Source: Anabaena sp. UHCC 0204 (GTDB lineage Bacteria; Cyanobacteriota; Cyanobacteriia; Cyanobacteriales; Nostocaceae). Taken from it: a DNA stretch of 64,000 nucleotides. The stretch lies in contig NZ_VIKW01000019.1 in the NCBI RefSeq assembly GCF_009711975.1, forward strand, positions 1-64,000, in the 5' to 3' direction. How positions within the stretch are numbered: position 1 is the first letter of the stretch; each line of letters begins with the position of its first letter. This document shows, piece after piece, positions 1 through 64,000 of this stretch. Under the pieces are notes generated by a model that searched no databases, had not been told where the DNA came from, and was given only the letters and a program-made list of their open reading frames with translations. The position numbers and the translations under genes were made by a program.

Positions 1-117
1 GGTATTGATAATTATTTGGGAATAAAAAATGAATTTATCTATAACAAAATGAACGAAAAAATATTTAAGCTATTTCTTAATATTATAATATTTTTTATAT
101 ATGATGAGCAATTAGAA

Positions 118-546
118 ATGATATTGACTCAAGAAGAGGCATTGAAAGATATTCAAAATAATTTGATGTTAGAAGGTCAGAATATCTTAGAATCAAAAAT
201 GAATTTTGAATTAAATGAATTTGAATATTTACAAGCAGTAAATCAGGATCAACAAGAAGAATTTTTTAATGAGTACAAAATGAAAAATAATCTACATACT
301 GACATAGTAGAATTAAACTTTTATGACCATTTATTTTCTATTTTTGAACAATTAAGTTCTATACAAACCACAAAATGGCAATCATTTATATTAGAGAATA
401 TACGGCTACAAAATTATTATGATGCTAATAAATTACTGGTAGACTGCTTAAATCTCGCTTCCCCAGAAATGCGATCGCACATTGAAGACACCCTACTATT
501 ACCCATTCAAGAACTAGAAAAACGTCCATTCAAACATCAAGAATAA
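118..546 (+). CDS. hypothetical protein
   Basis: I do not recognise this protein. The reading frame is open from a TTG at 16, but the first 34 residues of that version are low-complexity Lys/Ile/Phe-rich, so the ATG at 118 (142 aa, starting MILTQEEALKDIQ) is the more believable start; another in-frame ATG lies at 49. The product is acidic and rich in Glu, Asn and Gln, probably all-helical, with no membrane segment or signal peptide. Its last third is less AT-rich and contains a HIP1-like GCGATCGC, so it sits comfortably in this genome. It stops 29 bases before the convergent Uma2 gene. Function unknown. Confidence 0.55.
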   Translation: MILTQEEALKDIQNNLMLEGQNILESKMNFELNEFEYLQAVNQDQQEEFFNEYKMKNNLHTDIVELNFYDHLFSIFEQLSSIQTTKWQSFILENIRLQNYYDANKLLVDCLNLASPEMRSHIEDTLLLPIQELEKRPFKHQE

Positions 547-574
547 CTTGACTAAGAAAGGGAGAATTTCAAAA

Positions 575-1159
575 TTATTCCTTATCCTCAAAATTAACAT
601 CTTGATAAATGTCAATTAAACTAATCTCAAAATCAAGGTATTGCAACTTGACAATATCATTTTCAGATTTATATTCTCGAAAAATCCATTCTCCCTCATT
701 AGTTTTGCTATAGTGCATCACTTGATATTGATTTTGTTCCACTAAAACATATTCTTTAAATTGGGGAATAGAACGATAAAAAGTAAATTTATCACCTTGA
801 TCATAATTTTTTGTAGATTTAGATAAAACCTCAACAATTAATAAAGGATTAGTCACAGTAGTATTATTTTTACCTGCATAAATAGGCTTTCCATCAGTTA
901 CAATCACATCAGGATAAGTATATTCTCGATATTCAGGAATCCATAAACGCACATCTCCAATAAAAACACGATATTTTTTTCCTCTAATAACATATAATAA
1001 AGATGATGCAAAATTAAGCGCGATTTGATTATGATTTGTCGTGCCACCAGTCATAGGAATAATTTCTCCATCGCGATATTCGCTTTTATAAAGTGCTTTT
1101 TCTTCTAATTCTAAATATTCTTCAGGGGTGTAAATATGTTTGCGAGTTTGTACTTGCAT
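575..1159 (-). CDS. Uma2 family (DUF820) endonuclease-like protein
   Basis: A 194-aa member of the Uma2/DUF820 family, a PD-(D/E)XK-fold nuclease-like family greatly expanded in cyanobacteria. The N-terminal YTPEEYLELEE, the central YPDVIV (acidic residue) and LLIVEVLSKST (Glu of the E-V-[LI]-S motif) are the expected landmarks in order, and the length is typical. The biological role of the family is not established; many copies are scattered in each genome, and two more are in this window at about 57 and 63 kb. It is a single gene, downstream of pgk on the same strand with a 73-base spacer. Confidence 0.9.
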   Translation of the reverse strand: MQVQTRKHIYTPEEYLELEEKALYKSEYRDGEIIPMTGGTTNHNQIALNFASSLLYVIRGKKYRVFIGDVRLWIPEYREYTYPDVIVTDGKPIYAGKNNTTVTNPLLIVEVLSKSTKNYDQGDKFTFYRSIPQFKEYVLVEQNQYQVMHYSKTNEGEWIFREYKSENDIVKLQYLDFEISLIDIYQDVNFEDKE

Positions 1160-1232
1160 ATTGTTTTCCTTAATTTGGTTAATTGCAGAGAATGAAGGAC
1201 AAAGCCAAAAACTTTATCCTTCATACTTTCAA

Positions 1233-2441
1233 TTATGCTTCATCCAAAGCTGCAATACCAGGTAAAACCTTACCTTCTAGCAACTCCAAACTAGCACCAC
1301 CACCGGTAGAAATATGGCTCATTTGATCAGCCAAACCTACCTTTTCTACAGCGGCTACAGAGTCACCACCACCGATAATGGTTGTTGTGCCGGTTTTGCC
1401 GATTTCTGCTAAAGTATGTGCGATCGCTTCTGTACCCGCAGCAAATTTATCAAACTCAAACACACCCATTGGACCATTCCAAATCACAGTCTTACAATCA
1501 GCCAAAGCCGCTTGGAAAACCTTGATAGAATCGGGACCAATATCTAAACCCATACCATCGGCAGGGATATTTTCAATGCTGACAGTAGTAGCATTAGCAT
1601 CAGGCGCAAACTTATCTGCGGAGACAATATCTGTAGGTAGCAACAAAGCCACACCACGTTCTTTAGCCTTAGCTTCCAAAGCCTTAGCTAATTCCAGCTT
1701 ATCTTCTTCTACCAAAGACTTACCAACACTCAAACCACGGGCTTTATAGAAGGTAAAAATCATCCCTCCGCCAATGATCAACTTATCGCACTTTTCTAAC
1801 AGGGTTTCAATTACGCCGATTTTGCTAGAAACCTTAGAACCGCCGATAATAGCCGCCAAAGGACGCTTAGGTTCTTCAATTGCACTTTGTAAGTATTGCA
1901 ATTCCTTCTCAACCAAGTAACCAGCCACAGAAGGACTGAGAAACTTAGTTACACCCTCAGTAGAAGCATGGGCGCGGTGTGCAGTACCAAACGCATCATT
2001 TACATAAAAATCAGCATTTGCAGCCAATTTCTTCGCAAATTCAGGTTCGTTCTTTTCTTCTTCCTTGTAGAAGCGGACATTTTCCAACAACAGCACTTGG
2101 CCATTTTGCAAAGCGCCAACTTTGGCAGCTACATCATCACCTATACAGTCATCAGTCTTGACAACTTCTTGTCCCAACAACTCAGAAAGGCGTTTAGCAA
2201 CAGGTGTTAAACGTAATTTATCATCTACTCCCTTGGGACGGCCAAAATGACTTGCTAAAATGACCTTAGCTCCCTTTTGGGTTAAATCCTTAATTGTTGG
2301 TAGCGCCGCCCGAATCCGGGTATCATCGGTAATGTTGCCTTGATCATCCACAGGCACGTTAAAATCAACCCGTACCAAAGCGCGTTTTCCAGATATATCA
2401 GCCGCAGATAAACTTGCTAAACTTTTTTTCGACACAGCCAA
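1233..2441 (-). CDS. pgk: phosphoglycerate kinase
   Basis: Cytosolic enzyme that interconverts 3-phosphoglycerate plus ATP and 1,3-bisphosphoglycerate plus ADP, used in the Calvin cycle and glycolysis. The 402-aa length is standard. Visible signatures: RVDFNVP near residue 24, the SHFGRPKG substrate loop near 64, [11 protein letters not shown] near 200 (nucleotide-binding side), GPMGVFEF near 325 and [11 protein letters not shown] near 358. It is divergent from the universal stress gene at 2524, so the 82-base spacer must hold both promoters. Start ATG at 2441 fits the conserved N-terminus ([20 protein letters not shown]). Nothing looks unusual. Confidence 0.98.
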
Positions 2442-2523
2442 ATTCTCCTGATTGTCTTTTTGTTATTGTTTTGAAAGTATGTCCATCAAGATTTTACCGG
2501 AGTGAGGTGTGTCCAGGTGAGAT

Positions 2524-2931
2524 ATGTTTAAAACAGTTTTATTTCCAATTGATCAAAGTCGTGAAGCACGAGAAGCTGCTGACCTAGTTACTAAGGTTGT
2601 GCAGCAGTTTAGTAGCCGTCTAGTATTGCTGTCAGTTGTCGAAGAACCAGCCCCAGACGCACCTGCTGAAGATGCAATGATGTCTCCAGAAGCCGTTGCG
2701 AAACTACTGGAAAATGCCCAAGCCTTATTTCAGCAACAAGGCATCAAAGCGGAAGTCATAGAGAAACAAGGCAACCCTGCTTTTACTATCTGTGATGTTG
2801 CTGATGAGGTGGGGGCAGATTTAATTATTATGGGCTGTCGCGGGTTAGGGCTAACTGATGAAGGTCTAACTGATAGTGTTACAAATCGGGTGATTAATCT
2901 TTCACCCTGTCCTGTATTGATTGTTCCTTGA
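2524..2931 (+). CDS. universal stress protein (UspA family)
   Basis: A 135-aa single-domain Usp protein. It opens with FKTVLFPIDQSREAREA, the beta1 strand and acidic residue of the Usp fold. It ends with the ATP-binding type signature G-x2-G-x9-G-[ST], visible as MGCRGLGLTDEGLTDSVTNR followed by CPVLIVP. The insertion of LTDEGLTD in the glycine loop is slightly longer than the usual GxxG-9x-GS. Usp proteins are cytoplasmic and often bind ATP or AMP; the role here is unknown. It is divergent from pgk. Downstream lies a short hairpin (CCTCTCCCTTCCAGGGGGAGG, about 2967-2987). Confidence 0.92.
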   Translation: MFKTVLFPIDQSREAREAADLVTKVVQQFSSRLVLLSVVEEPAPDAPAEDAMMSPEAVAKLLENAQALFQQQGIKAEVIEKQGNPAFTICDVADEVGADLIIMGCRGLGLTDEGLTDSVTNRVINLSPCPVLIVP

Positions 2932-3002
2932 TATTAGAAATAAGGAGTCAGTAGGGGTAAAAATTCCTCTCCCTTCCAGGGGGAGGAGATCAAGGAGTGG
3001 GG

Positions 3003-3194
3003 TATAACGCTCGTGAAACCAAAACCGTCATTAAACAAAATATTAGTTTAGCAGTAATTCCCAACTTAGCCGCATTAGGACTAGCCGCAACCGTCGGAAT
3101 GCACCCATTAGCAGCGACAGTAGTACATAATGGGTCAGCTATAGCAGCAGGTTTAAATGGTTTACGTCCATTGATGCACAAAGATGAAGAATAG
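3003..3194 (+). pseudogene. C-terminal remnant of a P1B-type (heavy-metal) ATPase
   Basis: The open frame encodes about 63 residues from ARETKTVIKQNISLAVIPN through HNGSAIAAGLNGLRPL to the stop. That pattern (R-x-T-x-x-x-I-x-Q-N followed by two hydrophobic helices and a H/N-N-G-S-A/LN-x-LRPL tail) is the last two membrane helices of P1B-type metal-transporting ATPases. The metal-binding, phosphorylation (DKTGT) and ATP-binding parts are absent, and the upstream sequence is a repeat-like spacer without an in-frame continuation. It is therefore read as a gene fragment left by deletion or rearrangement. A GTG at 2997 could start it, but translation as a functional protein is doubtful. Confidence 0.7.
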
Positions 3195-3209
3195 GGAACA
3201 GTGATTTTC

Positions 3210-3321
3210 GGCGTTGCTGAATTAGGGTATGAAATTCAAAAATCAATGATTTCAAACTCTTACTCTCTGTAGACTCTGCGCCTCTGCGTGAAACAAAATC
3301 ATACTCTTAATCAGCAACACC
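3210..3321. repeat. MITE-like repeat with GGCGTTGCTGA ends (copy 1)
   Basis: A 112-bp element with imperfect terminal inverted repeats GGCGTTGCTGA (3210-3220) and TCAGCAACACC (3311-3321). It contains a CTCTGCGCCTCTGCGTGA heptad block in its right half. Similar elements lie at 40559-40669 (complete) and 38874-38958 (left end only), and the heptad block is also found inside smc. No ORF. Probably a non-autonomous mobile repeat. Confidence 0.8.
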
Positions 3322-3370
3322 TGATTTTTTATCTGCGTTTATCTGCGTTCAATAAATTAGGATTAATCAT

Positions 3371-3631
3371 TTATTTTTGATAGTGAAATCTACAGGAAAT
3401 AATCGTTAATTCTGCTTCAGAAATTTCATAAACTAACCGATGTTCAGAATCAATTCGTCTTGACCAATATCCTGATAAATTTGCTTTTAAAGGTTCTGGT
3501 TTACCAATACCTTCAAAGGGATTTCTAATAATGTCTTTAATGAGTAAATTCACTCTTTTTAAGAGTTTTTTATCATTTTCTTGTAGCCAAAGATAATCTG
3601 ACCAAGAAGCTTCAGTAAAAGTAATTTTCAT
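3371..3631 (-). CDS. yoeB: YoeB-type toxin (Txe/YoeB family)
   Basis: An 86-aa ribosome-dependent mRNA interferase of the RelE superfamily, YoeB branch. Family landmarks are clear: the N-terminal F-x-E-x-S/A-W-x-DYLWLQE, the central INDLIKDIIRNPFEGIGKPEPLK-like segment (here LIKDIIRNPFEGIGKPEPLK), then LSGYWSRRI, EHRLVYE and the C-terminal FHYQK with the catalytic His/Tyr region. It overlaps the upstream antitoxin gene by four bases (ATGA type), so the two are co-translated. A second YefM/YoeB pair is at 59761-60257. The toxin looks intact. Confidence 0.93.
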   Translation of the reverse strand: MKITFTEASWSDYLWLQENDKKLLKRVNLLIKDIIRNPFEGIGKPEPLKANLSGYWSRRIDSEHRLVYEISEAELTIISCRFHYQK

Positions 3632-3882
3632 GGATCAATTAATTCTTTCACTGATTTTTTACCTGATTTGGCTTGTTTAATAGATTCCATCAAATGTTCA
3701 GCATTAGCTGGATTTGATAATAAATATAATGTTTCTTGCCAAGAATTGAATTCATCTAAAGACATTAAAACTGCTTGTTGTCCTTGATCATTACAAACAA
3801 TAGTTGGTTCTACATCAAGAATAACTCTATTAATGAGTTCATCTAATTGGTGTTTGGCTTGGTTGCTTGTAATTGCTTTCAT
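3628..3882 (-). CDS. yefM: YefM/Phd family antitoxin
   Basis: An 84-aa antitoxin of the Phd/YefM family that would bind and neutralise the YoeB toxin encoded immediately downstream and repress the shared promoter. The N-terminal DNA-binding half shows the family pattern MKAITSNQAKHQLDELINRV ... PTIVCNDQGQQAVLMSLDEFNSWQETLYLL, and the acidic/basic C-terminal tail (SIKQAKSGKKSVKELIDP) is the toxin-binding part. Start ATG at 3882 fits the family. The four-base overlap with yoeB supports a two-gene operon. Confidence 0.93.
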   Translation of the reverse strand: MKAITSNQAKHQLDELINRVILDVEPTIVCNDQGQQAVLMSLDEFNSWQETLYLLSNPANAEHLMESIKQAKSGKKSVKELIDP

Positions 3883-3947
3883 TTTTAACCTTTTAGATTT
3901 ATATTAAAGATAGCATAGATAAATAAGAATTTTTTGGTAAAGAAGCA

Positions 3948-4089
3948 CTATTCGGTATTTAAGTTTTTAAGAATTTTCTGGGCTAAAAATTCCTTAATTT
4001 CTGTATGTCTTGGTACAGCCTCAATGACAAATTGCCCAGTATCCTCCTTCCGTTGCTCTCTCAATGATGGCTGTTAACTCTGCTTTCAT
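3948..4089 (-). pseudogene. hicBA remnant: HicB N-terminus joined to HicA C-terminus
   Basis: Reading the minus strand from 4089, the first 22 codons (MKAELTAIIERATEGGYWAIC) are a typical start of a HicB-type antitoxin. The frame then stops, and in the next frame EAVPRHTEIKEFLAQKILKN followed by LNTE and a stop at 3948 matches the end of a HicA toxin (VPRH-x-EI-x-E...). Everything between is missing, so this appears to be an internal deletion that fused the two genes out of frame. It is downstream of the YefM/YoeB pair's promoter side and has no function as a protein. The HicA part rests on a short motif. Confidence 0.65.
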
Positions 4090-4130
4090 AGCAATTTCCA
4101 AAAGAAGTCTACTATATTTTAAACGATGAT

Positions 4131-4259
4131 TAAGTAGGTAGATGCTAATCACCCAACTATGTAACGAACTGTAAATTACCCAAAACTCTTGGGATTGCTG
4201 CGTTCCACTCCGTTCCACTCGCAATGACATAGTTATAAGTTTTCCCACCTACCTACTTA
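4131..4259. repeat. palindromic MITE-like repeat, TAAGTAGGTAG ends
   Basis: A 129-bp palindromic element with perfect 11-bp inverted ends TAAGTAGGTAG (4131-4141) and CTACCTACTTA (4249-4259). Inside is a second inverted pair, AACTATGT and ACATAGTT. The core holds the tandem CGTTCCACTCCGTTCCACTC, a motif seen in repeat hairpins of many bacteria. No coding capacity that resembles a gene. It sits just upstream of the hicBA remnant and may have taken part in its decay. Confidence 0.6.
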
Positions 4260-4748
4260 GTTACAATATCAGCGATCGCACTATCACCCATCACGAAAAA
4301 TCTCTCTAAAACTCTTACCTTCGCTTATTCGTTTCTATGCCTTCGGCACGCTACGCGAACGTGGTTCAATTTCCATATTTTTGCATTTTAATAAATTTTA
4401 AAGCACAATTAACCTTCAATAGTATTCATAAACACAGATAAACATAGATAAAGAAAAATAAATGAATTTGGTGATCCTGTGCAGTCCAGCATAAAATTAG
4501 TATTAGAGATAGCAAAATATAAATCAGTCCCAAATCCTCACTGTGTATGACTTTGGGAATATTTAACTTTTAATTTTTAATTTTTAATTGGTATTAGTAT
4601 GAGAATTAGGTTAAATTTAATTAAGATTCTAGACAAACTTCATGGATCTGCCATAAGCAAACCGACGTTTTATGGCTCAAATTACAAAATGGATTTATAA
4701 ACATCCGTTACAAAAGCAGTCATATTAGTATCTAGAGGCAAATTAAAG
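4260..4748. other. non-coding region upstream of ftsH
   Basis: No gene is visible in these 489 bases. A short palindromic repeat with TATGCCTTCGGCACGCTACG lies around 4335-4360, related to hairpins at 40741, 49060 and 58220. Around 4568-4590 there is a heptad run of TTTTAAT units. The remainder is AT-rich and presumably holds the ftsH promoter; no confident -35/-10 pair was picked. Confidence 0.6.
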
Positions 4749-6635
4749 ATGAAATTCTCTTGGAGAGTCGTAGCACTCTGGTCAGTGCTGGCTTTAGTAA
4801 TTGGCTTTTTCTTTTGGCAAGGCGCTTTCGCAGGCGCTCCTGCGGACATGAGTAAAAATGCCGCTAACACCCGTATGACCTATGGTCGCTTTCTAGAATA
4901 CTTGGACGCAGACCGCGTTACCAATGTGGATCTTTACGATGGTGGTAGAACCGCAATTATCGAGGCTAATGACCAAGACATTGAAAACCGCACTCAACGC
5001 TGGCGGGTAGATTTGCCGATAAATGCTCCTGAATTAATTCAAAAGCTCAAACAGAAGCAAGTTAGTTTTGATGCCCATCCCATGCGAAATGATGGTGCAA
5101 TCTGGGGACTTTTGGGTAATTTAATCTTCCCAGTTTTATTGATTACAGGATTATTCTTTTTGTTCCGTCGTTCTAATAATCTTCCCGGCGGTCCTGGACA
5201 AGCGATGAACTTCGGCAAATCCCGCGCTCGTTTCCAAATGGAAGCGAAAACTGGGGTAAAATTTGACGATGTGGCGGGAATTGAAGAAGCAAAGGAAGAA
5301 TTACAAGAAGTTGTTACTTTCCTGAAACAACCTGAAAAATTTACTGCTGTTGGGGCGCGGATTCCCAAGGGTGTGCTGTTAGTTGGACCTCCAGGAACTG
5401 GTAAAACTCTACTAGCAAAAGCGATCGCTGGTGAAGCAGGTGTTCCTTTCTTTAGTATTTCCGGTTCGGAATTTGTAGAAATGTTCGTGGGTGTGGGTGC
5501 TTCCCGTGTCCGTGATTTGTTCAAGAAAGCTAAAGATAACGCTCCCTGTATCATCTTTATTGATGAAATTGACGCTGTAGGTCGTCAACGGGGTGCAGGT
5601 ATCGGTGGTGGTAATGATGAACGGGAACAAACCCTCAACCAACTATTAACAGAAATGGATGGTTTTGAAGGCAACACCGGGATTATTATTATTGCGGCTA
5701 CCAACCGTCCTGATGTCCTCGATGCAGCCTTATTGCGTCCCGGTCGTTTTGATAGACAAGTACAGGTAGATGCTCCAGACATTAAAGGCCGTTTGGAAGT
5801 ATTGCAAGTTCATGCCAGAAATAAGAAATTAGATGAAAGTGTATCCTTAGAAGCGATCGCTCGTCGAACTCCTGGTTTTAGTGGTGCAGATTTAGCTAAC
5901 CTCCTCAATGAAGCCGCTATTCTCACAGCTAGAAGACGCAAAGAAGGCATCACTTTACTAGAAATTGATGATGCTGTAGACCGGGTAGTTGCTGGGATGG
6001 AAGGTACTCCTTTGGTAGACAGCAAGAGTAAGCGTTTGATTGCTTACCATGAAATCGGACACGCTTTGGTGGGGACTTTACTTAAAGATCATGACCCCGT
6101 GCAGAAAGTGACTCTGATTCCTAGAGGACAAGCCCAGGGTTTAACCTGGTTTATGCCTAACGAAGAACAAGGTTTAATCAGCCGTTCTCAGTTAAAAGCC
6201 AGAATCACAGGGGCTTTAGGTGGTCGTGCTGCTGAAGAAGTAGTTTTTGGACCGGCAGAAGTGACAACTGGTGCAGGTGGAGACTTACAGCAGTTGTCAG
6301 GAATGGCACGACAAATGGTAACTCGATTTGGGATGTCTGATTTAGGTCCTTTATCCTTGGAAAGCCAACAAGGTGAAGTATTCCTCGGTCGTGACTGGAC
6401 AACCCGTTCTGAGTATTCTGAAGCGATCGCTTGTCGCATTGATGCCCAAGTCAGAATAATTGTGGAAGAATGCTATAAAAACGCTAAGAAGATGATGCGT
6501 GATCATCGTAGTCTTACAGATCGTTTGGTTGATTTGCTCATTGAAAAAGAAACCATTGATGGTGATGAATTCCGTCAAATTGTGGCTGAATACGCCGAAG
6601 TACCTGATAAATCTCAGTTTGCACCTCAACTGTAA
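4749..6635 (+). CDS. ftsH: ATP-dependent zinc metalloprotease FtsH (FtsH2-like)
   Basis: Membrane-anchored AAA+ protease, 628 aa. One hydrophobic segment at residues 6-24 and another at about 120-140 flank a lumen/periplasm-facing domain. Then come the AAA module with Walker A GPPGTGKT (213-220), Walker B IIFIDEID (about 268-275) and the second region of homology ending RPGRFDRQ. The zinc protease motif HEIGH (434-438) is HEXXH with Ile where most family members have Ala. The C-terminus ([15 protein letters not shown]..., ...[17 protein letters not shown]) most resembles the cyanobacterial FtsH2 / plastid VAR2 type that degrades damaged photosystem II D1 protein; that specialisation is inferred. 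A rho-independent terminator follows. Confidence 0.97.
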
Positions 6636-6661
6636 AGTTTTTTGTCAGATATGAAATTGAT

Positions 6662-6691
6662 GGGGATGGTAAATATCATCCCTATTTTTTT
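6662..6691 (+). terminator. rho-independent terminator after ftsH
   Basis: GGGATG (6663-6668) pairs with CATCCC (6677-6682) and is followed by TATTTTTTT, 27 bases after the ftsH stop codon. Confidence 0.75.
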
Positions 6692-6728
6692 GTCTAGTGT
6701 TGAAATTAATACTGTGACCGCAAGATGG

Positions 6729-6758
6729 GTTGATCATCATGAATGAAAAATAGTATAA
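6729..6758 (+). promoter_or_regulatory. sigma-70-type promoter of the cyclic-nucleotide-binding gene
   Basis: TTGATC (6729-6734) and a perfect TATAAT (6753-6758) with an 18-base spacer. The -10 box lies inside the longest possible reading frame of the next gene, which argues that translation begins downstream at 6803 rather than at 6743. Confidence 0.55.
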
Positions 6759-6802
6759 TTTGCTGCATTCTTGTATTACTCAACTCACTTGGAACTACTT
6801 TT

Positions 6803-7171
6803 ATGTTAATTTCTTTATCAACAATCACTATTTTCCAAGGACAACCTAACCCTAAAGTATTTGCACCAGGTGAAATCATTTTTGCAGAAGAACAACCTGG
6901 TGATTCCATGTATGGCATTCTGGAGGGAGAGGTGGAGATATTAGTTAATGGTAAAATAGTAGAAACAATTAAAACAGATGAAGTTTTTGGTACAGGTATA
7001 CTTGTAGGGAAAAAAAAGAGGACTTATACAGCGATCGCTAAAACCGATTGTAAACTAGCTTTTCTGAATGAACAAGGATTTCTCTTTGCTGTTCAGGAAA
7101 CACCCATGTTTGCTATCCAAGTGATGAAAAGTTACACAGAACGTCTTAGTCGCTTACAACACCTTGTTTAA
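6803..7171 (+). CDS. cyclic nucleotide-binding domain protein (Crp/EPAC-type sensor, no effector domain)
   Basis: A 122-aa single-domain protein from ATG 6803. The cNMP-binding beta roll is clear: F-x-PGEIIFAEEQPGDSMYGILEGEVEI, then GTGILV and the phosphate-cassette region shortened to KKKRTYTAIAKTDCKLAFL. There is no helix-turn-helix or other output domain, so it may act as a stand-alone sensor subunit. The usual R of the phosphate-binding cassette (GE-x-A-L-x-x-x-x-R-A/S) is not obvious, so nucleotide binding is uncertain. An upstream start at 6743 would add 20 hydrophobic residues but would cover the predicted promoter. Transcribed in the same direction as ftsH, past its terminator. Confidence 0.8.
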   Translation: MLISLSTITIFQGQPNPKVFAPGEIIFAEEQPGDSMYGILEGEVEILVNGKIVETIKTDEVFGTGILVGKKKRTYTAIAKTDCKLAFLNEQGFLFAVQETPMFAIQVMKSYTERLSRLQHLV

Positions 7172-7521
7172 ATAGCAATACAATAATCCCTTTAAAAAGA
7201 GGGACTTTGAGGAATTTAGCCTCCCCTTTTTCAAGGGGATCTCGATTAATTCTGATACTTTTCAAACACCCTCTAAAAACTCAAGTTTATTACTATATAA
7301 AGCAGAATTTGTAAAACTTCCCTAGTCTATAAATAATTTATAACTTTTGTTAGATGAATAACTAGCTTTTTAGCTCTAATTTTGAATTGTGCTGATAGCA
7401 GCTAAATTGGCAAAAAAACAATATGCTTTTACTGAATTTCACCTGTAACTCAGATTATTAGCTAATCAATCAAGCTCTGCCAATTTGAAAAGTATTCACA
7501 TTCAATTAATGGAGAATAATA
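7172..7521. other. intergenic region with two hairpins
   Basis: No gene seen in this 350-base AT-rich gap. Two small hairpins, CCC...GGG at 7188-7203 and CCCCTTTTTCAAGGGG at 7223-7238, lie just after the preceding stop and may end transcription. A ribosome binding site AATGGAGAATAATA precedes the next ATG. Confidence 0.5.
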
Positions 7522-7893
7522 ATGGCACATTTATTCAATCAAGTAATCAATACTATCAAGTTTATATTGCAAGAGTTTGAAATTAAGCGTGTTTTTACTG
7601 TTGTTTTAGTTGGTTTTTTAATGCTAACAACAAGTTTAAACTCTAGTATTGAGTCTGGACGTAGCAGCGACAATATCACCAGAAAACTGAACAAAATTGT
7701 CCGTCAGGATGATGCTGATAGACCCAAAACCACAGGAGAATGGAATAAAGAAGCTCGTGAAACAGAAGATGATCCTGTGGAAAGAGCTAAAAGAATTGCT
7801 AAAGAATCTGGAGAAGCTTTAAAACAATGGGGTTCTGTATACTCTGATACCGCTAATAAAAGTGCAAACGACCTCCAAAACAATAATAAATAG
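7522..7893 (+). CDS. small membrane-anchored hypothetical protein (DUF6658-like)
   Basis: A 123-aa protein with one hydrophobic segment at about residues 26-42 (VFTVVLVGFLMLTTSL) and a charged, hydrophilic remainder (KTTGEWNKEARETEDDP..., SGEALKQWGSVYSDTANKS). There is no lipobox Cys, so it is more likely a membrane-anchored or secreted protein than a lipoprotein. The organisation resembles the small cyanobacterial DUF6658 family (hydrophobic anchor plus short helical tail), but I judge this only from architecture. GGAGA five bases before ATG supports the start. Single gene; function unknown. Confidence 0.7.
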   Translation: MAHLFNQVINTIKFILQEFEIKRVFTVVLVGFLMLTTSLNSSIESGRSSDNITRKLNKIVRQDDADRPKTTGEWNKEARETEDDPVERAKRIAKESGEALKQWGSVYSDTANKSANDLQNNNK

Positions 7894-7948
7894 GGTTACA
7901 GCAATTCTCCTTTTGAAAGAATCTCAGTATTTTTCGGGTGCGTTATGC

Positions 7949-7986
7949 GATCGCACTTGATGAATCTAACCTATGAGCGCGATCGC
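7949..7986. repeat. solo copy of the HIP1-containing 30-bp repeat
   Basis: GCGATCGCACTTGATGAATCTAACC... matches the unit of the tandem array at 10796-11033, including the flanking HIP1 octamers. Another diverged solo copy is at about 9988-10013. Confidence 0.6.
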
Positions 7987-8092
7987 TTCTCAAAATGCAG
8001 GTTTTGCGGAAAGAAGCTGACTATATCACAAGATAACACTAAGCGGCAATGTGGGCTAACGTAAAGCTCACCTTCGCTGTTTTTTCAAATTC

Positions 8093-8446
8093 TCACGCTG
8101 CTTTCGCTAGTGGCATGAATATTTCAACGGATTCAAACGGTACAGATATTTTGTCTTCTTCTGTCCGTTCAATTAATCCCAGTTCTTCCAGGCGATTTAC
8201 GTCTGTGTGTACGTTTGAATAGTTTCTTTCGGCTGTTTTTGCCAGCGCGTAAATACTGCATGGCTCTATTTTGCTTAGAGTATCAAGCAAATCAAGTCGA
8301 GCAGGCGTTAGCTCGCTAAAAAGTGATTTTGCAGATTCAAATGAAAGTCTAAAATTTACTGGCTTTCCAATTTCGGAGTCTTTAATTTGTTGACGAGCGG
8401 CTCGGATTGCAGAACCACCTTTGACTACTTCAATAATTGCTTTCAT
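8093..8446 (-). CDS. HTH regulator / TumA-like antitoxin (HVO_A0114 type)
   Basis: A 117-aa protein whose second half is a winged helix-turn-helix: LTPARLDLLDTLSKIEPCSIYALAKTAERNYSNVHTDVNRLEELGLIERTEE. The N-terminus MKAIIEVVKGGSAI is typical of HVO_A0114-family putative DNA-binding proteins. Many of these are encoded directly after a small DUF6516/TumE-type toxin and act as its antitoxin and autoregulator. Here the ATG overlaps the stop codon of an upstream frame that is only about 30 codons long (8443-8538), so the partner appears truncated. The remaining regulator may be an orphan antitoxin. Confidence 0.7.
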   Translation of the reverse strand: MKAIIEVVKGGSAIRAARQQIKDSEIGKPVNFRLSFESAKSLFSELTPARLDLLDTLSKIEPCSIYALAKTAERNYSNVHTDVNRLEELGLIERTEEDKISVPFESVEIFMPLAKAA

Positions 8447-8538
8447 GATTCACTCCAGGTTTCAATGTCTTTTTCAAAATCGTCAAGCAATTTATCAATG
8501 CTTGTGAAGTTGTAATCTATTTCGTGTGAGTTTATACG
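8443..8538 (-). pseudogene. truncated partner gene upstream of the TumA-like regulator
   Basis: The minus strand carries a frame reading SHEIDYNFTSIDKLLDDFEK followed by DIETWSES and a stop whose TGA overlaps the regulator's ATG. Four-base ATGA-type overlap is typical of a co-translated TA pair, so this is probably the C-terminal tail of the lost toxin. The frame is closed upstream at 8539, and the same bases are read in another frame as the end of the DUF5615 gene. Identity of the toxin family is inferred from context only. Confidence 0.55.
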
Positions 8539-8842
8539 TCAAAAACAATTCGATTATTTGAGTAATATTTTGTAGAAAAAGTTGTTCAATTTGTTTGTTA
8601 CTAATATTACCTGTCGTTATTAGTAGTAGTTTGTAAGGCTCTTGTTTGATTAAAAAAGAATCTAAAAAATCTTTATCTTTGGTAATAACAATTCTCTGTT
8701 CCATGATTGATAGTTTGTTGATTTCCGAATCTGGAGTTGCATTTTTTAAAGGAAGATTCTTGGTATGTATAACATCACAACCTAAGTTCTCTAATAAATT
8801 GGCAATTCGCATTGGTAATTGAGCATCAATCAAGAATTTCAT
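8495..8842 (-). CDS. DUF5615 PIN-like toxin
   Basis: A 115-aa PIN-like (Mut7-C-type) protein: MKFLIDAQLPMRIANLLENLG (Asp6 and the following helix), then VIHTKNLPLKNATPDSEI and VITKDKDFLDSFLIKQEP with the second and third acidic clusters, then KLLLITTGNISN. These are the acidic residues expected of the metal-dependent RNase fold. It overlaps the DUF433 gene by four bases (ATGA), the usual pairing for this family. The last residues (NRLQLHKH) are read from bases that in another frame encode the tail of the neighbouring truncated gene, so the normal C-terminus may have been replaced. Confidence 0.85.
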   Translation of the reverse strand: MKFLIDAQLPMRIANLLENLGCDVIHTKNLPLKNATPDSEINKLSIMEQRIVITKDKDFLDSFLIKQEPYKLLLITTGNISNKQIEQLFLQNITQIIELFLTYKLTRNRLQLHKH

Positions 8843-9075
8843 GAAACTAATTGGAGGATACTTTTAACTTGAGTGAGTCGAGTAGCAAAGCTGAGAACTG
8901 CTAAAATATCTTCGTATTCTAAATCATCATAATCTTCTAAAATATCATCAATATTCATGCCTGAACTCAAAAGTTCTAATATCATTTCCACCGGATAGCG
9001 CAATCCACGAATACACGGTTTACCATGACAAACATCATGGTTAATTGTTATTCTATTTAATAGAAGGTTATTCAT
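8839..9075 (-). CDS. DUF433 family antitoxin
   Basis: A 78-aa DUF433 protein with the family core RITINHDVCHGKPCIRGLRYPVEMILELLSSG cut short here as ITINHDVCHGKPCIRGLRYP and the following helix-turn-helix-like MNIDDILEDYDDLEYEDI. DUF433 proteins are the predicted DNA-binding antitoxins of PIN-like DUF5615 toxins, and the four-base overlap with the downstream DUF5615 gene fits an operon. Intact in length. Confidence 0.88.
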   Translation of the reverse strand: MNNLLLNRITINHDVCHGKPCIRGLRYPVEMILELLSSGMNIDDILEDYDDLEYEDILAVLSFATRLTQVKSILQLVS

Positions 9076-9154
9076 GATATTAGATGTTATGTTGGCATTA
9101 AATTAATTGTACTTGATTTTTTGAGTTCTAATTTAATTTATTTTTTGAGATAAA

Positions 9155-9562
9155 TTACTCTATTTCCCAGTCTTCCAATTGTAGTTGTGGGATGCGTGAA
9201 AATTCTTTAGTATTATGGGTAACTAATATCAAATTATTCGCTAAAGCAATAGCAGCAATTTGTAAATCGTAAGCTCCAATAGGTGTTCCATTAGCAGCAA
9301 GTTGGGCGCGAATTTCTCCGAAAATTCTAGCAGACTGGTCATCAAAAGGCAAAGACACAAATTGACTCAAAAATCCTTGCTGTAACGTCAGATTACGCTC
9401 TGGGTTAGCACTACGAATTGATCCGTAAAATAATTCACCCTTCACAACTGAACAAACAGCGACTTCTGAAAGTGGGATATTATCCAGCTTTTGTTTTAAA
9501 TGAAAATTTTTGCCCTTGAGATAAATAATACAGGCATTAGTGTCTAGCAGATAAATCATCAA
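9155..9562 (-). CDS. vapC: VapC-type PIN domain ribonuclease toxin
   Basis: A 135-aa PIN domain protein. The acidic active-site residues are visible in order: LLDTNACIIYLKG (D7), SVVKGELFYG (E), GAYDLQIAAIALANN (D, in the typical GxxDLxIAAxA motif) and the C-terminal LVTHNTKEFSRIP segment. VapC toxins cleave tRNA or rRNA. The start overlaps the upstream antitoxin gene by four bases. Length is normal and no residue appears missing, so this module is probably active. Confidence 0.92.
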   Translation of the reverse strand: MMIYLLDTNACIIYLKGKNFHLKQKLDNIPLSEVAVCSVVKGELFYGSIRSANPERNLTLQQGFLSQFVSLPFDDQSARIFGEIRAQLAANGTPIGAYDLQIAAIALANNLILVTHNTKEFSRIPQLQLEDWEIE

Positions 9563-9780
9563 AATAGCTCTCTTTCTGCTTGTTCTGGCTGTGGATGTCT
9601 GATAAATGTTTCATCTTGAATACAACCATAAAAATCACTCAATTTTGTTGTTGTTTTTGTTGGTAATGCTGATTCATAAACAAGAATAATATCTAATTCC
9701 GTTCCTTCTGTTGTTTCGGGTAATTGAATTTGTAAAAGTCCATTTTTACCAATTAGCGATCGCACTCTCATACTCTGCAT
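9559..9780 (-). CDS. vapB: VapB-type antitoxin
   Basis: A 73-aa protein with an AbrB/MraZ-like beta start (VRSLIGKNGLLQIQLPETTEGTEL) and a C-terminal stretch (KLSDFYGCIQDETFIRHPQP) of the kind that wraps round a PIN toxin. It overlaps the vapC gene by four bases and would be its cognate antitoxin and autorepressor. The start ATG at 9780 lies next to a HIP1 site. Assigned mainly by context plus the N-terminal pattern. Confidence 0.8.
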   Translation of the reverse strand: MQSMRVRSLIGKNGLLQIQLPETTEGTELDIILVYESALPTKTTTKLSDFYGCIQDETFIRHPQPEQAERELF

Positions 9781-10023
9781 AACTATTTACCTCTGATAAA
9801 ATATTTCCATACTAAAGGAAAATCAGAATCAAAAATTTAACCAAATCTCTTTTAGGAGATTTTAATGTCCTTTAACTAACTCTAACAGACAATCTTCTTC
9901 AATTTTCGCGGTATTAAACATTTTCACCATCATATGAACAAGTTTAGTACGCAATGCGTAGCTTGCTTCCCGTAGGGTACGCTATCACACTTTATCAATC
10001 TAACCTACGGCTAAACTAACAAG

Positions 10024-10512
10024 TCAAGGTTCTTGAGAAAGAGATAAGATACGCTGATATAGCTGGGGACTGATGCGAAAACCAGCCTGATTGATCAAAG
10101 CATCCATGACAGGTTGAACTTGAGGGATAAGACTTCTTTGTTTAGCAACAAGCAGAATACCCAGAATACCAATAATAGGTATCCCAAGCCGGAGAGCTTC
10201 TTGCCGTCCCAAGCGTTCATCAATGAGCAAATCATCGGCTTGTAGCTCAAGTGCTAAGGCTATAGCATTTGCTTCACCGGCATCAAGTCCTCGTTCCTGT
10301 TGAAGCTGGTTAGCAAGTTGGGAGTTCTTAAGGAATTGGGTTTGAATCCAGTCCAGTTGGAGAATAGCTGAAATAGTAGGATTGCTGGCGGCTACCAATT
10401 CGCTGGCAACCACGTCAGGAATGATAACCTGATGGTAAATAGCTTTTAGCAACCCAAGATGATCAACAAGGGCAAGATTCGAGAGAGCAGAAGTATCACT
10501 GACGACAATCAT
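10024..10512 (-). CDS. DUF3368 PIN-like toxin
   Basis: A 162-aa DUF3368 protein: MIVVSDTSALSNLALVDHL at the start (acidic D6), RGLDAGEANAIALALELQAD in the middle (the GE-x-E/A-AI-x-LA motif), LLIDERLGRQEALRLGI with the third acidic site, and GILGILLVAKQRSLIP, which is characteristic of this family. These are PIN-superfamily nucleases and predicted TA toxins. Its ATG overlaps the end of the UPF0175 gene by four bases. Looks complete. Confidence 0.9.
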   Translation of the reverse strand: MIVVSDTSALSNLALVDHLGLLKAIYHQVIIPDVVASELVAASNPTISAILQLDWIQTQFLKNSQLANQLQQERGLDAGEANAIALALELQADDLLIDERLGRQEALRLGIPIIGILGILLVAKQRSLIPQVQPVMDALINQAGFRISPQLYQRILSLSQEP

Positions 10513-10763
10513 AGCCAGCCCCGACTCCGCAGGTGTTGAACATCTTGCTCAAAGTCTTCCACATCGTAATGGACACAAATATTCCGATCTGCCAGCAGCT
10601 TTTGAAAGTTCATTATGTCTATTCCAGCAATTTTGCTGGCGCGGCTGAGGGAAATCCGCTGCTGCTGGAATAGGGCAATGGCTATTTCCTGAAGCCATTC
10701 ACTCTGGTTAAAAGTTTCAGTTTTACTGAGGCTATCAGGTAGGTTCAGGGTAATTTGCATCAA
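10509..10763 (-). CDS. UPF0175 family antitoxin
   Basis: An 84-aa UPF0175 protein, the standard partner of DUF3368 toxins. The family segment EIAIALFQQQRISLSRASKIAGIDIMNF is recognisable (helix-turn-helix-like SRASKIAGI followed by FQKLLADRNI), ending in HYDVEDFEQDVQHL. The four-base overlap with the downstream DUF3368 gene indicates co-translation. The tandem HIP1 repeat begins 33 bases upstream of its start, so its promoter must lie in or very close to the repeat array. Confidence 0.88.
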   Translation of the reverse strand: MMQITLNLPDSLSKTETFNQSEWLQEIAIALFQQQRISLSRASKIAGIDIMNFQKLLADRNICVHYDVEDFEQDVQHLRSRGWL

Positions 10764-10795
10764 GTTGTCCTCACGCAGTCACTTCTAATTTTAAC

Positions 10796-11033
10796 TTTAT
10801 CAATCCAACCTACGAGCGATCGCACTTTATCAATCCAACCTACAAGCGATCGCACTTTATCAATCCAACCTACAAGCGATCGCAATTTATCAATTCAACC
10901 TACGAGCGATCGCACTTTATCAATCCAACCTACGAGCGATCGCACTTTATCAATCCAACCTACGAGCGATCGCACTTTGTCAATCTAACCTAGAAGCGAT
11001 CGCACTTTATCAATCTAACCTACGAGCGATCGC
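10796..11033. repeat. 30-bp tandem repeat with HIP1 core, about 8 copies
   Basis: Eight head-to-tail units of exactly 30 bp, consensus CAATCCAACCTACGAGCGAT + CGCACTTTAT, each with one GCGATCGC octamer. Units differ by 0-3 substitutions; the last ends in CACTGGCA. There are no unique spacers, so it is not a CRISPR array. Because 30 is a multiple of three, one frame stays open and would encode LSIQPTSDRT repeats, but nothing suggests it is translated. Confidence 0.92.
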
Positions 11034-11109
11034 ACTGGCATGATTTTGACTTTCTCTTGAGACGTTACTCCGAAAAAGTCGCTTTTGTTCAATTAAAAAT
11101 AAGGTGCGT

Positions 11110-11146
11110 TACATTTCATTAACGCACCCTACAAGATCGGCGATCA
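11110..11146. repeat. short dispersed hairpin repeat (GGTGCGTTA...TAACGCACC)
   Basis: GGTGCGTTACATTTCATTAA then CGCACC forms a hairpin with 9-bp arms. Two further copies of the same sequence occur at about 58270-58296 and 60651-60678. Confidence 0.65.
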
Positions 11147-11183
11147 CACTATAATAGTATAAAAATGATTAGTACATTAGACA

Positions 11184-12101
11184 GTGACTATTTCAATTGA
11201 TCCAATTACCCACAAAAAACTAATATTGGTTAAGCAAATTTACCAAAATGCAATTGTTCAATCAGCTTCATCACATAGCACTATAAGCAGAATAATGGCA
11301 GTCATAGGGTTTGATTTAGCTGTAGAAACTATCCTTAGAGCCATAATAGGTTCATTAGATGCGATGAAATCACCTGCTGATGGCTTTCAAGCATTGATAC
11401 AGCAAGCTGATTCACTGCTAAAAAAAGAAGGTTATTCTTCAATTCCTGATAAATCCAATATTCAGTATTTACATTCGATACGTAATGATGCACAACATAA
11501 AGCCAAATACCCAAATGAATCTGATGTGAGCGACTGTAGAACATATACAAGAGATTTTCTAAGAAAAGTTAATAGGGAGGTATGGGCAATTGATTTTGAT
11601 ACTATTAGTTTGACTGATATCATTGAAAATCAGGAAATTCAAAAGTATCTAGTTACTGCTGAATTAAATCTAAAACAAGACAATTATCAAGAAGCAGTGA
11701 GAAATTCTTCATCGGGTTTAACTTTGGCACTCAAACGTGTTGAAAATGCAATTGTAGGAAGTTTACCATCTGTTACTGATGGAATTGTTTTAATAGACCA
11801 ATTTGGTAAACAGGCTTCTCAATCTAATTGTAAACAAGCTTATCGTGCATTTGAAAAAATGCAGGATATTTTACTTTATGTTGCTTTAGGGATGAATTAT
11901 TCTGACTATATGCGATATAAGCAAATAGTAGGTGATGTGTATTTTACATTTTCTGGGACAACACTTTATCCAAATATGAAAGTAGATATAAACGCCAGTG
12001 ACGCAGAATTTGTTGTTGCTTACTGTGTTGATACAGTTGTTCAGATAGAAAACATAGTAGGCAGTATTGATGCACCCTTTGGAAAGAAATCTTGGTTTTG
12101 A
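11184..12101 (+). CDS. hypothetical protein with HEPN-like RNxxxH motif
   Basis: A 305-aa soluble, mostly helical protein that I cannot place in a named family. The segment YLHSIRNDAQHKAKYPNESD contains R100-N-D-A-Q-H105, which fits the R-[N/D/H]-x3-H active motif of HEPN-superfamily ribonucleases, on a helix in a suitable context. The second half has two Tyr/Phe-rich helical stretches (QDILLYVALGMNYSDYMRYK) and a beta-rich end. The start is GTG at 11184 with no strong ribosome binding site. Base composition is AT-rich relative to core genes, and it lies between the TA block and a CoiA-like gene, so a defence role is possible but unproven. Confidence 0.7.
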   Translation: MTISIDPITHKKLILVKQIYQNAIVQSASSHSTISRIMAVIGFDLAVETILRAIIGSLDAMKSPADGFQALIQQADSLLKKEGYSSIPDKSNIQYLHSIRNDAQHKAKYPNESDVSDCRTYTRDFLRKVNREVWAIDFDTISLTDIIENQEIQKYLVTAELNLKQDNYQEAVRNSSSGLTLALKRVENAIVGSLPSVTDGIVLIDQFGKQASQSNCKQAYRAFEKMQDILLYVALGMNYSDYMRYKQIVGDVYFTFSGTTLYPNMKVDINASDAEFVVAYCVDTVVQIENIVGSIDAPFGKKSWF

Positions 12102-12327
12102 AATATATTTATTATGTTTAAAAGCAAAAGATTTTACTAATTTGTTTAATATGTTTCTGTGTTTGGAAGACGGTAATTGTTAGATGGATTTATTAACTAA
12201 TAAATATCTTCATTTTATTCAAATTTTTTTAAAAAATATGCTAATTTTTCGGCGATAACCAACGTAAGATAATAACACTAAATACTCTATAATTTACCAA
12301 TTACAACTAATGTACAAAGGTGGAATT

Positions 12328-13347
12328 ATGACTACAGAAAAAAAGGGATCTTTCTATTATGCGTTAGATGAAGAAGGTAATAAAATACCACCTACTCCAA
12401 GAGTAAAAGCTACCTGTCCTTGCTGTGGAACGGAAGTATATGCTGCTTGTGGCAAGATAATAAAACATCATTGGAGGCACAAAAACACCTCTGATTCACA
12501 TTGTGATGAGTGGTATGATATGACTCTTTGGCATTTACAATGGCAAGAGTTATTTCCTGTTGAATCCAGGGAAGTAGTCATGCAAAAAGGTGAGATAAGA
12601 CACCGTGCAGATGTAAAAATTGGCAATTTAATCATTGAATTTCAGCATTCCAGTTTAAGCAACCCGAAAGTAAAGGAAAGAGAGCTTTTTTATGGTTGCG
12701 ATGCTAATAAAATTATTTGGATTATTGATGCTACTAATAATCGTGTGTTTGATTGGTGGATAGAATATTTAAAAACAGAAAAATTAAGACCTATTTTTAT
12801 AGTAGATAAAGAGAGTAATATTTATTTTCAAACAGAAGGTTACGTTGATATTCCCTTGATTTGTAATATTAATGAATTACCAAAAGGTCTTGTCGTCAAC
12901 CCAGAATATCCTACTTTTATTGATTTAGGTGAATATATTGCTTGTCCTCTGGAAAAAATTACATACGAAATGACTAGAACAATTTACTCTAACAAGTGGG
13001 GACATCGCAAAAAACGGTCAAAAAAAGAAATGTCGGAATATGACCAAGATTTTATTTATGCTCAAGATTTTATTCTTGTAAAAAAGAATGATTTTGTTAA
13101 AATAATCTACGATATACCGACAGAATTAGATTCTTTTAAAAGTATGAAAATATGTGATGAAGAGGCATTGAACAGAAGGGAGTATTGCAAAGAAGAAAGA
13201 AAAAAATTTCTTATCAAAATGATGGAAGAACACGAAGATTACGCTAGTCGAACAATGGATGAAATGGAAGAAATATATATGAAATATATTGTAAAACAAC
13301 AAGGAAAGAAAAAAATGCAGGAAAATTTAAGAAGATTTCCTTTGTAA
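12328..13347 (+). CDS. competence protein CoiA-like family nuclease
   Basis: A 339-aa protein starting at ATG 12328, which is preceded by AAAGGTGG at good spacing; an in-frame ATG at 12310 would add six residues. Order of features: a zinc-finger-like part with CPCC and HHWRH spacing (about residues 30-50), then RHRADVKIGNLIIEFQHSSL, where D95, E104 and Q106 give the D...E-x-Q core of PD-(D/E)XK nucleases in CoiA. After that comes a long, Lys/Glu-rich C-terminal region of unknown role. In competent bacteria CoiA helps process incoming DNA; in other genomes CoiA-like nucleases occur in accessory islands. Follows the HEPN-like gene by 226 bases. Confidence 0.85.
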   Translation: MTTEKKGSFYYALDEEGNKIPPTPRVKATCPCCGTEVYAACGKIIKHHWRHKNTSDSHCDEWYDMTLWHLQWQELFPVESREVVMQKGEIRHRADVKIGNLIIEFQHSSLSNPKVKERELFYGCDANKIIWIIDATNNRVFDWWIEYLKTEKLRPIFIVDKESNIYFQTEGYVDIPLICNINELPKGLVVNPEYPTFIDLGEYIACPLEKITYEMTRTIYSNKWGHRKKRSKKEMSEYDQDFIYAQDFILVKKNDFVKIIYDIPTELDSFKSMKICDEEALNRREYCKEERKKFLIKMMEEHEDYASRTMDEMEEIYMKYIVKQQGKKKMQENLRRFPL

Positions 13348-13489
13348 AATTTGTTTTGTATAAGGGGAAATACCTTTTATAAAGCAAGCAAAAAGCGATA
13401 CTTTTTTACGAGATACTACGTATTATCTGATGTAGAGTTAAGAGCGATCGCATTACAATTATATATCCTACGCAATCCTGCGGAATGCT

Positions 13490-16400
13490 TCAATGGTCAG
13501 ATGATTGTAATTTAATACCCAAAACTTGAGTATAAGCGCCTCTAGCTTGAGTTACACCAATTGTCCGCTGTGCTGATTCTATCATCGGACGGCGCAAACT
13601 CACTACAATAAACTGTGCCTGTTCTGCCTGTTGTTTAATCATTCTCGCTAATCGTTCCACATTTGACCCATCTAGAAACATATCAACTTCATCAAAGGCA
13701 TAAAATGGAGATGGACGATAACGTTGTAGGGAAAATATAAAACTTAATGCAGTTAAGGATTTCTCTCCCCCAGACATGGAAGCTAAACGTTGTACAGGCT
13801 TACCTTTCGGGTGTGCGACTAGGTTTAAGCCACTGTTAAAAGGATCTTCGGGATTATCTAGTTGTAAATAACCGTCACCATCGGAAAGGATAGCAAAAAT
13901 TGATTGGAAATTTTCGTTTACTGCGTCGAAGGCTTCTTTAAATGCTTTTTGACGGAGGGTGGTAAAGTTTTCAATTCTTAATAATAATTCTGTTCGTTCA
14001 CCTTCCAACGTCTCTAATTTTTCCGTAAGTTCTTGGAGACGACCTTGGACTTTATCGTATTCTTCCAAAGCTAACATATTCACAGGTTCCATTGCCTGTA
14101 AACGTTTGCCTATAGTCCGCAATTCTTTTTGTAAGTCTTCTAAATCAACTTTATTGGGAACTTCTGGTAAAGGACTGGGTAATTCTGCACCTAAATCTCG
14201 CAATTGAGTTTGGAGTGCTGTTAAATCTTCCCGGCGTTTTTGTTGAGTTTCTTGCAGTTTCTCAATTTCCCATTGTAATTGTTGTTGACGCAATAAGAGC
14301 GATCGCAATTCTGTTTCTGCTGTATCTCGGTTCTTTTTCTCTTCCCCTAAATTCTCTTCCAGTTTCCGCAAATTAGCTTGCATTGCGGTAATTAAATTAT
14401 TCAATTCTTCAACTTGACTATTAACTGTTGCTTGTTGCTGTTTTCCTGTCGTTTCTTCTTGTTGATATTGAATAATTCGCGCTTGAGATTCTTCTATTTT
14501 TTCTTGTAATCGTTGTTGTTGATTTTCGAGATTTTTTAATTGTTGTTGAACATCTCGTAATGCAGTTTCTCGTTGTTGTAATTCCTGTTCTTGGTTTTTA
14601 ATGATAGCTTGGATTTGTTGCCATTCGCTGGGGGTTTGGGAAGATTCCAACTCAGCTAAAGTATGTCTTAATTGTTGTAATTGAATTTCTTGATTCGGTA
14701 ATTCCCGATCTAAAATTTCTAACCGCGATTGTGCAGATGTGAATTTTTCGGTATTTTGGGAAAGTTGAGCGCGGGTATTTTCTAACTGCGTTGTTAAACT
14801 CTTAATGTCTTTCTTTAACTGCTCTAAATATAACTGTTGTTCTCTGCGGACTTGACGTGCTTCCGTCAATTCTAGGGAAAGAGTTTTAGTGCGACTTGCT
14901 AAAGTAGAAATTGCTTCTCCACAACGTTCTAAAATCCGATCAATATCTATTAAGCGAGTTTTTAAATTAGCGACTTCCTGGGATTCCCCTGTTTCACCGT
15001 GATCAAATCGCAAAGATGAACGTTGATTACCGCTACCACCAGTCATTGCCCCGCTAGTTTCTAATAATTCCCCTTGTAACGTGACTATACGATACAATCC
15101 CATGTTTTTCCGAGCTTGGGCAAGAGTAGCAAATACCACCGTTGCGCCAAAAACATAGGCAAATACATCATGATAACGGCGATCGCATTCTACCAAATCT
15201 ACCGCATAACTCACAAAACCATCAGCTAAACGCAGAGTTGCATCTTGGGTAAACTTAGGTACTTTAATTTTATTTAAAGGTAGAAAAGTTGCTCTCCCTG
15301 CCCGTTTTTGTTTCAACAGTTCAATTCCCGCCGATGCCACACTATCATCGTCAACAACAATATGCCCTAAACGTCCACCAGCAGCCATTTCCAGTGCTAA
15401 TTGATGTTTAGGTTCAACCTTACCCAACTGCACCACCAAACCGCACAAACCCGGCATTTCTGACTGTAAAATTACCTTACTAGCTTGTGTTCCTTGTATC
15501 TCTTGTTGCGCTTGCGTCTGTGCCTCTAACTTATCTAATTGACGTTGTTTGTCCCGTTGTTCTTGTAAAAGCCGCTTTTGGGTATCTTGTTGAATTTGTA
15601 ACTCTTGTTCCGTCGCAGCCAGATTTTCGGCTAAATTCTGAATTGGTTGGGTAGAAGCATTAAATTCTGTTTCCAAACTCACACATTCAGCTTGTTTTTG
15701 AGCTAATTCCGGTTCTAAAGTTGCAATTAATTGAGATTGTTCAGAAATCAATTGTTGTAATTGAGTATTCCGTTCCTGTAACTGCGCTTGTTCAGTGCGT
15801 TGAGGTTCAAGAATATGTAGCAAAGATTCAATTTGCCGATTCAAAGCCGTTTGTTGTTGTACCCAAGCTTCCGAAGCTGAAGCAATTTCCGCAGCAGCTT
15901 GACGAGAAGATTCTAAATTTTCTTGAGCCTTATCTCTTTCTATTTGTAGAGACGTTCCATGGAACGTCTCTACATTATGACTTTTTTTAGCTTCCTCTAA
16001 AGCAAGTTGATATTGTTGAATTTCTTGATCAGTTTGATTTAAACGCCTTGTAGATTCTTGGATAGATGCTTCTAACTCTCGTTGTTGACGTTGGAGTTGT
16101 TTCCGTTCCGCTTCTTGAGTAGCGAGATTTGATTGAACAGAAAGAAGTTCCTCCTCACCCAAAGCCTTAACACGGAGATTTAGCTGTTCTAATTCAGTAG
16201 TTTTCTGATTAATTTGGGAATTAATTGTTAATAATTCATTAGTAAAATCACTATAACTGCGATCGCCATCTTGAACTTCTGCAACCAGCTTTTCCTGCCG
16301 TAATTGCAGAGAACGCCAAGATAAAACCGCTTCCCAGGATTGTTTTTGAATAAATTCAATTCGCAATAATTGATACTTTTCCGCCTTAGCCTTGTCCTGA

Positions 16401-17146
16401 GATAGGCGATCGCATTGTACACTTAACTCAGTCTGAATAATGCGACAACTATCCTCCTTATCCTTCACCTCATCCAAAGTAGACTTAGCTTGGACAATCT
16501 TCCGATCATAAGTCGCCACCCCAGCCAACTCATCAATAATTTCCCGACGTTCCCGCGCATTCATCGAGATAATGCTAGTAACATCACCCTGCAAAACCAC
16601 ATTATAACCTTCAGGATAAATCCGTAACTCCTCCAACTGTTCATGTAACTCAGTCAGAGTAGAAGCCACACCATTAATATAATAATTTGACGTATACCCC
16701 CCCTGCTGAGACACCCGCAAACGGCGAGTCACACTCCAATCTGTTGGGGACTGGGAATCATTTTTCTCCCTTTGCGCCTTTGCGCCTTTGCGTGAGACAT
16801 CCGAATTTGGATTTTCTTCCGTCTCCCCTACTTCCTCCCCTTCCTCCCTCTGTGCCTCTGCGCCTCTGCGAGAGACATCCGAAATATCAAAAGTCACAGT
16901 TACACTAGCTTCCAGCGCCGAACGTCCCTTATGTTTTTGAGCATTATTCACCAAATCCGGTAAACGTTCCGCCCGCATACCCTTAGAACTAGCCAGTCCC
17001 AAACAAAACAGCAAAGCATCAAGAATATTGGACTTCCCAGAACCATTAGGACCAGATATGACAGTACACCCCGGTAGCAAAGGGACAGAAGTAGTCCCGC
17101 CGAAGGATTTAAAATTGGTAAGTTCAACGCGCTTGACGTATACCAT
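13490..17146 (-). CDS. smc: chromosome segregation protein SMC
   Basis: Chromosome-condensing ABC-type ATPase, 1218 aa. N-terminal head with Walker A GPNGSGKS (32-39), coiled coil, hinge around residues 540-680 (LCGLVVQLGKVEPKHQLALE..., TGGSGNQRSS), second coiled coil, and C-terminal head with the signature MSGGEKSLTAL and Walker B PFYAFDEVDMFLD. Two kinds of small genomic repeat sit in frame. Residues about 89-130 contain two copies of DVSRRGAEAQRE-like sequence encoded by heptad repeats at 16766-16805 and 16844-16883. Residues about 391-400 (VETFHGTSLQ) are encoded by a 30-bp perfect palindrome at 15945-15974. The first falls between beta strands of the N-terminal head, the second in the coiled coil; all key motifs survive. 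Confidence 0.97.
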   Translation of the reverse strand: MVYVKRVELTNFKSFGGTTSVPLLPGCTVISGPNGSGKSNILDALLFCLGLASSKGMRAERLPDLVNNAQKHKGRSALEASVTVTFDISDVSRRGAEAQREEGEEVGETEENPNSDVSRKGAKAQREKNDSQSPTDWSVTRRLRVSQQGGYTSNYYINGVASTLTELHEQLEELRIYPEGYNVVLQGDVTSIISMNARERREIIDELAGVATYDRKIVQAKSTLDEVKDKEDSCRIIQTELSVQCDRLSQDKAKAEKYQLLRIEFIQKQSWEAVLSWRSLQLRQEKLVAEVQDGDRSYSDFTNELLTINSQINQKTTELEQLNLRVKALGEEELLSVQSNLATQEAERKQLQRQQRELEASIQESTRRLNQTDQEIQQYQLALEEAKKSHNVETFHGTSLQIERDKAQENLESSRQAAAEIASASEAWVQQQTALNRQIESLLHILEPQRTEQAQLQERNTQLQQLISEQSQLIATLEPELAQKQAECVSLETEFNASTQPIQNLAENLAATEQELQIQQDTQKRLLQEQRDKQRQLDKLEAQTQAQQEIQGTQASKVILQSEMPGLCGLVVQLGKVEPKHQLALEMAAGGRLGHIVVDDDSVASAGIELLKQKRAGRATFLPLNKIKVPKFTQDATLRLADGFVSYAVDLVECDRRYHDVFAYVFGATVVFATLAQARKNMGLYRIVTLQGELLETSGAMTGGSGNQRSSLRFDHGETGESQEVANLKTRLIDIDRILERCGEAISTLASRTKTLSLELTEARQVRREQQLYLEQLKKDIKSLTTQLENTRAQLSQNTEKFTSAQSRLEILDRELPNQEIQLQQLRHTLAELESSQTPSEWQQIQAIIKNQEQELQQRETALRDVQQQLKNLENQQQRLQEKIEESQARIIQYQQEETTGKQQQATVNSQVEELNNLITAMQANLRKLEENLGEEKKNRDTAETELRSLLLRQQQLQWEIEKLQETQQKRREDLTALQTQLRDLGAELPSPLPEVPNKVDLEDLQKELRTIGKRLQAMEPVNMLALEEYDKVQGRLQELTEKLETLEGERTELLLRIENFTTLRQKAFKEAFDAVNENFQSIFAILSDGDGYLQLDNPEDPFNSGLNLVAHPKGKPVQRLASMSGGEKSLTALSFIFSLQRYRPSPFYAFDEVDMFLDGSNVERLARMIKQQAEQAQFIVVSLRRPMIESAQRTIGVTQARGAYTQVLGIKLQSSDH
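15945..15974. repeat. 30-bp perfect palindrome inside smc
   Basis: TGTAGAGACGTTCCA and its exact reverse complement meet at an NcoI-like CCATGG centre. It keeps the smc frame, contributing V-E-T-F-H-G-T-S-L-Q to the first coiled coil. Its low-Glu/Gln composition contrasts with the flanking coiled coil. Confidence 0.85.
16766..16883. repeat. two 40-bp heptad-type repeats inserted in smc
   Basis: Copies at 16766-16805 and 16844-16883 share CTCC-CTYTG-GCCTYTGCGCC-TYTGCG-GAGACATCCGAA. The same TGCGCCTTTGCGCC-type block occurs in spacers at 3275-3291, 38932-38955 and 40613-40637. In smc it is read as SRRGAEAQR / SRKGAKAQR. Confidence 0.85.
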
Positions 17147-17345
17147 GAGGCACTGGTTAACTATGATCTGGGTTAAGTAAACAAGTGTACCAATTATTTA
17201 TCCTTTCGTGGCTAGGAAGGAGAGAAAAACACCAAAACCTAATTTCCGGAAATTGGCAAAAATATATAATATAAGACTAAAAATGAGTTAATGCTTGGGG
17301 TGAAGCAGTAACTTCAGATTAACAAAATCTTTGCAAATAATTCAA

Positions 17346-17433
17346 CGGAGAGGGGGGGATTCGAACCCCCGAAGGGATATAATCCCTTAACAGATTAGCA
17401 ATCTGCCGCTTTCGACCACTCAGCCACCTCTCC
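17346..17433 (-). tRNA. tRNA-Ser (GCT anticodon)
   Basis: On the minus strand an 88-nt cloverleaf runs from 17433 to 17346. The acceptor arms are GGAGAGG and CCTCTCC with discriminator G. The D arm is GGCTGAGTGGTC, and the anticodon loop TTGCTAA has GCT at 17397-17399. A long variable arm (AAGGGATTATATCCCTT) is typical of serine tRNA, and the T arm is GGGGGTTCGAATCCCCC. CCA is not encoded. It reads AGC/AGU codons. Confidence 0.97.
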
Positions 17434-17513
17434 AGGCTATGAAAAATAATCATAGCAGAGGTTTTTATGTTTGTCAATAGTTATTTTATGAATAAATCGA
17501 GTGGTTATTACCA

Positions 17514-17579
17514 ACTGACCAATGACCAATGACCAATGACCAATGACCAATAAGCATTGACCATTGACCACTGACCAAT
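17514..17579. repeat. heptameric short tandem repeat (TGACCAA)n
   Basis: About nine units of TGACCAA, several diverged (TGACCAT, TGACCAC), ending at the crtB stop codon. Typical of the STRR class described in heterocystous cyanobacteria. Confidence 0.85.
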
Positions 17580-19935
<2,356 letters not shown>

Positions 19936-20672
19936 TTAAACCTACTATTCTTCAATATTTCTTAACTGTTTTCTCGTTCTCATTATACGTTGCAATCCGT
20001 TACATTTCGCGCTTCAGGTATGATTGCTTCCCAAAAAATTCCGAAAATCCACCTCTGAGGATGTCATGCCATACTGCTCGGTTCAGACTCGAAAATTTGT
20101 GCCTTGGCTGTGGAAAAGCTTAAAGGGTAAAGGTTAAAGGTTTTTGTTTTCGCCTTTTCCCTTTCTTCTTTCTCTCTTTTTTGATCAGTATTGGTATGTA
20201 ATTTATCTCCAAATTCGGTACGGCGATTAACATAAATTTTTGCCAATTTCCATGATCTGTTACCGCCGATAAAAATATTTTGTGTACTTTTTTGACTCGA
20301 CATCTATCTGTGTATCTTTTCTTTTAATTGCTTGTTAGCAATATAAGATTTGGTTTTTGACTTACGTATCTATACATAAAATGACTATTTTTTCTGTAAA
20401 ATAAATAGCAAAAACTTTTGGGAATCATAAGAAAAAACGATGGGAATATTAGTAATAGTTGTAAACTAGATTTAAAACTTTTATGAATTTAAGTATCCAT
20501 TCCAGGATATGATGATCCCTAAGGGTTTAATCATCATTAAATCTGAAATCTTATAGATATCCTTGAATTCCAAAAAAAGTTTGTTTGTTGTTTAATAAAA
20601 CAAAAATCTTTCTAACCAACCTACTGCTGAATTTATTAGGGATTGTGCATCTACCTGGAGAATAACTAAACT
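19936..20672. other. long intergenic region between crtP and the RlpA-like gene
   Basis: A 737-base spacer that should contain the promoters of both divergent genes. A minus-strand open frame of 79 codons at 20064-20303 has no recognisable features and includes a low-complexity Lys/Glu run, so it is not called. Short repeats AAAGGGTAAAGGTTAAAGG lie near 20123-20141. The part beyond 20310 is strongly AT-rich. No RNA gene was recognised. Confidence 0.5.
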
Positions 20673-21869
20673 ATGATATCAACAGTCATACTATGGGTGA
20701 CATCCCTCACGGGTGGTACTTTGGTGTTGACGGCGAATTTACCACTGGGTTTAATAGCCGCATTTTCTCCAACACAATTGACAACCAACTTATTCAAATC
20801 ACATGATCGACTTGTAAACATTGCTAAACAAAATAAAATTGCTTGGCAAAAAAACCTAATATCAAAAAATCTATTGAGATTTGATTGGATAAACAGACGA
20901 TTAACATCACATCAAAATCCGCCCGTTGCTCCACTTTCAACAACATTGGCAGCAAAAGAAACAAAGTTTTGTGCCGCTGTGCCAGAAAATATACCGACAC
21001 AATCTCACTTGAAAAATGTGAGTGTTTCTAAACTAGATTTCTCACCATCTACTGTTGTGCGATCGCTCCAAAGTTTCTTTAATGTGATCAATAATCCCGT
21101 TGATCAAAATGGAAGCTACGATTATTCACCCGTGTTGATTGTCAAGCGTAGTTTATACAATTATGAAGTATGGGTTAACAATAGCTTTGTTGCTCAACTT
21201 CCTGATCAATTCACGGCTCAAGCTTTACAAAAACGCTTACAGCAATTAGTTACATCCCCAACTATACAACCTACACAATTAGAACCAGGTTTAGTTGATA
21301 AAACTCCCTCGATTATGGTAGGTAATCGGTTGCTATTTGCAATTGATCAAAAACTCGCAAACCAGCTTGGCCGTAGCGGTGATATTTTAGCTATTGAATG
21401 GACTAACAATCTCCGCAAAGCCCTTCACACCAATCCTCTCACACTGGTGCAAGGACAAATGGAAATGTATGGATTACAGTCCTCACCAACCAAACTTTCT
21501 GGTTTAGCTTCGTGGTATGGTGGCTATTTTCATGGTCGGTTAACAGCAAATGGTGAGAGATATAATCAAGACGATCTGACAGTTGCCCATCGTACTTTAC
21601 CTTTTAATACCTACTTGAAAGTTACAAATTTAGAAAACAATAAATCCGTGATTGTGCGGGTTAATGATCGCGGTCCTTATATTTCACCAAGAAGTTTAGA
21701 CTTATCACGAAAAGCGGCTCGTTGTCTAGAAAGTGAACATACAGGAGTCGTAGCTTATCAAGCCGTAATTTTGCAACAAAATGCCCCCCAAATGACCTTA
21801 AAATCATCTCAACCACAAACTGAAGACATGGCTAATGCCAAAAGTGAGTTATTAGTTTCTTACTTTTAG
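20673..21869 (+). CDS. rlpA: RlpA-like double-psi beta-barrel septal protein
   Basis: A 398-aa exported protein with an N-terminal hydrophobic segment (about residues 5-35, signal or anchor) and a poorly conserved middle. A C-terminal RlpA-type double-psi beta-barrel runs from about 275 to 370: GLASWYGGYFHGRLTANGE, then AHRTLPFNTYLKVTNLENNK, SVIVRVNDRGPYI (catalytic Asp) and RSLDLSRKAARCL. RlpA proteins bind or cleave denuded peptidoglycan glycan strands, often at the septum. Unlike the E. coli type there is no lipobox and no SPOR domain, as is common in cyanobacteria. Next gene, nagZ, is also murein-related. Confidence 0.88.
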   Translation: MISTVILWVTSLTGGTLVLTANLPLGLIAAFSPTQLTTNLFKSHDRLVNIAKQNKIAWQKNLISKNLLRFDWINRRLTSHQNPPVAPLSTTLAAKETKFCAAVPENIPTQSHLKNVSVSKLDFSPSTVVRSLQSFFNVINNPVDQNGSYDYSPVLIVKRSLYNYEVWVNNSFVAQLPDQFTAQALQKRLQQLVTSPTIQPTQLEPGLVDKTPSIMVGNRLLFAIDQKLANQLGRSGDILAIEWTNNLRKALHTNPLTLVQGQMEMYGLQSSPTKLSGLASWYGGYFHGRLTANGERYNQDDLTVAHRTLPFNTYLKVTNLENNKSVIVRVNDRGPYISPRSLDLSRKAARCLESEHTGVVAYQAVILQQNAPQMTLKSSQPQTEDMANAKSELLVSYF

Positions 21870-21896
21870 TAGGTAGCAATAAATATCATCCTCATC

Positions 21897-21923
21897 TCCC
21901 TGAATTCTTAAAGAAGTCAGGGA
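21897..21923. terminator. hairpin after the RlpA-like gene
   Basis: TCCCTGA (21897-21903) pairs with TCAGGGA (21917-21923), 28 bases after the stop. The sequence resembles the hairpin at 43037-43069 (both contain TTCTTA.AGAAGTC), so it may be a repeated terminator module. A T-run is lacking. Confidence 0.45.
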
Positions 21924-21982
21924 CATCTCTATTGAGTGTTTGAGATTTAATTAAGTTGATATACTTACAGAAGGATTCGTAG

Positions 21983-22047
21983 GGGCGAAGCATTCGGAAA
22001 ATAAACTTGAGAAAAAACCGATAATTTATCGCCCGAATGCTTCGCCC
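21983..22047. repeat. MITE-like repeat, GGGCGAAGCATTCGG ends (copy 1 of 4)
   Basis: A 65-bp element with inverted ends GGGCGAAGCATTCGG and CCGAATGCTTCGCCC and an inner AAACTTGAGAAAAAACCGAT. Related copies: 29403-29486, 49001-49088 and 62940-63004. Confidence 0.85.
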
Positions 22048-22141
22048 GTATAGGTTTCAATTTATATTCTGTAACTCATTTGCTGTAACTTTGAAGAATA
22101 AAGTCTTTTCTAATTTATCCTGATATTTAGCTCACAAAATT

Positions 22142-23227
22142 ATGTCAATATCTCCACAATTACAAAGCTTTGGTAATCACTTAATTTTGGGTATTTCTGG
22201 TACAACCTTAAACGATGATGATAAACGGGCGCTAAATGAATTAAAACCCATTGGGGTGATCTTTTTTGCGAAAAACTTTCTTGACGGTGTACCATATCCC
22301 GTTTGGTTAGAAAAGTTTAAAAACCTCATTGATGAAGTTCGCCAATATACTGAACGCGACTCCATATTTACCACTTTAGATCATGAAGGTGGGCGAGTTG
22401 TGCGGACACCTTTACCAATTACCCGGTTTCCTCATGCTTATTTATTGCGATCGCACTCTTATGAAGTTGCAAAAGCCACAGCATTAGAATTAAAATCACT
22501 GGGAATTAATCTTTCTTGGTCCCCGGTTGCGGATATTTTCTCTAATCCCCAAAACCCGATTATTGGACCCCGTGCGTTTGGAATTACACCAGAAACCGCT
22601 AGTCAAGGTGTGCGGGAATATTACCGAGGATTGCGGGAAGAGGGAATTTTAGGTTCTGCTAAACACTTTCCTGGCCATGGAGATACTAGCACAGATTCCC
22701 ATTTGGAGTTACCAATATTAAATTTGAGTTGGGAAGATTTGCGAAATCGGGAATTGATTCCTTTTCAAACATTAATTCAGGACAAAATTCCGTTAATTAT
22801 GACGGCGCATATTTTGTTTCCACAAATTGACCCAGAAGTGCCAGCAACGTTATCTAAAATCATTTTAAATGATATTTTGCGGAAAGAGTTGGGTTTTGAA
22901 GGTGTGATAGTTTCCGATGATTTAGATATGAAAGCTGTATCGGAAATGTTTATGCGATCGGGAACTGTTGCGCGCGCTTTTCATGCGGGTTGTGATTTAT
23001 TTATTGTTTCTCGAAATATCAATTCTTCTTCTTTGGAAAGAACATATAAAATTGCTGAAGATTTTTCTGCTAGTTTGAATAATGGTAGTTTAGATATATC
23101 AGTTGTAGAAGCTGCGCGGGAGAGGGTAGAAAAGTTATTGCAGGTAACTCCTCAATATCCGGTTTCGACTCTTGATAAGGAGACGTTGGTGAAAAATGCG
23201 GAATTAGCTATTAGTTGTTGTTTGTGA
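22142..23227 (+). CDS. nagZ: beta-N-acetylhexosaminidase, GH3 family (NagZ)
   Basis: A 361-aa glycoside hydrolase family 3 enzyme that removes N-acetylglucosamine from cell-wall muropeptides during recycling. Visible markers are LDHEGGRVVR (near 80), SPVADI, then the NagZ-specific KHFPGHGDTSTDSH loop (near 180, catalytic His on the loop) and GVIVSDDLDMKAVSEM, which carries the nucleophile Asp (near 260). The length fits single-domain NagZ. No signal peptide, so cytoplasmic. It follows a small MITE and a 95-base spacer. The neighbouring RlpA-like gene is on the same strand and also acts on peptidoglycan. Confidence 0.95.
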   Translation: MSISPQLQSFGNHLILGISGTTLNDDDKRALNELKPIGVIFFAKNFLDGVPYPVWLEKFKNLIDEVRQYTERDSIFTTLDHEGGRVVRTPLPITRFPHAYLLRSHSYEVAKATALELKSLGINLSWSPVADIFSNPQNPIIGPRAFGITPETASQGVREYYRGLREEGILGSAKHFPGHGDTSTDSHLELPILNLSWEDLRNRELIPFQTLIQDKIPLIMTAHILFPQIDPEVPATLSKIILNDILRKELGFEGVIVSDDLDMKAVSEMFMRSGTVARAFHAGCDLFIVSRNINSSSLERTYKIAEDFSASLNNGSLDISVVEAARERVEKLLQVTPQYPVSTLDKETLVKNAELAISCCL

Positions 23228-23372
23228 GCAGTATTGAGAGGAGTTGGGGATGGGAGGGGTGAATTATAACTAATACAAAGTTTATTTGTCGTGGGCAAGC
23301 AGGTATAATCTTCCCAGCCTTTTCAATTTCATATTTTCGTCTGAGTAAAGTTATATTCCCATTTTGTAACTG

Positions 23373-25082
23373 TTATTTATTTTCAACATTAAGCTGTTTA
23401 CAGCGACACGCCCAATGCTTACCTTGACTTCCTAATGGCTCAATCCATCTAAAACATTTGTTACAACGTATATGCCAAAATAGTTGAAGTACAGCCTCTG
23501 CAAACAATTGAACCTCTTGTGTAGAGACTGATCTAGCCCATTCATTGTAATGGGCACCTACAAGATTTCTCAGATGCAGCCATTTATCAACTTCTTCAAC
23601 TGCACTCTTTAAATTAGTTTTTTTAAGAATTTTGGATATACCAGGCCAAAGATCACCAAGAGTATATTTATCTTCTTTTTTGCGAATAACAGAGGTGGGT
23701 AATATCCAACTGAGTTTATTGCATAACTCTTCTAATAATATTCCTGCTTGTGAACAAATGCTGATAGCTTCACCACGATCAATGGCTTCTAGCAATAAGT
23801 AATCAATATCTTTAGATGTGTTAAATACAGTAGGACCATCTTTATAGTTCCACCTAATAATTTCACTTTCTATAAATTGATGACTATTTCTACGAAATAA
23901 ATCACACAATTGACTTTTCCATAATCTATCATGTGCTGTAATAATTAATTGCCAGTCAGAGAATTCCTTTAGTATATAATCGGTAATAGACACCCTTATT
24001 GTTGAATCTACACTCTGCAAAACATTATCTAGTATTAAAACTTTTGACTGTCCCCTCTCAGCTGATTCTTTAATAAGAGAGAGGAATACGAGAAGGACTA
24101 ATAAATCTAAGTTTGCTTCACTAAAAATTTGATGAGGTGAGCAAATTATTCCATTATTTAAATGAATCTCAATTGATAATGATACTGCTGTCATATCTCC
24201 ACACAACAGTTTTATTTGATTTACAAAATTACACTTTGATATGTTCTGAAAGGATTCAGTAATCCTCTTTTCTGTATTTATTAGTAAGTCTTTAATAATT
24301 GACTCTCTTGCGCTTCTTTTTTCATAATCTTGAATTTCTTTTTGCCGCTTCTCAATTATTTTTAATTCTTTGTTGATTTTACGTATCTGTTTAACAATGC
24401 TATGTGTAATTGGATCAACGTGAACCACATTTCCTTTTTGAAGGTTACTCCGATCTTTTCTTGTTAGACCGCCATAAATTTTCTCACGAGCAAAATTATT
24501 AAAATCTTTTTCTCCTAAAGGTATAATTTCTGTAGCAACTTGAATTCTTGTAGCCAAAGATTCTGCAAGCTTTCGTCTTTTATTTTTATTGGCAATTCTT
24601 TGTTCTTGAAGAGTTAAATCTTGATCATCAGACATTCCACTATGTCGAATTTCATCTTTAATGTCATCACTCGTAAAGCGATAATTAAAAAAAATAAGTT
24701 GGCGTTTTTCATCTGGAGTATTTAAAAAACGTAAAATATCAGCCCTACGCAATACAAAAGGAGCAATATAAAAATCTTCGTCCCGCTCTCTTTGGATCTG
24801 CAATTTTGTATTTACTACTCTTCCATTGGCTAAAGTTATTTGCACAGAAGGTTTATTTTTGCCAAACAGTGATCGTATAGCTGTTATTTTTCTATCTTTT
24901 CCAATTTCTTTTTGTAAAGCAAACTGAATTGCATCAACTACACTAGATTTTCCTGTGCCATTATCACCAAATAAAATTAATGAATGTGGACTGTCATCAA
25001 ATGTTGATTTAAAATCCATTATTAATTGTGTTGATATACCTCTGAAATTTTCGATTGAAACTTTAGCAATCTTTGTAGCCAT
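23373..25082 (-). CDS. RecF/SMC-like AAA ATPase with C-terminal zinc-ribbon-like motif
   Basis: A 569-aa ATPase of the RecF/RecN/Rad50-like group. Walker A GDNGTGKSS at 39-47 follows IENFRGI. A Q-loop-like region follows, then a short Arg/Lys/Glu-rich helical segment (about 165-265) instead of a long coiled coil. FSEANLDLLVLLVFLSL is the signature-like motif (S-E-A-N instead of S-G-G-E), and KVLILDNVLQSVD is Walker B with IITAHD as the H-loop. The C-terminus has CNKC...CRC, a possible zinc ribbon. Such short ATPases are common in DNA repair or phage-defence contexts; no nuclease partner is adjacent here, so the role is unknown. Confidence 0.8.
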   Translation of the reverse strand: MATKIAKVSIENFRGISTQLIMDFKSTFDDSPHSLILFGDNGTGKSSVVDAIQFALQKEIGKDRKITAIRSLFGKNKPSVQITLANGRVVNTKLQIQRERDEDFYIAPFVLRRADILRFLNTPDEKRQLIFFNYRFTSDDIKDEIRHSGMSDDQDLTLQEQRIANKNKRRKLAESLATRIQVATEIIPLGEKDFNNFAREKIYGGLTRKDRSNLQKGNVVHVDPITHSIVKQIRKINKELKIIEKRQKEIQDYEKRSARESIIKDLLINTEKRITESFQNISKCNFVNQIKLLCGDMTAVSLSIEIHLNNGIICSPHQIFSEANLDLLVLLVFLSLIKESAERGQSKVLILDNVLQSVDSTIRVSITDYILKEFSDWQLIITAHDRLWKSQLCDLFRRNSHQFIESEIIRWNYKDGPTVFNTSKDIDYLLLEAIDRGEAISICSQAGILLEELCNKLSWILPTSVIRKKEDKYTLGDLWPGISKILKKTNLKSAVEEVDKWLHLRNLVGAHYNEWARSVSTQEVQLFAEAVLQLFWHIRCNKCFRWIEPLGSQGKHWACRCKQLNVENK

Positions 25083-25250
25083 ATATTTTTGAAAATGACG
25101 TTATGTGCTTATTCTTTAAACTTTAACTTCTAAGTATTCTAGCAGGATTCTACACTTGTAGCACCTTGTCAACCTCTTAAAAATGTCAAAAATTTAAGGC
25201 GTTAGGGTAGCTTACTATAGATATTATTTCTTGTGAAGATTGTGCGATAT

Positions 25251-25664
25251 TCATTCACTAGAGATGTTACTGAACTCCGCAGGTAACATCACTGAAATTT
25301 CCGAACCTACAAATCCAGATACATCACGAGTTACAATGATATCTACCATAGATGTTATCGCACAAGCATATTGCACAGCATCCTCAAAATCTTGAAAATT
25401 TAAAGATATTGCTTGTTCTAAAATATTTCTATCAACCGTGCAAATGTGTAAATCCGTGAGAATCTGAGAGATTGCATCTTGAGCAACTGTTATACCTGCG
25501 GCTTTACGAATAATATAATAAATATTAGTAATTGTAGTAGCAGCAATAAACCCCACGATTTCACCAGCATCAATTTTTGCAAATAGCCTAACAGCATCAT
25601 CCACAAAAGGCTCTCGTTCAAGTAAAAAATCAAGAACGACATTCGTATCAATAAAAACTCGCAT
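25251..25664 (-). CDS. PIN domain protein (toxin)
   Basis: A 137-aa PIN domain protein: MRVFIDTNVVLDFLLEREPF (D6), the Thr/Asn-rich AATTITNIYYIIRK helix, then FQDFEDAVQYACAI with two acidic residues and IVTRDVSGF with the last Asp. It is the YIIRK-type PIN subgroup found with short helical antitoxins. Its ATG shares one base with the stop codon of the upstream 73-aa gene, so the two form a TA operon. Complete in length. Confidence 0.88.
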   Translation of the reverse strand: MRVFIDTNVVLDFLLEREPFVDDAVRLFAKIDAGEIVGFIAATTITNIYYIIRKAAGITVAQDAISQILTDLHICTVDRNILEQAISLNFQDFEDAVQYACAITSMVDIIVTRDVSGFVGSEISVMLPAEFSNISSE

Positions 25665-25885
25665 TACTTGTATTTGTCAGTTAAATAAGTAACATAATCT
25701 GCAACAACATTTTCATGATTTGAAATATCTGTACCTTTAGCAATACCCCGCAGTCGGGACAAATTACCTTTTTTTAATGCTGATTGACTTTCTTGTTGTA
25801 ATGATTCTAACAGGGTTTGTACCAATTGCCAGCGTTGACTCGTTGGTAATTTCAGCACTTGTTTTTCTAATTCGTGTAATGTCAT
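25664..25885 (-). CDS. putative antitoxin of the PIN module
   Basis: A 73-aa protein starting MTLHELEKQVLKLPTSQRWQ, a pattern (LEKQVLKLP-x-x-E/Q-R-W/L-x-L) found in many small cyanobacterial addiction-module antitoxins. It has a two-helix start and a short tail (ENVVADYVTYLTDKYK). The 1-base overlap with the PIN gene supports co-translation. No clear DNA-binding domain can be named. Confidence 0.8.
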   Translation of the reverse strand: MTLHELEKQVLKLPTSQRWQLVQTLLESLQQESQSALKKGNLSRLRGIAKGTDISNHENVVADYVTYLTDKYK

Positions 25886-26039
25886 AAGAAGACATATAAA
25901 TTTATTTCACTTTTAATTATACAGCAGATTTCATCTGAGTGAGGTACACTAATAGCGGGTAGGATGCCAGCACCACAAGAGTTTTATTTTGAATTCAAAT
26001 ACTTGTTAAGTTAGTTGTTGGTGGGATGATGAAATTGTG

Positions 26040-26112
26040 GTTGTCTAAATCAGGTGGTTATCGAGCGAAGTCGAGATAATATCCAGGATTTTAGGATTTT
26101 CAGGATGTTTTT
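26040..26112. repeat. fragment of the ATCAGGATGTCCAGGATT-type MITE with nested hairpin
   Basis: CTAAATCAGG is followed by an inserted GTGGTTATCGAGCGAAGTCG + AGATAAT, then ATCCAGGATTTTAGGATTTT + CAGGATG. The MITE family is that at 58073-60630. The same insertion, at the same site, is seen at 53322-53400. Confidence 0.65.
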
Positions 26113-26136
26113 TTTATTTGGTGGTTGTCTGAATTT

Positions 26137-26898
26137 TTATGTTTTCCGATTAACTAATGTAGCACTGGCTTGATCAACTGGCATAAGTACCACTTCGTTA
26201 ATATTAACGTGGGTTGCTCTGGTAGCACAGAAAAATATGACATCAGCTACATCATCAGGAGTTAATGGTTGCAGTCCTTGATAAACTTTTTTAGCCCGTT
26301 CTGTATCACCATGAAAGCGGACATCACTAAATTCTGTTTCAACCATGCCAGGATCAACAGAAGTGACACGCAGGGGCGTTCCTATGAGGTCTTGTTTTAA
26401 ACCTTCGGAAATAGCTCTAACTGCGGCTTTTGTGCCACAGTAGACGTTACCACCGGGGTAGGTTTGGTGTCCAGCTATCGAACCGATATTGATAACATGA
26501 CCATGATTCCGCTCAACCATTCCTGGGACAATATAACGGGTGAGGTAAAGCAAACCTTTGATATTAGTATCAATCATTTCGTCCCAGTCTTGAAAGTCGC
26601 CTTCATGTAATTTATTTAAACCGCGACTTAAACCGGCGTTGTTGATGAGAATGTCAATATTTGACCATGCAGAGGGTAAGTTAACAATAGCAGATTCGAC
26701 AGATGGGCGATCGCATACATCAAGTTGCAATAAATGGATTTTGTCAGATCCAATATCTAAGGAATCAGCTAATTGCTGTAACCGTTCCCACCGTCGCGCA
26801 GCTAAAATCAGTTTTGCACCGGCATTAGCAAAAATTTTGGCACAAGCAGCACCAATACCGCTACTTGCACCAGTAATGAAAACAATTTGGTTTTCCAT
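26137..26898 (-). CDS. short-chain dehydrogenase/reductase (SDR)
   Basis: A 253-aa classical SDR. I take ATG 26898 (MENQIVFITGASSGIG) because the cofactor motif TGxxxGIG should be close to the N-terminus; the longer frame from 26940 adds 14 non-conserved residues. Other landmarks: NNAG near 85, the catalytic Ser in INIGSIAGH, and Y-x3-K in VYCGTKAAVRA (near 152-156), then SVDPGMVETEF. This is the YdfG-like subgroup, NADP-preferring (ARRWERL after beta2), often active on 3-hydroxy acids. Substrate not determinable. It is followed in the opposite orientation by nothing; the NTF2-like gene upstream is on the same strand. Confidence 0.92.
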   Translation of the reverse strand: MENQIVFITGASSGIGAACAKIFANAGAKLILAARRWERLQQLADSLDIGSDKIHLLQLDVCDRPSVESAIVNLPSAWSNIDILINNAGLSRGLNKLHEGDFQDWDEMIDTNIKGLLYLTRYIVPGMVERNHGHVINIGSIAGHQTYPGGNVYCGTKAAVRAISEGLKQDLIGTPLRVTSVDPGMVETEFSDVRFHGDTERAKKVYQGLQPLTPDDVADVIFFCATRATHVNINEVVLMPVDQASATLVNRKT

Positions 26899-26986
26899 AA
26901 AGAAGTATTCACAGAGAAAGAGTGAGGAATTTAACATCAAAAGTCAGAAGTCAAATTGCTTTTCACAATTGACAACTGACAACTGA

Positions 26987-27775
26987 CTATTTTTTCACTA
27001 TTTGTAACCGTTGAGTGATGATTGTCATATCGTCTCCTCTGCGAATTACGGCGGAAATCCACTGAGTACCGGGTTTTGCAGGTGCGCGGCCTATTTTGAA
27101 GAGTCCCCCAGCATTGAGAAATTCTAAATTTACGGTTGTGGGGGTGAGAAACTTATTAGCTTGAATGGGTTCTTCTATGGCTTTTCCTAAAAGAATATCC
27201 TGACCTAATGGTTCTTGCACAATGGCATCAAAGCTATATTTTTCACCAACTTTTACCTGTTGTGGTAATCGAATATCTACTTGGGGTGCTTTACTTCCAG
27301 TTGTTAGTTGTGTACGTTCAGATAAAATATCTTGACGCACGATTTTTGAGCCTGTGACTCGTTGACGGGATTTAATTGTAGACTGGAGAGTTAGATTATT
27401 GCTGTTTGGTGAGGGTACACCACTAATACTCGTAACTGTTTCGGCAATAATTGTATTACCTTCCGATTTCCAAGATTCTAGGCGCGTAGTGTAACGCAGT
27501 TGAGGATATCGCTTCCACAGTCCTGTTAAAGCTTGTTCCATGCCTTTGCGGTTTAATCCGTCGCCATGGGTAAATGTAGGACTGTAGAATTGCATTACAC
27601 CGTTGACATTACGTTGATTAGCGGCGTTGTCAATCTGACTGAGGAGATTAGTAAGTCCAGCGGGTGCATTTTGGGGTTTATTTGCTTGAGCAATCTGCCA
27701 AGTGCTTGATAAACTCATTGTCAGCAAACAGGAAAACAGGGAAATACCAACGGATAATACTTTGTTACGTTTCAT
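26987..27775 (-). CDS. secreted NTF2-like / SnoaL-fold protein
   Basis: A 262-aa protein with an N-terminal signal peptide (MKRNKVLSVGISLFSCLLTM..., cleavage probably after QANA-like AQA near 31). Next is an NTF2-like domain (about 40-150: LSQIDNAANQRNVNGVMQFYSPTF cut here, then QALTGLWKRYPQLRYTTRL). A C-terminal beta-rich domain (170-262) follows, with VDIRLPQQVKVGEKYSFD resembling an immunoglobulin-like fold. Found in many cyanobacteria without assigned role; periplasmic or lumenal. Followed by the SDR gene after about 90 bases. Confidence 0.75.
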   Translation of the reverse strand: MKRNKVLSVGISLFSCLLTMSLSSTWQIAQANKPQNAPAGLTNLLSQIDNAANQRNVNGVMQFYSPTFTHGDGLNRKGMEQALTGLWKRYPQLRYTTRLESWKSEGNTIIAETVTSISGVPSPNSNNLTLQSTIKSRQRVTGSKIVRQDILSERTQLTTGSKAPQVDIRLPQQVKVGEKYSFDAIVQEPLGQDILLGKAIEEPIQANKFLTPTTVNLEFLNAGGLFKIGRAPAKPGTQWISAVIRRGDDMTIITQRLQIVKK

Positions 27776-27798
27776 AAGACCTTGCGGTAAGTGGGAAA

Positions 27799-28204
27799 CT
27801 CAGCGTCTTTAGACCTGAGAGGGAAGCGGCACGAGCGATTTTAATCGCCGTGGTCTTTGTCTTTGTGTTAAGATGTGGTTGTGAGTAGGAATAACTGTCT
27901 ACGTGTTGAGACATCCTAGTATCGGAGAAATCCCGGCTCCCATGAAACAACGGTTAGGTTTAAGTCCTAACGACAGTATGACAAGAAAGAGCGAGCAATG
28001 GCAGGTTGTGGAGCGTACCGTATCTTGGCTGAGTGATGGACTCTGAAAGCACCAAAATGATAAAAGTAGCTAGAAACCTAAGCTAGACTTAGGATGACTA
28101 GGTAGACGGCGTTTGACGGTCGTAACGAGAATTAGACTTTGGGTAATATCCTTAATCTAATTCTGTCAGCAGAATCTCATTGTCTTTAGACCTGAGACTG
28201 TCAA
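27799..28204 (+). ncRNA. candidate orphan OMEGA/HEARO-type RNA with IS200/IS605-like hairpins
   Basis: No ORF of note here, but the sequence is strongly structured. A hairpin CTCAGCGTCTTTAGACCTGAG (27799-27819) and a second one at 28175-28197 (TCTCA/TGAGA arms) share the core GTCTTTAGAC, as does the hairpin at 54527-54547. The second is followed by GTCAA, like the right end of IS200/IS605 elements. Between them, 27940-28165 contains CTAAGCTAGACTTAG, an ATTAGA...TCTAAT hairpin and GGTAGACGGCGTTTGACGGT, reminiscent of HEARO (IscB-associated omega) RNAs. No iscB or tnpB is present. The family call is from memory of the motif and needs a covariance search. Confidence 0.5.
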
Positions 28205-28289
28205 TAGTAAGATTTTACTGATTTGATGATAGAAGATAAGGAATTTGTTTTATCTTAATGAAGCTGGGCGATAAATGGTATAGCAGGGA

Positions 28290-29363
28290 ATGGTAAATGC
28301 TCCAATTAGATTACTTATAGCAGCTAGTGGGACGGGTGGACACTTGTTTCCCGCGATCGCATTAGCTCAAAAACTGCCAGAATACGACATTGAATGGCTG
28401 GGTGTACCAAATCGCCTAGAAACTCATCTTGTCCCTGGGCAATACCCCTTAAATACGGTTGCTGTTGAGGGTTTTCAGCAAGGTTTGAGTCTGGCTTCTG
28501 TACGCATTTTATTAAAACTGATAGGTTCGATTCTGTCCGTAAGACGTATTCTTAAACAAGGAAAGTTCCAAGGAGTATTCACCACTGGGGGTTATATTGC
28601 TGCCCCTGCGGTGATTGCGGCGCGTTCTTTGGGTTTACCTGTGATTTTTCATGAATCTAACGCCATACCCGGTAAAGTTACCCGCTTTTTTGGTCCTTGG
28701 TGTAATGCAGTAGCTGTGGGTTTTGATGTTGCTGCTCAATACTTACCTCGGACTAAAATCGTCTGTGTCGGTACTCCCGTGCGATCGCAATTCCTAGATA
28801 ACACAATTGATAGCCCCCTAGACTTGCCTATTCCTGATCATGTTCCCCTAATTTTAGTTTTCGGTGGCAGTCAAGGGGCTGTAGCGATAAATCAATTAGT
28901 ACGTCAGTCAGCGGCTGCTTGGTTTCAAGCAGGTGCATACATAGTCCATTTAACGGGTGATAACGATCCAGATATCAACAGTCTTCAACATCCTCAATAT
29001 ATCGCCTTACCTTTTTACGACAATATGGCAGCGTTATTAAAACGGGCTAATTTAGCTATCAGTCGTTCTGGTGCTGGCAGTTTAACAGAATTGGCGGTGT
29101 GTGGGACACCAGCTATTTTGATTCCCTATCCCTTTGCAGCCGAAGATCATCAATCTTACAATGCAGATGTGTTTACTAAGGCTGGTGCAGCTTTGACATT
29201 TAAACAGTCGGAGTTGACAACGGAAATATTGCAAACTGAGGTTTTGAATTTGTTGCAGTCTCCAATAGAATTAGCGAAAATGGGAGAGAGGGCAAAAGCG
29301 ATCGCCGTCCCCGACAGTGCCGATAAATTAGCAGCTTTAGTTAAAGAAGTTTTGGCAATTTAA
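28290..29363 (+). CDS. murG: UDP-N-acetylglucosamine--N-acetylmuramyl-(pentapeptide) pyrophosphoryl-undecaprenol GlcNAc transferase
   Basis: Peripheral membrane GT-B glycosyltransferase (GT28) that makes lipid II from lipid I at the inner face of the cytoplasmic membrane. The 357-aa length is normal. Signatures: IAASGTGGHLFPAIALA (G-loop 1), GGYIAAPAVIAA, HESNAIPGKVTRF, LVFGGSQGAVAIN (G-loop 3), and the UDP-binding ISRSGAGSLTELAVCGTPAILIPYP region cut here as SRSGAGSLTELAVCG. It is alone rather than in a dcw cluster, normal for cyanobacteria. Preceded by the candidate omega RNA region. Confidence 0.97.
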   Translation: MVNAPIRLLIAASGTGGHLFPAIALAQKLPEYDIEWLGVPNRLETHLVPGQYPLNTVAVEGFQQGLSLASVRILLKLIGSILSVRRILKQGKFQGVFTTGGYIAAPAVIAARSLGLPVIFHESNAIPGKVTRFFGPWCNAVAVGFDVAAQYLPRTKIVCVGTPVRSQFLDNTIDSPLDLPIPDHVPLILVFGGSQGAVAINQLVRQSAAAWFQAGAYIVHLTGDNDPDINSLQHPQYIALPFYDNMAALLKRANLAISRSGAGSLTELAVCGTPAILIPYPFAAEDHQSYNADVFTKAGAALTFKQSELTTEILQTEVLNLLQSPIELAKMGERAKAIAVPDSADKLAALVKEVLAI

Positions 29364-29402
29364 AAATTTAGACTTTGATACAGCAGAAGTCAGGAGTCGT
29401 AA

Positions 29403-29486
29403 GGGCGAAGCATTCAATGTAAGGGCGAAGCATTCGGAAAAGAAACTTGGGAAAAAACCGAGAATTTATCGTCCGAATACTTCGCC
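29403..29486. repeat. MITE-like repeat, GGGCGAAGCATTC ends (copy 2 of 4)
   Basis: Same family as 21983-22047, with the left end duplicated (AAGGGCGAAGCATTC at 29401-29415 and 29421-29435) and a diverged right end CCGAATACTTCGCC. Confidence 0.8.
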
Positions 29487-29503
29487 ACTACTGACAAAAA
29501 TGA

Positions 29504-31213
29504 TTAATTAAATTGCCAAAATACTCCCCCTTTAAGTGTTCCTGCTTCACTGCTATAACTGCTAATTGTCAGCGATCGCAAATTATCAAAAACTGGTTTA
29601 CCGAAAATTTCCACAAATTTCAGCCAAGGTAATTGACTTTTGAGAATATTTTGACTCTTTTCCCAATCGAGATAAATATACCCTTGATTTGGTTGGGGAA
29701 TTACAGCCATACTTGTATGAAATTGGGGATTTTCTAGTAAGGATTTTTCCTTTTGATTTAAAACCGCGGTTAGGGTTTTTAAATTAGCAGTGAAAACCTC
29801 ATAATTATCTAATGTTGTATGCACTCCCCTGACTTTTGCATCAACATTAATAGATGAATCATTTTCAGCAGTAGCTGTTAACTCTGTCCAAGCTGAAACC
29901 TGAATTCCATCTAGATTCAGAGAACTAACATTAAAACCGCTGGTACTGGCAATATGATCTAAACTTGCTATACCTACTGCTAACTGTGGCGTTTTTTCTA
30001 CCACAAATACCCAATCAGGAATAACAGTTTCTGAATTAGGTAATAAAGCGATCGCATATTCTCCCAATACCCAACTGAAAATATCCTGACTTAAGTTTAA
30101 ACCCAAATTTTCCTGGATCTTGACCACAGGTTGGATTAATCGAGAAACAGCATCTTCACTAGCACCATAGATAGTTGCTGTTCCTTGTTTCCAAAGTTTA
30201 GCTAAATCACTATTACCTAAATTACTCAAATTTGTGCCAGCGATCGCCAAAGCTGTTGATTCTGGAATATACTGTAATGCCCCCACAGGTTTAGATAGTG
30301 GTAAAGATGGAGGTACAACGTCCGCAGTTGTTAAAAACGTACTTTCAGCCAACAAACCTTGGGGATCTAATACTAAAGATAGAATTTGGCTATGATAAGT
30401 TGATTCTGCCAATTCTAAACCTTGCCACTTCCCAACCTCAGGTAAATTTAGGAAAGCCACAGCTACAGAACTTTTGGGAATTTGTTGAGTAGCTTTTTGA
30501 TATTCTAGAGAACTCAGCAAATTTAGATCCGGTGCTTGTAAGTTATTAATTGCTTCTTTGATTACCTTGGGATGATTAGCAAATAAAACAAAATTATTAA
30601 CAACTGCACCAGCTAAACTATTTTGGATTTTTTCTGCTGGTAAATCTTCTTGGTAATCATCAATAACCTTGACACCTTTGTATCTTTCAATGCTTAAACT
30701 AGTCCCAGATAAAGCCCGTTGAGAAAATAACAACTCCATAAACTCACGACTTTCTTGTGAGTTATTGGTTGCTAGTGCCATTAAATACCCTGTTTGTAGC
30801 CCGTTTTCTGGATCACGGTCTATATCTCTGGTCGTTACAGCTAAAGTAATTTCATTACTCAACCAGGGTTTAAGATCATCTTGATAATCTATATTACTTT
30901 TTGCCAATAGACTTGTTTTCAGTTGAGAAAATTCTCCTTTCGGTACTAGCGACTGTAAAGCATCGGGATTTACCAACAGTGACACCATTGCTGGAGACGA
31001 CTTGGAGACAAATATAGCTGCACCAGGTTGAGAGTTCCGAACCATAAGACTAGTTGGACTTTTTCCCGAAAACCAATAAACTCCAGCCAGTCCAATCAGT
31101 AGCAGCGTGATGACACCAGCTACAAGGAAACCAACTCTAATCCTTTTTTCTTCTGAGTGTTGACTGTTCACATTATTTATATTTATATTATTTTCCATCT
31201 TTTCTGCCAACAT
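29504..31213 (-). CDS. DUF3352 domain membrane-anchored protein
   Basis: A 569-aa protein with a single N-terminal membrane anchor (about residues 28-48, GFLVAGVITLLLIGLAGVYW) and a large extracytoplasmic DUF3352 domain. The family start is recognisable: GAAIFVSKSSPAMVSLLVNP, then FSQLKTSLLAK, NSLAGAVVNNFVLFA and a repeat of that pattern in the second half. DUF3352 proteins are common in cyanobacteria; function unknown, cell-envelope or lumen location likely. An ATG at 31198 would remove five residues. Divergent from the rhodanese gene with a 30-base gap. Confidence 0.88.
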   Translation of the reverse strand: MLAEKMENNININNVNSQHSEEKRIRVGFLVAGVITLLLIGLAGVYWFSGKSPTSLMVRNSQPGAAIFVSKSSPAMVSLLVNPDALQSLVPKGEFSQLKTSLLAKSNIDYQDDLKPWLSNEITLAVTTRDIDRDPENGLQTGYLMALATNNSQESREFMELLFSQRALSGTSLSIERYKGVKVIDDYQEDLPAEKIQNSLAGAVVNNFVLFANHPKVIKEAINNLQAPDLNLLSSLEYQKATQQIPKSSVAVAFLNLPEVGKWQGLELAESTYHSQILSLVLDPQGLLAESTFLTTADVVPPSLPLSKPVGALQYIPESTALAIAGTNLSNLGNSDLAKLWKQGTATIYGASEDAVSRLIQPVVKIQENLGLNLSQDIFSWVLGEYAIALLPNSETVIPDWVFVVEKTPQLAVGIASLDHIASTSGFNVSSLNLDGIQVSAWTELTATAENDSSINVDAKVRGVHTTLDNYEVFTANLKTLTAVLNQKEKSLLENPQFHTSMAVIPQPNQGYIYLDWEKSQNILKSQLPWLKFVEIFGKPVFDNLRSLTISSYSSEAGTLKGGVFWQFN

Positions 31214-31243
31214 GAATAGTATAGGATTTTTTAGAAAAACTGC

Positions 31244-31603
31244 ATGACAGATACATCATTTAGCCAACCCTTTTCTCAAATTAGCGTTGAAGAACTAGCA
31301 AAACGTCTTGCTAGTGATCAAGAAAAAATTCAGTTAATAGATGTGCGTGAACCCCAGGAAATTGCAATATCACAAATAGATGGTTTTGTCAATCTGCCTT
31401 TGAGTGAATATGAGCAATGGAGTGAGCAAGTTCCGACTCGCTTTGATCCCCATGCAGAAACTTTTGTTCTCTGTCATCATGGCATCCGCTCTGCTCAGAT
31501 GTGTCAGTGGTTAGTTACTCAGGGATTTACAGATGTCAAAAATATTACGGGAGGTATTTCTGCTTACTCTATCTTAGTTGACCCTTCAGTGCCGCAATAT
31601 TAG
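31244..31603 (+). CDS. rhodanese-like domain protein
   Basis: A 119-aa single rhodanese domain. LIDVREPQEIAISQIDGFVN is the CH2A-like start and FVLCHHGIRSAQMCQWL holds the active-site Cys77 loop, CHHGIRS, a six-residue loop typical of sulfurtransferases rather than Cdc25-like phosphatases. It ends with GFTDVKNITGGISAYS. Predicted cytoplasmic sulfur carrier or transferase; donor and acceptor unknown. Divergent from the DUF3352 gene at 30 bases, so the promoters overlap. Confidence 0.93.
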   Translation: MTDTSFSQPFSQISVEELAKRLASDQEKIQLIDVREPQEIAISQIDGFVNLPLSEYEQWSEQVPTRFDPHAETFVLCHHGIRSAQMCQWLVTQGFTDVKNITGGISAYSILVDPSVPQY

Positions 31604-31614
31604 AGAAAAATGAA

Positions 31615-31731
31615 TAATTGACAATTGATAATTGGTTAATTTGGGTTAAAATCTCTTTTTTTCCAGAGTAAAGATATAGGAAAATATGGAGAGATAATCA
31701 TTAATTGTCAATTATCAATTGTTAATTAATA
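31615..31731. repeat. inverted pair of AATTGACAATTGATAATT-type tandem repeats
   Basis: AATTGACAATTGATAATTGG near 31616-31635 is inverted as ATTGTCAATTATCAATTGTT near 31703-31722, so the region could fold into a long stem. The same word family occurs at 55740-55785. The rest of the gap to hrcA (31732-32034) is AT-rich and presumably holds its promoter; no CIRCE operator was seen. Confidence 0.6.
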
Positions 31732-32034
31732 GTCAGCAGCTTGACGAATAGAGAATAAAATTTTGTAGCTAGAATTACAGCTTATATTGGTAAACTATGC
31801 GATAATACGGAAAAAGCTAGAAATTAGTCCGCTTTTTTGTTTTCAGCCAAGGAGTAATAAAGAATACAGCAAATATCATCTGAAGGTAAATTTTGTGTTT
31901 AGTTAATACAATATAAGTATATAATTTGCTATCTTACATTAATTAATAATTAATTCTTTTTTGGAATTTTGTAGTGAAAACCACAGGGTTTTTCAGCTTT
32001 TGATTAAGATTTGCCTTCAGTAAAAAAATCACTT

Positions 32035-33111
32035 ATGCAAGTCCACCTGACTAATCGCCAACAAAATATACTTTGGGCAACTGTACGCCATTATATTGCG
32101 ACAGCCGAACCTGTAGGTTCTAAAGCTCTAATTGATGGGTTTGATTTAGGTATTAGCTCTGCTACTATTCGCAATGTGATGGGGGCTTTGGAAAAATCCG
32201 GGTTACTTTATCAACCACATACTTCTGCGGGGAGAGTTCCTTCTGATTCGGGTTATCGTATTTATGTTGATCAACTAATTACACCTTCAGAGACTTTAGC
32301 TAAAGAGGTAGAAGTAGCATTACAACAACGTCTGCATTGGGAAGATTGGAGTTTAGAGGCTTTATTACAAGGTGCTGCTCAAATTTTAGCAACACTAAGC
32401 GGTTGTATTACCTTAATTACTATGCCGCAAGCTACAACAGCAAAATTAAGACATTTGCAATTAATCCAAATTGAAACAGGACGGATTATGTTGATTGTGG
32501 TGACGGATAGTTACGAGACACATTCTAAGGTGATGGATTTATTTACACCGAATTCAGACAGTAAACCTGAATCAGAGGTAATTGATCATCAATTGCAGAT
32601 TGTTTCTAACTTCTTGAATAGTCACCTACGAGGACAGAGTTTATTAGAATTAGGTTATCTTGACTGGACTGAATTGGATCAAGAGTTTCAAAGTTATGGA
32701 GAATTCTTGAAAAGTTCTTTGGTAGAATTGACCCATCGCGCCCTTGCACCGACAACGACACAAATCATGGTGCGGGGAATAGGAGAGGTTTTACGACAGC
32801 CAGAGTTTTCTCAGGTACAGCAGGTACAGACAATTATGCAATTGTTGGAAGAGGAACAAGACCAACTGTGGCATTTAATTTGTGAAGAAGCAGAAATGGA
32901 TGATCAGAATAAGTCTAAAGTAACTGTACGGATTGGTACAGAAAATCCTCTTGAACCTATTCGTAGCTGTACTTTGATTTCTGCTGTTTATCGTCGGGGT
33001 TCTGTACCGGTGGGAAGTGTGGGGGTTTTGGGTCCAACTCGGTTAAACTATGAGAGTGCGATCGCTGTAGTCGCAGCAGCAGCAGATTACCTCTCAGAAG
33101 CATTTAGCTAA
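32035..33111 (+). CDS. hrcA: heat-inducible transcription repressor HrcA
   Basis: A 358-aa repressor that binds CIRCE operators of groEL/dnaK-type genes with GroEL as co-modulator. I take ATG 32035 ([20 protein letters not shown]), the family's usual start; the frame runs open from a TTG at 32011. Winged helix N-terminus: [48 protein letters not shown]. The C-terminal GAF-like part ends [20 protein letters not shown]. No CIRCE element was seen in this window, so its targets are elsewhere. A membrane protein gene starts four bases after its stop. Confidence 0.96.
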
Positions 33112-33115
33112 ATTC

Positions 33116-33751
33116 ATGATGAGAAAAATCACTTTTGGTCTATTATGGCTGGGATTTGTTTCCTATGCCTTTTTATTTGCTCCTCCCCAACAACCTGAAA
33201 CTTTTGAATTAATCAAAAATTTGTCTACAGCAAATTGGCAAGGAATTAATCCCCTGATTATATCGTTATTTAATATCATGGGAATCTGGCCTTTTGTATA
33301 TAGTGCGGTAGTTTTTTTTGATGGGAGAGGTCAAAAAATTCCCGCTTGGCCTTTTGCTAGTGCTTCATTTGCTTTAGGTGCATTTGCACTTTTACCATAT
33401 TTGGCTTTAAGAGAATCTAATCAAAAATTTGTTGGTGAAAAAAATTTATTTCTCAAAATCCTAGATTCTCGTATCTTGGGAATTTTATTAACTTTAGCTG
33501 CGACGATTTTATTCATATCCAGTTTGCAAGGAGACTGGGATAATTTCGTCCAACAATGGCAAAATAGCCGATTTATTCATGTCATGAGTTTAGATTGTGT
33601 CATCTTGAGTTTATTATTTCCCACATTGTTAGGAGATGATATGACGCGACGGGGTTGGAAAGATAATCCGTTATTTTGGCTATTTACAATTCCTTTATTT
33701 GGAGCTTTGATATATTTGTGTGTACGTCCACCTGTAGATATAGAAAATTAA
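33116..33751 (+). CDS. conserved membrane protein (DUF2834-like)
   Basis: A 211-aa integral membrane protein with about six hydrophobic helices: residues 5-22, 45-67, 78-97, 118-138, 152-172 and 187-205. Motifs such as FNIMGIWPFVYSAVVFFDGR and PAWPFASASFALGAFALLPY are strongly conserved among cyanobacteria and plastids in my recollection, but no function is assigned. It starts four bases after hrcA and is probably co-transcribed with it. A start at the second Met (MRKITF) is equally possible. The stop overlaps the convergent gene by four bases. Confidence 0.8.
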   Translation: MMRKITFGLLWLGFVSYAFLFAPPQQPETFELIKNLSTANWQGINPLIISLFNIMGIWPFVYSAVVFFDGRGQKIPAWPFASASFALGAFALLPYLALRESNQKFVGEKNLFLKILDSRILGILLTLAATILFISSLQGDWDNFVQQWQNSRFIHVMSLDCVILSLLFPTLLGDDMTRRGWKDNPLFWLFTIPLFGALIYLCVRPPVDIEN

Positions 33752-34089
33752 AAAGGTAAATATCCAGTTGTGAACATTTTATAGCCAGAAGCAATACAAA
33801 TTAATGATAGGAAAAATTGCCATAAACTTGTAGGACTGAGAATAGCGCGACTACTAATAAATACCGCAATAATACCAACAAAGACAGCAATCAATCCCAG
33901 ATTTTTCATACTTCTGGGGAAGAAAACCAGCATGAGTACACCTAATGTCAGTGATAACACCGAAATATCAGCAGAAATTCCCCGCCACCAGTAAGGATAA
34001 ACGTTGGTGGTAAAAAAGATATTTTGCCCCACCAAGTAGATTCCTAGAATCAGCAACCCAAAACCGGCAATTCTCAGCAAAAATTTCAT
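33748..34089 (-). CDS. small membrane protein, hypothetical
   Basis: A 113-aa protein with about four hydrophobic helices (KFLLRIAGFGLLILGIYLVG; ISVLSLTLGVLMLVFF; LGLIAVFVGIIAVFI; FFLSLICIASGYKMF). I start it at ATG 34089 (MKFLLRIAGF), which is preceded by AGGG at good spacing; a frame from 34125 would add 12 residues. Function unknown. Its end overlaps the convergent membrane protein gene by four bases. Confidence 0.7.
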   Translation of the reverse strand: MKFLLRIAGFGLLILGIYLVGQNIFFTTNVYPYWWRGISADISVLSLTLGVLMLVFFPRSMKNLGLIAVFVGIIAVFISSRAILSPTSLWQFFLSLICIASGYKMFTTGYLPF

Positions 34090-34201
34090 AATTACCCTGA
34101 TTAACAAGTTTATAGACAAGTACAATCTTAACGTGGATTGTAGGTAATCGTCTTTTAATTCTTATAATTATTATACATTAACTCCTGCAAAAGTTTTTAA
34201 C

Positions 34202-35167
34202 ATGATTGAAACCCTATTTCAAGCCTACACTCCTCTATTTATCTGGATAGGGTTAGGATTATTCTTCTCTCGGTTCACCTCTGATAATTTAGCTACATTA
34301 CTAGGTCAGTCACTATACTGGGTGGGCGTGCCACTACAACTGCTAGTATTAGCGCGTCATACTAATTCTTCTATTGGTGGATTAATACCGGGAATAGGAG
34401 TAGGGGTTGTCCTATTGAGTCTGACTTTAGCATTATTAATTTGGTGGTTGTGGCAATGGTTCATGAGTGCTAAAACCAAGCCAGAACCAGAAAGTCTAGA
34501 CATATCAGACTCTTCGCAAAAAGCGACTTTAGGCAGTTTTATTTTGGCAGCAATTTTAGGAAATACAGGGTTTGTGGGATTGACACTGACACAAGTGCTA
34601 ACCAGCCCGGAAAATACTGATTGGGCAGTATTATTCAGCGTTACAAATAACGTTTTTGGTACTTATGGAATTGCCGTCTTAATTGCCAGTTATTTTGGCA
34701 AGAGAGAAACCGAAAATCATTGGTGGATACAATTACGAGATATAGCCACTGTTCCCAGTTTGTGGACATTTTTCATTGGCTTAAATACTCAGTTTGTGGA
34801 ATTACCTGCGGTGATTGAGTCGGGTTTAGAACAAGCTGTTTGGGTAGTAATTGCCTTAGCTTTATTGCTGGTTGGTTTGCGACTAGGAACAATAAAAGAA
34901 TATAAAAATTTGGATATTGCTTTAATTGCCAGTGTTCTTAAAGTTGTGATTGTACCTTTACTGGTAGGATTAGCTGCAACTTACTTTGGTATAATTGGGG
35001 AACAGCGTTTAGTATTGGTACTAATGTCAGGCACACCCACCGGGCTTTCGGTACTGATTTTAGCGGAAGTTTATGATTTAGATCGGAACTTGTTATCAAG
35101 TAGCATTGCTTTGACTTTCGTGGGATTATTTTTAGCACTACCCTTCTGGTTAATCTGGTTTGGGTGA
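34202..35167 (+). CDS. AEC family permease (auxin efflux carrier-like)
   Basis: A 321-aa integral membrane protein with about ten helices in two five-helix halves separated by a hydrophilic loop at about 92-110. NTGFVGLTLTQ (near 121) and the C-terminal MSGTPTGLSVLILAEVYDLD with LLSSSIALTFVGLF are typical of the AEC (auxin efflux carrier / bile-acid-transporter superfamily) permeases that carry small carboxylates. Substrate unknown. It stands alone, upstream of the M23 peptidase gene by 85 bases on the same strand. Confidence 0.88.
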   Translation: MIETLFQAYTPLFIWIGLGLFFSRFTSDNLATLLGQSLYWVGVPLQLLVLARHTNSSIGGLIPGIGVGVVLLSLTLALLIWWLWQWFMSAKTKPEPESLDISDSSQKATLGSFILAAILGNTGFVGLTLTQVLTSPENTDWAVLFSVTNNVFGTYGIAVLIASYFGKRETENHWWIQLRDIATVPSLWTFFIGLNTQFVELPAVIESGLEQAVWVVIALALLLVGLRLGTIKEYKNLDIALIASVLKVVIVPLLVGLAATYFGIIGEQRLVLVLMSGTPTGLSVLILAEVYDLDRNLLSSSIALTFVGLFLALPFWLIWFG

Positions 35168-35252
35168 GATAGACTTCCATGCTGACAGGAAACACTTCTT
35201 GCCATAAACTGGTCTGTTGATTAACAGCAGCAAAAGATTTCTTTAAAAGCTT

Positions 35253-36173
35253 ATGATGACCATAACTAACGCTATTAATCCGCTACATCAATGGCCGTCT
35301 GTTGGGATGATCAACAGTGCTAAAATGTTCATAGGAATAATTGCCGCTGTTCCCATTGCTTTAGGCTTACCAGCAGAGGCTTTAGAGGTGCAGATCATAC
35401 CTAAAAATCCTCAACTGGGAGATACTATTTCGGTAATAATTGAGTCAGATAACCAAGAAAAAACTAGTAATCCTACGGTGAAAGTTGGGGAAGAAACATA
35501 TCCAGTCTTTGAAGTTGCACCTCGTCAATACCGTTCTTTGATTCCCACAACTCCTTTAGAAAAGCCTGGAGTCAGAAAAGTTACTGTCGCGGAAGCAGGA
35601 TCGCAACAACGAAACCTGGCTGTGTACGTGCGCGATCGCAAATTTCCCGTCCAACGCATTAACTTACCACCAGGGAAAGCCGGAGTTAGAGCTACAGAGT
35701 ATGAACTCAAGCGAGTAGCAGAATTTAAAACCCTACAGACACCAGAAAAATATTGGAATGGTGCTTTTCTCACTCCTAATGGTGGCCGGATGTCTACTAG
35801 ATATGGTGTCCGTCGCTACTACAATGGTAAATTTGCCAATGACTACTACCATCGTGGACTGGATTACGCAGGTGCGGCAGGTTCACGGGTAATTACCCCA
35901 GCCTCTGGACGAGTAGCTTTAGTGGGGACAGTATCCCAAGGCTTCCGTGTGCATGGTAATGTTGTGGGGATTGATCACGGACAAGGCGTAGTCAGTATTT
36001 TCATGCACTTGAGTCGGATCAATGTCAAAGAAGGTGATTTTGTCAACGCCGGCCAACTAATTGGTGCAGTCGGTTCAACTGGTGCATCTACAGGTCCCCA
36101 TTTACATTGGGGCTTATATGTAAACGGACTATCGGTTGATCCATTACCTTGGAAATCTCGGAAAATTGATTAA
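35253..36173 (+). CDS. M23 family metallopeptidase (LytM-type)
   Basis: A 306-aa secreted or membrane-anchored murein peptidase. N-terminal hydrophobic segment at about 22-45, then a beta-rich domain (about 48-130, VQIIPKNPQLGDTISVIIES start) and the LytM core from about 180. YYHRGLDYAG supplies the zinc His and Asp, and STGPHLHWGLYVNG supplies the H-x-H pair. GRMSTRYGVRR and VALVGTVSQGFRVHGNVVGI are family-typical. All zinc ligands are present, so it may cleave peptide cross-links, though some cyanobacterial members act as regulators. The start could be the second ATG, one codon on. Confidence 0.92.
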   Translation: MMTITNAINPLHQWPSVGMINSAKMFIGIIAAVPIALGLPAEALEVQIIPKNPQLGDTISVIIESDNQEKTSNPTVKVGEETYPVFEVAPRQYRSLIPTTPLEKPGVRKVTVAEAGSQQRNLAVYVRDRKFPVQRINLPPGKAGVRATEYELKRVAEFKTLQTPEKYWNGAFLTPNGGRMSTRYGVRRYYNGKFANDYYHRGLDYAGAAGSRVITPASGRVALVGTVSQGFRVHGNVVGIDHGQGVVSIFMHLSRINVKEGDFVNAGQLIGAVGSTGASTGPHLHWGLYVNGLSVDPLPWKSRKID

Positions 36174-36262
36174 ATTATCACTTTGTTTCTTCGAGAATTT
36201 ACACAAGACGTATATGTAAATAGTACAATCTGGTAGAAACAATTAATTCAGTAACAAAGTAG

Positions 36263-36285
36263 TTAGGGGCTTAGTCCCCTTTTTT
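36263..36285 (+). terminator. rho-independent terminator after M23 peptidase gene
   Basis: GGGG-CTTAGT-CCCC (36266-36279) followed by six T residues, 93 bases after the stop. The stem is short but GC-only. Confidence 0.6.
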
Positions 36286-36420
36286 ATCCATATCTGTATT
36301 AATTCTGTTATTGTATTCTGGGTGATTGATAGCATCCTTAATTAAACTTGGCTATCTGAAATTTTAGGTTTCTATCCAGAAACACATACTTTTATCTTTC
36401 CGCACTACCCAGGAGGTTTT

Positions 36421-36957
36421 ATGAGTATTGAAAAAATAGTAGAACAAGCACTTCAAGATGGTCATTTGACACCAGCAATGGAAGCAGAAGTGGGGCGCAT
36501 TTGCGATAACGCTTCAGAACTGTCAATTGAAGAGTATATGTCCTTAGATCGCCTTATGGGTGCATTGTTGACTGGTGAAGTCATAGCAGTACCTCGCAAA
36601 CAGTTTATTAACGTCATGGAAGAGTTGGTACTCACTGACGTAATCGCCAAGGTAGCAGAAATTGAAGCGACTAGTGAAAACTCTCTAGATGTGGGAGATA
36701 TAACGGCTTATGCGCTTAACCGTCTTCCCCCTTTATATGCGACTACAGAAGAAGGCGCTAAGTATCAACGTGAAAGAGCCAAAAAAGAACTTTATAGTCT
36801 CATCTCCCAACAAGTTAGCGAAGCCATATCTAGGTCTTTAGATAGACCGGAGTTCTTCCCAGAGCGTCAAGCTTTGAATAAAAGCACTGGTAATGAGGTC
36901 TTGACTCAAGTTAGTACATTACTCCAAGTTTATGCCCCTAGTTTTGAGCAAAAATAG
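36421..36957 (+). CDS. comFB: ComFB-family protein (cyclic dinucleotide receptor candidate)
   Basis: A 178-aa protein with the ComFB domain at about 58-125: RKQFINVMEELVLTDVIAKV, then LDVGDITAYALNRLPPLYATT. Cyanobacterial ComFB/CdgR proteins have been reported to bind cyclic di-AMP and influence competence, pili or cell size; that assignment comes from family knowledge. A strong AGGAGG ribosome binding site lies six bases before ATG, suggesting high expression. It has its own leader of about 135 bases after the upstream terminator. Confidence 0.9.
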   Translation: MSIEKIVEQALQDGHLTPAMEAEVGRICDNASELSIEEYMSLDRLMGALLTGEVIAVPRKQFINVMEELVLTDVIAKVAEIEATSENSLDVGDITAYALNRLPPLYATTEEGAKYQRERAKKELYSLISQQVSEAISRSLDRPEFFPERQALNKSTGNEVLTQVSTLLQVYAPSFEQK

Positions 36958-37156
36958 TTTTTCTCATGGGGATAGGGAAGAGGAAGGGAGCAGGTGAGCG
37001 ATCGCTATTCTCTTATTTCTGGTGTAGTTAAATCTTGATTATTCCAGATTCTGTAGTGAAAATAACAAACATTATGCCAAAATTTCTGTGTGTGCAGAAA
37101 TTGTTACAAAGTTTAGTACAATAATGTTTAACCGATAAGTATTTTTTCCTATTGAC

Positions 37157-38845
37157 ATGATAGCGGCTCAATTTCCTTGGCTTACCGCGATTGTCCTATT
37201 TCCACTCCTGGCATCCTTTCTCATCCCTGTATTGCCTGACAAAGACGGCAAACTTGTCAGATGGTATGCACTGGGCGTAGGTATCGCGGACTTTGTTTTC
37301 ATGTGTTATGCCTTTTGGAATCATTACGATGCCAATAATGCTAATTTTCAACTGGTAGAAAATTATGTCTGGATGCCTCAAATAGGCTTAAACTGGGCAG
37401 TTTCTATTGATGGTATTTCCGCCCCCCTGGTACTCTTAGCTGGATTTGTCACCACACTGGCGATTTTTTCAGCTTGGCAAGTTGACCGCAGACCACGCCT
37501 TTTCTACTTTCTCATGCTTGTGTTATATTCTGCACAAGTTGGGGTGTTTGTCGCCCAAGACTTGCTGTTATTTTTCATCATGTGGGAAGTTGAACTCATT
37601 CCCGTATACTTACTAGTTTGTATTTGGGGTGGACAACGGCGACGCTACGCAGCTACAAAATTTTTACTTTATACCGCAGCAGCTTCTATATTTATCTTGG
37701 TAGCAGCCCTAGCACTGGGGCTATATGGCGGTACAAATGTCACCTTCGATATCGCCGAACTTGCACATAAAGAATATCCCTTATCTCTCCAACTCCTACT
37801 ATATGCAGGTTTGTTAATTGCCTTTGGTGTAAAATTAGCTGTCTTCCCCTTGCATACTTGGCTACCAGATGCCCACGGTGAAGCTTCTTCTCCTGTATCT
37901 ATGATTTTGGCAGGTGTGTTGTTGAAAATGGGTGGATATGGACTAATTCGCCTAAATCTTGACCTACTGTCCGATGCCCACGTTTATTTTGCCCCGGTTC
38001 TCGTCATTCTCGGTGTTGTCAATATTATCTATGGTGCTTTAAATTCCTTTGCCCAAACGAATATGAAACGGCGTTTGGCTTATTCGTCAATTTCCCACAT
38101 GGGTTTTGTCTTAATCGGAATTGCATCTTTCACCGATTTGGGTATCAATGGCGCAATGTTGCAAATGATCTCACATGGTTTGATTGCTTCGGTGTTATTC
38201 TTCTTGGCAGGTGTAACCTACGATCGCTCTCGCACTATGATGATGTCAGAAATGGGTGGTATTGGTCAAGCAATGCCAAAAGTATTTGCCCTATTTACAA
38301 TCGGGGCAATGGCATCTTTGGCTTTACCGGGAATGAGTGGCTTTGTTGGTGAACTTTCGGTGTTTGTAGGGATCACAACTAGCGATGTTTACACTTCCAC
38401 ATTCTGCACCGTTACAGTTTTCCTCGCTGCTGTGGGAGTTATCCTCACACCTATTTATCTGCTTTCCATGCTGCGACAGGTATTTTACGGTTCTGGTGCA
38501 GCCCTGATATGTGATATTAACAATGCCGAGTTTGAAAATCAGGAAGATGAAGGAACGGCTTGTTTTGGAACAGATTGCCTTTTACCAACAGAAACAATTT
38601 ATACTGATGCCAGACCCCGCGAAGTGTTTATTGCCGCCTGTTTTCTGGTGTTGATTATTGGAATTGGTTTCTATCCAAAAGTGGCTATGCAAATGTATGA
38701 CGCGAAAACTGTAGCGGTAAATACTCATGTTCGCCAATCTTATACCATCATCTCCCAAACCAATCCTCATGTTTATGCTAGTGGATTTTTAAATCCGCAA
38801 ATTCCAGCAACTGAGTTAACTCCTGTTTTAGGAACTTTAAAATAG
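37157..38845 (+). CDS. ndhD: NAD(P)H-quinone oxidoreductase (NDH-1) chain 4
   Basis: A 562-aa proton-pumping membrane subunit of NDH-1 in the thylakoid, involved in respiration, cyclic electron flow and, depending on paralogue, CO2 uptake. About 14 helices. Hallmarks: [18 protein letters not shown] (the conserved Glu), [20 protein letters not shown], and [20 protein letters not shown] with the proton-channel Lys/His residues. The general sequence suits NdhD1/NdhD2 (respiratory type) rather than the CO2-uptake NdhD3/D4, judged by eye. The C-terminus after helix 14 is variable. Monocistronic here. Confidence 0.95.
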
Positions 38846-38873
38846 GCAGTTTTCTCAAAATTCAAATAAAACT

Positions 38874-38958
38874 GGCGTTGTTGAATCAGAGTATGAAATT
38901 TAAAAATTAGATATCTTTAACTCTTAATTCTTTGCGCCTTTGCGCCTTTGCGTGAGGC
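38874..38958. repeat. MITE-like repeat with GGCGTTG end, truncated (copy 2)
   Basis: Left end GGCGTTGTTGAATC...GTATGAAATT and the heptad block TTTGCGCCTTTGCGCCTTTG are shared with 3210-3321 and 40559-40669, but the right terminal repeat is missing: the copy runs into unrelated sequence near GAGGCTACGCC. Confidence 0.7.
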
Positions 38959-38999
38959 TACGCCATAAAACTCTTGTCGGACGGGCATTTTGCCTGTCC

Positions 39000-39282
39000 A
39001 AAAATGAAAGTTTTAATGACTGGTTGAAATCTGAATCATTTTCTCCAGTGCGGGAAAAATTAATTTCCGAGTTAAAAAATAACGAAATACGAGTAATTAT
39101 TCAAACAGCAGATATAAAATTGTGGCGATTACCTTGGCATTTATGGGATTTGCTATCACTCTACCCACCAGCGGAAATCGCCGTCAGTACGATAGTGAAT
39201 TGAAAAATGGATTGCGGAAAGCGATCGCAGTAACGGGGGTTTTAGCGTTATTAGCAGCACAAACTTTGAAAAATAGAGGTTG
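39000..39282 (+). pseudogene. CHAT-domain protein remnant, frame-disrupted
   Basis: One frame reads NESFNDWLKSESFSPVREKL, then EIRVIIQTADIKLWRLPWHL, WDLLSLYPPAEIAVS and a stop near 39203. That is the start of a CHAT (caspase-like, TPR-associated) domain, where IR-x-I-IQT...L-PWHLWD...YP-x-AEIA is characteristic. The catalytic His/Cys part is absent. An overlapping frame continues (ELKNGLRKAIAVTGVLALLA to a stop at 39282), ending in a hydrophobic segment from an unidentified protein. It is probably a decayed or chimeric fragment; a MITE lies on each side. Confidence 0.6.
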
Positions 39283-39291
39283 AACAATTGT

Positions 39292-39367
39292 GTAGGTTGG
39301 TTTGACGTATGTTACCCAACATGATCAATCTTTTTGTTGGGTTGCGCTGTTACTTAAACCAACCTAC
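39292..39367. repeat. palindromic repeat, GTAGGTTGGTTT ends
   Basis: 76 bp with inverted ends GTAGGTTGGTTT and AAACCAACCTAC and an inner CCCAAC/GTTGGG pair. Related repeats occur at 50787-50861 and 53251-53293. Confidence 0.75.
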
Positions 39368-39376
39368 TTGTTCTAA

Positions 39377-39907
39377 TTATAAACTTGAAGTTTTCCCTGT
39401 TTCTGCTTGTGTTGCAATTGGCTGGACATCACTATATCCCATCTCACCAGCAATAGTTCGTAAAACAGAAATTTGACCTTGAAAATCTATTTCTTCAATT
39501 TTAGCAAGTAAACTATTAATTGCCTCAGTTGACTGATAATTATCTGGCATTCCTACCACTGTATCTCCCATAGCTTCTGCCCAAACATACCAAACAAACA
39601 ACTGATTATTTTCTTTTAATGCTCCATAAGCACGAGAATAGTTTGTATCTTTGCAGTTAACTATATCTCGCATAATTTCTAATTGTTCTTCATCCGATAA
39701 TTGCAAATAGTCTCCTACCAACATGGGAGCTAATTCTGGTTCTGCTGCTGAAGGGGCGGCTGGAGTCACAGTATCACCCATTTTTTCATAAACAAAATAT
39801 AGCCAAGCTAATTTGGCATCGGTATCTAAGCTATTAAACTCTTCTACTAAATTTTGAGTTGATTGACTTTGAGCTTGAGAAGCAGTTTTCTTGTAACTAG
39901 CAGTCAT
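39377..39907 (-). CDS. hcp: helical carotenoid protein (OCP N-terminal-domain homologue)
   Basis: A 176-aa all-helical protein matching the N-terminal domain of the orange carotenoid protein and lacking the C-terminal NTF2-like domain. Family pattern: FNSLDTDAKLAWLYFVYEKM, GDYLQLSDEEQLEIMRDIV, ALKENNQLFVWYVWAEAMGD, then QISVLRTIAGEMGYS at the end. HCPs bind a keto-carotenoid such as canthaxanthin; some quench singlet oxygen or phycobilisome excitation. Which HCP clade this is cannot be told by eye. Its own promoter lies in the 218-base gap shared with the divergent gene at 40126. Confidence 0.93.
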   Translation of the reverse strand: MTASYKKTASQAQSQSTQNLVEEFNSLDTDAKLAWLYFVYEKMGDTVTPAAPSAAEPELAPMLVGDYLQLSDEEQLEIMRDIVNCKDTNYSRAYGALKENNQLFVWYVWAEAMGDTVVGMPDNYQSTEAINSLLAKIEEIDFQGQISVLRTIAGEMGYSDVQPIATQAETGKTSSL

Positions 39908-40125
39908 AATTAATCCTCAGCCTAATTTAACTATTAAGACTTATAGGATTACCAAAATTTGCTAATAATTATCTACCTCCAAGAGAAGGATATTTATAAT
40001 TAGCTAATTTCCATGTTATCTCCCCTGTAAGATAGATATCAATTTCTCTCTAATGGCACAAGTTTTTAATAAAATGTTTTGATAAAATTACCCCAGCAAT
40101 GTAAATATAAATTAAGGTTGAAATT

Positions 40126-40488
40126 ATGCCTGATCAAGTGCAACCTAATAACAATCAAGCTTCTACCCATGATGCACAATTAGCTGCTGAACAAATAGCT
40201 AGTGGCGAAGAAAAAACACCAAAAGTAGATTTTGAAGCTGATTATGCAGCCGCACAGCAATTCAATGTCAGTGAAATTGATCGCACAGATAAAGGAAAAA
40301 CTGCGGCTGAAATTGCCACTGCACCTAAATATGAAATCTCTACACCAGAAGAGACAAAAACTCAAACACAGCCAACAAGTAATCCTGATGATTATTTAGA
40401 AATGGCTAAGGATATTGGCGCTTCCAGAACTGAGGCTGTGACTACTGTTAGTGATGATTTAGTCAAACAAGCTTTGCAAAATAGTTAA
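40126..40488 (+). CDS. conserved hypothetical acidic protein
   Basis: A 120-aa hydrophilic, Ala/Thr/Gln-rich, acidic and probably largely disordered protein without signal or membrane segment. The end (DDYLEMAKDIGASRTEAVTT then VSDDLVKQALQNS) looks helical. No family recognised. AAGGTTGAAATT before ATG gives a weak ribosome binding site. It is divergent from the helical carotenoid protein gene, which could mean shared regulation, but nothing else links them. Confidence 0.7.
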   Translation: MPDQVQPNNNQASTHDAQLAAEQIASGEEKTPKVDFEADYAAAQQFNVSEIDRTDKGKTAAEIATAPKYEISTPEETKTQTQPTSNPDDYLEMAKDIGASRTEAVTTVSDDLVKQALQNS

Positions 40489-40510
40489 CCCACTAATAAC
40501 TCAAATTGCT

Positions 40511-40560
40511 AGGTGATTGGTAATTGGTGATTGGTAATTGGTGATTGGTAATTGGTAAGG
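40511..40560. repeat. short tandem repeat (GGTGATTGGTAATT)n
   Basis: Three to four tandem GGTGATTGGTAATT units (two heptads each) directly abutting the MITE at 40559; another fragment, GGTAATTGGTGATTGGTAA, is at 40672-40690 just after it. STRR-type. Confidence 0.85.
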
Positions 40561-40669
40561 CGTTGCTGAATTGAGGTATAAATTCCTAAATTGAACCTTT
40601 AAAACTCTTACCTTTGCGTCTTTGCGCCTTTGCGTGAGACTAAAATTCATACCGTTAATCAGCAACGCC
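40559..40669. repeat. MITE-like repeat with GGCGTTGCTGA ends (copy 3)
   Basis: 111 bp with perfect 11-bp terminal inverted repeats GGCGTTGCTGA and TCAGCAACGCC and a heptad block CTTTGCGTCTTTGCGCC. It is inserted in a GGTAATTGGTGATT tandem repeat that continues on the other side. Confidence 0.88.
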
Positions 40670-40705
40670 ATTGGTAATTGGTGATTGGTAAGTAAATTCC
40701 AGTTC

Positions 40706-40830
40706 TCATCCTGTTAATCCTTCAATCCTGGATATCCTGATATGGCTTACGCCACGCTTCGCTATCAGACAAGTTACCTAATTAGTAGCTTGTTAATCCT
40801 TTAATCGGTGGACATCCTGATGCCGACAAC
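40706..40830. repeat. MITE fragments (AATCCTGGATATCCTGAT) with nested hairpin
   Basis: CATCCTGTTAATCCTTCAAT + CCTGGATATCCTGAT is the right half of the MITE family at 58-60 kb. It is followed by an inserted TATGGCTTACGCCACGCTTC + GCTATC and then AGACA. A second diverged piece (TTGTTAATCCTTTAATC...GACATCCTGATGCC) follows. Confidence 0.65.
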
Positions 40831-40886
40831 AACTCAAAATAAGCTAAAATGCAAACAGAGTAAGCATTTCCTACTTAACAACCATC

Positions 40887-41627
40887 ATGCTGGAGACTCT
40901 GCAAACACAGATTTATCAACTGGAACAATTCGCCAACAGCCTTGTTGCTAACCAACTTACCCATCTCAGCATCGTCAGTATTGCCATTATTTTTGCGGCT
41001 GGACTACTTACCAGCCTTACGCCCTGTATGTTGTCCATGCTGCCCATTACAATAGGCTATATAGGCGGTTATGAAGCTAAAAGCCGCCTCCAAGCCGCAG
41101 CCCAATCAACTTGGTTTGCCTTGGGATTAGCAACCACACTTGCAGGGATGGGAATCATAGCAGGTTTAGTTGGCAAAGTCTATGGTCAAATAGGAATTGG
41201 TTTACCAATTATTGTCAGCATTATTGCTATTATTATGGGACTGAACTTATTAGAAGCATTACCCATACAATTTCCTTCGTTAAATGAAACAAATTGGATT
41301 TCCTCAGATTTACCTCCCGGAGTCCGTTCCTACTCTCTTGGGTTAACATTTGGGTTAGTTGCTTCACCCTGTAGCACACCCGTTTTAGCCAGTTTATTAG
41401 GTTGGGTTGCTAATACCCAAGATTTATTTTTAGGCGCTGTTTTGCTACTTTCTTACACAGCGGGATATGTAACTCCATTAATTATAGCAGGTACTTTTAC
41501 TGCTGCCATTAAAAAACTATTAGAATTACGCCGTTGGTCTGGTTGGATAAATCCTGTAAGCGGTGCATTATTAGTAGGCTTTGGAGTTTTTTCTTTGCTT
41601 TCTCGCATTCCTATTGGCAATTTCTAG
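40887..41627 (+). CDS. ccdA: cytochrome c biogenesis protein CcdA
   Basis: A 246-aa membrane protein with six helices that carries reducing equivalents across the thylakoid/plasma membrane for heme attachment to apocytochromes c (system II). Redox cysteines: LTSLTPCMLSMLPITIGYIG (helix 1) and VASPCSTPVLASLLG (helix 4), spaced as expected. It is followed after three bases by ccs1, its functional partner. The N-terminal 30 residues are longer than in some homologues; the ATG at 40887 is the only good start. Confidence 0.95.
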   Translation: MLETLQTQIYQLEQFANSLVANQLTHLSIVSIAIIFAAGLLTSLTPCMLSMLPITIGYIGGYEAKSRLQAAAQSTWFALGLATTLAGMGIIAGLVGKVYGQIGIGLPIIVSIIAIIMGLNLLEALPIQFPSLNETNWISSDLPPGVRSYSLGLTFGLVASPCSTPVLASLLGWVANTQDLFLGAVLLLSYTAGYVTPLIIAGTFTAAIKKLLELRRWSGWINPVSGALLVGFGVFSLLSRIPIGNF

Positions 41628-41630
41628 ACA

Positions 41631-43019
41631 ATGACTTTAGATCAAACAACATCCGCAAAATTGAGTTGGTGGTTAAGACCATGGCGATTTATCCGCCGGG
41701 AAATTTTACCTGTATTAACTGATTTACGTTTAGCAATTATCCTCCTCTTAGTAATTGCCTTATTTAGCATTAGTGGTACTGTCATTGAACAAGGACAACC
41801 ACCTGCATTTTACCAATCTAACTATCCCGAACATCCAGCTTTATTTGGTTTTCTAACTTGGAAAGTTATTCAAGTAGTTGGATTAGATCATGTATATCGA
41901 ACCTGGTGGTTTTTGAGTTTATTAGTATTATTTGGAACTAGCTTAACAGCTTGTACATTTACCCGTCAATTACCAGCCCTTAAAGCTGCCCAAAGGTGGA
42001 AATATTATGAAGAACCTCGACAATTTACAAAATTAGCTTTGAGTGCAGAATTAGAGACTGCTTCTTTGCAATCACTTACACCGATTTTGCAGCAAAAAAG
42101 TTATCGGATCTTTCCCAGCACAAATCAAGAAAAAGATGATATTCTCTACGCCCGTAAAGGTATAGTTGGGCGCATTGGACCAATTATTGTCCATATTGGT
42201 ATCGTCGCCATTTTGCTTGGGGGAATTTGGGGTGCAATGACGGGATTTATGGCTCAGGAAATGATTTCTAGTGGCGATACATTCCAGGTAAAAAATATTG
42301 TTGATGCTGGACCTTGGTCATCTCAGGACGTATTAAAAGATTGGTCTTTGCGTGTAAATCGCTTTTGGATTGACTATACTCCTACGGGGGGAATTGACCA
42401 ATTTTATTCAGATATGTCTGTCTTGAATAATGAAGGTAAAGAAGTAGATCATGAAAAGATTTATGTTAACAAACCTCTGCGTTATCATGGTGTAGTTTTC
42501 TATCAAACAGATTGGGGAATTTCTAATGTTCGGGTGAGATTAAATAAAAGCCCGATTTTTCAATTACCAATGGTACCATTAGATACCAAAGGTAAAGGCA
42601 GACTTTGGGGAACTTGGATTCCCACAAAACCTGATTTAAGTGAAGGTGTTTCCCTCATAGCAAAAGATTTGCAAGGAATGGTTTTAATTTATGATGCTAA
42701 AGGTAAATTAGCTAATACTGTTCGTGCGGGAATGTCTATACCTGTGAATGGGGTAAATTTGAAAATTCTTGATGTCATTGGTAGCACCGGATTACAAATC
42801 AAATTTGATCCTGGTATTCCCATTGTTTATGCAGGGTTTGCTTTACTAATGTTAGGTGTGGTAATGAGTTATTTTTCCCATTCCCAAATTTGGGCTTTAC
42901 AAAAAGGTGATGCTCTTTATATAGGCGGAAAAACGAACCGCGCTCAAGTAGCTTTTGAGCAAGAAGTTTTGGGAATTTTAGATCAACTTAATTCTGTAAG
43001 TCACGCCAAAAAGTCCTAA
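41631..43019 (+). CDS. ccs1: cytochrome c biogenesis protein Ccs1/CcsB (ResB family)
   Basis: A 462-aa membrane protein; with CcsA it forms the system II heme lyase that delivers and attaches heme to cytochromes f, c6 and c550. Three N-terminal helices (about 32-50, 85-105 with [17 protein letters not shown], and 180-205), a large lumenal domain (about 210-400) and one C-terminal helix ([17 protein letters not shown], about 402-420). The conserved [15 protein letters not shown] and the His in [16 protein letters not shown] (heme ligand candidate) are present. Three bases separate it from ccdA; co-expression is evident. Confidence 0.95.
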
Positions 43020-43036
43020 CTCATTCGTGAAAAATA

Positions 43037-43069
43037 ATAGCCCCGATTTCTTAGAGAAGTCGGGGCTAT
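43037..43069. terminator. bidirectional hairpin between ccs1 and hisG
   Basis: ATAGCCCCGA (43037-43046) and TCGGGGCTAT (43060-43069) form a 10-bp perfect stem in the 84-base gap between two convergent genes, and could terminate both. The loop TTTCTTAGAGAAG recalls the hairpin at 21897-21923. Confidence 0.65.
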
Positions 43070-43103
43070 GAAGATTGCTATAAAATCTGTTTATTTGATT
43101 TAA

Positions 43104-43748
43104 TTAAACTGTTGCTAAAATAGCATTTCGCATTTGTTCAATCAATGGATGTAAATTACCTGTATTTAGACGATAACTTAAAGGATGAACAATTAGCCTG
43201 GCTGTACTTTCATACAAAGTTGCAATCTCAATTAAACCATTTTCCTTTAAAGTTTTTCCCGTCGAAACTATATCAACAATTGCTTCGGACATTCCCGTAA
43301 TTGGACCTAATTCCACAGAACCATACAAAGGTACAATTTCTATAGGTAAATCCAAACCTTGAAAATACTCTCGCGCACAATTTACATATTTAGATGCAAC
43401 TCGACCATGAGCAGGTAAATCTAGCGGTGATTTGTAGGAACTATCTGCTTTTACTGCTACAGACATCCGACAATATCCAAATTGTAAATCTACTAATTGG
43501 GCAACTTGGGGTTGTTTTTCTCTGAGGACATCGTAACCCACAATTCCCAATTGTGCCTGACCATATTCTACATAAACAGGTACATCCTGCGCTCGGACTA
43601 ACAGCCCTTTTGCTTGTCCACTAGCATCAGGAATTTGCAATTGGCGATTTCCTGATTCTAAGAAAGCACTAAAGTCTAATCCCGCAGATTTTAATAGGCG
43701 GATACTAGGTTTAAGTAGTTCCCCTTTTGGTATTGCAACAGTTAACAT
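43104..43748 (-). CDS. hisG: ATP phosphoribosyltransferase, short form
   Basis: Catalyses ATP plus PRPP to phosphoribosyl-ATP, the first histidine step. At 214 aa it is the HisG_S short form that lacks the C-terminal regulatory domain and needs HisZ (encoded elsewhere). Seen: [20 protein letters not shown] at the start, [20 protein letters not shown], the [14 protein letters not shown] segment, and [20 protein letters not shown], the PRPP-binding signature. Complete. Divergent from the response regulator gene at 43821 with a 72-base spacer. Confidence 0.96.
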
Positions 43749-43820
43749 TCTTGTTTTTGGTGTCCTTGATGTGTTTGCAGTTCACTATATTGAGAATATA
43801 TCTATATTGCTGCTAACAAG

Positions 43821-44513
43821 ATGAAAATTTTATTAGTTGATGATGAAGTCGAATTAACTGACCCATTGAGTCGTTTGCTAACTCGTGAAGGTTACAGTGT
43901 CAATGCTACTTATGATGGAACAAGTGGAAGCACTTTAGCACAATCTGGTAGTTATGACTTACTCATTTTAGATTGGATGCTGCCAGGAAAAACGGGGTTA
44001 GAGATATGTCAGGAACTGCGCTGTCAAGGTAAAACAACTCCTGTGCTGTTTCTGACTGCAAAAGATACTCTTGATGACCGAGTACAAGGTTTAGACGCAG
44101 GTGCTGATGATTATCTAGTCAAACCTTTTGAATTACGAGAATTACTAGCCAGAGTCCGGGCTTTGTTGCGTCGCGCTGGGGCAGAATCCCATAGTAATAT
44201 CACAGGAAAGTTAGTTGTTGCAGATTTAGAACTAGATATAGAAAATCAAATAGCTTATCGTCACACTAGAATTATTGAACTTTCTCAAAAAGAAAGCCAG
44301 TTGTTACAATACTTCATGGAAAATACTGGACAATTGCTAACTCATAGTCAGATTTTGCTACATCTATGGCAAAATGAGGAACAACCTAGTAGCAATGTCA
44401 TTGCGGCTTTAATTCGTCTATTGCGTCGGAAAGTAGAAGTAATGGGTGAAACTCCACTGATTCACACTGTTTATGGTAAAGGTTATCGTTTTGGATCTGC
44501 TGTAAGTGAATAA
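43821..44513 (+). CDS. OmpR-family response regulator (RppA-like)
   Basis: A 230-aa two-component regulator. Receiver: DDE triad start LLVDDEVELT, phospho-acceptor D51 (LILDWMLPGKTG), T80 and K102 (DYLVKPFE). The DNA-binding winged helix is at about 130-228 (LELDIENQIAYR..., NVIAALIRLLRRKVE, IHTVYGKGYRFG). It most resembles the cyanobacterial RppA group linked to photosynthetic gene expression and metal response, but the matching RppB kinase is not adjacent; the next gene is a multidomain hybrid kinase 347 bases on. No symbol given for that reason. Confidence 0.92.
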   Translation: MKILLVDDEVELTDPLSRLLTREGYSVNATYDGTSGSTLAQSGSYDLLILDWMLPGKTGLEICQELRCQGKTTPVLFLTAKDTLDDRVQGLDAGADDYLVKPFELRELLARVRALLRRAGAESHSNITGKLVVADLELDIENQIAYRHTRIIELSQKESQLLQYFMENTGQLLTHSQILLHLWQNEEQPSSNVIAALIRLLRRKVEVMGETPLIHTVYGKGYRFGSAVSE

Positions 44514-44586
44514 ATTTAGCCTAATATTTACTAATGATTTTAATTAATTTATCAAATATAAGTAGAACGGACTAAATAATTCCAGG

Positions 44587-44639
44587 TTTGTAGTGAGGAC
44601 TTTAGTCCTCATTTAAGGGCTGAAGCCCTTACTACCAAA
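44587..44639. repeat. double-hairpin repeat (GAGGACTTTAGTCCTC, AAGGGCTGAAGCCCTT)
   Basis: Two consecutive perfect hairpins at 44595-44610 and 44615-44630, framed by the inverted pair TTTGTAGT/ACTACCAAA. A common cyanobacterial spacer repeat type. Confidence 0.75.
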
Positions 44640-44698
44640 TCATCTCAATATTTTTACATTACTTAATCTAAGTTGATTTCTTTTTGTCTAGTTACTTA

Positions 44699-44791
44699 TA
44701 GGACTTACGCACAAGTTACGGAATAATGAACCACGAAGACACGAAGAACACGAAGGAATGAGAGTTTCAGAGATATTTTGCGTAAGTCCTA
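44699..44791. repeat. MITE with TAGGACTTACGCA terminal inverted repeats
   Basis: 93 bp with perfect 13-bp ends TAGGACTTACGCA (44699-44711) and TGCGTAAGTCCTA (44779-44791), and a core of CCACGAAGACACGAAGAACA repeats. TA at each end fits a TA target duplication. The gap 44514-44860 holds only this, the double hairpin and AT-rich sequence. Confidence 0.85.
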
Positions 44792-44860
44792 ACTTATATA
44801 AATATTAACTCTTTTTTTTGCTTCTTGAACCAACTCTTTATTCAACCAACCTGAAATAAT

Positions 44861-47800
44861 ATGCGGTTTTTTACTAATTTATTAAAGTTACCAAAAGTAT
44901 CTCTCAATCCCAAACAAATTGTATTACTTATCTTACTAATTATTGCAGGATATCTTGGCAACTACTTTAAACTGACACTTTTTTTTGGAGTTGATTTTTT
45001 ATTTGGTAGCATAGCTGTTTTGATCATAGTAGCTATTTATGGATCTTTTTGGGGAACAATAGCTTCTATCATCAGTAGCAGTTTTACATGGGTATTATGG
45101 GGACATCCCTATGCAATGATTATCTTTATTTGTGAGTCCATATTTGTAGGATTATTTTTACGGAAAAAGAGCCAAAATTTACTTTTATTAAATGGCATTT
45201 ATTGGTTGGTATTAGGTATACCTCTAGTCGCTATATTTTATGGTGGAATATTACAATTAAGTCTAATAGCAACATTATTAATCGCTATAAAACAAGCTGT
45301 AAATGGCATATTCAATGCTCTAGTTTGTAGTTTAATTATTAATTATTTACCTATAGAAAAATGGTTGAAAATTAAAACAAGAAAACATACAATTTCTTGG
45401 CAACAATCATTATTTAATTTATTCATAGCTTTTGTATTTTTTCCAGTTATGACAATTAATATAAATAATGCTATTCGCTCTACTGAAAGTATTGAAATGG
45501 CTATTACTAAAGATATAAATTTTTTATCATTAGCATTTAAAAATAATATTGAATTTTGGCAAGAAAATCATATAACTAGTTTAAAAAGAATTGCTAATTA
45601 TCTAGATTTAACAGACGAAAATTCATTGATGAAAACCCAAGTAAATTTAGAAAATATCCAAAAAATATTTCCACAGTTCAATGAAATTTACATAGTCAAT
45701 AATGCAGGAAACATTATCGCACAATCTCCATATCAGCTAAAATCCTCTATAAATGTTAGTCAAAGAACTGACTTCCAGCAACTAAAAAGATATGAATCTT
45801 CTTTCACCACTAATATCCAATCTACATCAATCAAATTGGGCAGAGATGAAATTGTTAATATAGGTGTACCTATTGTTAATAATAATCAATTTTTGGGTGC
45901 TATCTTTGGTGAATTAAAGCTAAAAAAATTAATTAATTTAATTGAAACAACAAAAATAAATGAAGATTTTGAGATTACTATTATAGATCAAAAAAATCGT
46001 GTAATTGCTACTAGCTTAGAGAAAATTAAACCATTAGAGACGTTCACTCTTTACCAGGATAAAACAATTCGCAATTTGAATAATGATGTTGTTCATTTAC
46101 TACCAAATTCACCTAATCTACCAGCTATCTGGAAATGGGAAAACTCTTTTTATGCACAAACAAGTTCTTTAAATAATGATATTGATCTCAAAATAGTTCT
46201 TCAAATACCAACAAAACCGCAAATAGATTATATTCGGACAATCTACATAAAAAATCTATCAATTATGTTATTTACTGCCATTATGGCTTTAATAGCTGCG
46301 ATGTTACTTAGTAACAAATTAGTACAACCTATGCTGAGATTAACTCGGGTGACTACTGATTTACCACAAAAAATATTAGCACAAGAAGAAATTATTTTTG
46401 ATAATAGTATAGTTGCTGAAATAGACTCTCTAACGCGCAATTTTCAATCAATGATTTTAGCACTAAATCAAATGTTCCAAGAAATTAAAAGTGCTAAAAA
46501 TACTCTTGAAGAAAGAGTAGAAAAACGAACTCAAGAATTATCAATTACTAATCGAGAACTAGAATCGGAAATTATCAAAAGACAAGAAATAGAAGCAATA
46601 TTAAGAGAAAGAGAGGAACGCTATGAATTAGCAATTTCTGGAACTAATGATGGTATTTGGGATTGGGATTTAATAACTAATCAAGTTTATTATTCACCCA
46701 CTTGGATGAGAATTTTGGGTTATGAATATCAACCCCTACCCAATATTTTCTCAACATGGTCAGATAATGTACATCCAGATTCACTCTTCATAGTGATGTG
46801 TGATATTAATGATCATCTTGAAGGAAAAACAGATGTTTATCAAAATACTCATCGCATTAAACATTACAATGGCAATTATATTTGGATAGCATCGAAGGGG
46901 AAATGTATTCGTAATGAACAGGGAAAACCCTATCGTCTAGTAGGCATAATTACAGATATTACAGATAAAAAAGTAGCAGAAGAACAACTCAAATCAGCTA
47001 AAGAAGAAGCGGAAATTGCTAACCAGACTAAAAGCCAATTTCTAGCAACTATGAGTCACGAAATTCGCACACCAATGAATGCAGTCATAGGGATGACAGG
47101 ACTTTTACTGGATACTCAATTGACATCACAGCAGCGAGAATTTGTAGAGATTATTCGTAATAGTGGTGATGCTATGCTGACACTAATTAATGATATTTTA
47201 GACTTCTCTAAAATTGAGTCTGGTAAGTTGGAGATAGAAGAACAAACTTTTAACCTGAGAAGTTGTATTGAAGAGTCGCTGGATTTAGTTGCTCCTAAAG
47301 CTAGTGAACAAAACTTAGAGCTTGCTTATATAATGGATGCAGAAAGTTATGAATTAATTAGTGGTGATCTTGCTAGACTCCGGCAAATTTTAGTAAATTT
47401 ACTAAGTAATGCTATTAAATTTACTAAATCTGGTGAAGTGATACTTTCCGTAACTAGTCAATTAAAAAATCAATTAAATTCTCAACTGCATGAAATTATA
47501 TTTACGGTTAAGGATACAGGTATAGGTATTCCAGAAGATAGAATGGATAGACTCTTTAAGCCATTTAGTCAAGTTGACGCTTCTACTACTCGTCATTATG
47601 GTGGTACTGGCTTAGGTTTGGTAATTAGCCAAAGACTAGTGGAAATGATGGGTGGTCAAATTAAAGTTGAAAGTAAAATTGGTGAAGGATCTCGTTTTTC
47701 CTTTAGTATTATTACCCCATTTGTGAGTAAATCTGAACTTATCCATGATGAAAATCAAAAACAATTATTGGCTAATCAACGTTTATTAATAGTTGATGAT

Positions 47801-48982
47801 AATGTAACAAATCGTCAATCTTTAATGTTACAAGTTCAATCTTTTGGGATGATACCTATTGTTGCTCCTTCTGGAAGAGAAGCGATCGCCTATTTGCAAC
47901 ACCAAAAGTTTGATTTGGCTATTTTAGATATGGAAATGCCAGAAATGGATGGTTTAACTCTGGCTGGGGAAATTCGTAAATTGCCTAATTGTCATCAGTT
48001 ACCTTTAATTATGTTAACATCTATTGGTATCAGACCCCTAGACCATTATGCGGAAATAAAAAATATTAATTTTGCTGCTTATCTAAATAAACCTATTAAA
48101 AAATCCTATCTAGCGAATATCTTAATTAAAATTTTCAGTAATGATGTTATACCTAAAGATAATACTGCATCTCTGACATTATCACAATTTAATTCTCACC
48201 TAGCAGAGCAATTACCATTAAAAATTCTTTTGGCAGAAGATAATGTGGTGAATCAGAAGGTAGCTGTAAATATTTTACAACGTCTTGGCTATCGTCCTGA
48301 TGTAGCAGCGAATGGTTTAGAAGTATTAATAGCTTTACGAAGACAATATTATGATGTTGTTCTCATGGATATACAAATGCCAGAAATGGATGGATTAACT
48401 GCGACTCAGAAAATTTGCGAAGAATGGCCATTATCGTCTCGTCCTTGGATTATAGCCATGACTGCTAATGCAATGCAGGGAGATAGGGAAAAATGTTTAG
48501 CATTAGGGATGAATGACTACACAACAAAACCAATTCGACTTGAGGAATTAACACGAGCTTTAAGTAATTGTCATAAACCCGATCCAATGAGTCAAAAAAT
48601 ACCTGAATCTTTACCTAAAAATATGCAAATTCTAGATACAGAAACTTTAAAAGAATTAAGAGAAAGTATTTGCGATCACGTAGTTAGCGAATTTATTATG
48701 TTAATTGATTCCTATTTAGAAGATTCACCCCAACGGTTACAAGCTTTGGGTGATGCAATTATTCAAGATAATGCCAAAAATCTTCGATTGGAAGCGCATA
48801 CACTTAAATCTAGTAGTGCTATTTTTGGAGCAAAGGAGTTATCTAACCTTTGCAAAAGATTAGAAGATTTGGGACGTGATGGTAATACGAAAGATGCAGC
48901 TTCTTTAGTACCACAGGTAATTACACAATACCAGAAAGTAGAGGCTGCTTTGCACCTAGAAAAGCAAAGATATAATATCTAG
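44861..48982 (+). CDS. hybrid sensor histidine kinase with two receivers and HPt domain
   Basis: A 1373-aa membrane kinase. Order: multi-helix membrane region (about 18-200, MASE-like), extracytoplasmic sensor domain (about 205-455, Cache-like), membrane helix 463-484, HAMP region with coiled coil (485-580), and PAS/PAC (585-705: AISGTNDGIWDWDLITNQVY). The kinase part is HisKA with H733 (MSHEIRTPMN) and an ATPase domain (NLLSNAIKF, DTGIGIPEDR, GTGLGL). Receiver 1 has D1023 and receiver 2 has D1170, and the C-terminal HPt has H1313 (AHTLKSSSA). All phosphorelay residues are present, so it could pass phosphate to a separate regulator. Ligand unknown. The RppA-like regulator upstream is a possible, unproven partner. 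Confidence 0.95.
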   Translation: MRFFTNLLKLPKVSLNPKQIVLLILLIIAGYLGNYFKLTLFFGVDFLFGSIAVLIIVAIYGSFWGTIASIISSSFTWVLWGHPYAMIIFICESIFVGLFLRKKSQNLLLLNGIYWLVLGIPLVAIFYGGILQLSLIATLLIAIKQAVNGIFNALVCSLIINYLPIEKWLKIKTRKHTISWQQSLFNLFIAFVFFPVMTININNAIRSTESIEMAITKDINFLSLAFKNNIEFWQENHITSLKRIANYLDLTDENSLMKTQVNLENIQKIFPQFNEIYIVNNAGNIIAQSPYQLKSSINVSQRTDFQQLKRYESSFTTNIQSTSIKLGRDEIVNIGVPIVNNNQFLGAIFGELKLKKLINLIETTKINEDFEITIIDQKNRVIATSLEKIKPLETFTLYQDKTIRNLNNDVVHLLPNSPNLPAIWKWENSFYAQTSSLNNDIDLKIVLQIPTKPQIDYIRTIYIKNLSIMLFTAIMALIAAMLLSNKLVQPMLRLTRVTTDLPQKILAQEEIIFDNSIVAEIDSLTRNFQSMILALNQMFQEIKSAKNTLEERVEKRTQELSITNRELESEIIKRQEIEAILREREERYELAISGTNDGIWDWDLITNQVYYSPTWMRILGYEYQPLPNIFSTWSDNVHPDSLFIVMCDINDHLEGKTDVYQNTHRIKHYNGNYIWIASKGKCIRNEQGKPYRLVGIITDITDKKVAEEQLKSAKEEAEIANQTKSQFLATMSHEIRTPMNAVIGMTGLLLDTQLTSQQREFVEIIRNSGDAMLTLINDILDFSKIESGKLEIEEQTFNLRSCIEESLDLVAPKASEQNLELAYIMDAESYELISGDLARLRQILVNLLSNAIKFTKSGEVILSVTSQLKNQLNSQLHEIIFTVKDTGIGIPEDRMDRLFKPFSQVDASTTRHYGGTGLGLVISQRLVEMMGGQIKVESKIGEGSRFSFSIITPFVSKSELIHDENQKQLLANQRLLIVDDNVTNRQSLMLQVQSFGMIPIVAPSGREAIAYLQHQKFDLAILDMEMPEMDGLTLAGEIRKLPNCHQLPLIMLTSIGIRPLDHYAEIKNINFAAYLNKPIKKSYLANILIKIFSNDVIPKDNTASLTLSQFNSHLAEQLPLKILLAEDNVVNQKVAVNILQRLGYRPDVAANGLEVLIALRRQYYDVVLMDIQMPEMDGLTATQKICEEWPLSSRPWIIAMTANAMQGDREKCLALGMNDYTTKPIRLEELTRALSNCHKPDPMSQKIPESLPKNMQILDTETLKELRESICDHVVSEFIMLIDSYLEDSPQRLQALGDAIIQDNAKNLRLEAHTLKSSSAIFGAKELSNLCKRLEDLGRDGNTKDAASLVPQVITQYQKVEAALHLEKQRYNI

Positions 48983-49000
48983 ATAAGTTAGGAGTCGTTA

Positions 49001-49088
49001 GGGCGAAGCATTCGGAAAATAAACTTGGGAAAAACCGATAATTAATCGTCCGAATGCTGATGCTTCCAGCACGCTCCGCGAACGCCCC
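49001..49088. repeat. MITE-like repeat, GGGCGAAGCATTCGG end, with nested palindrome (copy 3 of 4)
   Basis: Left end as in 21983-22047; the right end CCGAATGC is interrupted by an inserted GATGCTTCCAGCACGCTCCG + CGAA before CGCCCC. The rest of the 258-base gap to yjbQ holds nothing recognisable. Confidence 0.8.
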
Positions 49089-49240
49089 TACAAGCTTTGG
49101 GTATAGGTTTCAATTTAGATTCCTCATTAATCTGCAATCTTGGCGTTAAAAATTGTTGTTATGACAAGAGAACAGGAAGAAGAAAGTTTTGGGCGATTTT
49201 ACTTTTCTGCACACATTTTGGTGATCTCACGTCCACCTAC

Positions 49241-49654
49241 TTATCCAGAAATGTGAACTACTAACTCTCGCATATTGTTCTGTTGACGATGTTCCCAAAC
49301 ATAGATTCCTTGCCATGTTCCTAATACCAAATGACCACGATTAATAGGAATTTGTTCAGAAGTGTGGGTTAAAACTGTGCGGATATGTCCTGGCATATCA
49401 TCGGGTCCTTCAGCATCATGAATGTAATAGTTGCCTTCTGGGACTATTTTCGCCATGAAATTAGCTAAATCAACTAATACATCAGGATCTGCATTTTCTT
49501 GAATTACTAAACTAGCTGATGTGTGACGTAAAAATAAACTACAAAGACCTGTTTCTATGCCCGATTCGGCAACTATGGCTTCAATTTTGGCAGTAATGTT
49601 GTGAAATGATTTCCCATTGGTGGAAACTCTTAATAATTTTTGGTAGTGTGTCAT
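49241..49654 (-). CDS. yjbQ: YjbQ/UPF0047 family protein (secondary thiamine-phosphate synthase)
   Basis: A 137-aa UPF0047 protein. Hallmarks: LCSLFLRHTSASLVIQENAD, YYIHDAEGPDDMPGHIRTVL (His/Asp cluster that binds metal or phosphate) and the C-terminal LVLGTWQGIYVWEHR. E. coli YjbQ has weak thiamine-phosphate synthase activity in vitro; the true role is unclear. Trimeric, cytoplasmic. It starts seven bases after the glycosyltransferase gene on the same strand, so the two may form an operon. Confidence 0.95.
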   Translation of the reverse strand: MTHYQKLLRVSTNGKSFHNITAKIEAIVAESGIETGLCSLFLRHTSASLVIQENADPDVLVDLANFMAKIVPEGNYYIHDAEGPDDMPGHIRTVLTHTSEQIPINRGHLVLGTWQGIYVWEHRQQNNMRELVVHISG

Positions 49655-49661
49655 GGCTAGT

Positions 49662-50747
49662 TTATATAGTGTTATACAAATAATCTATCACGGTTTTGGC
49701 TATTGTTTCATTGCCATTTTTATCTATGGCTTCGGTTTGTTTTGGTGGTTGGGGTGACTGATAGAGAAAATCCCAATCTCCCTGAAAAAATTCCGGTGCT
49801 GTGAGAATTTGATGATGATTATAATTAGTAATTCCTGCTAACATAAAAGCTGCTTCTGCAAAATCATCACGGGGAATAGTTACGACTGGTATTTGGAGAC
49901 GGGTGGCTTCTGAAAATGTCCCATATCCAGGTTTAGAAACAACTCTTCCACAAATCGGCATAAAGTCTACAGGGCGATATTGACGATTTTTAACTTTGAT
50001 TATATTAGGTAAATCTGGGGCTGAGGAATCAAAAGTAATAAATTGCCAATCGGAAAATTTGCTGATATTATGATAAGGAATTTCTTGTAAACCTAAACCG
50101 CCAAATGTTAGTAAAATAGTTGTTTCTGGCGGTGTAGTTATGCCCCAATTGGTGCGTAATTCATCAATGGGAAAATGGGGAGAACCACCAGTTAAACCTA
50201 CGTCGGTGATATTTGGGAAGGCTGACATTGGTTCATGAAAAGGGAGACGAAATAGGCGATCGCATTTTGCATACCAATCACTAATCCAATCAGCAATTTC
50301 CAGAAATTCTCCTCCCCAATCTCGATAGATAAAATCCCAACCAAAGTTACTAATCATCCAGCAGGGAATATTCGCAGCTTGAGCAAATCCAGCCGCAAGA
50401 AAGGGAATATCTGCTAAAATTAAATCCACACGATTTTGACGAATAAAATTAATTTCGGAAGCAATTAAAGCGTTTTGATTTTTTTTAATTTCTCGCAACT
50501 TTTCCAAAGTCGCTGGTTTGTCCATTGTTAAACTATCGGCTTGGATAATACCTAAATCAAAAGCCCGTTGACGTAAAATAAAATCACCTTCTATATAAGA
50601 TTCTAGTAACCAACGCGGTGCAGTTGTCACTAAAATTAACAACGCTTCGGGGCATAATTTTTGAATAGTATTAGCGATTGAAGCTGTGCGGGTAGCATGA
50701 CCAAAACCGTGATTGGTAATTGCTATATATATAATTGGTCGTTTCAT
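49662..50747 (-). CDS. GT-B fold glycosyltransferase-like protein
   Basis: A 361-aa protein starting KRPIIYIAITNHGFGHATRT, where the HGFGHATR loop is the nucleotide-sugar fold start used by MurG/MGT-like enzymes. The C-terminal half has LTFGGLGLQEIPY and the acceptor/UDP-type region VSKPGYGTFSEATRLQIPVV, a strong GT28-like signature. It resembles the N-terminal half of plant L-arabinokinase and related bacterial proteins. Donor and acceptor unknown. Upstream of yjbQ by seven bases; preceded by a palindromic repeat. Confidence 0.85.
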   Translation of the reverse strand: MKRPIIYIAITNHGFGHATRTASIANTIQKLCPEALLILVTTAPRWLLESYIEGDFILRQRAFDLGIIQADSLTMDKPATLEKLREIKKNQNALIASEINFIRQNRVDLILADIPFLAAGFAQAANIPCWMISNFGWDFIYRDWGGEFLEIADWISDWYAKCDRLFRLPFHEPMSAFPNITDVGLTGGSPHFPIDELRTNWGITTPPETTILLTFGGLGLQEIPYHNISKFSDWQFITFDSSAPDLPNIIKVKNRQYRPVDFMPICGRVVSKPGYGTFSEATRLQIPVVTIPRDDFAEAAFMLAGITNYNHHQILTAPEFFQGDWDFLYQSPQPPKQTEAIDKNGNETIAKTVIDYLYNTI

Positions 50748-50786
50748 GATTTAAAAGGTAGAAGTTTAAAAAGTATTTCTGTAATT

Positions 50787-50861
50787 GAGGTTGACACAAG
50801 GAAACCCAACACCAAAAATGGTTGGTTGTGTTGGGTTTTCCAAAGCCTCAACCCAACCTAC
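50787..50861. repeat. palindromic repeat with GGTTGACAC and CCCAACAC core
   Basis: GGAAACCCAACAC (50801-) is inverted as GTGTTGGGTTTTCC, within outer arms GAGGTTG/CAACC. It is of the same kind as 39292-39367 and 53251-53293. Confidence 0.65.
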
Positions 50862-50879
50862 TTGGATTATAATCGCTTT

Positions 50880-52034
50880 CTACTGTTGCTTGGATATTGC
50901 TGCTATTAATTGGTCAATTTCTGATTGTAGAGTTAGGTAATGGATACTCACACGAATACAATTAGGATGAGCAATTGTGCGGGTTAAAATATTTTGTGAT
51001 TCTAGAGATTGCACCAATTTAAAACTAGGCTGATTAGTTAATTGAAAGGAAACTAATCCACTTTCTGGAGGTGAATTTTTTAAACATTTGACATTGGGTA
51101 AAGAGCTTAATTTCTGCCACAGATATTCACTATTTTTGTAAATTTGCTCATATCTTTCCTGTGCTGTTCCCCATTGTTCGTGAATTGTAATTGCTGCTTG
51201 CAAACCTATATATAATGGAGTTGATAAAGTAGATACTTCATATCTGCGTCCATCAGGTTGCCAACCCGTAGGTTGTGCTTCACTGTTAGTAATTACTCCA
51301 TTCAATCCAATAAATGTAGGATGTAAGTTTTCTCTAGCTTCAGGACGTACATATAAACCACCCACACCCGCAGGACCACATAACCATTTGTGTCCAGTAA
51401 AGGCATAAAAATCTACTCCCAATGCGGTTAAATCTAAAGGAAGAACACCTACTGATTGAGCCGCATCTATCAATAATAGCGAATTATTGCTTTTACATAC
51501 TTCTACAATTTTGTCAACAGGTAAAACTTGACCTGTATTCCATAAAACATGACTTAAAACTACTAAGCGAGTTTGAGGACGGAGATTTTCAGCAATAATA
51601 CTGATAGGATTTCCGTCATTTAAAGTCGCCATTAAGGGACAAGTGCTAACTTCTACCGCAAATCTGCGGGCAATTTCCTGAGCCGTAGCAATGACTCCAG
51701 GGTGTTCGCAGTCGGAAAGCAGGAGATGATCACCAGGTTGCCAATCAATGCCCCACATGGCAATATTACAACCTACCGTTACATTACCCGTGAGAGTAAT
51801 TGTATTACTTGGCACATTGAGTATAGAGGCGATCGCTTCTCGACTGGCTTGTATTTGTGGTGAAATCCAACTATAGGCTTCATTCCCAAAAGGACCTATA
51901 TTTTGAATGTGCGCTTGAGCCTCAGTCACAGCATCCATAGCCCCTTGAGGCATTGGTCCTTGGCCTCCATAGTTAAAATAAACCTTATTACTTAAAGCGG
52001 GAAATTGTGAGCGATGGTGATGCAAGTTTTTCAT
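50880..52034 (-). CDS. PLP-dependent aminotransferase class V-fold protein
   Basis: A fold-type I PLP enzyme of the NifS/isopenicillin-epimerase group. The frame is open from ATG 52088 (402 aa), but MKNLHHHRSQFPALSNKVYF from ATG 52034 (384 aa) is the likelier start. Key features are NYGGQGPMPQGAMDA, LLIDAAQSVGVLPLDL (Asp binding the pyridine N) and FTGHKWLCGPAGVGGLYVRP, whose Lys forms the Schiff base. The active-site Cys loop of cysteine desulfurases (RxGxHC) is not evident: NCIRVSIHY stands there. It is thus probably a desulfurase-like transaminase or epimerase of unknown substrate. Divergent from the ABC permease. Confidence 0.88.
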   Translation of the reverse strand: MKNLHHHRSQFPALSNKVYFNYGGQGPMPQGAMDAVTEAQAHIQNIGPFGNEAYSWISPQIQASREAIASILNVPSNTITLTGNVTVGCNIAMWGIDWQPGDHLLLSDCEHPGVIATAQEIARRFAVEVSTCPLMATLNDGNPISIIAENLRPQTRLVVLSHVLWNTGQVLPVDKIVEVCKSNNSLLLIDAAQSVGVLPLDLTALGVDFYAFTGHKWLCGPAGVGGLYVRPEARENLHPTFIGLNGVITNSEAQPTGWQPDGRRYEVSTLSTPLYIGLQAAITIHEQWGTAQERYEQIYKNSEYLWQKLSSLPNVKCLKNSPPESGLVSFQLTNQPSFKLVQSLESQNILTRTIAHPNCIRVSIHYLTLQSEIDQLIAAISKQQ

Positions 52035-52119
52035 AAAATGGGTTTGCAGGTTTTTCTCTAATTTCTTGATATATACTTTGATCAACAATTAATCAACATT
52101 AACTTTTACATCAAAAATT

Positions 52120-53235
52120 ATGAATTGGTGGCATAGACTCAATAAAAACCCTTTAGCACGATCTGGGGCAATTGTCCTATTATGTTTCTATTTAGCAGTG
52201 ATTTGTGCTGATTTTATCGCTCCTTATAACCCCTACGACTCACAACCAAATGGTTCACTACTGCCACCAACCCGAATTAACTGGGTGTCACAGTCAGGGG
52301 AATTTATTGGACCCCATGTATATCCTACAACACAGGGCGATACTAACTTAGAAACTGGGGAAAGAAAAATAATTGTAGATCAAACAAAGCCTTCACCATT
52401 ACGTTTATTTGTTGCCGGTCCTGAATATCAATTATTCAAGTTGAGTATTTCACTTCCTCCCCAATGGCAAGAAGTTACAATTATTCCTGGTATTTCCTTA
52501 AATTGGCATTTGTTTGGCGTTATTGGTGATGCAAAATTCAATCTTTTAGGAACAGATGAACAAGGCCGCGACCAATTTAGTCGGTTATTACATGGTGGTC
52601 GCATTAGTATGTTTATTGGCATTTTCGGCATCATCATTACCTATCCATTGGCGTTATTAATTGGTGGTATATCTGGTTATTTTGGAGGGATAGTTGATAG
52701 TATTATTATGCGGTTAGCAGAAGTATTAATGACTTTCCCCAGTATTTATCTATTAGTAGCATTATCGGGAATAATAGATCCAAAATTAACTAGTAGTCAA
52801 CGCTTTTTACTGATTGTACTAATTACTTCTCTGATTAGCTGGGCTGGTTTAGCTAGGGTAATTCGCGGTCAAGTTTTATCAATTAAAGAACTCGAATTTG
52901 TGCAAGCAGCAAAGGTAATGGGTGGTAAGCCAATTTATATCATTATTCGTCATGTTTTGCCGCAGACTGCTAGTTATATCATCATTTCTGCCACGTTAAC
53001 AATTCCTAGCTTTATTGGCGCAGAAGCGGTATTAAGTCTGATTGGTTTAGGGATTCAACAACCAGATCCATCTTGGGGAAATATGCTTTCTTTAGCTAGT
53101 AATGCTTCGATTTTAGTATTACAACCATGGCTAATTTTACCACCAGCAATTCTAATTATTCTCACAGTTTTGTCATTCAATGTTTTAGGGGATGGATTGC
53201 GTGATGCTCTTGATCCTCGGAGTTTACAGAGGTAG
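52120..53235 (+). CDS. ABC transporter permease (DppC/OppC family)
   Basis: A 371-aa inner-membrane permease subunit of a peptide/nickel-type ABC importer. TM1 at 15-32, an unusually long hydrophilic insert (about 35-150), then five more helices. The EAA loop that docks the ATPase is visible as EFVQAAKVMGGKPIYIIIRH. The C-terminus PDPSWGNMLSLASNA...FNVLGDGLRDALDPR is typical. No binding protein, DppB or ATPase gene is adjacent, so the rest of the transporter is elsewhere, as is common in cyanobacteria. Divergent from the aminotransferase gene. Confidence 0.93.
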   Translation: MNWWHRLNKNPLARSGAIVLLCFYLAVICADFIAPYNPYDSQPNGSLLPPTRINWVSQSGEFIGPHVYPTTQGDTNLETGERKIIVDQTKPSPLRLFVAGPEYQLFKLSISLPPQWQEVTIIPGISLNWHLFGVIGDAKFNLLGTDEQGRDQFSRLLHGGRISMFIGIFGIIITYPLALLIGGISGYFGGIVDSIIMRLAEVLMTFPSIYLLVALSGIIDPKLTSSQRFLLIVLITSLISWAGLARVIRGQVLSIKELEFVQAAKVMGGKPIYIIIRHVLPQTASYIIISATLTIPSFIGAEAVLSLIGLGIQQPDPSWGNMLSLASNASILVLQPWLILPPAILIILTVLSFNVLGDGLRDALDPRSLQR

Positions 53236-53250
53236 AAGGATCTGAATTAA

Positions 53251-53293
53251 GGTTGGGTTGAGCGATACTGTTGGCGATCGCACAACCCAACAC
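53251..53293. repeat. inverted repeat GGTTGGGTTG / CAACCCAACACC around a HIP1 site
   Basis: A short hairpin-forming spacer repeat related to 39292-39367 and 50787-50861. Confidence 0.55.
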
Positions 53294-53321
53294 CAATCAT
53301 AGTATAGAAATTGTCAGAATC

Positions 53322-53477
53322 AGGTGGTTATCGAGTTTCGACTTCGCTCAACTACCGCGGAGTCGAGATAATTTCCAGGATTTAAAGATGTACAGGATGA
53401 AAACTGGGATTTTATCACCTATCATATTAATAACCTATTACCTATTACCAATCACCAATCACCAATCACCAATTACC
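53322..53477. repeat. MITE fragment with nested hairpin plus CACCAAT tandem repeat
   Basis: AGAATCAGG + GTGGTTATCGAGTTTCGACT ... GGAGTCGAGATAAT + TTCCAGGATTTAAAGATGTA is a MITE left end with the same inserted hairpin as 26040-26112. From about 53433 to 53477 a heptad tract (ACCAATC)n follows, up to 26 bases from the dihydrouridine synthase start. Confidence 0.7.
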
Positions 53478-53502
53478 TGATGCTTTATTAATCTTCATCT
53501 CT

Positions 53503-54522
53503 ATGTCCCTGGTATCACTCCCCCAATCACTTCAGAAAGACCTACCGCTTACCGCTCTTGCACCGATGCAGGATGTGACAAACCTCTGGTTTATGAAGGT
53601 CATTGCCCACTACGGCAGTCCTGACTACTTCTTTACCGAATATTTCCGCGTCAATGATACCTCACGACTCAATCGTCACATTCTGGCAGCAATCACCGAA
53701 AATGATACGGGTCGCCCCGTTTTTGCTCAAATGATTGGGGAAAGCATTCCCGACTTAGTAAGAACAGCCAAGGAACTCTGCAAATATAATATCGCGGGAG
53801 TGGACTTAAATATGGGCTGTCCAGCACCGAGAATCTATCGTAAAAATGTTGGGGGTGGATTGCTGCGAGAACCGGAAAAAGTAGATCAGATTTTGGGAGA
53901 ACTGCGTGCTGCTGTGAATGATAAACCTTTAACTGTGAAGATGCGCGTAGGGTTTGAAAATACAGATAACTTTTCTAAAATTCTCGATCTCATCAATCGT
54001 CATAATATTGATTTGCTGAGTTTGCATGGTCGCACGGTGAAAGATATGTACCATGGAGAAGTTAAATATGATTTGATTGCGGAAGCGGTGAGAAGGGTTG
54101 ATTGTCCAGTGTTGGCTAATGGCAATATCAAATCGGCGAAAACTGCCCTGGAAGTGCTGTCTCAAACGGGTGCAGCGGGTGTAATGGTGGGACGGTGGGC
54201 GATCGGTAATCCTTGGCTTTTTAATCAAATTCGGCAGGCTTTGCGAGGTGAGGAGATCACACCCGTTCCTTTGGTAGAGGTTCGCAACTATATTGATCGT
54301 TTATGGCAAACTCCTACAGGGTCAACTATGCCAGAACGGGCGCGGGTAGGCTACTTGAAAATGTTCCTTAACTACATTGCTTTAAGTGTTGATACTGAAG
54401 GTCATTTTTTGCGGTTAATGCGACGGGTGCAAACTGAGGCAGAAATGTTTAATTTGTGCGATCGCGTTTTCCTTGTTGATATGACAAAAACTTTAGCGTT
54501 AGCACCTTCTTTGACTATTTGA
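53503..54522 (+). CDS. dus: tRNA-dihydrouridine synthase family protein
   Basis: A 339-aa FMN-dependent enzyme that reduces uridines in tRNA D loops. TIM-barrel landmarks: LTALAPMQDVTNLWFMKVIA, VFAQMIGESIPDL, GVDLNMGCPAPRIYRKNVGG with the catalytic Cys, LTVKMRVGFE, LSLHGRTVKDMYHGEVKYDL and GAAGVMVGRWAIGNPWLF (FMN phosphate). This resembles the DusC-like branch common in cyanobacteria; tRNA position is not assigned. The stop codon TGA at 54520-54522 abuts a transposon relic whose end begins within one base, so the gene's end was just spared or recreated. Confidence 0.93.
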   Translation: MSLVSLPQSLQKDLPLTALAPMQDVTNLWFMKVIAHYGSPDYFFTEYFRVNDTSRLNRHILAAITENDTGRPVFAQMIGESIPDLVRTAKELCKYNIAGVDLNMGCPAPRIYRKNVGGGLLREPEKVDQILGELRAAVNDKPLTVKMRVGFENTDNFSKILDLINRHNIDLLSLHGRTVKDMYHGEVKYDLIAEAVRRVDCPVLANGNIKSAKTALEVLSQTGAAGVMVGRWAIGNPWLFNQIRQALRGEEITPVPLVEVRNYIDRLWQTPTGSTMPERARVGYLKMFLNYIALSVDTEGHFLRLMRRVQTEAEMFNLCDRVFLVDMTKTLALAPSLTI

Positions 54523-54886
54523 CACTCCCCGGTCTAAAGACACGGGGATTCTTGGTTCAACGAGACCACTTAAACTAGACTCCTTGCGTTATCTAGCTCA
54601 GAGGTGGGACTCTCCCCAAGCGTTAACTTTCGGTCTGCCCGACCGTAGTTGCATGACTGCAAGTCCTGTTGAGGATGAAACTTTTCAGTTTCAAAATTCT
54701 GATTCGTCACGCTCGGTATAAATCTTTTACCTACTGCTAGGACCAAACGTGAACAATGCAGTAGAACCGCATAGATTTAATTGTCAAGGTACAGATTGCC
54801 GTTAAGCAGTTAGGTTTTTATACAGGTTAATTACCATTCCTGTTATAAGTAGTATAACATCTATGTCAATGCAGGATAAATCCTGC
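54521..54886 (-). mobile_element. ORF-less IS200/IS605-type relic with TnpB-like omega RNA end
   Basis: Read on the minus strand, the right end is CCCCGTGTCTTTAGACCGGG + G followed by AGTGTCAA, the classical IS200/IS605 end with a TCAA-type cleavage site. Upstream of it are structured sequences (GTCGGGCAGACCGAAAG, GACTTGCAGTCATGCAACTA, GGGGAGAGTCCCACCTC) that resemble a tnpB omega RNA scaffold. At the other side TTATAAGTAGTATAA (about 54845-54859) may be the left-end hairpin, and GCAGGATAAATCCTGC follows. No transposase or tnpB ORF. The base after the end would make the RNA guide the 3' end of the dus gene. Confidence 0.6.
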
Positions 54887-54915
54887 ACCTAGCCTTCATC
54901 CCTTGGCTAAAGTCC

Positions 54916-54944
54916 AGGTGTGTCTGACTCAGGAAGACACACCT
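54916..54944. repeat. 10-bp stem hairpin AGGTGTGTCT/AGACACACCT
   Basis: Perfect 10-bp arms with a 9-base loop, in the gap between the transposon relic and nth. It may end nth transcription (minus strand), but no T-run is present; it could also be part of the relic. Confidence 0.5.
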
Positions 54945-55035
54945 TCAAGGGTTTTCGGCATTTTCCTTATAACTAGTTTATTTACGCTGTTGTGTACTAG
55001 TTTATAAAATGTTATTTATCATTCTTAGAAAGTGA

Positions 55036-55698
55036 CTACTTCACCTTTGTTTGCGACAATTGCATATCACACAAATCAGCCAACTCACATACACCACAAG
55101 CAGGAGAACGGGATTTACATACAGCCCGACCATGATAGATTAATCTAATTGACCAATTTTCCCAATCTGGTTGCGGTAATAACTTCATGAGGTCTTTCTC
55201 AATACCGACAGGTTCAGTATTTTTTGTCAACCCCAAACGCTGACTTAACCGCTTGACGTGAGTATCTACCGTCACCCCTGCATTGATTCCATAGGCATGG
55301 GCTAAAACCACATTTGCAGTTTTCCGCGCTACTCCTGGAAGCTTTAATAACTCTTCCATTTTGTTAGGAACAACCGAATTAAAATCATTAACAATCATTT
55401 GACAAGAGCCTTGAATATTCTTGGCTTTATTACGATAAAACCCAGTCGAACGCACCAATTCTTCTAACTCTAATATATCAGCATTTGCTAAACTTTCGGC
55501 ATCAGGAAACCTGCCAAATAATCCTGGTGTCACCTTATTTACCCGCTCATCTGTACATTGAGCAGAAAGAATAGTTGCAACTAACAATTGTACGGGAGTT
55601 GCATAATCTAAAGAGCAAGTTGCATCTGGATACAGACGCTGGATACGAGCAAGAATTTCTAAAGCCCGTTGTTTTTTTGTTAATGATTTACGAGTCAA
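55036..55698 (-). CDS. nth: endonuclease III
   Basis: A 220-aa bifunctional DNA glycosylase/AP lyase for oxidised pyrimidines. Helix-hairpin-helix LPGVARKTANVVL with the catalytic Lys (near residue 122), catalytic Asp in VDTHVKRLSQRLGL (near 140), and the C-terminal [4Fe-4S] site C-x6-C-x2-C-x5-C in CKSRSPACGVCELADLC. QCTDERVNKVTP is also family-typical. Complete, normal length. The upstream spacer before rseP consists of GTGGTTA and CAATTGTCAATT tandem repeats. Confidence 0.97.
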   Translation of the reverse strand: MTRKSLTKKQRALEILARIQRLYPDATCSLDYATPVQLLVATILSAQCTDERVNKVTPGLFGRFPDAESLANADILELEELVRSTGFYRNKAKNIQGSCQMIVNDFNSVVPNKMEELLKLPGVARKTANVVLAHAYGINAGVTVDTHVKRLSQRLGLTKNTEPVGIEKDLMKLLPQPDWENWSIRLIYHGRAVCKSRSPACGVCELADLCDMQLSQTKVK

Positions 55699-55713
55699 TC
55701 AGTTTTCTAGTAT

Positions 55714-55785
55714 TAGTGGTTAGTGGTTAGTGGTTAGTTGACAATTAACAATTGTCAATTATCAATTGTCAATTGCCAATTGCCA
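55714..55785. repeat. short tandem repeats (GTGGTTA)n and (CAATTGTCAATTAT)n
   Basis: Three GTGGTTA heptads then several heptad-based CAATTGT/CAATTAT/CAATTGC units filling the nth-rseP spacer. STRR-type. Confidence 0.85.
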
Positions 55786-55792
55786 GATATAT

Positions 55793-56893
55793 TTACTGCA
55801 ACAACTTTTGCACCCATTCTAATTGGGATGTTAACTGGGTAGTTTCTTTCACAATTAGGAAAAGACCCAATCCTAAAAGTAACACCAAACCAGTTTGCAT
55901 AACACCGTCTTGAATTTTGCTAGGTAAAGGCTTACCAAATAAACCTTCAATTGCTAAAAATGCGAGTTGTCCACCATCTAAAGCGGGAAGGGGCAAAATA
56001 TTAATAACTGCCAAGTTAATACTAATAATTGCCGCAAAAGAGAATAAATTTGTGCTATCACTAGCCGCTAATTGAGCGCCAATTTTGACAATTTTCACGG
56101 GTCCAGAAACTTGTCCTACCGTTTGCCCAAAATTAGTAATTAACTGTCCAAAACCTTGGAATGTCCCGACAACTAATTGTTGGAAACGATTAGCAGCAAA
56201 GGTGAAAATCTCACCTATATTTTGAGGACGACGATAAATTGCTTTACCATTTGGTCCCAATTCAATCCCCACTACACCTTTACCATCAGCACCTTGTTTA
56301 GGTGTTAATTTCAGGTTGGTTTGTTGGTTTTCGTGTTGAATTTTTAGGTCAATTTCTTGGTTAGGGTGGGTTTGGATTTCTTTGGTTAATAATGTAGTTG
56401 CGTCTTTACCTAGAGGAACTTCTTGACCATTCACAGCCAGAATAATGTCTCCTTCTCGAATTCCTGCTTGGTAAGCAACGGATTGTTCATCTACAGGTTT
56501 GACAAGTACACCTGGTTGATACTGAAATTCCTGGGGTATACCAACGATACCCAATTGCAAGGCCAACATCAAATAAGCAAAGATTAAATTTGCTATCACA
56601 CCGGCACTAATGACAATGGCTCGGTCTAATACTGGACGATTACGCAGCAAATTCGGGTCATTAGGGGGAATTACGCTATCTGGGTCATCATCAGGAAAGC
56701 CAACAAAGCCACCTAATGGGAAAGCGCGGATAGTATATTCCGTTTGTGATCCTTGGTACTTTAAAAGTGTTGGACCAAAACCCAAGGAAAAGCGGTTAAC
56801 GTAAATGCCTTGAGAACGGGCGGCTATGAAATGTCCCAACTCGTGTACTAAGATCAAAATAGCCAAAACTGCGATCGCTGCTAAAACTGACAT
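55793..56893 (-). CDS. rseP: site-2 protease RseP
   Basis: A 366-aa intramembrane zinc metalloprotease. HELGH (residues 18-22 in ILVHELGHFIAARSQGI) in the first helix, a PDZ domain at about 120-200 (VDEQSVAYQAGIREGDIILAV), and the second zinc-binding motif NILPLPALDGGQLAF near 292-306 with its Asp. Four hydrophobic segments. It cleaves membrane-bound substrates such as anti-sigma factors; substrates here unknown. Complete. Confidence 0.95.
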   Translation of the reverse strand: MSVLAAIAVLAILILVHELGHFIAARSQGIYVNRFSLGFGPTLLKYQGSQTEYTIRAFPLGGFVGFPDDDPDSVIPPNDPNLLRNRPVLDRAIVISAGVIANLIFAYLMLALQLGIVGIPQEFQYQPGVLVKPVDEQSVAYQAGIREGDIILAVNGQEVPLGKDATTLLTKEIQTHPNQEIDLKIQHENQQTNLKLTPKQGADGKGVVGIELGPNGKAIYRRPQNIGEIFTFAANRFQQLVVGTFQGFGQLITNFGQTVGQVSGPVKIVKIGAQLAASDSTNLFSFAAIISINLAVINILPLPALDGGQLAFLAIEGLFGKPLPSKIQDGVMQTGLVLLLGLGLFLIVKETTQLTSQLEWVQKLLQ

Positions 56894-56973
56894 AGAGCAA
56901 ATTAATCAAAATATTCGGATATATATCTTTATTGTAGTTTGGGAATGGGTGCAACAGACTCAATCGGCTGATG

Positions 56974-57612
56974 TCAATTTTTCATCTGTTGTCTAACCCA
57001 TTCCCGAAAGGAGCGAATCATGGCAATTTCGCCAATTTCCAAACTTTTACCTAAAAATAGGGGAATTTCTGTAGTGAGGGGCAAATTTGCAAAGGTAGGA
57101 GAAACATCACAGGGAATATAAACACCTTCACCCAGTTGATAAATCTGCATTACCGGATGATCATAACGCCAAACTTCGGGAACGCCTAAAGCCAAATAAA
57201 TAGGTAATCTATCAAGAGAAGCACTGGTATAATCAACTTCTATAATTAAATCTGGTGGAGGATCTTGAGTCAAATCGAGATTTTGCTTATTTCGCATTAT
57301 CGGTTCATTTTGGATGTAAAAACTAGAATCTGGTTCTACACCTTTAGCCAAATCTTGACGTTTACAAGTAACTGAACCGGTACTTTTCAAGTTAAGATTA
57401 AGTTCTTCCGCTAGATTATCAATTAGCTTTTCTATCAGTCTTTTATTATGTTCATGGGGCATTAAAGGAGTCATAATTTCTAGTGTTCCCTGGTTGTAAG
57501 CTAGACGGGTAGTGCGATTATTCCCCATCTCTCTCAAAATGGTTTCAAATGTGTGCCAAGTAATATTAGGGAGTATAGCTCGGTGGGTGTTAGTGGGTGC
57601 TATAGTTAGCAT
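56974..57612 (-). CDS. Uma2 family (DUF820) endonuclease-like protein
   Basis: A 212-aa Uma2 protein: NRTTRLAYNQGTLEIMTPLM, PHEHNKRLIEKLIDNLAEEL, then EPDSSFYI and PPDLIIEVDYTSASLDRLPI with the acidic D-x(n)-E-V residues, ALGVPEVWRYD. The family has a restriction-endonuclease-like fold but unproven biological role. It starts the second accessory block, just before the truncated vapC. Confidence 0.9.
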   Translation of the reverse strand: MLTIAPTNTHRAILPNITWHTFETILREMGNNRTTRLAYNQGTLEIMTPLMPHEHNKRLIEKLIDNLAEELNLNLKSTGSVTCKRQDLAKGVEPDSSFYIQNEPIMRNKQNLDLTQDPPPDLIIEVDYTSASLDRLPIYLALGVPEVWRYDHPVMQIYQLGEGVYIPCDVSPTFANLPLTTEIPLFLGKSLEIGEIAMIRSFREWVRQQMKN

Positions 57613-57643
57613 GAGACTTCACCTCGTATTTTTTACTAGGATA

Positions 57644-57787
57644 TCATTGATTAATGAAAATGTCTGATAGTGTGATGGAAGAAATGCCAATATCAGAAAT
57701 TAACAAAGTTTTAAATCGCGCTATAACTTTTTCTGGCTTTTGTTTAATCAGATAAATACAGATGTTAGTATCGAGAAGATATTGCAT
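57644..57787 (-). pseudogene. truncated VapC-like PIN toxin
   Basis: Starting at ATG 57787, immediately after the antitoxin stop codon, 47 codons read MQYLLDTNICIYLIKQKPEK, then VIARFKTLLISDIGISSITL and SDIFINQ, before a stop at 57644. This is the N-terminal third of a VapC (first acidic D6, LLDTNICIYLI), lacking the later acidic residues. The frame ends in unrelated sequence, so the toxin was cut by a deletion. The antitoxin remains intact upstream. Confidence 0.8.
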
Positions 57788-58015
57788 TTAAAATTCCTCT
57801 CTTTTATCAACAGAAAGTTGATCTCTAGTGGTCATAAAATCATCAGAAAATTGATCTAAACTATCAATTAAACTTTGCCAAGGATTATCTTTACTAATAA
57901 GAATAATGGCATTACCAATTTTTTTTATATAAACTTCTGTCCCCGTTATTTGAAAATCTGAGGGTAATATCACCGTTTGATGAGTACCATCACTGCTAAG
58001 TTTAGCTGTGTTCAT
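57788..58015 (-). CDS. vapB: VapB-type antitoxin (AbrB-like)
   Basis: A 75-aa antitoxin with an AbrB/SpoVT-like swapped-hairpin start (AKLSSDGTHQTVILPSDFQI, TGTEVYIKKIGNAIILIS) and a C-terminal stretch WQSLIDSLDQFSDDFM that would wrap around a VapC. The toxin gene starts at the very next base but is truncated, so this is an orphan antitoxin. Complete in length. Confidence 0.88.
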   Translation of the reverse strand: MNTAKLSSDGTHQTVILPSDFQITGTEVYIKKIGNAIILISKDNPWQSLIDSLDQFSDDFMTTRDQLSVDKREEF

Positions 58016-58072
58016 GATATATTGCCTCTAATTCAGGTTAGTTGCTTATGCTTTGATTATAGCTAAAAATTC

Positions 58073-58250
58073 TCTGAATCAGGATGTCCAGGATTTGAGG
58101 ATGTACAAGATGGTTTTTTAATATTCATCTATATTTTCAGAAATTGCGCTAATTCAAACATCCTAAAATATCAAACTCAAATATAATCCTGTTAATCCTT
58201 TAATCCTGGTTATCCTGATATGGCTTGCGCCACGCTACGCTATCAGACAG
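58073..58250. repeat. MITE, CTGAATCAGGATGTCCAGG ends (copy A)
   Basis: About 178 bp with left end CTGAATCAGGATGTCCAGGA, a GAGGATGTACAAGATGG follow-on, and right end AATCCTTTAATCCTGGTTAT + CCTGAT interrupted by an inserted TATGGCTTGCGCCACGCTAC before CAGACAG. A GGTGCATTAC hairpin repeat follows at about 58270-58296. Confidence 0.85.
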
Positions 58251-58292
58251 TTAAATTTTAATAAAAAACGGTGCATTACATTTCATTAACGC

Positions 58293-58676
58293 CTAACGTA
58301 ATAATCTAATTTCAACCCCCACATTAATACTACCCCACAACCTATCAGTTGTTAGAACAGGCTGATTAAGAATAATACCTAATGCTAAACAAGCTCTATC
58401 ACCAAATGAAAGCCCGATTGATTTAGTGATTGGGCGCAACATTCCTGCTTTTAAAGCTTGTTCTTCATTAAAATTAATAACTTCAAGATTGAGATCAGAA
58501 ATAATCTGTCTAATATCTTCTTCCGGTATTCCTGCATCAGCTAATTTTGCTATAACTTCGGATAAATTCACTGTACTAATTGCAGCTTTACCAATAAAAT
58601 TTAAAACTTCTTTGCTACCAGTTTCTTGATTAAGCAAAGCTAAAATAGCAGAAGCATCTAAAACAACTTCACTCAT
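58293..58676 (-). CDS. PIN domain toxin
   Basis: A 127-aa PIN domain protein: VVLDASAILALLNQETGSKE (D6), STVNLSEVIAKLADAGI (E), GLSFGDRACLALGIILNQPV (G-D-R-A-C-L motif, third acidic) and VLTTDRLWGSINVGVEI (fourth). GDRACLALG is typical of this VapC subgroup. It overlaps the upstream antitoxin gene by eight bases. Complete. Confidence 0.92.
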   Translation of the reverse strand: MSEVVLDASAILALLNQETGSKEVLNFIGKAAISTVNLSEVIAKLADAGIPEEDIRQIISDLNLEVINFNEEQALKAGMLRPITKSIGLSFGDRACLALGIILNQPVLTTDRLWGSINVGVEIRLLR

Positions 58677-58911
58677 TCAAACTTTCCTCTCTTCGTTCCT
58701 GAATTAATTCTTCAGAAAGTTTTCTACTAGCAGGAATATATTTTCTAAAAATAGCCTGAGCATTTTGCACAGAAGTTTGTAGATGATGTTCAATTGGGCG
58801 ATCTTCTAATACAATAACAGCGTTATATTCTCCCATTGGTATATCTACAGAAGAATTGACTAATAATTTACCATCATTTGTTATAGTTACTTTTATGTCT
58901 AGTGTTTTCAT
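58669..58911 (-). CDS. antitoxin of the PIN module
   Basis: An 80-aa protein with a beta-rich start, MKTLDIKVTITNDGKLLVNS followed by SVDIPMGEYNAVIVLEDRPI, and a helical tail YIPASRKLSEELIQERREES. I recognise it as an antitoxin from context: it overlaps the PIN toxin gene by eight bases in the same order as other modules here. The fold is presumably a small DNA-binding beta domain. Flanked by MITE copies A and B. Confidence 0.8.
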   Translation of the reverse strand: MKTLDIKVTITNDGKLLVNSSVDIPMGEYNAVIVLEDRPIEHHLQTSVQNAQAIFRKYIPASRKLSEELIQERREESLNE

Positions 58912-58956
58912 AGTTTACTCAATTAGTAAATGCTCATATTAATTATACCAAATTTT

Positions 58957-59110
58957 TCAGAATCAGGATGTCCAGGATTTGAGGATTTACAGGATGGTTT
59001 TTTAATATTAATCTACATTCTCATAAATTACATTAATTCAAATATCCCATAATATCAAACTCAAATATAATCCTGTTAATCCTTTAATCCTGGATATCCT
59101 GATTCTGACA
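58957..59110. repeat. MITE, TCAGAATCAGGATGTCCAGG ends (copy B)
   Basis: 154 bp with inverted ends TCAGAATCAGGATGTCCAGG and CCTGGATATCCTGATTCTGA, and inner GAGGATTTACAGGATGG / TAATCCTGTTAATCCTTTAA. No ORF. Confidence 0.92.
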
Positions 59111-59115
59111 GTTAA

Positions 59116-59337
59116 TTATACATTACTGAGTGCTTTAACTTGAGAAATAGCACGTTCAACATCTGGTAATTTTTGACCATGTTTTTCTGCTGTTTCTAAC
59201 CATAAATCTCTGACAATGATCAATTCTTGTAATGTTTCTTCTAAAGTTTCTCCCTGTGCTAAACATCCCTTTAATGCTGGAATTTCAGCTACAAAACCGC
59301 CTTCTTCACAGGGATAAACAACTATGGGATAATTCAT
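59116..59337 (-). CDS. hicB: HicB family antitoxin
   Basis: A 73-aa HicB-type protein: YPIVVYPCEEGGFVAEIPAL, KGCLAQGETLEETLQELIIV is the partial RNase H-like fold typical of HicB. The tail is short, without a clear ribbon-helix-helix. It is placed two bases after the HicA gene on the same strand (toxin first). It should neutralise that toxin. Seven bases past its stop a MITE begins. Confidence 0.92.
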   Translation of the reverse strand: MNYPIVVYPCEEGGFVAEIPALKGCLAQGETLEETLQELIIVRDLWLETAEKHGQKLPDVERAISQVKALSNV

Positions 59338-59339
59338 GA

Positions 59340-59567
59340 TTATGCTCCTTCTATTAATTCTAATACTCGTTTAACATAAACTGATTTTACCCGATTATTA
59401 TGTACGGGAATTACTAAAATGATATCATCTTTGATAAAGATATGATGACTACCTGTAATTCTATCTAATAGAAAAGTATCTAATTCTAACAGTTTACGAA
59501 TATCACTAAATTTGGCATTATTGGGGCTATTTGTTAATTTTTCAATCAGTTTATCTTTTTTGACCAT
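59340..59567 (-). CDS. hicA: HicA-type toxin
   Basis: A 75-aa dsRBD-like HicA mRNA interferase. Pattern: KKDKLIEKLTNSPNNAKFSD, IRKLLELDTFLLDRITGSHH with the catalytic GSHH His (second H of GS-x-H in family), then IFIKDDIILVIPVHNNRVKS and a final helix. The length is normal. Toxin-first gene order with hicB next is standard. Intact, in contrast to the hicBA remnant at 3948-4089. Confidence 0.92.
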   Translation of the reverse strand: MVKKDKLIEKLTNSPNNAKFSDIRKLLELDTFLLDRITGSHHIFIKDDIILVIPVHNNRVKSVYVKRVLELIEGA

Positions 59568-59598
59568 TTTCCGCTAATAGAATTTTTAACATTATTTA

Positions 59599-59752
59599 TC
59601 AGAATCAGGATGTCCAGGATTTGAGGATTTACAGGATGGTTTTTTAATATTAATCTACATCTTCAGAAGTTGCACTAATTCAAATATTCCAGAACATCAA
59701 AATCAAATATAATCCTGTTAATCCTTTAATCCTGGTTATCCTGATTCAGACA
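59599..59752. repeat. MITE, TCAGAATCAGGATGTCCAGG ends (copy C)
   Basis: 154 bp, nearly identical to copy B; right end CCTGGTTATCCTGATTCAGA. It lies between hicBA and yefM-yoeB. Confidence 0.92.
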
Positions 59753-59760
59753 GAAAAATA

Positions 59761-60027
59761 CTACTCATAATGTGTCCACATTCGTAAAACTTTGATAGTA
59801 TTTTCATCTTCAATCACTTCATATACTAAACGATGTTGAATATTAATTCGTCGTGAATATGCACCTTCTAAATCTCCTACTAACTTTTCATAAGGTGGAG
59901 GATTTTGAAACGGATTGACCTGAATAATATCAAGTAAAGTTTGTGCTTTATCTTTTAAATTACTTGCAGATAATTTTTTAGCATCTTTCTGAGCCTGTTT
60001 AGTATAAACTAACTTCCAATTTACCAC
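59761..60027 (-). CDS. yoeB: YoeB-type toxin
   Basis: An 88-aa Txe/YoeB toxin: VNWKLVYTKQAQKDAKKLSA, LLDIIQVNPFQNPPPYEKLV, LEGAYSRRINIQHRLVYEVI and the C-terminal VLRMWTHYE. The Y-S-R-R-I...HRLVYEV motif and the end M-W-x-H-Y are as in RelE/YoeB; this member differs clearly in sequence from the yoeB at 3371. It overlaps the antitoxin gene by seven bases. A MITE end abuts its stop. Confidence 0.9.
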   Translation of the reverse strand: MVNWKLVYTKQAQKDAKKLSASNLKDKAQTLLDIIQVNPFQNPPPYEKLVGDLEGAYSRRINIQHRLVYEVIEDENTIKVLRMWTHYE

Positions 60028-60257
60028 TCTAATTCCCCATCACATTCTGCAATCGGTGTTGCTAATCCTTCTTTAATTGATTCTCTCATTCCTGGAATAG
60101 AAAGTAAATATAGTGTTTCTTGGATAGATTTCCAGTCACTTTCAGATAATAATACTGCGTTGTTATTTTCTCCTGCAATGATAATAGGTTGATGAGATTG
60201 ATTAACTGAATCAATTAAATTCTGTAGTTGCTGTTGTGCTTGATTAATTGAAATCAT
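60021..60257 (-). CDS. yefM: YefM/Phd family antitoxin
   Basis: A 78-aa YefM-like antitoxin: ISINQAQQQLQNLIDSVNQS, PIIIAGENNNAVLLSESDWK and SIQETLYLLSIPGMRESIKE are the standard elements. It would bind the YoeB toxin encoded downstream and repress the operon. The short C-terminal tail (ATPIAECDGELEW) is acidic. Seven-base overlap with yoeB. Confidence 0.9.
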   Translation of the reverse strand: MISINQAQQQLQNLIDSVNQSHQPIIIAGENNNAVLLSESDWKSIQETLYLLSIPGMRESIKEGLATPIAECDGELEW

Positions 60258-60314
60258 AATCTTTTTTTGAGATTACATTATTATAATAAATAATAGCATA
60301 GAATTTAAAAAAAT

Positions 60315-60630
60315 GTCAGAATCAGGATGCACAGGATTTGAGGATGTACAGGATGATTTTTTCATGTTCATCTAAATCTTTAGAAGTTGCATTTTGTCTG
60401 AATCAGGATGTCCAGGATTTGAGGATGTACAGGATGTTTTTTAATATTCATCTACATCTTCATAAATTGTATTTTGTCAGAATCAGGATATCCAGGATTT
60501 GAGGATGTACAGGATGGTTTTTTAATATTCATCTATATTTTCAGAAGTTGCACTAATTTTAATATCCCAGAATATCAAAATCAAATATTATCCTGTTAAT
60601 CCTTTAATCCTGGTTATCCTGATTCTGACA
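60315..60630. repeat. three tandem MITE left ends plus one right end (copy D)
   Basis: Left ends GTCAGAATCAGGATG/GTCTGAATCAGGATG begin at 60315, 60406 and 60476; only the last continues to a right end CCTGGTTATCCTGATTCTGA at 60630. The gap 60258-60686 contains only this array and a GGTGCGTTAC hairpin repeat at about 60651-60678. Confidence 0.9.
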
Positions 60631-60686
60631 ATTAAATTTTAATAGAAAACGGTGCGTTACATTTCATTAATGCACCTTACTAGCTA

Positions 60687-61280
60687 TTAATTATTTATTT
60701 TTCTTCTTGAAAGATACCATTTCTTAAACTTATACTCAGCATGGTATAACTCAACTGCAAACAAGAACCAAATTAAAAACATCCCACCTATAATATCTGA
60801 TGCTTCATAACCTTTATCTATCAAAGTTTCTATAATTAATTCACTACTGGGAATTAATACAAGAAATGGTCCATAAGTTATTGCAGCAGGTAACGTAGCA
60901 AAAACAGAAATAACAAAACCTAAAAGAACTGTTTTCCAACTCTTAAATCTAAGCCATTTAGGAGGATTGCTCCAAAATATTTTCAGAATTAGTAAATATA
61001 ATCCTACAAAAATTAGATATATTATCAAAGATAATATTAAAAATAATAGGACTGCTAATAATGCTACGTGAGGTTCTGGGACTTGACTAAATAAAAATTT
61101 TAAATATAAAAATAAAAAGTGGTATATTTCAACAATCCCTATAATTGCTCCCATAAATGTGGGTATAGAAAGACCTAATGCTCTCCAAATACATACTCCA
61201 ATAACTTTAGGATCACGCCCAAAAAATATCCAATAAATAATATTTAATACTAGAATGACACTCAGGTTTATAATAGACAT
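60687..61280 (-). CDS. hypothetical membrane protein
   Basis: A 197-aa integral membrane protein with about five helices (residues 3-18, 32-58, 70-98, 113-138, 158-176) and a basic C-terminal tail YKFKKWYLSRRKINN, probably cytoplasmic. No motif identifies a family. AT-rich codon use matches the surrounding accessory region. Single gene, bordered by the repeat array. Confidence 0.65.
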   Translation of the reverse strand: MSIINLSVILVLNIIYWIFFGRDPKVIGVCIWRALGLSIPTFMGAIIGIVEIYHFLFLYLKFLFSQVPEPHVALLAVLLFLILSLIIYLIFVGLYLLILKIFWSNPPKWLRFKSWKTVLLGFVISVFATLPAAITYGPFLVLIPSSELIIETLIDKGYEASDIIGGMFLIWFLFAVELYHAEYKFKKWYLSRRKINN

Positions 61281-61473
61281 TTAATGCACCTTAGAGTATG
61301 TTATGGTCGAGTGAAAAAGCAAGTATATCAAATAACTTCAAACTATAATTTTATAGTAACCAATTATTAATTCATAGATATTAAAATTGTAACATTTATT
61401 TGCATAATTTTACTGCTTATTACATAAAGTTACGTAGAGACGCAACCAAAACGCCTCTACAAAAACCCCTAAA

Positions 61474-62754
61474 CTACAAAACCTCCCTACCCAAATAAAC
61501 CTGCAAAACCTCCGGTACTTTAATCGTCCCGTCTGGTTGCTGATAATTCTCCAAAATCGCCGCCATAGTCCTTCCCACAGCTAAACCAGAACCATTCAAA
61601 GTATGCACAAATTGCGTCCCTTTCTTACCTGCTTCCTTAAACCGAATATCCGCCCTTCTTGCTTGAAAATCCACACAATTAGAACAACTAGAAATCTCTC
61701 GATACTTCCCAGAAGATGGCAACCAAACCTCTAAATCATAGGTCTTCGTTGCCCCAAAACCTAAATCAGCAGTACATAAATTAATCACTCGATAAGGCAA
61801 TTTTAAACCCTGTAAAATAGATTCTGCACTTCCTACTAACTTCTCCAATTCATCAAAAGAATCTTCCGGTTTTACTAACTTCACCAACTCAACTTTATTG
61901 AATTGATGCAACCGAATTAAACCCCGCATATCCCGTCCATAACTTCCTGCTTCCCGACGAAAACATGGCGTATATGCACAGTGATAAATCGGTAAATCTT
62001 CCGCGTTGATAATTTCTCCCCGATAAAAATTTGTAACCGGAACTTCCGCAGTGGGAATTAACCACAATTCATCATCTGCACATTTAAAACTTTCTTCTGC
62101 AAACTTGGGTAATTGTCCTGTTCCGGTTAAAGAATCTGTATTAACTAACAACGGTGGACTAATTTCTATATACCCATTTTCAATATGCTTAGAAAGCATA
62201 AATTGAATTAACGCTCTTTCTAAAGCTGCACCCGCACCTATCAAACTCACAAACCGGCTTTGGGCAATTTTTACCGCTCTTTCAAAATTCAAAATACCCA
62301 ACTTTTCCCCAATTTCCCAATGAGGTAAAATATTCTGATTTTCCGGTATATATTCATCTCCCCATCTTCTCACTTCTGGGTTATCGTCTTCACTTGCACC
62401 TATGGGAGTAGAATCACTGGGTAGGTTAGGAAGTGCTAAGAGTAATTCTTGAATTTGCGCTTTTAACTCTTTTTCCTGGGGTTCTAATCCGCTTAATGTG
62501 GTTTTGAGGCTGTTTCCTTCATCCTTTAAGGCTTGTATTTCTGGATCTTGAGGATTAACACCAGATTTTACCTTTTGTCCAACTAGTTTACCAATTTCAT
62601 TACTCCGGGCTTGAAGTTCGTTGCGTTTTCCTTCTAGTTCCCGTTGTTTTTGGCTCAAATCTAATATAGGCTGAATGTCGTATTTACCACTACGAGTATT
62701 CAGCTTTTCTTGTACCAGTTGGGGGTTTTCTCTAATTTGTTTAATATCCAGCAT
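61474..62754 (-). CDS. serS: seryl-tRNA synthetase
   Basis: A class II aminoacyl-tRNA synthetase charging tRNA-Ser. I use ATG 62754 ([20 protein letters not shown]), the family start, giving 426 aa; the frame to 62811 adds 19 unconserved residues. N-terminal coiled-coil arm at about 30-100 binds the long variable arm of tRNA-Ser. Motif 2 is [20 protein letters not shown] and motif 3 is [34 protein letters not shown] lies in the Ser-binding pocket. Its substrate tRNA-Ser(GCT) is also in this window. Complete. Confidence 0.97.
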
Positions 62755-62939
62755 TGGTAAGTTTTGGTTGGTTTTGGTAAATTGTACTTGATTGACGTGA
62801 TTCAACAGCACAGAATCATAAAATTGATCAAATCATCCATTTTTCATCTGCGTTTATCTGCATTTATCTGCGTTTAATTATAAATTGCTACAATAATAAT
62901 GAGAAGTGGAAAATCAAGAAAATATTGTGGAAGGTGTAG

Positions 62940-63004
62940 GGGCGAAGCATTCGGATTATAACCTTGGGTAAAAACCGATAATTTATCGCCCGAATGCTTC
63001 GCCC
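62940..63004. repeat. MITE-like repeat, GGGCGAAGCATTCGG ends (copy 4 of 4)
   Basis: 65 bp, inverted ends GGGCGAAGCATTCGG / CCGAATGCTTCGCCC, inner ATAACCTTGGGTAAAAACCG. It lies in the serS-Uma2 divergent spacer, 53 bases before the Uma2 start. Confidence 0.88.
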
Positions 63005-63057
63005 TTACCTGAATCCTTACTTTATCCATTCCCTACCCTTGAAGGAGATTATCAGCT

Positions 63058-63642
63058 ATGATCACATCTGAATCAGTAATTTTAAATATTAAAAAAGTTG
63101 GTTTAAGTGATGAACAATTTTATCACCTCTGTCACACTAACGAAGATTGGAAACTAGAAGAAACTGCTAAAGGAGAATTAATAATTATGCCTCCAGTGGG
63201 TGCAATTAGTGGAAATAGAGAATCAGAATTTAATGCTGATGTTGCAATTTGGAATCGTAAAACTAAGCTAGGAAAAGTCTTTAGTTCTTCCACTATTTTC
63301 ACTTTACCTAATGGTGGTAAACGCTCCCCTGATGTCGCTTGGATAGCTAATGAACGTTGGGAATCTTTAAGCATTGAAGAACAGGAAAAATTCCCTAAAA
63401 TTTGTCCTGATTTTGTTATAGAATTGCGTTCTCGTACCGATTCTTTGAGTCAATTACAGGATAAAATGCAAGAATATCTAAATAGTAGTTTACGTTTAGG
63501 TTGGTTAATTGATCCGCAAAATCAACAAGTAGAAATTTATCGTCTCAATCAATCTGTAGAAATAATATCATTACCAACCTCTTTATTAGGAGAAGATGTT
63601 TTACCAGGATTTATTCTGGAATTACCTCTTTTCAATGATTGA
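63058..63642 (+). CDS. Uma2 family (DUF820) endonuclease-like protein
   Basis: A 194-aa Uma2 protein: GLSDEQFYHLCHTNEDWKLE, LIIMPPVGAISGNRESEFNA, then NGGKRSPDVAWIANERWESL with the first acidic residue and CPDFVIELRSRTDSLSQLQD with the E-x-R/K-like site, and YLNSSLRLGWLIDPQNQQVE. It is the subgroup with the PPVGAISG motif. A good AAGGAGA ribosome binding site precedes ATG. Single gene; role unknown. Confidence 0.92.
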   Translation: MITSESVILNIKKVGLSDEQFYHLCHTNEDWKLEETAKGELIIMPPVGAISGNRESEFNADVAIWNRKTKLGKVFSSSTIFTLPNGGKRSPDVAWIANERWESLSIEEQEKFPKICPDFVIELRSRTDSLSQLQDKMQEYLNSSLRLGWLIDPQNQQVEIYRLNQSVEIISLPTSLLGEDVLPGFILELPLFND

Positions 63643-63668
63643 TAATAGCAATTCTACCTTTTACCAAA

Positions 63669-64000
63669 CTATTTAGTAATGCGATTCAGCAGAAATAATG
63701 AAGCTATAAGCCCAGAAAAGTGGGCTGAGATAGTATTGATATTCGCTTGGACTACAAACATATCTAAACCGCTAATAAACGGTTGGTTGCCTTGAGTACC
63801 GAATAAAAACTGGGTTTGGGTAATCGCTCTGGCTGCTAAACTACCAACTATGGCCTGCGCCCCCAATAGTGTAAAGAGAATTCCTCCTAAATTTACCCAT
63901 ATTCCTAAACGTAAGACTTGCACAGTCTCGCTTTTACGAGGGCGGTTATTAGGATTGCTAGATTGGAGGTCTTTGGAAATTCTGGTGTACCGGAAAGCCA
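63669..64000 (-). CDS. DUF3611 family membrane protein (partial, cut by window edge)
   Basis: The frame is open from the window edge to the stop at 63669, so only about the last 110 residues are seen, beginning AFRYTRISKDLQSSNPNNRP. A GTG at 63923 is internal. Features: NRPRKSETVQVLRLGIWVNL, LGAQAIVGSLAARAITQTQF and the C-terminal FVVQANINTISAHFSGLIAS, a pattern shared with cyanobacterial DUF3611 / Tic21-like proteins. Two hydrophobic helices are visible. The missing N-terminal part lies outside the window. Confidence 0.88.
   Translation of the reverse strand, partial: AFRYTRISKDLQSSNPNNRPRKSETVQVLRLGIWVNLGGILFTLLGAQAIVGSLAARAITQTQFLFGTQGNQPFISGLDMFVVQANINTISAHFSGLIASLFLLNRITK

What the first reader, a model, noticed from the sequence alone, without database searches (positions are those of the whole stretch)
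27799..28204. Orphan OMEGA/HEARO-like RNA locus without iscB or tnpB, upstream of murG
Seen: about 400 bases with no gene but several strong hairpins on the plus strand. Two hairpins (27799-27819, 28175-28197) share the core GTCTTTAGAC with different outer arms, and the second is followed by GTCAA as at IS200/IS605 right ends. The region between holds CTAAGCTAGACTTAG, an ATTAGA/TCTAAT hairpin and GGTAGACGGCGTTTGACGGT. Family knowledge: HEARO RNAs are the omega guide RNAs of IscB nucleases, and stand-alone copies acting in trans are known. Inference: this is a non-autonomous OMEGA element or an RNA put to a new use, placed between a secreted-protein gene and murG.
Basis: partly seen in the sequence, partly recalled or inferred. 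Interest (0 to 1): 0.78.

Follow-up and report, generated by a model that had tools for sequence, protein, structure and literature searches.

The report
Mobile stand-alone TnpB-type guide RNA
The 430-base gap beside murG is a small mobile element without a gene that carries a structured RNA built like the guide RNAs of TnpB DNA-cutting enzymes, and relatives of this RNA, each with its own built-in guide, are scattered through many cyanobacteria.

Summary
Window 27776-28204 is a non-autonomous IS200/IS605-type element: left end behind TCAT, right-end hairpin with a UUUA loop, terminal GTCAA. It is not HEARO: Rfam finds HEARO beside iscB in this genome and relatives, but nothing here. Its 3' third matches the 3' end of the genome's own tnpB element (81%) and keeps the TnpB omega-RNA scaffold, including a pseudoknot between a hairpin loop (GAC) and the 3' terminus (GUC) that covaries among copies. 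Upstream lies a 160-nt domain not found in tnpB genes, supported by compensatory changes (15 of 22 pairs) and preceded in 53 of 66 copies by an extended -10 box. A model of this domain finds it in 67 of 291 sampled genomes of the order, up to at least 10 copies each. No tnpB lies within about 2 kb of 40 further copies; two copies stand directly before a tnpB. Best reading: a family of stand-alone, mobile TnpB guide RNAs acting in trans. Expression, TnpB binding and the role of the 5' domain are untested.

The parts
27776..28204 (+). whole non-autonomous IS200/IS605-type element
   Evidence: ends match G000:C32 tnpB element; many copies of similar length in G002, G004, G009, G011
27772..27775 (+). 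TCAT, insertion target and presumed TAM; complement of the ATGA at the start of the 262-aa minus-strand ORF
   Evidence: TCAT precedes the left end at the 15 distinct own-genome sites matched
27799..27819 (+). left-end hairpin, TTTA loop
27866..27874 (+). extended -10-like box TGTTAAGAT, 8 nt before the 5' domain
   Evidence: TGnTAnnnT in 53 of 66 copies, shuffled mean 5.0; generic sigma-70 scan finds no promoter here
27883..28044 (+). RNA 5' domain (P1, P2 and inner hairpins), model R1
28070..28101 (+). P3 hairpin (CTAG/CTAG and CCTAAG/CTTAGG), shared with tnpB 3' ends
28106..28123 (+). P4 hairpin; loop GAC 28115-28117 forms the pseudoknot with GTC 28200-28202
   Evidence: PMC10097598 section 9
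28128..28164 (+). stem AGAATTAGA/TCTAATTCT (position of ISDra2 stem 3, by inference)
   Evidence: inverted repeat I3
28175..28197 (+). right-end hairpin, UUUA loop 28185-28188 at -20 to -17 as in ISDra2
28200..28204 (+). terminal GTCAA, right boundary
28205..28220 (+). presumed 16-nt guide TAGTAAGATTTTACTG; matches the element-free site of relatives behind TCAT with one difference at position 1
   Evidence: guide length from PMC8612924

Best explanation
The element is a nuclease-less IS200/IS605 passenger that encodes a stand-alone TnpB-type guide RNA. (i) The RNA starts near 27883 from its own promoter (inferred from a conserved -10-like box). (ii) It folds into a 5' domain, P3, P4 and the right-end hairpin, and its 3' terminus GUC pairs with the P4 loop GAC, giving the TnpB scaffold (supported by comparison). 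(iii) Transcription runs past GTCAA, so the first ~16 flanking bases become the guide (inferred from ISDra2). (iv) A TnpB made elsewhere, most likely the intact 440-aa protein on contig C32 whose element shares P3, P4 and the ends, binds it in trans (inferred). (v) The complex cuts TCAT-guide sites, that is, copies of the locus lacking the element, so that repair copies the element back (inferred from the ISDra2 model). Movement needs a TnpA; this genome has only weak or partial Y1 matches, relatives have full TnpA-TnpB elements. The 5' domain is extra: ISDra2 TnpB edits as well or better without its own 5' stretch, so the strong conservation here points to an added function.
For: Query 1-83 (87%) and 287-431 (81%) match the two ends of one 1.6-kb element with an uninterrupted tnpB in the same genome (Pfam OrfB_IS605 and Cas12f1-like_TNB). 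RNA 3' ends track the TnpB clade: window-type RNAs match clade-1 tnpB 3' ends at about 75-83%; a G056 RNA matches the clade-2 tnpB 3' end of its own genome at 96% and that of G031 at 90%. Pseudoknot: fully complementary in 51 of 59 copies called by script, permuted mean 43.4, maximum 48 in 5000, with GAC/GUC, GAU/AUC, GGC/GUC and GAA/UUC among the pairings. P3/P4 in 11 stand-alone and 12 tnpB sequences: 68 double-change cells against 22, score 0.504 against 0.200, 0 of 500. 5' domain in 40 copies: 94.0% of cells paired, 15 of 22 pairs changed on both sides, score 0.393 against 0.201 shuffled and at most 0.085 slid. -10-like box in 53 of 66, 45 of them at 8-10 nt. Mobility: 7 equal-scoring copies in G535, four in G182. 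A related TnpB (E<=1e-60) is in 50 of 67 RNA-positive and 97 of 224 RNA-negative genomes, p 6.6e-6.
Against: No expression, binding or cleavage data. 17 of 67 RNA-positive genomes lack a TnpB at E<=1e-60 with this query (more distant TnpBs not counted), and the association is not corrected for kinship or genome size. 8 of 59 script-called pseudoknots fail and 7 of 66 copies were not called; by eye 6 of 66 lack full pairing. Some copies are near-identical, so the permutation treats them as too independent. A5 was fitted to the model, so its counts lean to the structure; the number of pairs with double changes (8 against 7.1) and of pair types did not exceed the shuffles. The generic promoter scan finds none in the window. 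Left and right flanks do not meet cleanly in relatives: 24 nt present there are missing here, and a second empty-site attempt with L053 was not clean.
Confidence: 0.74

Rival explanations
1. Decayed miniature element: an IS605 derivative moved by TnpA in trans, whose RNA is a relic or whose hairpins serve only as DNA ends.
For: Ends match a full element; shorter derivatives with left end plus 3' part only exist (L077), and a truncated one (L070); no expression data.
Against: The 5' domain was found in only one of 32 tnpB loci searched with R1, a composite, so simple deletion of tnpB does not produce it; pair covariation in 40 divergent copies, pseudoknot covariation and a position-conserved -10-like box imply selection on an RNA.
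Confidence: 0.12
2. Repurposed regulator: the RNA guides TnpB, or a cleavage-dead relative, to other chromosomal or invading sites, or controls neighbouring genes, rather than protecting its own copy.
For: Left ends of this element type sit at gene starts more often than chance (10 of 15 sites); L092 and L107 from two genomes share one insertion with the same flank, suggesting vertical retention; in L125 and L274 the RNA stands directly before a tnpB promoter region.
Against: The window guide matches its own element-free site in relatives, as plain retention predicts; other targets were not searched for.
Confidence: 0.1
3. HEARO / IscB omega RNA.
For: iscB elements of this genome share the outer end sequence in inverted orientation (L010, L015).
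Against: No HEARO hit at E<=10 on either strand with working positive controls; HEARO RNAs carry the spacer at the 5' end (PMC9755519, passage), whereas this RNA ends at a tnpB-type right end.
Confidence: 0.01
4. Cis-regulatory leader, terminator or self-splicing (IStron-like) RNA acting on one of the two flanking genes.
For: It lies between two genes; a terminator-like hairpin at 27835-27848.
Against: Copies lie beside unrelated genes in other genomes; no intron or riboswitch match in Rfam over the RNA in the copies scanned; same-genus relatives have the downstream flank without the element.
Confidence: 0.03

Closest known systems
TnpB omega RNA / reRNA of ISDra2 (IS200/IS605)
   Same: Right-end hairpin with UUUA loop at -20 to -17, terminus xxTCAA followed by flank, pseudoknot between the terminal triplet and a hairpin loop, insertion target directly upstream of the guide-matching DNA (PMC10097598 section 9; PMC8612924 passages).
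   Different: No tnpB in cis; a -10-like box of its own; a conserved 5' domain of about 160 nt and P3 in addition; TCAT instead of TTGAT.
HEARO / IscB omega RNA (RF02033), including the stand-alone trans copies reported for Ktedonobacter (the latter recalled, not from a call)
   Same: Nuclease-less loci of a transposon guide RNA as a concept.
   Different: No model match; spacer at the 5' end there, at the 3' end here; partner TnpB instead of IscB.
MITE/PATE-type derivatives of IS200/IS605 elements (names recalled)
   Same: Short, without protein, IS605-type ends, many copies.
   Different: Carry a conserved RNA with a domain not found in the tnpB-bearing element.
RAGATH-18-derived RNAs of IS607 TnpBs (PMC11061315, abstract and passages)
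   Same: TnpB guide RNAs first known as an RNA motif without assigned function.
   Different: IS607, with the tnpB directly upstream in cis; no RAGATH match in the Rfam scans here.

Membership tests
TnpB omega RNA (IS200/IS605) | 3' end formed by an IS right-end hairpin and terminal TCAA, followed by unique flank | tested here: met
TnpB omega RNA (IS200/IS605) | pseudoknot between terminal triplet and loop of a scaffold hairpin | tested here: met
   window GAC/GUC; 51 of 59 script-called copies; reference PMC10097598 section 9
TnpB omega RNA (IS200/IS605) | homology to the 3' end of a tnpB gene | tested here: met
TnpB omega RNA (IS200/IS605) | encoded at the 3' end of tnpB in cis | tested here: not met
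   none in the ORFs listed around the window element or within about 2 kb of 40 further copies; among 108 locus records, some overlapping, only L274 holds a tnpB, downstream of the RNA, and three records of one place hold a 32-aa remnant; L125 is a second RNA-before-tnpB case
TnpB omega RNA (IS200/IS605) | bound by TnpB and directing cleavage | not testable with these tools
   needs binding and cleavage assays
HEARO / IscB omega RNA | match to the RF02033 covariance model | tested here: not met
   window; 9 further RNA copies at the gathering score, 6 of them also at E<=10; positive control
HEARO / IscB omega RNA | located upstream of iscB | tested here: not met
   no iscB match in the 108 RNA locus records
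IS200/IS605 non-autonomous element | ends shared with a fuller element and a fixed short insertion target | tested here: met
IS200/IS605 non-autonomous element | clean element-free site without target duplication | tested here: inconclusive
   24 nt of the relatives' site are missing in the window; L053 attempt not clean
IS200/IS605 non-autonomous element | mobilised by a TnpA | not testable with these tools
   own genome: 4 weak or partial Y1_Tnp matches, best E 9e-10; TnpA beside tnpB in relatives
Group I/II intron or known riboswitch | Rfam match over the RNA | tested here: not met

The most novel reading that the evidence does not exclude
Cyanobacteria carry a dispersed guide-RNA system: a TnpB shared by many mobile guide RNAs with promoters of their own, each insertion writing a new guide. 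These RNAs have evolved a dedicated 5' domain, not found in the nuclease-bearing elements examined, that is used with more than one TnpB clade and gives the trans RNA a function of its own, such as out-competing cis RNAs for TnpB, recruiting another protein, or turning cutting into binding at chosen sites.
Probability: 0.35. Interest if true: 0.88.

Novelty: new variant of a known kind. Interest (0 to 1): 0.76.

Why it matters
TnpB guide RNAs are known as the tail of tnpB itself. Here the guide RNA appears as a mobile unit of its own, with a promoter-like box and a large conserved domain whose counterpart ISDra2 TnpB does not need. If it works in trans, one nuclease serves many transposable guides, a step proposed on the way from TnpB to Cas12 systems with separate RNA genes (discussion passage of PMC10097598), and it could be tested in living cyanobacteria. 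It would also add a family missing from Rfam 15 and account for well over a hundred intergenic stretches in the genomes sampled here (listing cut).

Tried and rejected
HEARO/IscB: rejected by cmscan with positive controls. A coding 5' domain: one frame of the window copy is open across much of it, but one-base length differences between copies (AGTATCGGAG against AGTA-CGGAG) shift the frame, so RNA is more likely than protein. 5' domain hidden inside tnpB: R1 on 32 tnpB loci finds only L125 (E 1e-32; the next best is E 0.5). Plasmid or phage origin: 5 of 72,556 plasmid records match parts and none covers 80%; the one phage record (CL131) shares left and right end but gives no R1 hit. Clean empty site: see membership test; insertion at the second TCAT followed by loss of 24 nt is my inference. 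TnpB against solved structures: no hit with the single sequence. Whether the TnpB catalytic residues are intact was only looked at by eye in six proteins. Literature: listings showed no stand-alone TnpB guide RNA family of cyanobacteria; the library lacks most subscription journals, and two likely relevant papers, cited in PMC11061315, are not held, so earlier description cannot be excluded. PMC12558985 was searched for stand-alone or non-autonomous wording without a match.

Full report
1. Observation. The interval was read directly. Folding of the single sequence is not decisive. Rfam finds only one tRNA in the whole window at the gathering score and one weak snoRNA match (E 3.8) at E<=10 in 27400-28600.

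2. It is a repeated element. In the same genome (5.74 Mb, 83 contigs) the whole stretch occurs once. Its left 83 nt and its last 145 nt match, at 87% and 81%, the two ends of one 1.6-kb element on contig C32 that carries a 440-aa TnpB (Pfam OrfB_IS605 and Cas12f1-like_TNB). Of 100 sampled relatives, 68 match the query or part of it, flank included, at E<=0.01; G002, G004, G009 and G011 hold copies that cover most of the element, several each (6 candidates per genome scored). The left end stands behind TCAT at the own-genome sites matched. In same-genus genomes without the element the site reads TTTCAT, 19 nt, GTCAT, then AAGTAAGATTTTACTG (for example L028, L035); the window reads TTTCAT, element, TAGTAAGATTTTACTG. 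So the right flank equals the DNA behind the second TCAT except for one base, and 24 nt are missing on the left. I read this as insertion at the second TCAT with later loss of the 24 nt; that is inference.

3. Not HEARO. The genome has three matches to the IscB N-terminal family RRXRR. Rfam HEARO is found beside iscB in 6 of 6 loci L150-L155 and, cut by the locus edge, in L010 and L015; L018 gave none but ends about 150 nt past its iscB match. The window and 9 further RNA copies (gathering score; 6 of them at E<=10) give no HEARO hit, and no listed Rfam match overlaps the RNA in them. IscB elements share the outer end sequence in inverted orientation (L010, L015).

4. The RNA. The middle of the element is not tnpB. 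It occurs as a block in other genomes in unrelated intergenic places. An alignment of 26 copies (42 found, 3 dropped as cut or odd, 39 reduced at 93% identity) gave a consensus with 36 pairs, 16 of them with double changes. A covariance model of the 5' domain (R1: 161 positions, 22 pairs) matches in 67 of 291 genomes of the order (29 of 121 genera) and in 31 of 386 genomes drawn from the phylum, with up to at least 10 copies per genome (the draws overlap and copies scored per genome were capped at 10 and 7). In 40 further copies from 34 genomes, 94.0% of cells pair, 15 of 22 pairs change on both sides, and the covariation score is 0.393 against 0.201 shuffled (0 of 500) and at most 0.085 for slid structures. 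That alignment was fitted to the model, so the counts lean towards it. An exact motif scan of the species-genome collection gave 29 stretches, all titled as cyanobacteria: Dolichospermum, Nostoc, Tolypothrix, Scytonema, Richelia, Microcoleus, Tychonema, Lyngbya and unnamed Oscillatoriales.

5. The 3' half is a TnpB scaffold. The best matches of RNA 3' ends to tnpB 3' ends are about 75-83% for the window type with TnpB clade 1, and 96% (own genome) and 90% (G031) for a G056 RNA with clade 2; the clade-2 proteins are 48-49% identical to clade 1. In 11 stand-alone RNAs and 12 tnpB 3' ends, P3 and P4 pair in 89.9% of cells with 68 double-change cells against 22 shuffled and a score of 0.504 against 0.200 (0 of 500), while the number of pairs with a double change (8 against 7.1) and of pair types (19 against 20.1) do not exceed the shuffles. 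For that set two tnpB ends (L141, L149) and L111 were left out, and L022 was placed by hand, 7 nt short. In ISDra2 the scaffold is 116 nt, bases -5 to -3 pair with a triplet in the stem-1 loop, a UUUA loop sits at -20 to -17, and removal of -231 to -117 leaves editing similar or higher (PMC10097598, section 9 read). In the window the UUUA loop is also at -20 to -17 and the terminal GUC matches GAC in the P4 loop. Over 59 copies called by script, 51 are fully complementary (G-U allowed) against a permuted mean of 43.4 and maximum 48 in 5000: GAC/GUC 40, GAU/AUC 7, GGC/GUC 2, GAA/UUC 1, GAU/GUC 1; 8 fail. Near-identical copies are in the set, so the permutation overstates independence. Seven of 66 were not called. 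By eye those seven pair, L213 and L216 failed through a wrong hairpin, L201 was called on a wrong one, and L073, L075, L100, L207, L217 and L224 stay unpaired. By eye the tnpB copies L144 and L145 have AAG/CUU, and L127 does not pair.

6. Stand-alone nature. TnpB of two clades gives no tblastn match in 40 loci of about 4 kb centred on further RNA copies. Over 108 locus records, some of them overlapping, queries for three TnpBs, IscB and TnpA hit one tnpB (L274, tnpB broken by stops) and a 32-aa remnant of one place present in three records. L125 is the second case; in both, the RNA element stands directly before the tnpB promoter region. An extended -10-like box TGnTAnnnT lies within 40 nt upstream of the 5' domain in 53 of 66 copies, 45 of them at 8-10 nt, against 5.0 (maximum 13) in base shuffles; the generic scan does not call it in the window copy.

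7. Partner proteins. This genome has one uninterrupted TnpB of clade 1 (C32), one uninterrupted (C54) and one interrupted (C3) of clade 2, and a fragment; Y1_Tnp gives 4 weak or partial matches, best E 9e-10, so no convincing TnpA. Across 291 genomes a related TnpB (E<=1e-60) is present in 50 of 67 RNA-positive and 97 of 224 RNA-negative genomes (p 6.6e-6, no correction for kinship). Six TnpBs share invariant D207, E342, E343 and D390; that one of these glutamates replaces the usual RuvC-II residue is a guess from recalled work.

8. Interpretation. Supported by comparison: mobile element, conserved structured RNA, TnpB-type scaffold and pseudoknot, no nuclease at the 5' side of its 3' end as in ordinary TnpB elements. 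Inferred: promoter use, read-through into the guide, TnpB binding in trans, cleavage of element-free sites. Unknown: what the 5' domain does. Since ISDra2 does not need its 5' extension, the conservation here is the real surprise.

9. Literature. ISDra2 TnpB (PMC8612924, passages) gives the retention model and the TAM rule. The listings held no paper on a stand-alone TnpB guide RNA family; the library lacks most subscription journals, and two cited papers (a 2017 RNA-motif survey and a 2023 TnpB classification) are not held.

Noticed in passing
own-genome left-end copies in L001-L020: TCAT before the left end is the complement of ATGA: at 10 of 15 distinct sites an ORF of at least 60 aa starts at that ATG, against 14% of 468 control ATGA (L005, L016, L019, L020 were not matched by the motif and dropped). 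By eye the genes include folD (L008) and dapB (L017), and the element end leaves AAGGTCTT before the start codon, like a portable ribosome-binding site.
   Followed up: partly
L125:1000-1500 and L274:1000-1500: Two composite loci in which an RNA element stands directly before a tnpB promoter region, so that the RNA's guide would come from tnpB's own upstream DNA.
   Followed up: partly
L294:2490-2866 (phage vB_AphaS-CL131): A cyanophage carries a similar protein-less IS605-type element with the same right end but a different middle that R1 does not match; possibly a second class of stand-alone guide RNA.
   Followed up: partly
L010 and L015 (own genome, iscB loci): iscB elements share the outer end sequence of the TnpB-type elements in inverted orientation, so TnpB, IscB and RNA-only elements may use one transposase and the same TCAT target.
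   Followed up: partly
window:27765-27776: In relatives the 262-aa gene could start 8 codons further upstream, at an ATGA that insertion and the 24-nt loss removed; the window keeps an internal ATG.
   Followed up: no
L077 (G056:C92): A shorter derivative consists of the left end joined closely to the P3-P4-right-end part, without the 5' domain.
   Followed up: no
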